Source: a bacterium (lineage in GTDB: Bacteria > UBP14 > UBA6098 > 4484-93). Taken from it: a stretch of 32,201 nucleotides of DNA. Below, one piece after another: positions 1 to 32,201 of this stretch (position 1 is the stretch's first letter; every line of letters starts with the position of its first letter). The position numbers and the translations under genes were made by a program. Location: contig JAGGUN010000008.1 of the NCBI GenBank assembly GCA_021158465.1, positions 1-32,201 of the forward strand, given 5' to 3'. The notes under the pieces were generated by a model. It saw only the letters and a program-made list of their open reading frames with translations, did not search any database and was not told the origin of the DNA.

Positions 1-246
1 CTTCCCATCCGCACGATCGATTTCAGCAATCCCGATGATGTCGCTATGCACAATCAACTCGTCCAGCTCGTCGATATGATGCTCGAACTCAACCGAAGGC
101 TGCAGTCCGCACCAACAGAATCCGACAGAGAAAGAATCAGGCTGCAAATACAATCCACCGATAGAAAAATTGACAACCTCGTCTATAAACTATACAACCT
201 GACTGAGGACGAGATACAGACTATCGAGGGCTCAAACGGAAATTAG
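1..246 (+). CDS. C-terminal tail of a TaqI/Eco57I-type DNA methyltransferase/restriction protein (5' end outside window)
   Basis: The frame is open from base 1 to the TAG at 244-246, so the gene starts upstream and only its last 81 residues are here. The opening residues (LPIRTIDFSNPDD), followed by a charged helical stretch with MHNQLVQLVDMMLELNRRL, match the end of the specificity region in Eco57I/TaqI-like N6-adenine methyltransferases and type IIG enzymes. There the phrase 'HNQLVxLVxxMLxLxxxL' closes the target-recognition part. The catalytic domain is not visible, so modification-only versus combined modification and cleavage cannot be decided. The stop overlaps the stop of the convergent gene (TTAG), leaving no room for a terminator. 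The family is recognised from the tail alone, so moderately sure. Confidence 0.72.
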   Translation, partial: LPIRTIDFSNPDDVAMHNQLVQLVDMMLELNRRLQSAPTESDRERIRLQIQSTDRKIDNLVYKLYNLTEDEIQTIEGSNGN

Positions 247-737
247 AAATATAGACTTGCCCTCATACCGACATCCGTCCCGAATGAGTTCGTATCCTCG
301 ATAATCGATATCCCGATGCCATCCTCGAGCGAGATGCTGAAATAACTCGTCAGGAAATACTCCGCTCCAAGGAAACCACCCATGCCGACGCCAACCTTTG
401 TATCACCGTTCGAGTGGATATCAAGCGTCAGCCTGCCACCACCATAGAGGGAAAGGGTCTTATACTCCCTGAAATTGTAGCGGACTCCCCCACCGAAACT
501 TACCTTTGTCTCATCGGCGGAAAAACTCATTTCACCAAACTCAAAGGTAGTGCTCCCGTGACTGAAACCGAATATCCCCTCAATGACCATCGGGCTCGCC
601 GGAAGACCATAGCTCAAGACCCACACATCACCCGACGGGATACCACCACCTATACCAAGCTTCCCGGATGTGTTACCGGCAAACGCCACCGAAGCGGCAA
701 CAAGAACAATAACTGCACAGATAAGCAGCTGTTTCAT
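243..737 (-). CDS. small outer-membrane beta-barrel protein (OmpX/OmpW-like size)
   Basis: A 164-residue protein with a clear Sec signal peptide (about residues 1-21, ending VAFA). The mature part alternates hydrophobic and polar residues, is rich in glycine and aromatics, and ends in aromatic Phe (RASLYF). This is the layout of small eight-stranded outer-membrane barrels. The track start is GTG at 738-740, but the next codon, ATG at 735-737, sits five bases from a strong AAAGGAGG ribosome site, so I start there. It lies 19 bases downstream of the ABC exporter stop and is probably last in the holA-ABC operon. Function (adhesion, porin or structural) cannot be told from sequence. Its 3' end overlaps the convergent methyltransferase stop. 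Confidence 0.72.
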   Translation of the reverse strand: MKQLLICAVIVLVAASVAFAGNTSGKLGIGGGIPSGDVWVLSYGLPASPMVIEGIFGFSHGSTTFEFGEMSFSADETKVSFGGGVRYNFREYKTLSLYGGGRLTLDIHSNGDTKVGVGMGGFLGAEYFLTSYFSISLEDGIGISIIEDTNSFGTDVGMRASLYF

Positions 738-755
738 CACCCCCTCCTTTACTGT
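738..755 (-). promoter_or_regulatory. strong ribosome binding site deciding the barrel-protein start
   Basis: Reading the minus strand, AAAGGAGG is followed by GG, GTG and then ATG. The spacing to the ATG at 735-737 is ideal, whereas the GTG is only about two bases from the site. This favours ATG as the true start of the small outer-membrane protein. Confidence 0.6.
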
Positions 756-2585
756 TTAGATGTTGAACTGCATTGTGTATAAAATTTTATACAATCCATC
801 CTGCTCAATCAGCTCGTTATGTTTCCCCTCCTGGACAATATGCCCATCCTTCATAACGATTATCCTGTCGGATTTGACTATGGTTGCGAGCCTGTGTGCA
901 ATGACGATCGCCGTTCTACCTTTTATCAGGCGGTCGATTGCCTCCTGAACGAGCCGCTCCGACTCCGAATCGAGCGAGCTGGTCGCCTCATCGAATATCA
1001 GTATCTGCGGGTTCCGATAGATTGCCCTCGCTATGGCAAGCCGCTGACGCTCTCCACCGGAGAGCTTCATTCCCCTATCACCGATATATGTGTCGAAGCC
1101 GTTCGGCGTGGACATAATAAAATCATAAGCATTCGCTGCATGAGCCGCCTCGACTATCCGCTCCCTGTCAGGATTATAATCGGCATATGCAATATTCCTC
1201 GCAATCGTATCGTTGAAAAGGATTGTCTCCTGTGTCACAATGCCGAATAGCGAGCGGAGTGATGAGAGCTTTATATTACGGATGTCGACTCCATCTATCG
1301 TGATTCTGCCCTCGGTCGGGTCAAAGAAGCGGAGGAGCAGGTCGACAAATGTCGATTTCCCTGCACCAGACGGTCCAACCAGCGCCACCACTTCGCCCTT
1401 CTTTATACAGATGCTTATATTCCGCAAAGCCCAGGGTTTATCATCGCTGTATCTGAAGGAGACATTGTCGTAGCATATCTCGTTTTCAAATCTGCTCTTA
1501 TCAACATTACCAGTTTCCTCAAATGTTTCAACAGGCTCATCGATGACCTCGAATACTCGCTTCGCCGCTGCAAGCCCCTGCTGTATCTTGCCATAGCTCT
1601 CGCCGAGCGACTTCAGAGGACGGGAAAGAAGGAAAAGCGCTACGATATACTGGATGAACTCATCGGGTGCGAAGCCACCGCCTCTGATGACCTGCCCGCC
1701 AGCATACACAAGGATAAATGCAGCAAGAAGCGCAGCCCCTACCTCATTAAACGGGGTTACAAGTTTCCTGACCCATATCATACGGAGCATATTGCGAAGG
1801 TAGTTCGAGGTTGACTTCTCAAACTTCTTCACCTCATACTCCTCACCCGAATACCCTTTAACAACACGAATACCTGTTATCGCCTCCTGCAGGATGGATG
1901 TAAAATCCGCAACCCGTTTCTGTGTTTTTGTTGAATAATGGCGAAGATGTTTGCCGATAGCGGTTATAATGAATACAGCAGGCGGTGCAACTATAACAAG
2001 AAGTAAGGTTAGACGCCAGTTTAAGATAAGCAAAAGTGCAAAGTAGAAGAGAACAATCAGAGGGTCCCTTATCATATTGGAGAAACTAACAGCGATTGTT
2101 TCGTTCAATACCTGAACATCGTTGACAATCCGTGAGATGAGCTGTCCTGTTCGCCTCTTTTGAAAGAAGAATAACGGAAGCTGGCTATATCTACGAAAGA
2201 GCATATTTCGGAAATCGTTCATCATCCCTTGAAGCACCTGCGACATAAAGAACGCCTGAAGATAAAAGAAGATACTCTTTAAGAGGACAATTAGAACAAG
2301 GATAACAGCCAGCTTCCTCAAGGCAACGAACGAACCACCAGATAGCAAAAACAGGTTGAATTTCTCATTGAGGAAGAGTTTGATGGACTCAAAGAATCCG
2401 CCAGCAACAGCAGGCAACTCCGGCGGAGACTGATAGAATATCGCCCGTAAGGTAGGTGCAACAAAATAGACCATAGAAGACTCAAAAAGAGCGTAAAAGA
2501 CCATACATATTATAGCAAAAGCAAGCTTGCCACGATAAGGCTTTACATAACCGATAAGCCTTCTATATGTCCCTACTTTTTGCAT
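756..2585 (-). CDS. MsbA-like ABC exporter (fused membrane and ATPase domains)
   Basis: A 609-residue half-transporter. Residues 1-335 hold about six membrane helices of the type I ABC exporter fold, including the family motif QKRRTGQLISRIVNDV near 143-158. Residues 365-609 form the ATPase: Walker A GPSGAGKST near 405, Q-loop VTQETILFND near 451, signature LSGGERQRLAIARA near 509, Walker B ILIFDEATSSLD near 529 and the switch histidine in IAHRLA near 566. Length and architecture match MsbA/lipid A flippases and multidrug exporters. The lipid A genes elsewhere in the window make a lipid-export role plausible, but substrate is not readable. The gene starts 13 bases inside the end of holA, which suggests translational coupling. 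A hydrophobic insert at about 50-90, between the first two helices, is somewhat long for the family. Confidence 0.9.
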   Translation of the reverse strand: MQKVGTYRRLIGYVKPYRGKLAFAIICMVFYALFESSMVYFVAPTLRAIFYQSPPELPAVAGGFFESIKLFLNEKFNLFLLSGGSFVALRKLAVILVLIVLLKSIFFYLQAFFMSQVLQGMMNDFRNMLFRRYSQLPLFFFQKRRTGQLISRIVNDVQVLNETIAVSFSNMIRDPLIVLFYFALLLILNWRLTLLLVIVAPPAVFIITAIGKHLRHYSTKTQKRVADFTSILQEAITGIRVVKGYSGEEYEVKKFEKSTSNYLRNMLRMIWVRKLVTPFNEVGAALLAAFILVYAGGQVIRGGGFAPDEFIQYIVALFLLSRPLKSLGESYGKIQQGLAAAKRVFEVIDEPVETFEETGNVDKSRFENEICYDNVSFRYSDDKPWALRNISICIKKGEVVALVGPSGAGKSTFVDLLLRFFDPTEGRITIDGVDIRNIKLSSLRSLFGIVTQETILFNDTIARNIAYADYNPDRERIVEAAHAANAYDFIMSTPNGFDTYIGDRGMKLSGGERQRLAIARAIYRNPQILIFDEATSSLDSESERLVQEAIDRLIKGRTAIVIAHRLATIVKSDRIIVMKDGHIVQEGKHNELIEQDGLYKILYTMQFNI

Positions 2586-3550
2586 ACTCCGAGAACCAGT
2601 TTGTACAACGCGTCCTGGTCAGAGATAAGCCCCGACTTGAGGGAATGATCCATCTCATAAAGTAGTTTAAATACCTCGTATAACTCTTTGATCTTGAAAT
2701 TGTTAAGCATTTCGCATTTCTTCCCAATGTAGTAGATGCCAAGCTGTTTTATCTCTCGAGTGGATGCTCCTGTTGCTCGCATAAGATAGAGCGTTATAAG
2801 CTGGAGAAAGTACCTCGATGTAATATATATCACCTGCCCCGCCTTCTCGTTATAGGATAGAAGCGTTCTTAAGTGAGCAACAGCACCCAGAAGGTCTTTT
2901 GCCCCCAGGGCGTCGAGGAACTTGAATATCTGAGCCTCACGGGATACAGCAACAACCTCATCTATAAGAGAAGCCGTGAGCGGTCTATCCTCCGCAAAGA
3001 GTGCAAGCTTGTCAAGCTCATGGTCGATTACAGAAAGGTTCAGACCCGTGCGTGAAACTACCCGCACCGCAAGCGAACGGTTTAGCCTCATCCCCTTTTC
3101 ACGAGCAAGGTTTATGACCCATTCCCATATCTCGCTCTCATACACCGGGCGAGCATCCAGTGTATAAAAATTGTCGGAAAGCCACTTGAAGAAACTGCTT
3201 GTCATCTTCATATCGCCAGCCGTAAAGACCACAAGCGAGGTGTTAGGGAAAGAGAAACCCATCATCCTTTTCTTTGCCATCGGTGAAAGGGTGTCTATAT
3301 TGTGCACCACAACGACCCGGCGCTCTGCCATCACGGGGTAGGCAAGTATAGCATCTGTTATCGACCGAAGATCAGAAATCTCATCCGCATAGATAACATC
3401 AAGGTTAAACTCCCCAAGCCCTTCCGGAACGCCCTTTTTAACAATGCTCTTCACAAGGCGAGTCTTGATATACTCCTCTTCCCCCCAGATGAAGTAGCGT
3501 GTGTGGTCCAGAGGGGATTCAAGGATGAGTTTAAAGTCAAGAAATTTCAT
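2573..3550 (-). CDS. holA: DNA polymerase III, delta subunit
   Basis: Delta subunit of the clamp loader, which opens the sliding clamp. The N-terminal phrase RYFIWGEEEYIKTRLV corresponds to the conserved 'YLLxGEExFL' start of the AAA-like domain. The middle has the 'RRVVVVHNID...' strand-loop, and the C-terminal helical collar contains FKFLDALGAKDLLGAVAHLRTLL. From the chosen ATG (3548-3550) the protein is 325 residues, normal for HolA. An upstream ATG at 3587-3589 has a better Shine-Dalgarno (AAGGAAAA) but adds 13 residues with no family counterpart; the longest frame begins at 3628. Overlaps the ABC exporter start by 13 bases. Strong as to family, less sure on start. Confidence 0.88.
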   Translation of the reverse strand: MKFLDFKLILESPLDHTRYFIWGEEEYIKTRLVKSIVKKGVPEGLGEFNLDVIYADEISDLRSITDAILAYPVMAERRVVVVHNIDTLSPMAKKRMMGFSFPNTSLVVFTAGDMKMTSSFFKWLSDNFYTLDARPVYESEIWEWVINLAREKGMRLNRSLAVRVVSRTGLNLSVIDHELDKLALFAEDRPLTASLIDEVVAVSREAQIFKFLDALGAKDLLGAVAHLRTLLSYNEKAGQVIYITSRYFLQLITLYLMRATGASTREIKQLGIYYIGKKCEMLNNFKIKELYEVFKLLYEMDHSLKSGLISDQDALYKLVLGVCKK

Positions 3551-3650
3551 AGTTTCTAATATAAACAGATCTTGCAAAAATAGAAACATTTTTCCTTGCT
3601 TAAGGATAGAGAATTTATTTTCTTTCATACAACAAGATTAGGAGGGCAAC

Positions 3651-4805
3651 ATGTTGCGTGAAGAGAGGGAGGAGTTAGAATACAAGGTTTTGGTTCCCTG
3701 GGCGATGCACAACCGGGAGAGCAAGGGGAGAAAATACGATGAGCCAAAGCATCCATACCGGGTTGACTTTGAGCGCGACAGAGAGCGGATAATACATTCC
3801 ACAGCATTCAGGCGGCTCGAATACAAGACACAGGTCTTTGTCAACCATGAGGGCGACCACTACCGAACGAGGATGACGCATACCCTTGAAGTGGCAACGA
3901 TGGCACGCTCTATCGCAAGAGCCCTCTCTCTCAACGAGGACTTAGCCGAAGCAATCGCACTCGCACACGATATCGGGCATACACCGTTCGGGCATATCGG
4001 AGAGGCTACACTCAATGAGCTCATGAAGGAAGATGGTGGGTTCGAGCACAACAGACACGGACTAAGAGTCGTTGAAAAGCTCGAGGAAAGATACCCCAAT
4101 TTCCCCGGTCTAAACCTCACATTCGAGGTCAGAGAGGGTATCATCAAGCATCATACAGTCTACGACAAGGCAGAAAACATCGACTACGAACCACAGAGAC
4201 GTCCACCGCTCGAGGCACAGATTGTCGATATCGCAGACGAAATCGCATACTATTCACACGACCTTGACGATGGGCTGCGCTCAAACCTGTTCACCACCGA
4301 CCAGCTGGGGGGGATCTACCTCTGGAACGAAACGGTCGAGGAATTGAAACGAGAATTCCCAACAATCGATGAGCAGATACTGCGATATCAAGTGATCAGA
4401 AAATTAATCAACCGTGAGGTAACTGATTGTATAGAAACAAGCAGAAGGCTCATCGCCGAAAGCGGTATAAGGACCGTGGAGGATGTAAGAAATGCGCCGA
4501 ACAGGCTCATAACCATATCTGATGAACTGAAGGAGAAAAACCAACAGTTGCAGGAGTTCCTCGAAAAAAATATGTATAGACATCCGAAGGTGCTGAGAAT
4601 GGCTCTGAAGTCAAAAAGGGTTATCGAATACCTTTTCAACTGCTATGTCGAGGAACCGAAGCTCATTTCCAACTGGGAAAAGAAAACAGCCACATCGGAG
4701 GGAAATGTCAAGCGGATAGTCTCCGACTACATCGCCGGTATGACAGACCGGTTCGCTATGATGGAGTATAAAAAGCTTTCTGACCCGTTCGAGAGATTAC
4801 TCTGA
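3651..4805 (+). CDS. dgt: deoxyguanosinetriphosphate triphosphohydrolase-like HD protein
   Basis: A dNTP hydrolase releasing deoxynucleoside and triphosphate; cytosolic. The 384-residue length matches the dGTPase-like (type 2) family. The HD-domain metal ligands are visible: H77 in MTHTLEV, the H106-D107 pair in LAHDIGHTPFGHIGE, and D196 in IVDIADEIAYYSHDLDDG. The N-terminal family signature DRERIIHSTAFRRLEYKTQVF is complete and the C-terminal domain is intact. A strong ribosome site (AGGAGGG) lies seven bases before the ATG. It stands alone on the plus strand between two minus-strand operons and its last nine bases overlap the convergent PQQ lipoprotein gene. Some family members limit phage DNA synthesis, but the housekeeping neighbours give no hint of that here. 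Confidence 0.92.
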   Translation: MLREEREELEYKVLVPWAMHNRESKGRKYDEPKHPYRVDFERDRERIIHSTAFRRLEYKTQVFVNHEGDHYRTRMTHTLEVATMARSIARALSLNEDLAEAIALAHDIGHTPFGHIGEATLNELMKEDGGFEHNRHGLRVVEKLEERYPNFPGLNLTFEVREGIIKHHTVYDKAENIDYEPQRRPPLEAQIVDIADEIAYYSHDLDDGLRSNLFTTDQLGGIYLWNETVEELKREFPTIDEQILRYQVIRKLINREVTDCIETSRRLIAESGIRTVEDVRNAPNRLITISDELKEKNQQLQEFLEKNMYRHPKVLRMALKSKRVIEYLFNCYVEEPKLISNWEKKTATSEGNVKRIVSDYIAGMTDRFAMMEYKKLSDPFERLL

Positions 4806-5903
4806 AAAGTCAAACCCAGGGAAGAGAAAAATCTGACCATCCTCCGTCGGGACAAACACACGACCACAACACCCGAAAGGCTTTCCAACAACAGGTGAGG
4901 AAATCTGCTTCTCCCAAATAAGCTCACCTGTGTTAATATCAATGTTATACAGAGAGCCACGGGCACCACCCGCAAGAACGAAATCACCAAAAACAGCCGC
5001 AGGAGAGAAGAAAACATCTTCAAAGGAGCTCTGCCAGAGCACATCTCCAGCAGGATCTATCGCAAGGATACTACCATCACGGGTGGAGACAAGAAATAGA
5101 TCATTATGCTCAACAACAGCCACAGGAAACCCCCAGCTCGAGCCAGAAGGCAGGGAGAAACGGTTTACCTGATTAAGATTTTTATCAAGGAACAGAAGAG
5201 AGCCGTCCTTCATAGGGAAAACAATGAGAGAATCAAGAAGAACAGGATCACCTGATGGTTTCGAAGCAAGCCTAACCTTCGACTTGGTCTCTATCTCGGG
5301 AGTGATAGGAACGGAATAAACATCACCAGAAACGGAATGAACAACAAGGTTCTTCCCCGTATATATGGGTGCCCCTGTGAAAAGCCCTTCGAACCTAAGC
5401 CTCCCCTTTATCTTTCCATCAGAGATGCTAATCTGAAAGAGCTTCCCGTTACGCAGGAGGACGAAGACATCCCTCCCGATGATTCTGGACGATACAACCG
5501 GGGTCTCGGTCTCCTTTTCCCAGAGGCGTTTGCCGTCCAATAGAGAATAAGCAGAAAGTTGGTTCCAGTCACCCATACCAGCAACCACAATAAACGAATC
5601 GGAAACCGAAGGTGAAACCGTTATCGTCGTTCCAAACCAAAAACGCTTGACAATCTTCCCAGACAAAAGGTCGACAACAACGATGCGCTTCTGATTCGTA
5701 CCAAAGAACGCGAGATTACCCAGAACCGCAGGCGGAGAGGAAAGGGAATATCCGAGTTTAAGCTTACCAACGGAGAGGGTATCCCTAAGCGAGAAAAAGC
5801 CTGGACAGGAAGAAGGAGGATTCATAAGCTCGCCCACCCTGAGATTATTGGCACAGGAGAGAAGAAAAAACAGCTCAATCAGAACGAATACCTTTCTTGT
5901 CAT
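4797..5903 (-). CDS. PQQ-type beta-propeller lipoprotein (BamB-like candidate)
   Basis: A 368-residue exported lipoprotein: a hydrophobic stretch at residues 5-16 ends in the lipobox LLSC with C17 as the lipidated residue. The rest consists of repeated blades of the PQQ/quinoprotein type, each with a 'xxLDxxxGxxxWxxxF'-like core, for example VVVDLLSGKIVKRFWFG, YSLLDGKRLWEKE and IDINTGELIWEKQ. No dehydrogenase catalytic residues or calcium site are evident, so a scaffolding role is more likely than an enzyme. BamB, the propeller lipoprotein of the BAM complex, has this architecture and size, and BamA is encoded in the same window; assignment as BamB is inference. It is last in the seven-gene minus operon and overlaps the DUF2723 stop by four bases (ATGA). 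Confidence 0.8.
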   Translation of the reverse strand: MTRKVFVLIELFFLLSCANNLRVGELMNPPSSCPGFFSLRDTLSVGKLKLGYSLSSPPAVLGNLAFFGTNQKRIVVVDLLSGKIVKRFWFGTTITVSPSVSDSFIVVAGMGDWNQLSAYSLLDGKRLWEKETETPVVSSRIIGRDVFVLLRNGKLFQISISDGKIKGRLRFEGLFTGAPIYTGKNLVVHSVSGDVYSVPITPEIETKSKVRLASKPSGDPVLLDSLIVFPMKDGSLLFLDKNLNQVNRFSLPSGSSWGFPVAVVEHNDLFLVSTRDGSILAIDPAGDVLWQSSFEDVFFSPAAVFGDFVLAGGARGSLYNIDINTGELIWEKQISSPVVGKPFGCCGRVFVPTEDGQIFLFPGFDFSE

Positions 5904-7813
5904 CTTCCTACCCTTCTCAACAATTCTTCCATTGCAGGTGTACCATGATACAGCGAGTCAACCATCTCAAGAACCATCGAAGCCTCATCAGTCCTGCCTG
6001 CAGCCGCGAGATAGAAAAGCAAAGGCTCCGAATACTCCGGACGATAGTTGACAAAATCAGCAGACCACCAGAGGTATCTTATCCCCCAGCGAAGCTCCCT
6101 CAAACCGCAGTAAGACAACCCCATCCGGAAAAGCATATCAGGATAAAACCGCATAAACCAGTCTATCCGCTTGTCTCTGGGAAGCGATAAATCCCTCGCA
6201 TAAGTCAGAGCAGGTCGAAACGGAAGGATATGCACTTTCTTATCCTTGCTTACACGATATAGGAGAAACTCTGGCAAACGATAGTATCCAGGAAGAACCC
6301 AATCGGGAACAGCAGCAGAGAGAAAAACGGTCCTGTTTGAGCGGATAGATGAAACAAGAACAGAGTTTATCATCTGCCTGAATGAAAGCTCGAGCTGACG
6401 CGAGTCGTAAGCCTTCCCCCGCTCAAAGTCAAGAACAAGCGTAGCAAAAGCTTCCATCTTACTCCTTGCACAATCGGAGAACCTGTTGGGAAACCGCTCA
6501 AGCAACCAGCGAACATACCAGGAACGACGCAGAAGCTCAAAATCGATAACAAGAACATCCCTGCGAAAGCCGAGCATCTGCTGAAGATATATAGAAGGCG
6601 CAACAAAATCCCAGTAGTGTAAGAGAGCAACGCTACCTGTGTCCAACGGTGAAAGAATATTGCGTCCGAGCTCTTCCGCACGCCTGTCAGGATAATAAAA
6701 GTTCGAGGAGAAGTTCGCCACGAACGGGGCAATACACAGAACCGAGACAACAGGTGCCATCCGCCCAAAGTTGAGTAAAATTTTATACAAACTGTCCAAT
6801 CCAACGGCAATGAACAGCGAAAAAATAGCAAACGACGGAAGAAAGTATGGAGCAATGTCGGGGATGTCATAGTTGAGAGAATAAATGATGTTAGAGAAAA
6901 AGGTTATAACAAGAAGCCAGAATATCCGCTTCAAGCCTCTACCGAGAGAGTATATCCCTAAAGGAGCAAGAAGAATCAGAAACCAGTACTGGGAGAGCAA
7001 AAGCAGGATGTATGACCCGAACTTGCGAACAAGCTCTTCTATGCTCTGGTTAAACATCCAAACTCGATACTGCCAGCCGGAGATATGGCGAAAGAACCGC
7101 TCGAAATCCGACGGATCTCCCCAGTTCATAAACGGATGGCAAGAGGAGCGGATCGGAAGGTAGAGATATACAGAAAACCCCAGCAGAAAGAAAAACACCG
7201 CCGGAACAACAACCCTTGCCGAGAAAAGATCCCGCCTCATTTTAGAATATATAAGGTAGAAAAACCCGACAGAATAAAGCAAGGCAAGCATATGGTCGCC
7301 GAAAGAGAGTCCGTAGATATAAAAAAACAGAAAGAAAAAACAATGATTACCCGTTCTCTCCCAGTGAAGGAGAATAAACAGCAGCAACAGAAAGAACAGA
7401 ACCGCAAGCGAATACACCTCCGCCTGAACGGAGCTTTTCCAGAGTGTATCAGAGGTGGCAAATATCAGAGCAGAGGAAAAAGCAACAAGAGGATGTGTTC
7501 CGCCATTCCGAAGGCGAGATGTTACCTCAAGAACAAGAAAAAAGAAAACAACGGCAGCAACGGATGAAAAAAAAGCGGACATAAGGTTCACAGGGAAAGC
7601 AGGCGATGAAGATGGTAGAAGAGAAAATATCCTTCCGAGTATCGTATACAGTGGGTAACCCGTTGGGTGAGCAATCCCAAGCGTGTGGCAGACGGTTATA
7701 AGCTCACCACTATCGATGAAGTTAACCGTGCGCGAGGCAGTCAAAAAATATACACCAAAACTTGTCAGGAAAACAAGGAACGAGAAGAGGATTTCAGTCC
7801 TCTTTGATCTCAT
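5900..7813 (-). CDS. DUF2723-family multi-membrane protein (GT-C-like)
   Basis: A 637-residue inner-membrane protein with about ten hydrophobic helices in residues 1-370 and a soluble C-terminal half. The N-terminal signature is diagnostic of DUF2723: FIDSGELITVCHTLGIAHP followed by TGYPLY, residues 32-55, with acidic D34 and E37 in the first external loop, where GT-C glycosyltransferases carry their catalytic acid. The family is common in FCB bacteria and is related to protein O-mannosyltransferase-like/TMEM260 proteins. A glycosyl-transfer role is likely but no substrate is known. The C-terminal part (WFMRFYPDMLFRMGLSYCGL to the end) has helical, TPR-like repeats. It begins 20 bases inside the sigma-54 activator gene and overlaps the PQQ gene by four bases. 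Confidence 0.82.
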   Translation of the reverse strand: MRSKRTEILFSFLVFLTSFGVYFLTASRTVNFIDSGELITVCHTLGIAHPTGYPLYTILGRIFSLLPSSSPAFPVNLMSAFFSSVAAVVFFFLVLEVTSRLRNGGTHPLVAFSSALIFATSDTLWKSSVQAEVYSLAVLFFLLLLFILLHWERTGNHCFFFLFFYIYGLSFGDHMLALLYSVGFFYLIYSKMRRDLFSARVVVPAVFFFLLGFSVYLYLPIRSSCHPFMNWGDPSDFERFFRHISGWQYRVWMFNQSIEELVRKFGSYILLLLSQYWFLILLAPLGIYSLGRGLKRIFWLLVITFFSNIIYSLNYDIPDIAPYFLPSFAIFSLFIAVGLDSLYKILLNFGRMAPVVSVLCIAPFVANFSSNFYYPDRRAEELGRNILSPLDTGSVALLHYWDFVAPSIYLQQMLGFRRDVLVIDFELLRRSWYVRWLLERFPNRFSDCARSKMEAFATLVLDFERGKAYDSRQLELSFRQMINSVLVSSIRSNRTVFLSAAVPDWVLPGYYRLPEFLLYRVSKDKKVHILPFRPALTYARDLSLPRDKRIDWFMRFYPDMLFRMGLSYCGLRELRWGIRYLWWSADFVNYRPEYSEPLLFYLAAAGRTDEASMVLEMVDSLYHGTPAMEELLRRVGR

Positions 7814-9161
7814 ACTTCTTCATCTTCCGATATAGCGTTTTCCGGTCGATGCCCAGAATCCTTGCTGCATTCGATTTGTTCCAACCGGAGAGCCTTAGCG
7901 CATTCTCTATCAACTCACGCTCGGATTCCCTTATATTGAGGCTACCACCGGGCACAAACGAATCAAGACGACGCCTTATATAGGACAACTCTTCAAGAAT
8001 GTTCTCAAGAACAGCAGCCATCTCCGACGGGATATTCTCCCTCCACCTGACTGGCAGCTTCCTGCCTGTCTGAGAGTGCTCAGCAAAATATCCCTTTATA
8101 TCTTCACCTGTCACAGGAGCTCCCTCAGCAAGTGAGACAAAGTTCTCGACAAAGTTCCGTAGCTCCCTAACATTCCCTGGCCAATGATACCCAAGAATAA
8201 GCCGCATAGCAGAATCGGTAAACCCAAGGAACGCCTTACCTGTTTTCTTTTCCGCCTCCTTGATGAAGCTCGCTACAAGAACAGGAATATCCTCCTTGCG
8301 CTCCCTGAGCGGTGGGATATATATCCTTGCCCCAGCAAGACGGAAATAGAGGTCCGAGCGAAAACGCCCCATATCCATCTGAAGCTTTAGGTCACGATTG
8401 GTCGCTGCTATGATACGTACATCCACCTCCTTCTCCTCCGACGAGCCGACAGGATAAAACCTACCCGTCTCAAGCACACGCAAGAGCTTCACCTGCAAAG
8501 AACCAGGCATATCACCTATCTCATCCAGGAATAATGTTCCGCCGGACGCCTGCTCGAAGAGCCCTATCCTCTCGGAAACAGCCCCCGTAAACGCACCCTT
8601 CACATAACCAAACAGCTCGCTCTCAAGAAGGCTCTCCGGAATCGCTCCAACATTCACAGGAACAAACTTGCCCGACGAGCGCCTCGAACGGTTATGCACA
8701 AGGCGAGCAATAAGCTCCTTCCCGACCCCGCTCTCCCCAACCACAAGAACCGAGATATCCGTCCTTGCAAGCTTTAGCGCCGTCTCACCCACAGAATAGA
8801 TCGCCCTCGAACGCCCCAAAATCCCTCCGGACAGAAGAAATCTGCGAACCTCAAGAAACCTCCTAAGCATCGCAGAGAAATCACCTATAGATACCCCACT
8901 CGGAACGAAAAGGTCAGCACCCTCCAGATCCTCATTCCCTACAACAACAAGCGCTGTGGTCGGCGCATGTTCAAGGAGAAAACGAACGATACCAGATATA
9001 TGCGGAGCCTCCCCATCAACTATGAGAACATCGGCACCTTCGGATTTTAACCTACGCAGAAGAGAAGAAGTATCTGAGAAGGGGGTAAGTCTCACCCCTT
9101 CAAACGAGGAGAAAACCTCCAAAAAAAATCTTTTATCCGGGTAGACAAAGATTCTCATCAT
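7794..9161 (-). CDS. sigma-54-dependent transcriptional activator with degenerate receiver
   Basis: An NtrC-type enhancer-binding protein of 455 residues. Residues 1-110 are receiver-like, 120-345 form the AAA+ domain and 410-455 the Fis-type helix-turn-helix ([20 protein letters not shown]). Walker A GESGVGKE is at 142-149, the sigma-54 contact loop GAFTGA at 189-194 and Walker B LFLDE at 210-214, so it should activate RpoN promoters. The receiver keeps a candidate phospho-acceptor (D49 in VLIVDG) but has only one acidic residue at the first-strand end (D9) and lacks the conserved lysine before its last helix. Control by a histidine kinase is therefore doubtful, and no kinase lies alongside. 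Overlaps holB by four bases and the DUF2723 gene by 20. Target genes unknown. Confidence 0.88.
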
Positions 9162-10231
9162 AACTCTCTCCCGGCAAGTCGAAATATAAAATCAAACACG
9201 AGAACCTCCAGATTCGGGTTCCGCTCAAGAAAACTCATCTTCTCGTCCAGAATACTTATATATTCCTCCAACTTATCAGGGGGCAAAAGACGCGCAACCT
9301 CAACAATCTCATCCTTCCTATCAATGTTCACAATAAATTCCATCTCCCTCGTCCGCTGATATAGAACTATATCATTTAGGACCGAGCGTGAGGTGGTAAA
9401 AAAAATGGAAACAAGCCTTTTATCCCTTGTGTTCTGAAAGAGTTGCACGGCGTCAAGCAGGAGATCATCCTCAGCCGAGCGAAGAAGAGAAAAGAAAAGG
9501 TCAAGCATCCTCTTGCGGGTGGGAAAATACTCTTTATCAAGGAGGAGAAAAGCCCTCCCAAGACTCCCCTCTGATAGCCGAGAAACAAGCTCTATCTCCG
9601 CTTCTGTGGCACCGGTTCTGGATTCCAAATACCCCTTTATCTCATTACTGGAAAGCCTACCCAAGAAAAACCTTTGGGTCCGTGAAACTATTGTCTCAAA
9701 CAGTCTATCCGGGTAGGGTGTCGTAAGGATTATATGCGCATAACTGGGCGGCTCCTCCAGCGTTTTCAAAAAAGCATTCTGAGCCTCCGCAGTCATCCTG
9801 TGTGCGTCAAAGATAATAGCAACTTTATTCCCTCCAAAAGCTGGCGTAAGCTGAATCTGTTCCTCTAAAAACCGGATGTCATCTATCGTTATCGAGGCAG
9901 ACGCTGTGAATGCAATGGGAAGATACGGGTTGGCGAGAAGCTGTTTTACCCAGTCGAGTCGTTTCCCCCTTTCTGCTGCCGGCAGGGGCAAAAGGTATAA
10001 AATATCGGGGTGCTCACCACGGAGAGCAAGCCGGCAGGAACGACAATCTCCACAGGGAGGGGTATCACGCTCACACATAAGAAGCTTACTCATCTCCACC
10101 GCAAGAGCCCGCAGACCAACACCCTCACTACCGCAAATGAGAATAGCAGGAGGAACCTTCCCCATCTCGTACATCCGCAGGATTATCTTCTTACGAAACT
10201 CCTGCCCAACAACACCAGCAAGAGCATTCAT
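9158..10231 (-). CDS. holB: DNA polymerase III, delta prime subunit
   Basis: Clamp-loader subunit of 357 residues. It opens with the RFC/DnaX-type phrase 'GVVGQEFRKKIILRMYEMGKVPPAILICG'-like segment, residues 6-34 (only in part quoted elsewhere). A Zn-binding cysteine set follows at C53, C60, C63 and C66 (CERDTPPCGDCRSC), then KTLEEPPSYAHIILTT and the SRT motif in IVSRTQRF. The P-loop is GSEGVGLR (34-41): the catalytic lysine and threonine are replaced, as expected of delta prime, which does not hydrolyse ATP, and unlike DnaX. The start codon directly follows the EnvC-like gene stop (TGAATG), and the stop overlaps the sigma-54 activator start. HolB in an operon with envelope genes is unusual but the assignment is firm. 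Confidence 0.87.
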   Translation of the reverse strand: MNALAGVVGQEFRKKIILRMYEMGKVPPAILICGSEGVGLRALAVEMSKLLMCERDTPPCGDCRSCRLALRGEHPDILYLLPLPAAERGKRLDWVKQLLANPYLPIAFTASASITIDDIRFLEEQIQLTPAFGGNKVAIIFDAHRMTAEAQNAFLKTLEEPPSYAHIILTTPYPDRLFETIVSRTQRFFLGRLSSNEIKGYLESRTGATEAEIELVSRLSEGSLGRAFLLLDKEYFPTRKRMLDLFFSLLRSAEDDLLLDAVQLFQNTRDKRLVSIFFTTSRSVLNDIVLYQRTREMEFIVNIDRKDEIVEVARLLPPDKLEEYISILDEKMSFLERNPNLEVLVFDFIFRLAGREL

Positions 10232-11368
10232 TCAAGCCCTCCCCGAAGGGGCAAGCCAATCCGTCGGGTCCTCCACACTGCGACCATAATAAAGCTCAAA
10301 ATGGAGCGCTCCACCAAGATACCAGTTGCTCCCAACAACACCCAAAACATCACCACCCGACACCCGCTTCCCCTCTTTTACAAGCACGGAGGCAAGATTC
10401 CCATAGACCGTAAAATACCCCCCAGGATGGGAGAGTATAACGAACATCCCATACCCCCTGAAACTACCAATGTAAGAAACCTCACCCTCATAGACAGCAA
10501 GAACCTTCTCCCCCGGGGACGCCTCAATGTCGATGCCATCGTTCTTGAGGCTAACGGAGCCACCTCTCGATACCCCAAAACCACGAACAATCCTCCCAGA
10601 AGAGACAGGCCATGGGAGATTCCCTCGAAGATGAGCAAAACTTTTTCCGGGTAACCTCCGCTTTCGTGATAAGTTATCTAAAATCTTCTCAAGCTTTTTC
10701 TTATATTTCTCAAGCGAACTTACTGCTTCTGAAAGCTGTTTCTCTTGCGACACAAGCTGGGAGACAAGTTTAGCCTGCTCCTCTTTCTCTGCCTTATACA
10801 TTGCAAGAGCCTCTTCATGCTCAGATAGCATCTTTTCAAGCGATGATTTGAGCGAAAGAAGCTCTGCCTGCATACCGGAAAGCTTTGCACGGTTCTGCTC
10901 AAGGATATGAATTTGATGTGAGTATTCACTGCCGATCTTAAGCAGGAACTTTACCCGTCTGAGGAGCTCGGGGACAGATTCTGAGGAGAAATAGAGCTCA
11001 AGTGGCTGGATGCGCCCCCTGCGATAAAGCGTGTTGGCAAGGATGGAAAGCCGCTCCTGTCTCTCATCAATAAGAAAACCTATCTGCTGAATCGAGAGCT
11101 CGAGTGAGTCGATTGCTGACTTTGTAGACTCAAGTCGCTCCGATAAAAGGAATATCAGATTAGATTCCTGACTGATAAGCTCATCATATCCCTCAATCCT
11201 CTTCATAAGGCTGGATTTCCTCTGATTGAGTCTGGCAAGCTCCTGCATCTTCTTCTTGATGGATGATTTCGTCCTCTCCAGTTGCTTCTCATACTCCTCT
11301 TGCCCTGCAAAAACAACAACAGAAAGGAACAAAAGGAGTGCCATTAGCCCTTTTGAATGATAACCCAT
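10232..11368 (-). CDS. EnvC-like LytM-domain protein (probable amidase activator)
   Basis: A 378-residue exported protein: signal peptide (about 1-21, ending VVVFAG), a long coiled coil (23-235) and a C-terminal LytM/M23 domain (250-373). The domain retains D280, H314 in ILSHPGGYFTVYGNL and H356 in ALHFELYYG, but the first zinc histidine is N277 (NDGID) and the first histidine of HLHFE is A354. Two active-site positions are lost, so cutting of peptidoglycan is unlikely. The coiled coil plus dead LytM domain is the plan of EnvC, which activates division amidases. I start at ATG 11366-11368, preceded by GGAG; an internal ATG at 11342-11344 overlaps the upstream stop (TAATG) and gives a signal peptide without positive charge. 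No amidase gene lies in the window. Confidence 0.84.
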   Translation of the reverse strand: MGYHSKGLMALLLFLSVVVFAGQEEYEKQLERTKSSIKKKMQELARLNQRKSSLMKRIEGYDELISQESNLIFLLSERLESTKSAIDSLELSIQQIGFLIDERQERLSILANTLYRRGRIQPLELYFSSESVPELLRRVKFLLKIGSEYSHQIHILEQNRAKLSGMQAELLSLKSSLEKMLSEHEEALAMYKAEKEEQAKLVSQLVSQEKQLSEAVSSLEKYKKKLEKILDNLSRKRRLPGKSFAHLRGNLPWPVSSGRIVRGFGVSRGGSVSLKNDGIDIEASPGEKVLAVYEGEVSYIGSFRGYGMFVILSHPGGYFTVYGNLASVLVKEGKRVSGGDVLGVVGSNWYLGGALHFELYYGRSVEDPTDWLAPSGRA

Positions 11369-13389
11369 TTCTCCGACAGGTTGGACAGTTCCTCAATGGA
11401 CCGCTTGAAGCGAGCGTACTCTTCAGGGGGTATAAAATGGCTTCTAAACAGGATTTCAACGCTGAGGGCGAGCTTCCCTTTTCTCGGCTTGAAATGCGCT
11501 GTGATGCGGAAATAGTCGTTATCGACCTTCACATCCTCAGGTGCGTAGTAGACAGAGAACCCTTCCGGGAGGATGAAATCGTAGCTGTACTCATATCGCT
11601 CGAGGACCGCTTGCATAAGCGGGTAGTTGCGGGTCTGCTCCCCAACAAGCCAAGCCAAGTTCCTGATCCCTCTTACCTGAAAACCGAGCCTCGACTCGCC
11701 CATCGGAACAGCAAAATCCTTCACATAGAAGCTGGCACACTCGGTCAGCATGGAATCCATAGTTCCAAGTCCAACAACATTGTAGTCAACAAGCCGCGCT
11801 GAGGGGAAAAAATTGCTTGCCCGCTCCTCAAAGTGCTTCTTTATCTCCTCGTCACGCCAGTTCCTTATCATTGAGCGCTCATCCGCTTCCAAAACACCCA
11901 AGAACGATAGCGTATCATAAACAGTGGCATCCGCACTCTCGTCGAGTGTAAGGACGATTCTCCGGAATGTTGCGTTTTCATCCGGCTCACGCTTGAGGTT
12001 AACCAACTCACCTCCATCAGGGGTAACCCTGAACACCGTATCCAGCCAAACATCGGACGGCAGAACCCCAAACTTTATATCATGGATAGCAGGATAACAA
12101 TAATACTTCTTTCTGCCCACCATAACCTCAAGCGCCACCTCGTCGAACCAACCAATGGAAGGGACATCCGGGTTGGGACGCCCAAATGATACGGTAGAGA
12201 AAAAGAGCGGATACGAACGGATACCTAACCTGTCGAGGAGTGCCCAAAGAAGATAGACCTTATCAAGTCCATTGGCATACCTGTCCTCGAGTATTGAGGA
12301 TAACCGCCTCGGAACATACCGAAACAAGGCTACTGGGACATCCGCCTCCCTTACACCCTGCGAAACAAAGTAAAAGAGCTTTTTCACCTGTGCAAGTTTA
12401 TCCTCACAATCCGATGTAATAGAATCTACAAGATATGATACATCCGCGTCGAGCGAATCCTGAAAGGAGCAGTAAATCTGCCTACCGATAGAGGTCCAGT
12501 CAGAGTCAAGTGAGAAATCCACCCTCGGGGATATATAGGATAATGGCGGCATACGCCTCTCTGGATGGATAAGCGGGATATCATCAACAGACGCGGAAAA
12601 TGAATTTCCCCTTTTTTTCAACTCAACATCCCGTGAGGAATGCGGGAACGATACGCCTGGTGGAAAAGATATTGAAAACTCCGAGTGGACAACAGGCTCC
12701 CTACCCTGGAAAAGCAGCGAAAACAGGGCTGGGTCCGTGCATTTCCTACCCGTTATCTCGAAGGCATAGTCCACAATAGAACCAACCCTTACCTCACCGA
12801 GCGCAAACTTGAGCCGCTTCTTTCTGTTGTACTGTGGGATAAGCGAGAAGAGATGTGCATTTTCAACAGCGGCATCATCGAGGTGAAAGAGCTTACCCTC
12901 TGGCGAGACGGTGCGCGCAAAAAGAACCTTAGCCTCCTGCGTATCGGGGAAATAATCTACAGAAGCGTTGCCAGCTGCACTCTTCCCTCGCTCATCGAGC
13001 ACCTCGTATATCCTCCGAATGACAATTCGGTATGAGCTATCCGGCTGGACAACAACCTGCTTACTGGAGAACAGAACAACATAGCTCGACTTCGGGTAAT
13101 CATTCGGTAAGGGTCTCGTGTTGTACGCTTGGAGTAAGACGGTATCTGTCACATCGGCTATCGTCTGCCACTCCTCGCCCTCACGCCGCTGAGAAAGCGA
13201 AAGTTTATGCACATCCAAGCGCGAAAGCCGAAGAATAGAAGTGTCCGTCTTGAATATAACCGAGTCTGCCGTTATCTCAAGCAACTCACCAACAAACTCT
13301 TCTCCTTTCCTATCCACAAGAAGGTCCCTGCCGGAAAACAACGGTATAACACAGAGGAAAACGAGCAGAATAGAAATTATCCTTCTCAA
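11344..13389 (-). CDS. exported DUF3857 protein with catalytically dead transglutaminase-like domain
   Basis: A 681-residue protein with a signal peptide (1-20, ending PLFSG). Residues about 90-290 match the DUF3857 beta domain, including SYRIVIRRIYEVLDERGKSA and KKRLKFALGEVRVGSIVDYAF. Residues about 320-450 are transglutaminase-like. The active-site region reads RYANGLDKVYLLWALLDRLGI (369-390): where relatives have GDCKDKA, the cysteine is G374, and the partner histidine of 'FNHV' is E417 in FDEVAL. It cannot be a standard cysteine transglutaminase or protease. The C-terminal 200 residues form a beta domain typical of DUF3857 proteins. Periplasmic binding or scaffolding is likely; role unknown. 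It overlaps the TPR gene by four bases upstream. Confidence 0.82.
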   Translation of the reverse strand: MRRIISILLVFLCVIPLFSGRDLLVDRKGEEFVGELLEITADSVIFKTDTSILRLSRLDVHKLSLSQRREGEEWQTIADVTDTVLLQAYNTRPLPNDYPKSSYVVLFSSKQVVVQPDSSYRIVIRRIYEVLDERGKSAAGNASVDYFPDTQEAKVLFARTVSPEGKLFHLDDAAVENAHLFSLIPQYNRKKRLKFALGEVRVGSIVDYAFEITGRKCTDPALFSLLFQGREPVVHSEFSISFPPGVSFPHSSRDVELKKRGNSFSASVDDIPLIHPERRMPPLSYISPRVDFSLDSDWTSIGRQIYCSFQDSLDADVSYLVDSITSDCEDKLAQVKKLFYFVSQGVREADVPVALFRYVPRRLSSILEDRYANGLDKVYLLWALLDRLGIRSYPLFFSTVSFGRPNPDVPSIGWFDEVALEVMVGRKKYYCYPAIHDIKFGVLPSDVWLDTVFRVTPDGGELVNLKREPDENATFRRIVLTLDESADATVYDTLSFLGVLEADERSMIRNWRDEEIKKHFEERASNFFPSARLVDYNVVGLGTMDSMLTECASFYVKDFAVPMGESRLGFQVRGIRNLAWLVGEQTRNYPLMQAVLERYEYSYDFILPEGFSVYYAPEDVKVDNDYFRITAHFKPRKGKLALSVEILFRSHFIPPEEYARFKRSIEELSNLSEKWVIIQKG

Positions 13390-14129
13390 TCTTTACCTCC
13401 GAGCTTTTCGAGGATCTCGTTCGCAGACTTGAGTATCCCTTCCTCGTTTTCATCTCCAGGCTTGTGCGAGATAATCCTATCCAGTTGGAGCTTTGCCTCA
13501 TCATTCCTCTCAGCAGTGACAAGGCTTTTCGCATACTCAAGTCGAAAGAGCAGATTTTCAGGGTCCATATCGACTGCCTTCCTCAAGTTTTTCAGCTCAC
13601 CATCGAGCGACGCCTCCGCGAGCCCCAGCGGGCGACGCCATAGAATACTCCTCCGCCTGACTCCACGATGCCATAGACCGAGCAAATAGTACCCCTCCGG
13701 GTCCTTTGTATCAAGTTTCATAGCATAGTCAAGCTCTTCCTTTATCCGCTTGGCAAGGGCTGGATTGTCCCAGTCTGGCACAAGAAGCCCCATCTTAATC
13801 AGGGTTCTGGCAAGCTCGATATGCGCCTTAGGGTTCTCTGAATCAAGAAGCAACGAACGAGAAAGATAATCGCTCGCCTTCGTGTAGAGATCGTTCCGAT
13901 ACTTACCAACAGCATCCTCAGCAAGAATGTTCAGCACCTTCCCCGCCTTGAAGTAGAGAGCAGCCTCCTTCGAGCTCAAAGAGAGAGCAAGCTCGTATTT
14001 CTCAAGCGCATCCTCATACTTTCCAACGCGAAACAGCTTATCCCCGCTCTTAACAAGCTCGGAGACCTCATCGGCAGAGACACCAACCACAAGTAAAAAG
14101 AAGAGCAATATAACTACCAGAAACTTCAT
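13386..14129 (-). CDS. exported TPR-repeat protein
   Basis: A 247-residue protein with a signal peptide (1-19, ending VGVSA). Tetratricopeptide helices follow, for example GDKLFRVGKYEDALEKYELAL, ALYFKAGKVLNIL, YLSRSLLLDSENPKAHIELARTL and NLRKAVDMDPENLLFRLEYA. A TPR protein of this kind usually scaffolds periplasmic complexes; no catalytic motif is visible. First gene of the minus-strand operon: a good promoter lies at 14157-14184 and a GGAGG ribosome site nine bases before the ATG. Its stop overlaps the DUF3857 start by four bases. Position suggests it works with that protein and the EnvC-like factor, but this is inference. Confidence 0.82.
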   Translation of the reverse strand: MKFLVVILLFFLLVVGVSADEVSELVKSGDKLFRVGKYEDALEKYELALSLSSKEAALYFKAGKVLNILAEDAVGKYRNDLYTKASDYLSRSLLLDSENPKAHIELARTLIKMGLLVPDWDNPALAKRIKEELDYAMKLDTKDPEGYYLLGLWHRGVRRRSILWRRPLGLAEASLDGELKNLRKAVDMDPENLLFRLEYAKSLVTAERNDEAKLQLDRIISHKPGDENEEGILKSANEILEKLGGKD

Positions 14130-14156
14130 ATTCCTTTTCCTCCCTATTTAGTGTCA

Positions 14157-14184
14157 ATATTAACAAATTGCTCCCCCGTGTCAA
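14157..14184 (-). promoter_or_regulatory. sigma-70-type promoter of the seven-gene minus operon
   Basis: On the minus strand a perfect TTGACA (plus coordinates 14179-14184) is separated by 16 bases from TAATAT (14157-14162), placing transcription start near 14150, about 20 bases before the ATG at 14129. The GTGTCAATA block containing the -35 recurs at 14151-14159, 27 bases away; the second copy could be an operator. The gene order downstream shows no other gap in which a promoter could sit before 4.8 kb. Confidence 0.62.
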
Positions 14185-14199
14185 TAATATAATTAGCAG

Positions 14200-14227
14200 T
14201 TGACAATACAGGGAAATTCCTTAAGTT
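14200..14227 (+). promoter_or_regulatory. possible promoter of the 14.26 kb lipoprotein gene
   Basis: A perfect TTGACA (14200-14205) lies 55 bases before the ATG, with a weak TAAGTT (14222-14227) at 16-base spacing. A perfect TATAAT at 14188-14193 has no -35 at the right distance. The divergent layout makes some plus-strand promoter here likely, but the exact -10 is unsure. Confidence 0.38.
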
Positions 14228-14260
14228 TAAAATAATCTTAATCCAGAGGGGGATGAAACA

Positions 14261-15298
14261 ATGAGAGACATAAGACTATTTGCGGTTCTGATTATTCTGA
14301 TTGCCTGTCTGGCAGACAGCTCCTGTGGGAAGAGTGCAAGGTCATATTTCAAGGATGCAAAGAAGAACCTTAAAAAAGCAGCTGTAGAGGAGGATTTCGA
14401 CGCTCTCAATGAGGCGCTCTCTGACCTCAAAGAGGCAGTAAAAATCTCCGGGGATAAGGAAAAGGCTTACAAATTGTTCTTCTGGTTCTACAAGCATAGG
14501 AAAGGAGCAGAAAGGTTAGAGAAAAGGGATGAGTTCAACTCCCTGATTGAGTTCGGGAGGAATATGCTTTCAAGCCTTCCAAGTGAGGGCATACTCATCA
14601 CATTCGAGGAGCACGAAACATACCCATTACTCTTCCTGCAAGCTGTCGAGGGAGAGAAATGTAGCCTCACTATCATCAGCAAGCCTCTACTCAATCGACC
14701 GAGATATGTGGAGGCAAGCCAACTCGGGATAGAGTTTAGCGCAGAGAATGTGAAAAAGCTCATAAAAGCACACACCGAGCCTGCGCGGGTTATCATCGAA
14801 TCACTTGCAAGCGCCACCGCTTATGGGGGAAAAAGGGTCTTCTTCCCGATCAGCATGCCACCCAACTACTTCAAACAGTATATGAAGAATCTAACATTCC
14901 TTGGGCTCGCCTGGGAATACAACGGAAAACCGCCAGAAAAATACATCCCAAACATCAAAAAGAGGATTATGGAAGAGTATTCATACAATGCATTTGAAAA
15001 GGCAAAGAGCAGCGAGAGAATGCTGATTCGCTCGACCTATAATAACTACATCCTTATGGTGAATATTTCATCGACACTTGCCAAGACAAAAGGGGATACC
15101 GACACAGCCTTGACCATCCTATTGTGGGGAAAGGAAAAATTCGATAACCACTGGATGATAAACGGCGCACTCTACAAGCTATACAAAGAGATAGGGGAAA
15201 CAGAAAAAGCCGAAGAGGCAAAAAAGGATATCCAGAAGTTCGTCGAGGAACACCCAGAGGAATCAAGAGCAAAATATTTCCTAAAAATTCTGAAATAA
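14261..15298 (+). CDS. lipoprotein of unknown function with C-terminal TPR-like helices
   Basis: A 345-residue protein I do not recognise. The first 22 residues are a lipoprotein-type signal: C16 in LIAC fits the lipobox best, C22 in SSC is the alternative. Residues 25-95 are charged, helical and repeat-like (YFKDAKKNLKKAAVEEDFDAL), the middle (100-210) is mixed alpha/beta without motifs, and the last 70 residues (ALTILLWGKEKFDNHWMIN, LYKLYKEIGETEKAEEA) resemble a TPR pair. The ATG has a purine-rich ribosome site (GAGGGGG) eight bases upstream. It is transcribed separately from the flanking operons. Probably anchored in the periplasm; no enzyme motif is visible. Confidence 0.72.
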   Translation: MRDIRLFAVLIILIACLADSSCGKSARSYFKDAKKNLKKAAVEEDFDALNEALSDLKEAVKISGDKEKAYKLFFWFYKHRKGAERLEKRDEFNSLIEFGRNMLSSLPSEGILITFEEHETYPLLFLQAVEGEKCSLTIISKPLLNRPRYVEASQLGIEFSAENVKKLIKAHTEPARVIIESLASATAYGGKRVFFPISMPPNYFKQYMKNLTFLGLAWEYNGKPPEKYIPNIKKRIMEEYSYNAFEKAKSSERMLIRSTYNNYILMVNISSTLAKTKGDTDTALTILLWGKEKFDNHWMINGALYKLYKEIGETEKAEEAKKDIQKFVEEHPEESRAKYFLKILK

Positions 15299-15301
15299 CT
15301 G

Positions 15302-15329
15302 TTGCCAAATCCCTTAATTATATTATATT
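15302..15329 (+). promoter_or_regulatory. sigma-70-type promoter of the rplU-bamA operon
   Basis: TTGCCA (15302-15307), a 16-base spacer and TATATT (15324-15329) lie 43 bases before the L21 start, giving a predicted start of transcription near 15336. It begins four bases after the upstream lipoprotein stop, and no terminator hairpin separates them, so some read-through is possible. Confidence 0.6.
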
Positions 15330-15371
15330 TTTCACCCAAAGTAATAGGTTGGTTGTATGAAAGGAGAGAAG

Positions 15372-15686
15372 ATGCGAGCAATAGTTGTAGTCAAGGGTAT
15401 GCAGTTTATGGTGGAGCCGAACGATATAATCGATGTCCCCTACGATAGGAAACTTACCGAGGGAGAAACAATTACCCTTGATAATGTGCTTCTTATAGAA
15501 AAGGACAACGAGGTTATCGTTGGCGAGCCTACGGTTAAAGGGGCAAAGGTCGTCGCAACAGTAAAAGGAACTGTCCGAGGAGAGAAGGTCACCGCCTTTA
15601 AGAAGAAGAGAAGAACAGGATACAAAAGGAAGATTGGACATAGGCAAAACCGTTCAAGGCTCGAAATCCTCGAGATAAAGGGCTGA
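15372..15686 (+). CDS. rplU: 50S ribosomal protein L21
   Basis: A 104-residue protein binding 23S rRNA in the large subunit. It aligns along its length with L21: N-terminal MRAIVVVKGMQF (E. coli MYAVFQSGGKQH), DNVLLIEKDNEVIVGEPTV, and the basic signature FKKKRRTGYKRKIGHRQNRSRL near the C-terminus. The frame opens at 15357, but the ATG at 15372 has an AAGGAG site seven bases upstream and matches the family N-terminus, so I use it. L21 is normally followed by rpmA (L27) and obgE; here its stop overlaps the bamA start (TGATG), so ribosomal and envelope translation are coupled. L27 is not in the window. Confidence 0.93.
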   Translation: MRAIVVVKGMQFMVEPNDIIDVPYDRKLTEGETITLDNVLLIEKDNEVIVGEPTVKGAKVVATVKGTVRGEKVTAFKKKRRTGYKRKIGHRQNRSRLEILEIKG

Positions 15687-18025
15687 TGGTTATCCGACGG
15701 ATAGTCCTCAGAACAGTTATCCTGCTTGTGATACTCCCCCTTTCTGTCAAGGCTCAATCCAGCATCTATCGGATAAATGTTGTCGGAAACAAGCGGGTGA
15801 GCAAAAACTACATCATCGGACTCTCCGGTCTCGAGGTGGGAGGCAATATCTCCAGCCTCACGATAGAGGACGCTATCAAGAGGATGTATAAGTCAGGATA
15901 CTTCAACGATATTATCATCAGAACAGAAAACCTGCCCGAAGGGGTATCCGTTGAAATAGAAGTAGAGGAAGCAAAAACACCGGAGAAGATAAACTTCAAA
16001 GGGAACACACGTATATCCACCAAAAAACTCAAGGAAAAACTCACAGTCAGCGAGAACTCGCCTGCCCCCGACTACAAGCTCTTCGAGTCAAAGCAGAATA
16101 TCCTCACGGAATACGAGAAGAAAGGATACCCGAACGCCGAGGTAAAAGCCTACTTCGAAGAGAAAGATGGAAAGACCATATTGGTCTTCGATGTGAAAGA
16201 GGGGAAAAAGATAAGGATAAAGAGAATAAATTTCATTGGAAATTCTGCCTTCTCTGACAGGAAGCTGCGAAGACAGATAGACACCAAGCAGAAATCACTC
16301 TTCCGAAAGGGAATATTCATCGAGGATAAACTGGAAGAGGACAAACTCAAGCTCCAGAGGTTCTACCAGGACCATGGATATATAACGGCACAGGTACAGC
16401 GGGATTCAGTATATAAGATAGAAGACGGAGACTGGCTTGCCGTGGACATAATCCTGTTCGAGGGACCACAATTCAAGATGGGAGAGCTAACCATCTCAGG
16501 GGAATCTCTTTTCACTGAGAATGAGATTAAGAGCAAGTTCAAGCTGAAGCGAGGTGATATATTCAAGTTCGAGAATTACGAGAAGAGCATCGCCGATATA
16601 TACTTTGCCTATCAAGAGGAGGGATATATTTATGCGCAGATAATAGACGAGCGCAAGCTCCGTGGCGACACAGCAGATGTTCAGTTGACAGTTCACGAAG
16701 GGATTCAAGCCCATGTCCACAGGATAAACATAACCGGCAACGAGAAGACCTACGACAAGGTGATAAGAAGGGAAATGGTAATCTATCCCGGCGATGTCTT
16801 CAGGAGGAGCAAATTCCTCCTATCTCAGAGGAATATCTACTACCTTAACTATTTCGAGGATGTTGTGCCAGATTTCACACCTCTCGAAAACGGCGATGTG
16901 GATATAACAATCGATGTAAAGGAGAAGGCGATCGGTAAATTCCAGGTCGGAGTCTCATACAACGCGAGGGACAAACTTTACGGAACAATAAGCATCGGTT
17001 GGCCCAATGTGCTTGGCAGAGGATATACACTCGACCTCGACTGGGACTTCGGGGCATCACGGCAGAGCCTCAATCTCGGCTTTACCGACCCATGGTTCCT
17101 CGACACACCGACAAGCGTCGGGTTCGACATATACAATACCCTCTTCCATTGGACAGGCTACTACACCGAGCAACGCAGAGGAGGAACAGTCCGGTTCGGC
17201 AGGAGGCTATCATTTCCTGACCAGTTCTTCAGAGCATACCTATCATACAAGCTCGAGCAGATAAGCTACTTTGACTTCAGTTCATCCTACGCTCCTCCAC
17301 CCTACAACGACCTACGGGAAAAGGAGTGGCCCATAGTAGGTAGCAAGGTATCGGTGGCGATCGAGCGAGACAGCCGCGACCTACCAATGTTCGCAAGCGA
17401 AGGAAACCTCAATTCTTACTCCATTGAGACATCTGGCGGGTTTCTTGGCGGAGACGAAAACTTCATCAAACAGACCATCAAATCTTACTGGTATCTGAAC
17501 CTCTACAAGAAGATATTCGTTGGGGTAGGGAAATGCCGGTTCGGGTTCTTGACGAACCCCTGGGGAAACACGATGGACATTCCCTACGGCGAGCGCTATT
17601 TCGTCGGCGGCACGAGCTTCGACGGGCAGATACGCGGATACGAGGACAGAAGCATCTCCCCCACCGGTTACACAGACCCCGTTTACAATATGGACGCAAC
17701 ACCCGACCTTATGGGAAGATACCCTGTCACCCGCCGCTCGTATGCATACCAGATGGGCGGTGAGGCAGTTTCTATCCTCTCATTGGAACTCAGAACTCAG
17801 CTTGTAAAGGGACAACTATATTTCTCTGTGTTTGCAGACGCCGGAAATAGCTGGAAAAACTACCACAATATGAGATTAAACGACCTATACAGGTCGGCAG
17901 GATTTGGCGTAAGACTTGTTGCCCCAATGCTCGGAGTAATCGGAGTTGACTTCGCTTACGGATTCGATTACCCTGACAGCAAAGGAGAATGGCACTACCA
18001 CTTCCAAATAGGCCCAGAGATGTAA
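15686..18025 (+). CDS. bamA: outer-membrane protein assembly factor BamA (Omp85 family)
   Basis: The essential core of the BAM machine, inserting beta-barrel proteins into the outer membrane. The 779-residue protein has a signal peptide (1-23, ending SVKA) and five POTRA domains over residues about 25-415, each with the pattern INFxGNxxxSxxxLR and a 'GYxxAxV' tail (KGYPNAEVKAYF, HGYITAQVQRDS, EGYIYAQIIDER). A 16-stranded barrel follows. The lid-loop signature appears as QIRGYEDRSISP near residue 650, and the C-terminus is a barrel-like strand, although it ends in QIGPEM rather than a terminal aromatic. The ATG overlaps the rplU stop. Skp and the lipid A genes follow in the same operon, the classical bamA-skp-lpx arrangement. 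Confidence 0.95.
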   Translation: MVIRRIVLRTVILLVILPLSVKAQSSIYRINVVGNKRVSKNYIIGLSGLEVGGNISSLTIEDAIKRMYKSGYFNDIIIRTENLPEGVSVEIEVEEAKTPEKINFKGNTRISTKKLKEKLTVSENSPAPDYKLFESKQNILTEYEKKGYPNAEVKAYFEEKDGKTILVFDVKEGKKIRIKRINFIGNSAFSDRKLRRQIDTKQKSLFRKGIFIEDKLEEDKLKLQRFYQDHGYITAQVQRDSVYKIEDGDWLAVDIILFEGPQFKMGELTISGESLFTENEIKSKFKLKRGDIFKFENYEKSIADIYFAYQEEGYIYAQIIDERKLRGDTADVQLTVHEGIQAHVHRINITGNEKTYDKVIRREMVIYPGDVFRRSKFLLSQRNIYYLNYFEDVVPDFTPLENGDVDITIDVKEKAIGKFQVGVSYNARDKLYGTISIGWPNVLGRGYTLDLDWDFGASRQSLNLGFTDPWFLDTPTSVGFDIYNTLFHWTGYYTEQRRGGTVRFGRRLSFPDQFFRAYLSYKLEQISYFDFSSSYAPPPYNDLREKEWPIVGSKVSVAIERDSRDLPMFASEGNLNSYSIETSGGFLGGDENFIKQTIKSYWYLNLYKKIFVGVGKCRFGFLTNPWGNTMDIPYGERYFVGGTSFDGQIRGYEDRSISPTGYTDPVYNMDATPDLMGRYPVTRRSYAYQMGGEAVSILSLELRTQLVKGQLYFSVFADAGNSWKNYHNMRLNDLYRSAGFGVRLVAPMLGVIGVDFAYGFDYPDSKGEWHYHFQIGPEM

Positions 18026-18062
18026 GAAAAAGTATACAACAGCTCAAAAAGCAGGAGGAAAG

Positions 18063-18590
18063 ATGAAAAAGATTTTACTTGCAACACTAATAACCCCACT
18101 CATTCTGACAGCAGCGTTTGCTGAGGTAAAAATCGGATTTATCGACTCAAACAGGTTAGAAAACGAGTACAATGAGTACAAGAGCGTAAAAAGCGAGTTC
18201 GACAGGCTCATTTCCGCATGGCAGGACTCGGCAGAGGCAATGGAGGAAGAGATTACAAGTCTCCAGCAGGAATACCAGACGCAACGATATATGCTTTCAG
18301 AGGAGAAGAAACAGGAAACGGAAAGGATTATCCAGGACAAGCTGAACGCATACCAGAACTTCAGGCTGAGCGTCTTCGGAACAGGCGGACTGGCAGAACA
18401 GAAATACTCGGAGATGACAGCACCGCTCCTGGAAAACATACAAAAAGCACTCGAGGAGATCGCTGAGGAGTACGGATACACGCTCATACTCGACCGCTCC
18501 TCAGGTGCCATCGGGTACATAGATGAATCGCTGGATGTAACCGATATCCTGCTCGAGAAACTCAACAAAGGAACAAAAAGCGGAAAATAG
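18063..18590 (+). CDS. periplasmic chaperone Skp/OmpH family
   Basis: A 175-residue exported protein: signal peptide 1-20 (ending TAAFA), then the family start [21 protein letters not shown] long coiled-coil pair follows ([33 protein letters not shown] in part), and the returning strand [33 protein letters not shown] matches the OmpH family end. Skp trimers hold unfolded outer-membrane proteins for delivery to BamA, the gene just upstream (37-base gap with an AGGAGG site). Size and position leave little doubt. Confidence 0.92.
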
Positions 18591-18598
18591 GAGAGAAG

Positions 18599-19615
18599 GT
18601 GAAACTCAAAGAGATTGCCAAACTCATCTCCTGCGAGATCCTTGGAGACCACGACACCGAGATAGAAGATGTACGCCCCATAACGAGAGCCAATAAGGGG
18701 CACATAACATTCTTCCTGGGGAAAAGGTTCAAAAACGCCCTAAAAGAGTGTAAAGCTTCTGCAGTTATTATAAAGAAGGACGACCTTCCAGAAGACTACA
18801 GCTTCATCCCTGTCATAACAGACAATCCATATCTCGCCTTCCAGAAGGTTATGACCCTATTCTACCCGCCAAGGCAAGCCTCCTCAGGTATATCAAAAAG
18901 CTGCATAATAAAGGACGGAGCAAACATCGAGGAAAATGTCTCCATCGGGGATCTCTCTGTCATTATGGAAAATTCAACCATAGGAAGAGGAACATCTATC
19001 GGCAATCTCGTATCCATCGAGGAAAATGTGACAATCGGAAGGGACTGCATCATCCACTCGGGGGTAAAGATTTACCCGAATGTGAAGATAGGCTCAGGAT
19101 GCATAATCCACTCAGGCGCGGTGATTGGAAGCGATGGGTTCGGATACGGAAGAGAAGGCATGGTAAACAAGAAGATTCCACACATAGGTGGGGTAATAAT
19201 AGGCGACGATGTTGAGATAGGAGCGAACAGCACAATAGACGCGGGAACACTCGACCCGACCATCATCGAAAACGGGGTAAAGATAGACAACCTTGTCCAT
19301 ATCGCCCACAATGTGTTTGTCGGGGAGAACTCGATAATCGTTGCCCAAGCGGGTATAGCTGGCTCGGTCAGAATCGAAAAGAATGTCACGCTCGCCGGAC
19401 AGGTTGGAGTAGCAGGACACCTAACCATAGGCGAGAACAGCATCGTTGCCGCCCAATCGGGTGTCACAAAATCGATACCCCCGAAATCATACTACTTCGG
19501 CTACCCAGCAAAACCAGCCAATCAAGCAAAAAGGGAGATAGCTGCTGTAGCACAGCTGCCTGAACTTATAAAAAAATTGAAAGAGCTTCTGAAGAAAGAA
19601 GGGCTGTATGATTGA
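18599..19615 (+). CDS. lpxD: UDP-3-O-acylglucosamine N-acyltransferase
   Basis: Third step of lipid A synthesis: transfers a hydroxyacyl chain from acyl carrier protein to the free amine produced by LpxC. The 338-residue protein has the N-terminal uridine-binding domain (1-100; [17 protein letters not shown]), a left-handed beta-helix of hexapeptide repeats (103-300) and a C-terminal helix. The catalytic base is H237 in [14 protein letters not shown], and the family loop [11 protein letters not shown] is at 177-187. It starts with GTG, eight bases after skp, behind an AGGAGAG ribosome site, and overlaps lpxC/fabZ by eight bases. The internal DNA repetition at 18.95-19.45 kb comes from the hexapeptide repeats. 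Confidence 0.94.
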
Positions 19616-21017
19616 GACACAGCAAACAATAACAAGAGAGGTCACGCTCTCCGGGAAGGGGCTGCACACGGGGAAGGAATGCAACCTGACATTCAAGCCC
19701 GCACCACCCGATTCCTGGATCGTCTTCCGAAGAACGGACCTGCCAGGTAAACCAGAGATAAAGGCGACGCTCGAAAATGTCAAAGAGATATCAAGGGGAA
19801 CATTCCTCGGTCGGAGCAAGGTCGAGGTAAAGACCGTAGAGCACTGCCTCGCTGCAATCTCCGGACTCCAGATAGATAACATCATCGTTGAGCTGGACAA
19901 CGAGGAGGTGCCTGTGTTAGACGGGAGCGCAAAACCTTTTGTTGACGCACTCCTCGCAGCAGGATTTCAGAAACAGGACACCCCAAGACACATATTCGAC
20001 ATCCAGGATGTTATACAGTATTCTCAGAGGGATGGCGATGATGTCATCGATATACACCTGATCCCATATAAGGACTTCAGAATAACATTTATGGTCGACT
20101 ACCCAGAACCGCTCGGAACACAATACACAACATTAAGAAGCCTCGAGGAGGACTTTGCCGAGAACTTCGCCCCAGCAAGAACATTCTCGTTCCTCTCAGA
20201 GGTATCCACGCTCTTTAAGATGGGGCTCATAAAAGGTGGAAACCTCTCAAACGCCCTCGTAATAACCGATAGACCGCTCACCGAGGAAGACATAAGGTAT
20301 ATGCGCGAAAAACTGAAGATTGAAGGACCGATCTTCGAGGGAGAAAACGGCTTCCTAAACGGTGTTGAACCCCAATTCCACAACGAGCCAGTGAGACATA
20401 AGGTGGTAGACCTAATCGGTGACCTGGCTCTCCTCGGCTTCCCAATAAGAGGACATATCATCGCCGCACGCTCCGGACACAGAAGCAATATCGAACTGGC
20501 AAAACTTATACGAAAACAGTACGAAAAATGGAAAATATCCTCAAAATATAGAACCATCTCGAAGGACAAAGGGGTTATCATAGACACCCTCGGAATACAG
20601 AAGATACTCCCACACAGATATCCGTTCCTGATGCTCGACAAGATAACCGACATCGAAGAGAAGAAAAGGGTCGTCGCAATCAAGAATGTTTCGATAAATG
20701 AGCCGTTCTTCAGAGGTCATTTCCCCGGACATCCAATCATGCCAGGCGTGCTTATCATCGAGGCTATGGCTCAGGCAGGTGCATTTCTTATACTCTCCAG
20801 CCTTGAAGAAGAAGGTCGCAAGGTGGCATACTTTATGGGAATAGACAAAGCACGCTTCAGAAACCCGGTGCATCCAGGAGACCAGCTGAGAATCGAGGTA
20901 AATATGATAAACCTCAGGAGAAGCGTCGCAAGGTTCAAAGCAAAGGCAACTGTGAACGGGAAGATCGCCTGTGAGGCAGAGATAATGGCATCAGCCGTGG
21001 ACGCGGAGAAAATATGA
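19608..21017 (+). CDS. bifunctional LpxC-FabZ: UDP-3-O-acyl-GlcNAc deacetylase fused to hydroxyacyl-ACP dehydratase
   Basis: A 469-residue fusion of two enzymes. Residues 1-305 are LpxC, the zinc deacetylase committing to lipid A: zinc ligands H79 (TVEHCLAAI), H264 and D268 ([10 protein letters not shown]), and general acid H291 (SGHRSN). After a linker (306-325), residues 326-469 are FabZ, which dehydrates hydroxyacyl-ACP in fatty acid synthesis: [13 protein letters not shown], catalytic H371 in [10 protein letters not shown] and E385 in [11 protein letters not shown]. Both sets of active-site residues are intact. FabZ and LpxC compete for the same beta-hydroxyacyl-ACP pool, so joining them fixes their ratio. 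The fusion is known in Bacteroidetes, Chlorobi and relatives, which supports an FCB-like host. Overlaps lpxA by four bases. Confidence 0.95.
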
Positions 21018-21787
21018 AGATTCACCCAACAGCAATCGTGGGGAAGAATGTAGTCCTCGGCGAAAATGTGAGGATCGGCCCCTGGTGCGTAATCGAGGAC
21101 GGAGTGAGAATCGGCTCAGGGACAACCCTCGAAGGAAATGTGTTCATCGGAAGAGGAACAAGGATCGGTAAGAACAACAGAATCCACAGATTCGCAACCC
21201 TCGGAACAGCTCCACAGGACCTGAAGTACGGTGGAGAAGCAACCCATCTCGAGATAGGCGACGACAACATCATCCGGGAATATGTTAACATCAGCCGCGG
21301 AACAAGCGAAACCTGGATGACAAAGCTCGGAAACAGAAACCTCGTTATGGCATACTGCCACATCGCACACGACTGCTACATCGGAAATTCCGTCATCCTG
21401 ACAAACGCAACAAACATTGCAGGACATGTGCATATCAAGGATTTTGCTACAATCGGCGGAATTGTAGCAGTACACCAGTTCACAAAGATCGGCGAATACG
21501 CTATGATTGGGGCAGGCTCAAAGATAGTCAAAGATATTGTCCCGTTCGCACTCGCTACCGGTATCCCCGCAGAGATCAAAGGCGTAAACACCACCGGGTT
21601 GAAAAGAAGAGGCTTCCCAAAAGAGGAGATCGAAAATATAAAGAGATGCTTCAAAATCCTATTCCGCTCACCGTACAATACGCACCAGGCCGTAGAAAAG
21701 ATAAAAGCAGAATTCCCAACGGACAAGAATATCAAGCTAATCGTTGACTTTATCGAGAACGAAACGAAAAGGGGAATCGCAAAATGA
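21014..21787 (+). CDS. lpxA: UDP-N-acetylglucosamine acyltransferase
   Basis: First enzyme of lipid A synthesis, adding a hydroxyacyl chain to UDP-GlcNAc. The 257-residue length is standard. The N-terminus ([20 protein letters not shown]) starts a left-handed beta-helix of hexapeptides. The catalytic histidine is the second in [11 protein letters not shown] (near residue 119), and the family segments [27 protein letters not shown] and [22 protein letters not shown] are all present. The C-terminal helical domain begins near [15 protein letters not shown] overlaps the lpxC/fabZ stop (ATGA), and the next gene overlaps the lpxA stop in the same way. Confidence 0.95.
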
Positions 21788-23331
21788 GGAGGCTCCTTCT
21801 TGTTCTGCTTCTCTTCCTTCCCGCTACCCTCTCTTCCTCTGAGTTTTGCACACCAGATTCAACAGCCATCCGAAAGGCGGTCGAACAGTTCCCTGATTCC
21901 GTTCAGGAGGAGCTTTTCTCATCACTCGTCGATGCTGCCGGAAACTGGAACGAGCTTCTAAACGGTGTCCTCCTTCTCCCCGACTCACTCCAGGATGACG
22001 CAATATGGCTCATCAACCGGATGCCCCACCTCGATAGGCTTGAGATGACGCACACTATCCTCGCAGAGCATGTCCTATACTCGCACAAGACAAAACAAAC
22101 AGCACCATACTCTATCCCAGATTCTCTCTTCCGAAGATACATCCTAACATACAGAATATATGAGGAACCCGTCGAGGGCTGGAGGAAACCACTATTTGAA
22201 CGCTTCTCCCCCGTTCTCAAAGAGAAAAAGAGTATCCAAGAGGTGGCAAGATATGTCAACAACTTCATCGCCGACTCGATAAAGGAGGGTAAATCAAGCT
22301 TCTTCAGCGGAATGAAACCACCGCTACTTGTGCTGAAAAGCCGCAGAGGAACAAAAACAGAAATTTCACTACTCGCAACCGCAATACTGAAAACACTCGG
22401 AATACCTGCAAGGAGGGTGTACAACAGATACTTCGGCGAGGAAAAAAACGGCGCAAGCTGGGTGGAGATATTCGATGGGGAAAGCTGGATACCGGTCTAT
22501 CTCGATAACCCATCTATGTTCGGGAACTTTACCAGATTCGAGCGAAACCACCCGCACAATATAACATTTGCTGTTGCCAGAGGCGGATTCGAAATAGAGA
22601 ACGTTACATCCCATTATACCACCACGGGTGAGTTGAGTGTGAGAATCCTCAGGAACGGGAAGCCCGTCCCCGATTTTGAACAGTTTGCTATCTCCGTGCT
22701 GAACAACGGCGGACACTTCCCGATAGACGAGGTTGGAACCGCCACAGACTCAAACGGGCTGTTCACCGTCGAACTGGGAGACGGGAAATACCTCGTCGAG
22801 GTGGGACAGAGGGACGCATCAGGAAGCGTCCTCGTTCAAACATTCCCCGTGGAAATTACGCCCGCCGAAACAACACGACTTGATATCGAACTCGAAAAGC
22901 CTCTCTTTTTACCAGAGAAGAAACCAGCAGACGGAATCTTACCTGCATTTACCTTGCCCAAAATAGGAACAGGAAGCATATCGTATAAAACATCTGAGAA
23001 GAAAGACAGGTTTTTCGTTTTCCTTGGCTTAAACGAGGAACCAACAGAAAGGATGCTCCCCATCCTCCTACGCTTTAGCGAGGAGAATAAAGACTCGATC
23101 GAGGTCTTATGGCTGGTGAACAAAGAGGAGGCACAAAACTCGATTTTACCAAAGACAGCCGTGGACAAGAATTTTCAATTGCTTAAAATATTAGTCGGAG
23201 ACAATGAAAAGGAGAAAATCGAACTTCCAGTTATCATATTTGTCGGGAAGAACTCAAACAGATACACAGTAATCAGCCAGGGGTATGATCTCAACATAGA
23301 AGAAAAACTAAAACAAACCATAAAGAGGTAA
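21784..23331 (+). CDS. exported transglutaminase-like protein lacking catalytic residues, with C-terminal thioredoxin-like domain
   Basis: A 515-residue protein with a signal peptide (1-18). Residues 150-245 are transglutaminase-like: SRRGTKTEISLLATAILKTLGIPARRV (186-212) and GASWVEIFDGESWIPVYLDN. In active members the first reads RxGxCxE and the second HAWVEV; here the cysteine is K191 and the histidine A224, while D241 remains. Residues about 270-370 form an Ig/CNA-B-like beta domain (TGELSVRILRNGKPV, TATDSNGLFTVELGDGKYLVEV). The last 110 residues resemble thioredoxin, with the cis-proline strand ELPVIIFVGKN, but the redox site is NEEP rather than CxxC. A chain of three domains, two of them dead enzymes, points to a binding role in the periplasm. 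Sits in the lipid A operon. Confidence 0.78.
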   Translation: MRRLLLVLLLFLPATLSSSEFCTPDSTAIRKAVEQFPDSVQEELFSSLVDAAGNWNELLNGVLLLPDSLQDDAIWLINRMPHLDRLEMTHTILAEHVLYSHKTKQTAPYSIPDSLFRRYILTYRIYEEPVEGWRKPLFERFSPVLKEKKSIQEVARYVNNFIADSIKEGKSSFFSGMKPPLLVLKSRRGTKTEISLLATAILKTLGIPARRVYNRYFGEEKNGASWVEIFDGESWIPVYLDNPSMFGNFTRFERNHPHNITFAVARGGFEIENVTSHYTTTGELSVRILRNGKPVPDFEQFAISVLNNGGHFPIDEVGTATDSNGLFTVELGDGKYLVEVGQRDASGSVLVQTFPVEITPAETTRLDIELEKPLFLPEKKPADGILPAFTLPKIGTGSISYKTSEKKDRFFVFLGLNEEPTERMLPILLRFSEENKDSIEVLWLVNKEEAQNSILPKTAVDKNFQLLKILVGDNEKEKIELPVIIFVGKNSNRYTVISQGYDLNIEEKLKQTIKR

Positions 23332-23333
23332 AG

Positions 23334-24452
23334 ATGCCGAAATACAGGATCGCAGTTTTACCGGGAGACGGCGTCGGAGTTGATGTCATGGATGCAGCAT
23401 TTGTCGTGCTGGACAAGCTCGCCATCGACGCCGAATACATCAAGGGCGAGGTTGGCTGGGAGTTCTGGAAAAGGGAGGGAAATGCTCTACCAGAAAGAAC
23501 AGTCGAACTTATCAAATCCTGCGACTGCACACTGTTCGGAGCGATTACATCGAAGCCAAAGGAAGAAGCGGCAAAGGAGCTCGACCCAAGCCTTAAGGGG
23601 AAAGGGTTTGTCTATTACAGCCCAATTGTGAAGCTCCGCCAGATATTCGACCTCTACATCAATATGCGACCCTGTAAGGCATTCAAGGGGAATCCATTGA
23701 ACTACAAAGATAACATTGACCTGGTGGTCTTCAGAGAAAACACGGAGGGGTTATACTCCGGAGTTGAGTTCTGTCCATTCCCGGATGAGATACGGGAGGC
23801 AGTGAAGAAGCACAGCTCCAATATGGCAAAATTTGACTTCTCCCCAGATAAGGATACCGCAGTCTCCCTCCGGATAATAACAAGAAGGAGCGCAGAGAGG
23901 ATAATCCGTGCAGCGTTCGAATACGCCAAAGAAAACAACCGCCGCTCTGTGACACTCGTTGAAAAACCAAATGTCCTTAGGGAAACCTCCGGGCTTATGA
24001 GGGATGTGTTCCGGGAGATACAGAAGGAATACCCGGAAGTCGAGACCAAAGAGGCAAACATCGATGCCATAATGATGTGGCTTGTTAAAAATCCTGAGAA
24101 TTACGATGTCCTCGTTACGAGCAACCTATTTGGTGATATAACATCCGACCTATCTGCCCAGCTTGTTGGCGGACTGGGATTCGCATCAAGCGCAAACATA
24201 GGCGACACAACCGCCCTGTTCGAGCCAACTCACGGCTCCGCTCCAAAGTATGCAGGAAAATACAAGGTGAACCCGATCGCAATGTTGCTCTCCGTCAAGC
24301 TTATGCTCGATTACCTGGGTGAAAAGCAGATGGCAAAACGACTCGAAACAGCCATTGCCGATGTTATAGCCGAAGGAAGGGTCAGAACATACGATATGGG
24401 CGGGACCGCTTCTACCATAGATATGGCAAACGCCGTAGCAGAAAGGCTGTAA
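23334..24452 (+). CDS. isocitrate/isopropylmalate dehydrogenase family enzyme (probably isocitrate dehydrogenase)
   Basis: A 372-residue decarboxylating dehydrogenase. Diagnostic motifs are PGDGVGVDV near residue 10, LRQIFDLYINMRPCK, the ligand loop VFRENTEGLYSGVEF, the metal aspartates in TSNLFGDITSDLSAQLVGGLGFASSANIGD and HGSAPKYAGKYKVNP at the cofactor pocket. YSGVEF and the SLRIITRRSAERI segment favour isocitrate over isopropylmalate. The pocket has the Lys-Tyr pair and the valine found in NADP-dependent E. coli enzyme, but the later arginine of the 'YDFER' motif is glycine here (TYDMGG), so NAD or NADP use cannot be settled. It starts two bases after the preceding stop and is the last gene of the envelope operon, an unexpected partner for lipid A genes. 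Confidence 0.86.
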   Translation: MPKYRIAVLPGDGVGVDVMDAAFVVLDKLAIDAEYIKGEVGWEFWKREGNALPERTVELIKSCDCTLFGAITSKPKEEAAKELDPSLKGKGFVYYSPIVKLRQIFDLYINMRPCKAFKGNPLNYKDNIDLVVFRENTEGLYSGVEFCPFPDEIREAVKKHSSNMAKFDFSPDKDTAVSLRIITRRSAERIIRAAFEYAKENNRRSVTLVEKPNVLRETSGLMRDVFREIQKEYPEVETKEANIDAIMMWLVKNPENYDVLVTSNLFGDITSDLSAQLVGGLGFASSANIGDTTALFEPTHGSAPKYAGKYKVNPIAMLLSVKLMLDYLGEKQMAKRLETAIADVIAEGRVRTYDMGGTASTIDMANAVAERL

Positions 24453-24455
24453 AAG

Positions 24456-25736
24456 CTATATCTTAGCCTTCTTCTCCCGTGTGCTTACAAGATGCCCTTT
24501 CGATGAATACCTCGGCTCAGCGGTGATACGAACCAAAATCACTCCCCTGCCAAGATGTTCCCTCGGAATACGCCAGACAGTCGTCCGCCTCCCAGCTTTC
24601 AAAACGGTTTTATTAATCGGTGTGTCAAGACGCTTCTTGCCCTTCCTATCAAGTATTTCAACAGTTACAAGGCTACGCTCGGTCAGGGTATAGGAGATTC
24701 TCAACTCGTCTCCATCCCTCTTTACTGAAAGATCCTTGATGTCCGTTCCTATCCAGAAATACTGGGCTCCGATCCTTTCCGAGACGAATGTCTGCCCATA
24801 CCGACGCCAGATACATATCCCCCTCGGCTCAACAAACTGACCATTCTTCGTCCCATATCCACCAAATACGGTAAGAAAGCTTAGGTGGTGGTCAAACTTG
24901 TGGATAATATGATTAACCCTGTCGGTGACCCAGATATCGTTCATATAATCGAGCGCAAGATAGTTAAACTCCACAGGAGAAGCGAAGTAATCGGAGGATG
25001 AAACCCTTCCCTCAAGACGACCATCCATTGAAAGCCTCACCACCCTCATTGAGAATGAATCGACAACAGCAATAAACTCCTCATTATAATAGCGCCATTT
25101 CTCCCCCATATCGACAACATCTATCCCCTTCGGCGACCAAAGAACGCCCTCACCTATAGCCGTGACAAATTCACCATCCGGAGAAAATTTGAATATCGCA
25201 CTCTTCACAGTGTCAGTTACATACAGAAAACCTCTTGAGTCCAAGGCGATATCAAACGGAGCAGAAAGAATATCATCACCAATAGTATTCACAAAATGCA
25301 GATCCTTACCGTCGTTTACCAGATAAACGACCCGATGGGCTCCACAATCAGCTATATATACATTCCCTTCAGGGTCAGCAGCAATGCCCTTCGGAGACGA
25401 CATTTTTACCTCTGAGCCATATCTGTTCCCCCAGATGCCGAGTGAGTGCATCGAGTTATTGTATATTATCTCATTGTTCCCCGAGTTAACACCGTAGACC
25501 GTCAACTCATCGTCGTCCTCATCGGTAGTCGTGTCATCCCAGGCAAAAAGCTTCACACAGGACAATCCTTGCGGGTCATTGAAGCTTTTATCTTTCCCCA
25601 AAAGCAGTTTGAGCTTTTCCTCTGTCCCTTTGTGTACCCCCCAGCAATGCTCAAACGGCGGAACGACAAGCGTTGTACCATCACCAGCAAACAAAAACAC
25701 AGGAAACAGGAGAAACAAGAAAACAAGCCTCCTCAT
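24456..25736 (-). CDS. exported NHL-repeat beta-propeller protein with FlgD-like C-terminal domain
   Basis: A 426-residue protein from ATG 25734-25736; the frame runs further upstream, but this start gives a clean signal peptide (MRRLVFLFLLFPVFLFAG) and overlaps the previous gene's stop by four bases (ATGA). NHL blades follow, for example SPKGIAADPEGNVYIADCGAHRV, APFDIALDSRGFLYVTDTVKS and EPRGICIWRRYGQTFVSE. The last 70 residues (LTERSLVTVEILDRKGKKRL, TVWRIPREHLGRGVILVRI) look like the FlgD Ig-like/secretion-associated beta domain. A short acidic stretch DDTTTDEDDDE near residues 65-75 could bind calcium. Probably a surface or periplasmic binding propeller. Its stop lies three bases from the stop of the convergent dehydrogenase. 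Confidence 0.78.
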   Translation of the reverse strand: MRRLVFLFLLFPVFLFAGDGTTLVVPPFEHCWGVHKGTEEKLKLLLGKDKSFNDPQGLSCVKLFAWDDTTTDEDDDELTVYGVNSGNNEIIYNNSMHSLGIWGNRYGSEVKMSSPKGIAADPEGNVYIADCGAHRVVYLVNDGKDLHFVNTIGDDILSAPFDIALDSRGFLYVTDTVKSAIFKFSPDGEFVTAIGEGVLWSPKGIDVVDMGEKWRYYNEEFIAVVDSFSMRVVRLSMDGRLEGRVSSSDYFASPVEFNYLALDYMNDIWVTDRVNHIIHKFDHHLSFLTVFGGYGTKNGQFVEPRGICIWRRYGQTFVSERIGAQYFWIGTDIKDLSVKRDGDELRISYTLTERSLVTVEILDRKGKKRLDTPINKTVLKAGRRTTVWRIPREHLGRGVILVRITAEPRYSSKGHLVSTREKKAKI

Positions 25737-27874
25737 CCCCAAAGCTCCTGATATGCATAAAAGTATGTAAGCAACCGCTTGACATAGTGACGGGTTTCCT
25801 TGTAGTCGATATTCTCCACAAAGGACCACCGCGTCCTGTCGAGATACTTCGACTCCCATCTGGAAACCGCCTCTTCGCCGGCATTGTAGCTGGCAAGAGC
25901 ACGACATATATCTCCACCGAACTTGCTGAAAAGCAACGAAAGATAATCCATACCAAGCGATAGGTTCACACGATAGTCAAACAATTTGTCTGAGACCTTA
26001 GGAGAGAGTCTCTCCGCAGTGCCAGGCATCATCTGACATAGACCAGTTGCCCCAGCAGGAGAAATAACATACGGGTCAAAGCAGGATTCCTTTCGAATAA
26101 GTGCAAGCAGAAGATATGGCGAGAAACCAGCCCTGCGTGAAAGGGAATCTACCTCGTCTGCAAAAAAGAGCGGATGAGAGAGACGCAGCACAGACCTCTC
26201 ATCGGGGAAAGATTTAGCAAGCAATTCACCCACCAAGACAGCATCAGAAAAAAGATGACACTGGACAAGCTCCCGCCACAGATGTAACCGCTCCATCGGC
26301 GACCTTACAAACCTATCCCTGTACCACCGTAGCTCCGCTTGAGCGTACTTTACAAGCCCAAGCGATACAAGAAGCCTGCCACGAGTAAGAGATATATCAT
26401 CCACCAGATACTCCCGCTTCTCTCCTAACTCCAAGAGTGTCGCCTCCGCAGCAGAAAAAAGGGAGGAAACCGTTTGCCTGTTAATAGGATGATAAGAGAA
26501 ATCCGGCTCACTGCCCGCAAGCAGAAACCTCGCTTCATACCCATAGAACACAGGCTTATCCGATATCAGACGAAACAGAGAGTCAGCAGAAGAGCTATCA
26601 CCGAGTGCAATGCAAGCCCTTGCCTCCCAGAACCGAGCGGTGGCAAGAAAAGCCTCATCGCTGAAGCCGTTCTTCCGGTTTATGAATGCAAAATCTTCTC
26701 GCGCCTTCTTATATTCCTTGTTCCAGAACCTGGCAAGCCCCGAACGCAGTGCAGCAATGTCATAAAACGAGGAGCGACGGTACCTACGAAGCTCCTCGTA
26801 ATAGGCGGCAGATTTCCCAAGCTTACCCATATCCCAGCGACACATCTCAGCAAGCTTGAATAGAGAATACGGGGATGAACTGTCTTCCTGCCTCACCGAG
26901 CGCTCAAAATATTTGACAGCATCAGAGAACCTACCCTGAGAACGCTTAACAAGCCCGAGTTGATAACAAACCCAGCCAGTAGAATACCCCTTCTCGAATA
27001 GCCAAGTCAAGATATCCTCAGCTTTCTGATAATTCCCAAGAGACCGATAGCAAAGAGCCTTCCAGTAAAGAGCTCGCTTCCGTCTTCTATAGCCTTTCTT
27101 CTCCGCACGCTCGAAAAGCGAAAGCGCCTCCCTCTTATTCCCTTCTTTATAATAGCTTGCCATCCCTGCAAGGAAAAGGTAACCTGGATCGTCCGGAGCA
27201 GTCTCGATCAGAAAATCAGCAGACGAAATTGCAACCGTTATATTCTGTTTCCTGACCTTCTCATTAGCAAGTATCTCTTTAACAAGAGAAGAGAGTCTCT
27301 TTTTCCCCTCCAAGGTTTTCCCCTGTCTGACAAGTGACACACCCTGCCGATAGCGTATCTGATATGAACTCAACCCCCTGTAACCAGCGGGAAGAGAAAG
27401 AAGCCTGTCAAGTATTTTATACTCACTGTCGTATCTGCCCATTTTTCTGTACCCATCGGCGAGGGTAACAAGATATTCACCCAGAAGTGGTTCCGGGATA
27501 GAATCCTCAAGAGCGGCAAAATCGGCAAGCCCCAAGCTATCAAGTAAACCACCAGAGACCAAACTCTTATAATAGAGATAAACCCGATAAGGCTCAAGTA
27601 GCTCATTATCAGGAAAGGGATGCGAGAGAACAGATGCAGCCTTATGAAAGTAACCCAGCCTGTAAAGGCAGTACCCCTTTTGAAGGATGGCGTCTGCATC
27701 AGCCGTGTCAGGAATAGACGAAATAGCCTCGGAGAACCGATGTCTGAGTATAAGCTCGGAAACCATGTTCCTCAGTTCAGGCTTGACACCTTCCGAAGCA
27801 ACCCTAACCTTCTTTGCAGGAGCACCACAGGAAAGTATAATCAACCATACCACCCAAAAAGATCTCCTTACCAT
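25733..27874 (-). CDS. Slt-like soluble lytic transglycosylase lipoprotein with TPR superhelix
   Basis: A 713-residue lipoprotein (lipobox ILSC, C16). Residues about 35-560 are helical repeats of the TPR type (ALYWKALCYRSLGNYQKAEDIL, GRFSDAVKYFERSVR), comparable to the helical ring of Slt70. The last 140 residues form the goose-type lysozyme-like domain: catalytic E596 in ALIRKESCFDPYVISPAGA, then TGLCQMMPGTAERL, GMDYLSLLF and ALASYNAGEEAVSRW. It cuts glycan strands of peptidoglycan, leaving anhydro ends, probably from the outer membrane. All key residues are intact. It is first in a two-gene unit with the NHL protein; the ATG at 27872-27874 is weakly preceded by AGG, and I saw no clear promoter. 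Confidence 0.9.
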   Translation of the reverse strand: MVRRSFWVVWLIILSCGAPAKKVRVASEGVKPELRNMVSELILRHRFSEAISSIPDTADADAILQKGYCLYRLGYFHKAASVLSHPFPDNELLEPYRVYLYYKSLVSGGLLDSLGLADFAALEDSIPEPLLGEYLVTLADGYRKMGRYDSEYKILDRLLSLPAGYRGLSSYQIRYRQGVSLVRQGKTLEGKKRLSSLVKEILANEKVRKQNITVAISSADFLIETAPDDPGYLFLAGMASYYKEGNKREALSLFERAEKKGYRRRKRALYWKALCYRSLGNYQKAEDILTWLFEKGYSTGWVCYQLGLVKRSQGRFSDAVKYFERSVRQEDSSSPYSLFKLAEMCRWDMGKLGKSAAYYEELRRYRRSSFYDIAALRSGLARFWNKEYKKAREDFAFINRKNGFSDEAFLATARFWEARACIALGDSSSADSLFRLISDKPVFYGYEARFLLAGSEPDFSYHPINRQTVSSLFSAAEATLLELGEKREYLVDDISLTRGRLLVSLGLVKYAQAELRWYRDRFVRSPMERLHLWRELVQCHLFSDAVLVGELLAKSFPDERSVLRLSHPLFFADEVDSLSRRAGFSPYLLLALIRKESCFDPYVISPAGATGLCQMMPGTAERLSPKVSDKLFDYRVNLSLGMDYLSLLFSKFGGDICRALASYNAGEEAVSRWESKYLDRTRWSFVENIDYKETRHYVKRLLTYFYAYQELWG

Positions 27875-27883
27875 TTTAGAAAA
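27875..27883. repeat. left copy of a 9-base direct repeat bracketing the orphan gene
   Basis: TTTAGAAAA occurs here, just beyond the lytic transglycosylase start, and again at 28616-28624, across the orphan gene stop. It may be a duplicated target or recombination site, or coincidence in AT-rich DNA. Confidence 0.3.
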
Positions 27884-27919
27884 ACCTACATACCAAAGTG
27901 CGAAAAGTCAAGAAAACAA

Positions 27920-27948
27920 TTGACCTCGGGAAAAGTCTCGTTTATATT
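27920..27948 (+). promoter_or_regulatory. promoter of the AT-rich orphan gene
   Basis: TTGACC (27920-27925), a 17-base spacer and TATATT (27943-27948) lie about 60 bases before the ATG at 28009. Both boxes are near consensus with ideal spacing, among the best promoters in the window. The orphan gene thus carries its own promoter, as acquired genes often do. Confidence 0.65.
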
Positions 27949-28008
27949 TTAAGCAGACGACATTTTGCTTGGTGAAATCTAAAATAGATGAATGGAGGGA
28001 TAAATAAT

Positions 28009-28620
28009 ATGAATATTCCAAATCGTGAAGAATTTCTTAAAGGTTGCGAGGAATTTGAAAAACATGAGAAGCGTGATGCTATGTACAAAGTAGCAACTTT
28101 CCTTGTATCCCATTTTTGGGGTAGACCTTCGGATATGGCAGACGGGTTAGGTGTATTGTTGCTAACATGGAATCAGGCATTTTATAGATATGGAATTTTC
28201 GATTTCGATAAACTGGAGGGGTGTATAGCTGACAATTTCCAAAAAATTGAAAACTTCAGGAATAGAGACATTTCGAGCTTATCAAATTCCGATGAGGATG
28301 ATATAAGGGATTTATTCAACAGGTTTCTTGAGGCTTTACAAATCAATTCAGGAAAAATGCAGGGAAGAAAAAGCCCCGTGGCAGTGGCTAAAACTTTGCA
28401 TCTTTTAGCTCCTAACTTCTTTCCTCTGTGGGACGATAAGATTGCACGAGCTTATGGGTGCTACTATAACCCAAACCCTACTGAAAAATATATTTCATTC
28501 TGCAAGATTACAAAATCCATTGCAGATAAAGTTAAATGTTACATCGGTCGATCAGATAAAACGCTCACTAAATTAATAGACGAATATAATTATCCGAAAT
28601 ATACGCAAGGATGGATTTAG
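28009..28620 (+). CDS. AT-rich orphan gene, mostly helical protein of unknown function
   Basis: A 203-residue cytosolic protein without signal peptide. I place the start at ATG 28009, nine bases after a GGAGGGA site; an earlier ATG (27988) has no such site. Notable conserved-looking phrases are GLGVLLLTWNQAFYRYGIFDFDKLEG and KSPVAVAKTLHLLAPNFFPLWDDKIARAYG. The pattern resembles uncharacterised helical proteins, possibly with helix-hairpin-helix-like DNA-binding folds, but I cannot name a family. Codon use and base composition are clearly more AT-rich than the surrounding genes, and it lies between a nine-base direct repeat (27875-27883, 28616-28624). Acquired by transfer is likely. Function unknown; neighbouring restriction genes make a DNA-related role possible but unproven. 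Confidence 0.7.
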   Translation: MNIPNREEFLKGCEEFEKHEKRDAMYKVATFLVSHFWGRPSDMADGLGVLLLTWNQAFYRYGIFDFDKLEGCIADNFQKIENFRNRDISSLSNSDEDDIRDLFNRFLEALQINSGKMQGRKSPVAVAKTLHLLAPNFFPLWDDKIARAYGCYYNPNPTEKYISFCKITKSIADKVKCYIGRSDKTLTKLIDEYNYPKYTQGWI

Positions 28621-28624
28621 AAAA
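28616..28624. repeat. right copy of the 9-base direct repeat, including the orphan gene stop codon
   Basis: TTTAGAAAA matches 27875-27883 exactly. It coincides with the change from AT-rich to GC-richer sequence just downstream, which fits an insertion edge, though no transposase or terminal inverted repeat is present. Confidence 0.3.
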
Positions 28625-28647
28625 TGAACCGCCAAGCAAAACGCTAC

Positions 28648-28661
28648 GCCACTATCGTGGC
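28648..28661. other. small perfect hairpin GCCAC-TATC-GTGGC in the orphan gene-lipoprotein gap
   Basis: A five-base perfect stem with a four-base loop, followed by a second short stem at 28666-28674 (CCC-TTC-GGG). No T-run follows, so it is not a standard intrinsic terminator. The 28625-28689 stretch has GC content well above the gene on its left and no gene of its own; it may be a remnant repeat or an untranslated leader of the lipoprotein gene. Confidence 0.35.
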
Positions 28662-28689
28662 TTGCCCTTCGGGTCGCTTAACACGGTGT

Positions 28690-29475
28690 ATGAAAAACAT
28701 CTATCTGCCTGCTATTATCATCGCAGCACTCCTCCTCTCCTGCTCGAAGAACCCGACATCACCCAAAGAAGAGAGCCACAGCAGGATACTTGGAAAGGTC
28801 ATCTACCCGGTCGGTGCAGAGATAACACACGAGGATATCTCCGTCAGGCTCGTTATATGGGAAGGCGATTCAACTTACTCCGAGGCAGAATCGACCGGAA
28901 TCCTCTCGTCAGGGACATACCTGTTCAACATATCAGAGGAGGGGGAATATTCTATCATAGCAATTGCACCAGAGCTCTTCGGCTTCTTCGACAAGGACTC
29001 AAACGGAACATTCTCCTCAAACGACACAATCTCCATAACCGGAGAAAGAATAGTCCCTAATCTCGACTTTTACACAAAGATAACATCCGATTCACTGTAT
29101 CCGATACAGGAGGTCGAGGAAAACGATGATTTCTCATCCGCACAGGAGCTCTCAATCGCAACAAACTACCGGCTCTCGGGCAATCTCGCATCCGGCGGAT
29201 ACACCGACAGCTATACGGGAGATATAGACATCTTCCACTTTCTGTCGCCAGAAGAGATAAGAATAACATTCACCCTTTCCTGGATGGGTGTGGCAGACCT
29301 CGATATTTACCTCTTCGATTCGGAAGGAGAATTTCCCGTCGCTCAATCCAACAATGTCTCCCAGACATCCCCAGAGCGGTTTAGCTACGAGACAATACCC
29401 CAGGAAGAGTATTACATTGTAGTTGCATCTGCTGATTCTGCGGCAGGTTATCAATTATTACTTGAAGTAGATTAA
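28690..29475 (+). CDS. lipoprotein with pre-peptidase C-terminal (PPC)-like domain
   Basis: A 261-residue lipoprotein from ATG 28690: signal with lipobox LLSC (C18) then SKNPTSPKEE, the serine/proline linker usual after lipidation. The frame is open for 22 further codons upstream (from 28624), but those do not look like a signal. Residues 30-130 form a beta domain with an EF-hand-like acidic loop, DKDSNGTFSSND near 101. The C-terminal 120 residues start with EVEENDDFSSAQELS and contain DIDIFHFLSPEE, MGVADLDIYLFD and EEYYIVVAS, the pattern of PPC domains found at the ends of secreted proteases and surface proteins. No enzyme domain is attached. Ribosome site is weak. Function unknown, likely surface binding. 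Confidence 0.75.
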   Translation: MKNIYLPAIIIAALLLSCSKNPTSPKEESHSRILGKVIYPVGAEITHEDISVRLVIWEGDSTYSEAESTGILSSGTYLFNISEEGEYSIIAIAPELFGFFDKDSNGTFSSNDTISITGERIVPNLDFYTKITSDSLYPIQEVEENDDFSSAQELSIATNYRLSGNLASGGYTDSYTGDIDIFHFLSPEEIRITFTLSWMGVADLDIYLFDSEGEFPVAQSNNVSQTSPERFSYETIPQEEYYIVVASADSAAGYQLLLEVD

Positions 29476-29491
29476 GAGAAAAAGACACAGA

Positions 29492-29959
29492 TTATCTTAT
29501 TTTAGGGGCAGAAAACTCCTCCGATAATCTGTCGTTATACTCATCTGCAACGAACGAGACCGCCTCAACTATATCGACCATATCCTCCTTCTCGATATTT
29601 TTCAGGCTCTTACTTGCTCCGACGGCAACGACATCCTCATAGACAAAGAATTTCACAGGTCCTATATAGTAATAATTGTTCAGTTCAAGCAGTCTGCGAT
29701 ACATCGGTAGGATAAGTTGCTTTTCTGTGGGGAAGCGGAGTATAGGTGAATATGCAGCGAACAGTCCCACCCCTTCTGCTTTGGAGCGGAGCAGTTCGAC
29801 ATTTATATATGCATTGCCATAACTTATTTCCCATCTGAAGCCGTTCTCCGTCTCGACTGACTCCGGTGTTTTATATCCGAGGGATACCAGAGCCTCATCA
29901 ACCATATCACGGTAGCGCTCAATCTTTTGAACGCGACTGCCAAAATGGAACCAGTTCAT
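29492..29959 (-). CDS. YbjN/type III secretion chaperone-like protein
   Basis: A 155-residue cytosolic protein with the alpha-beta-alpha plan of the YbjN/CesT-like fold: an N-terminal helix (RYRDMVDEALVSLGYKTPE), a curved sheet (FRWEISYGNAYINVELLRS, GVGLFAAYSPIL), a middle helix (MYRRLLELNNYYYIGPVKFFVYEDVVAVGA) and a C-terminal helix (DMVDIVEAVSFVADEYNDRLSEEF). Such proteins act as chaperones or regulators binding partner proteins. Its ATG overlaps the protease stop by four bases, so the two are probably made together and may interact. The fold call rests on pattern alone, so moderately sure. Confidence 0.68.
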   Translation of the reverse strand: MNWFHFGSRVQKIERYRDMVDEALVSLGYKTPESVETENGFRWEISYGNAYINVELLRSKAEGVGLFAAYSPILRFPTEKQLILPMYRRLLELNNYYYIGPVKFFVYEDVVAVGASKSLKNIEKEDMVDIVEAVSFVADEYNDRLSEEFSAPKIR

Positions 29960-30804
29960 TTCTCCTCCTTAAAGAGTGCGACCCCACAGTAAGGGCAATA
30001 CTTCTTCCCTTCGGGGCTGAAGCGGTTGTGACACACAGGACATTCTATTTCGCCACCGGGCGGCTGTGTCGGACTGCTTTCAAGCTTCTTGTAACTCTTC
30101 CATCTTTCTTTTATCTCCGGTATCATATACCCGTCATATGGACAGAAACGGGTTTTCTCCATAAGCATTACGCCGCAAACAGGACAGTAAGAAAGTTTAT
30201 CCAGCAGGATGTTGAAATTGAGTTTCAGAAGAGATTTATAGTCCTGCTCGACGCAACCGACGGGCAGAGCAAAGCCAAAGTTTTCCGCACGCAGTTTCGA
30301 TGTGTTAATACCGATGAATTTTCCATCATCGGTCACAAGCGGACCACCGGAGCTACCAGGGTTAAGCGGTGCGGTCAGCTGGATGTAGAACACACCTTCG
30401 AGTTCAAGGGATGGGTTACCGACTATCCCCTGTGAAACGACGCTTGCAAGCCCAAGCGGATAACCAAGCGCAATAACAGATTCCCCTGCTTTCACATCAA
30501 AGCTAAAAGCGGGCTCGAGGAAAACAGGCTTTGTCTTCAAAAGCGCCTCATAATTTACAACAAGGAAAGCGTAATCGTATTTTCTGTCAGAAAGGAGAAC
30601 CTTCCCGCGGAGTTCGATGTTGTTATAGAGCAGGACAGAGACGATCTGCTCAGTCCCCACGACATGACGGTTGGTCAGTATAAGCCCACGAGGGTCGACA
30701 ATCGTCCCGGAGCCCGAGCTTGTCGGGGTCTTTATCATAACGATTGCTTTGCTCGTCCTCTCAACGAGCGATTCCAGAGATTCACTCTTCTTAGCCAATT
30801 CCAC
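29956..30804 (-). CDS. cytosolic trypsin-like (S1C) serine protease with two C-terminal zinc ribbons
   Basis: A 282-residue protein starting with GTG, behind a GGAA site. Residues 15-185 are an HtrA-type protease domain with a full catalytic triad: H47 (TNRHVV), D77 (KYDYAFLVV) and S152 (NPGSSGGPL). There is no signal peptide or membrane segment and no PDZ domain, so unlike DegP/DegS it should work in the cytosol. The C-terminus carries two zinc ribbons: C207, C210, C221 and D224 (CPVCG, CPYDG), and C255, C258, C270, C273 (CPVCH, CPYCG). One ligand of the first is aspartate. Zinc ribbons probably bind a partner or nucleic acid. Sits between the restriction operon and the YbjN-like gene, overlapping the latter by four bases. 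Substrate unknown. Confidence 0.85.
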   Translation of the reverse strand: MELAKKSESLESLVERTSKAIVMIKTPTSSGSGTIVDPRGLILTNRHVVGTEQIVSVLLYNNIELRGKVLLSDRKYDYAFLVVNYEALLKTKPVFLEPAFSFDVKAGESVIALGYPLGLASVVSQGIVGNPSLELEGVFYIQLTAPLNPGSSGGPLVTDDGKFIGINTSKLRAENFGFALPVGCVEQDYKSLLKLNFNILLDKLSYCPVCGVMLMEKTRFCPYDGYMIPEIKERWKSYKKLESSPTQPPGGEIECPVCHNRFSPEGKKYCPYCGVALFKEEK

Positions 30805-30949
30805 CTTCCGCTAAAATGATTGCCCCATCCTTACCAGAATACAGTCTCCTATTATCGGAATTGAATTCATACTTGACATCTAAGGAAAGGGATTCTATTG
30901 ATAATATTTTGTTCATTTCAGGTTTTAACTTTGCATCATCCTTCCACAT
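30791..30949 (-). CDS. possible 52-residue protein bridging the zinc-ribbon and protease genes
   Basis: An open frame of 52 codons that exactly fills the otherwise empty gap: ATG at 30947-30949 lies 14 bases inside the end of the zinc-ribbon gene, and its TAA at 30791-30793 lies 14 bases inside the start of the protease gene. A GGGG run three bases before the ATG could serve as ribosome site. The predicted protein starts MWKDDAKLKPEMNKILSIES and ends YSGKDGAIILAEGGIG; it is not recognised. Overlap at both ends suits the packed operon, but such a short frame can occur by chance. Confidence 0.38.
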   Translation of the reverse strand: MWKDDAKLKPEMNKILSIESLSLDVKYEFNSDNRRLYSGKDGAIILAEGGIG

Positions 30950-31118
30950 ATTCCCCGCAATAAGGGCAGGTAATAACTCCCATGTACTCTCTTTCTATGC
31001 CAAATTCATAATTACAATGTGGGCATTTGATCTTCGCACCTACGAAATAAAATTTTTCTTTGTCTAATTTCTTTAGTTCTTTTATAGTTAGTTTTATATC
31101 CTTCTCTTCTTTGTTCAT
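30936..31118 (-). CDS. 60-residue zinc-ribbon miniprotein
   Basis: A short protein with a lysine-rich helical start (KLTIKELKKLDKEKFYFVG) and a zinc ribbon formed by C32, C35, C51 and C54 (CPHC, CPYC). The four cysteines are spaced as in rubredoxin-like zinc knuckles, leaving little doubt that it is a real gene. It begins 16 bases after the nuclease-like gene stop; an AAGGAG lies 12 bases or so before the ATG, longer than ideal. AT-rich like the restriction genes upstream. It may be an accessory subunit of the restriction system or a regulator; the similar ribbons on the protease two genes away are notable. Confidence 0.68.
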   Translation of the reverse strand: MNKEEKDIKLTIKELKKLDKEKFYFVGAKIKCPHCNYEFGIEREYMGVITCPYCGEYVEG

Positions 31119-31134
31119 AATTTACATTCTCTCC

Positions 31135-31671
31135 TTATTCATAATACTTATTTAAGATATGACAATGAGTTCCGTTATATTCTTTCCTTATTCTATATTT
31201 CGTTGTTTCACCCTTTGTATAATATATCAACTGAATATCCGAAATGGGTCCTGCTACCTTGCCCGAAATAAATTTTAGGATGTTATGCTCTTTAATATAT
31301 TCAAATTTGGTGCAATAAAGATGTTCTAATATGCCTCTTTTTTTGAGCCTTTCAATTACAGAAGCACTACATAACCATGTGCCATCCATATTTGGATTGG
31401 ATAAATTAGTTTTGATATTTACATAAACAGTTTCGCCTTCCAAATCAATAATAATCACATCATAGCCACTCCAACTACCGTATTTCACATTATCTTTTCC
31501 AAAAAAGTCGATGGTAAAACTAATTACATTTTTTTCAATAACATCAGAGAGTGTTCTTGATGAAAGCTCAATATTATATTTTCCTGCTGTAGTTGTAAGT
31601 TTCTTGCTATTCAAATAATCTTTACATTTTAAGCAAAACTCTTTTAGTTTCTTTTTCGTTTTGTTTTTCAT
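31135..31671 (-). CDS. probable restriction endonuclease (PD-(D/E)XK-like)
   Basis: A 178-residue AT-rich gene product directly downstream of an HsdS-like protein, overlapping it by four bases. The core reads YGSWSGYDVIIIDLEGETVYVNIKT (residues 64-88): a first acidic residue (D71) on one strand and, after a turn, V-N85-I-K87 on the next, resembling the D-x(n)-(D/E)xK centre of PD-(D/E)XK nucleases but with asparagine where glutamate or aspartate is usual. D76 or E80 might substitute. The N-terminus is lysine-rich with four cysteines or so, and there is no export signal. I read it as the cleaving partner of a restriction-modification pair; the exact family is not recognised. Confidence 0.55.
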   Translation of the reverse strand: MKNKTKKKLKEFCLKCKDYLNSKKLTTTAGKYNIELSSRTLSDVIEKNVISFTIDFFGKDNVKYGSWSGYDVIIIDLEGETVYVNIKTNLSNPNMDGTWLCSASVIERLKKRGILEHLYCTKFEYIKEHNILKFISGKVAGPISDIQLIYYTKGETTKYRIRKEYNGTHCHILNKYYE

Positions 31672-32201
31672 CGGGAGGTTTCTTGTAAAATCTTTTCCAA
31701 ATCAATTATTAAATTCTTAGTTTTTATTTTACATATAGATAAGTCTTTGCCATTAAAAATATTAAACCTGTATTCTCTCAAAATTTCTTCATATTTATTG
31801 CCTATCTCTTTCTGGATTTCTGTGGAAACAACAGGAATAGGTAAAGACAAAAGATCTTTTTTGTTTATACTCACAGTTCCAACTCCGTGTTTCAAAATAT
31901 TTATGGAATCTTTACCAAATCTTGATTTGAGATAGATAACAAGGAAATAAGGATTGATTTTTTTCACCCTAAAAATATGAATGTAATCGGTTGCTACTCC
32001 TTCATTTTCTTCAGCATCAACGATAGCAACTCTACCAGCACAACCGACACCGACTCTCACAAACAAAATATCCCCAACCTTTGCATAAGCATTTGGAAAA
32101 TTCATCTTGCTTGAAGGATCGATAAACCTTTCATCTCTTTTATAGTTAATACCAATTTCAGTGATATTTGTAGCATGAAGGAATCTTAAACCCTTATCAG
32201 C
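31668..32201 (-). CDS. HsdS-like target-recognition domain, C-terminal part (5' end beyond the window)
   Basis: The frame is open from the right edge, so the gene starts outside; 177 residues are visible. They begin ADKGLRFLHATNITEIGI, the standard entry of a type I restriction target-recognition domain. AYAKVGDILFVRVG, GCAGRVAIVD, TDYIHIFRV, INPYFLVIYLKSRFG, GVGTVSINKKDLLSLPIPV and a C-terminal helix QKEIGNKYEEI follow, all typical of HsdS half-subunits. The C-terminus then ends within 50 residues rather than starting a second recognition domain, so this is probably the specificity end of a methylase-specificity fusion (type IIG-like) rather than a full HsdS. AT-rich. Overlaps the nuclease-like gene by four bases. 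Confidence 0.8.
   Translation of the reverse strand, partial: ADKGLRFLHATNITEIGINYKRDERFIDPSSKMNFPNAYAKVGDILFVRVGVGCAGRVAIVDAEENEGVATDYIHIFRVKKINPYFLVIYLKSRFGKDSINILKHGVGTVSINKKDLLSLPIPVVSTEIQKEIGNKYEEILREYRFNIFNGKDLSICKIKTKNLIIDLEKILQETSR

Follow-up and report, generated by a model that had tools for sequence, protein, structure and literature searches.

The window (the whole stretch of DNA analysed here, a complete 32,201-bp contig from a 2.04-Mb draft genome) encodes an HtrA-type serine protease and, directly coupled to it, a small protein with a TY-chaperone fold. Since the same two parts are fused within one polypeptide in distant bacteria, they very probably work together. Judging from the sequences, we consider it reasonably probable that they form a two-component protease of the HtrA type which acts inside the cell and recruits its substrates through the TY domain instead of a PDZ domain. 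The original prediction had treated the protease gene and its chaperone-like neighbour as one functional unit, a view now strongly supported by fusions in two groups and by a split pair in a member of the Spirochaetales.

Table 1. Coordinates of the module, its parts and associated genes
Feature	Position	Strand	Basis
HtrA-type (Trypsin_2) serine protease, 282 aa, predicted cytosolic	29956..30804	-	ORF, residues, Pfam, NCBIfam, PDB matches
Zinc ribbon 1 of protease (C207, C210, C221, D224)	30130..30189, approximate	-	sequence; Pfam zinc-ribbon matches 206-223
Zinc ribbon 2 of protease (C255, C258, C270, C273)	29970..30054, approximate	-	sequence; Pfam DZR 252-274
TY-chaperone partner (type III secretion chaperone/YbjN fold), 155 aa	29492..29959	-	ORF, Pfam, AF2, Foldseek
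AT-rich restriction-type genes, judged outside the module	30936..32201	-	Methylase_S 3e-9; PADLOC MTase_II 2.2e-30
Upstream TY-helical gene, L042	379-1482		
Upstream TY-helical gene, L074	4789-5991		
Upstream TY-helical gene, L071	562-1914		
Upstream TY-helical gene, L076	1174-2508		
Upstream TY-helical gene, L103	4676-5992		

The protease gene begins with a GTG codon at position 30804, and an in-frame stop codon lies 9 nt upstream of it. The protease domain occupies residues ~28–195 (Pfam Trypsin_2, 1.2e-24) and, as had been claimed, carries an intact catalytic triad (H47/D77/S152), which we confirmed by checking the residues. The closest solved structures are HtrA and HTRA1, with a match to the HtrA structure 1l1j (2.4e-22), and the NCBIfam model degP_htrA_DO matches with 1.4e-33 over residues 28–194 only, far under the family cut-off. 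HtrA proteases mostly act outside the cytosol, and the PDZ domains of the known members recruit and position substrates. The claim that the window protease has neither a signal peptide nor a PDZ domain proved correct: hydrophobicity analysis according to Kyte–Doolittle detected no hydrophobic segment, signal peptide or membrane anchor at the N-terminus (maximum 19-residue mean of 1.06 within the first 60 aa), Pfam found no PDZ domain, and the C-terminus is filled by zinc ribbons. The features of the S1C family are accordingly divided, the chymotrypsin-fold domain with its His-Asp-Ser triad being present while the PDZ domain and the export signal or anchor are absent. Two zinc ribbons had been announced. 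This holds for ribbon 2, which is complete with four Cys residues (Pfam DZR, 3.4e-6, residues 252–274), but ribbon 1 has only three, followed by Asp224 at the fourth ligand position ('CPVC...CPYD'). This genome also encodes an ordinary HtrA of 502 aa, in whose sequence we recognise a hydrophobic stretch at the N-terminus as well as PDZ-like repeats; the protein studied here is therefore not the general Do protease of that genome. By its predicted properties it is an extra, cytosolic HtrA paralogue.

The ORF coordinates bear out the four-base overlap between the reading frames of protease and partner. Pfam matched the partner to TY-Chap1 with 2.8e-5 and 24.2 bits, under the family cut-off of 27. 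An AlphaFold2 model computed from a seven-sequence alignment reached a pLDDT of 87.2, and a Foldseek search with this model returned 2plg (Tll0839) as the best hit (E 5.2e-10), followed by SpcU, ExsC, CesT, E. coli YbjN, SycT, SycE and DR1245. A profile of the partner family matches the structure 2plg also by sequence (2.1e-14). The modelled fold has the layout of the TY superfamily, with a helix, a beta-meander and helices placed against a single face of the sheet. Taken together, the model, the Foldseek search and the profile match identify the partner, at the level of its predicted fold, as a TY-chaperone of the type III secretion chaperone/YbjN kind, which agrees with its earlier description as YbjN/chaperone-like.

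Strong support for a functional link comes from relatives in which the two parts are joined. With the window protease as query we retrieved a 362-aa single-chain trypsin-ribbon-TY protein from an unrelated bacterial family, with orthologues in two further species of the same genus (loci L012, L042 and L043, one family). A second search, of named genomes, used as queries protease-ribbon sequences without any TY region; it recovered fusions in Aquimarina (L074), Saprospiraceae (L072, L076 and L103) and Chitinophagaceae (L071), as well as the split pair in a Spirochaetales genome (L070). A protease-only tblastn of plasmid records yielded another fusion in Bernardetia (L260), and a partial fusion is present at a contig end (L079). 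Several families share one domain order, from trypsin through zinc ribbon to TY, the triad positions are invariant in all eight aligned fusions, and the protease part of the fusion matches HtrA/DegS, its best match being DegS without the PDZ domain. C-terminal ribbons occur in 13 of the 219 distinct HtrA-like proteases from all fetched loci. Of these 13, 12 have a TY domain in the same chain or in an adjacent gene, compared with none of the other 206 HtrA-like proteases, although the ribbon proteases are few and related, so that the former ratio does not stand for 13 independent events. This distribution, the fusion of three parts in a constant order in several families, the second split pair and the four-base overlap make it very improbable that the window merely places an HtrA paralogue next to a YbjN-like gene unrelated to it. 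Such a chance arrangement, largely refuted by the fusions already, could draw on the low direct sequence identity between the window TY protein and the fused TY domains (19–24%) and on one genome (G063) in which a ribbon protease and a TY gene are both present without being adjacent.

This genome is also where linkage, otherwise maintained by fusion or adjacency, breaks down. Its TY protein is 63% identical to that of the Spirochaetales. Linkage across a contig break was considered for G063 and rejected: the two contig ends do not overlap and the protease gene has a divergent gene on its upstream side, and for these reasons we count the pair as unlinked. In a tree of the protease domains the ribbon proteases cluster (2 label changes versus 12.2 in shuffles) and a single ribbon clade is not rejected (p-AU 0.854), while the position of the window and L070 proteases beside non-ribbon proteins is unresolved. 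The module is rare and patchy. Among 386 spread genomes it was found only in the window genome and in three genomes of one family, and none of the 16 further genomes that share the class of the window has it, including one of the same genus (80% complete). A plasmid or viral home of the pair was rejected, as the window TY protein had no match in the plasmid collection and the virus-contig matches of the window protease are HtrA-like proteins that carry neither ribbons nor a TY domain.

Members of the same TY family are also found as solitary genes without such a protease, in cyanobacterial-type genomes among others, and the TY fold is thus not dedicated to proteolysis. Other arrangements were seen within the window's class. 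In two species, TY is fused C-terminally to a large membrane protein with repeats (L005 1387-3381, and L006); in another family the TY gene keeps a conserved order with a gene for an MBL-fold hydrolase and one for an SH3-type lipoprotein, without the protease (L007, L010 and L011).

In most fusion loci for which the upstream region is available, a second TY gene lies directly upstream of the fusion. These genes, found in Bacteroidota and in one other family, encode proteins of 368–459 aa with an N-terminal TY domain and an uncharacterised helical region; in L103 the TY call was made from position and resemblance only. The window has no TY-helical gene. Two further observations concern the surroundings of these loci. 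In the Spirochaetales genome, an AAA+ ATPase gene (L070 7849-9780) follows the split pair on the same strand after ~450 bp. The idea of an AAA ATPase as a conserved partner, prompted by this locus, was discarded because all that the window genome offers is a distant AAA match at another place. A small gene for a SemiSWEET-like membrane protein adjoins the fusion in one family (L042/L263) and is also found near the L070 split pair, which could be a coincidence.

We propose the following mode of action. The catalytic subunit would be an HtrA-type protease that has lost its export signal and PDZ domain and gained C-terminal zinc ribbons. The TY subunit would bind exposed segments of particular client proteins and deliver them to the protease, the role that the PDZ domain plays in DegP, DegQ and HtrA. 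The ribbons may serve as a docking or oligomerisation platform, and zinc or redox sensing is conceivable as well. The outcome in the cytosol would be quality control or a selective and regulated proteolysis, neither secretion nor restriction. The PDZ domain is absent and its position is taken, in cis or in trans, by a putative peptide-binding chaperone fold, so that client hand-over appears the most economical interpretation.

The main rival to an adaptor role, in our opinion an unlikely one but to be taken seriously, sees the TY protein as a regulator or guard which keeps the protease inactive or covers a segment of it until a signal arrives, perhaps a zinc or redox signal received via the ribbons. 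ExsC–ExsE and CesT–CsrA are regulatory pairings of the type III secretion chaperone fold, and ExsC and CesT are among the folds closest to the partner. A fusion would fit an intramolecular switch equally well. However, no inhibitory segment is marked in the sequences, and the second TY gene beside the fusion fits client handling at least as well. The fold is also known to bind unfolded segments of its partner, and the TY protein might then be a folding or protecting chaperone for the protease, or its substrate, with no part in the choice of clients. We regard this as very unlikely, given that mature fusions retain a covalent link for which a folding chaperone would have no need.

No evidence links the pair to the restriction-type genes beside it. 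The original prediction had the pair continuing the strand of a restriction operon and offered defence and local quality control as possible functions. The strand is indeed the same, but a gap of 131 bp separates the pair from the last restriction-side ORF, promoter-like sites (consensus matches only) are present inside this gap, and the GC content jumps from 45–49% in the pair and most flanking genes checked to 29–33% in the restriction genes. The block contains the target-recognition part of an S/methyltransferase gene cut by the contig end, a 178-aa gene without family match that overlaps by 4 bp and may encode the cognate nuclease, and, as a separate ORF, a zinc ribbon of 60 aa. The block looks like a later insertion. 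Another gene of the window looks foreign, a 210-aa gene (27988-28620) with 36.5% GC between genes of 48% GC and no significant Pfam, NCBIfam or PADLOC match.

The other copies all lie among housekeeping genes, and neither restriction nor other defence genes were found beside any of them. Their neighbours (named by our reading of the sequences where an annotated record was absent) include argF, thiN, DJ-1/ThiJ, pit and the SemiSWEET-like gene, then murG, cvpA and a dnaX-like gene, further rlmF, chaN, ubiA and a purF-type gene, and finally rpoN and gcvT. PADLOC run on ten neighbours, the TY-helical genes included, gave only generic AAA and GGDEF-type similarities. Since restriction genes adjoin the window copy only, and there with a distinct GC content, the defence reading rests on a single neighbourhood; a restriction link of the pair is not supported, and a defence island or restriction cassette was rejected on account of the housekeeping contexts and the base composition. 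The local quality-control option fits these contexts better.

It is accordingly improbable that the pair is an anti-phage or conflict effector, in which the TY protein would sense an invader protein and unleash the protease. Apart from the restriction-type genes adjoining it in the window, such a role would be in line with a weak similarity of the protease domain to RT-Protease_XI in PADLOC (2.9e-11), with the occurrence of TY-Chap families in ADP-ribose conflict systems (PMC9503650, where trypsin is unmentioned in the main text) and with the trypsin-like peptidases that recur as effectors, together with Trypco partners, in predicted NTP-dependent conflict systems (PMC7159879). The Trypsin plus Trypco1/Trypco2 and MoxR-vWA/VMAP systems likewise pair a trypsin-like protease inside the cell with a small protein closely coupled to it (PMC7159879). 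In the module, by contrast, the partner has the TY fold and not that of Trypco, there is no NTPase core and no effector array, and the surroundings are of the housekeeping type. Pfam scans of the genes adjoining the pair and of the scanned homologue neighbours detected no Trypco1/2, MoxR-vWA or related NTPase, nor was a GTPase partner seen. ARG/ADPr-centric systems also use TY-chaperone domains, and TY-Chap1-3 are proposed to bind modified or misfolded proteins (PMC9503650), but no ADP-ribose-handling genes were seen beside the module.

Compared with the HtrA/Deg proteases (S1C: DegP, DegQ, DegS, HtrA1/2), which supply its best solved matches, the module shares the protease fold, the triad and the motifs NPG(S/N)SGGP and GFA(L/I)P, yet it lacks the signal peptide, membrane anchor and PDZ domain and has zinc ribbons and a fused or separate TY domain instead. 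The partner and the C-termini of the fusions share their fold with TY-Chap1 (PF22551), YbjN (PF10722), the class I type III secretion chaperones and 2plg, with weak Pfam matches that stay under the cut-offs; unlike the known TY proteins, they are coupled to a protease and not to secretion effectors or ADP-ribose conflict genes. We found no description of an HtrA-ribbon-TY module in the open-access literature, where YbjN with trypsin or HtrA, ribbons with HtrA, Tll0839 and cytosolic HtrA gave nothing relevant. Tentatively, the module may represent an undescribed class in which a TY-fold adaptor serves a cytosolic HtrA-type protease, in trans or fused, with ribbons that dock or sense and, in Bacteroidota and one other family, a second, TY-helical adaptor.

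If this is true, the module would amount to a cytosolic protease that is guided by an adaptor and independent of ATP, and a branch of the HtrA family would have swapped its PDZ domain for a secretion-chaperone fold. A concrete function would also emerge for the YbjN/TY proteins, which are poorly understood. With fused versions present in culturable Bacteroidota such as Aquimarina and Bernardetia, this reading is directly testable.
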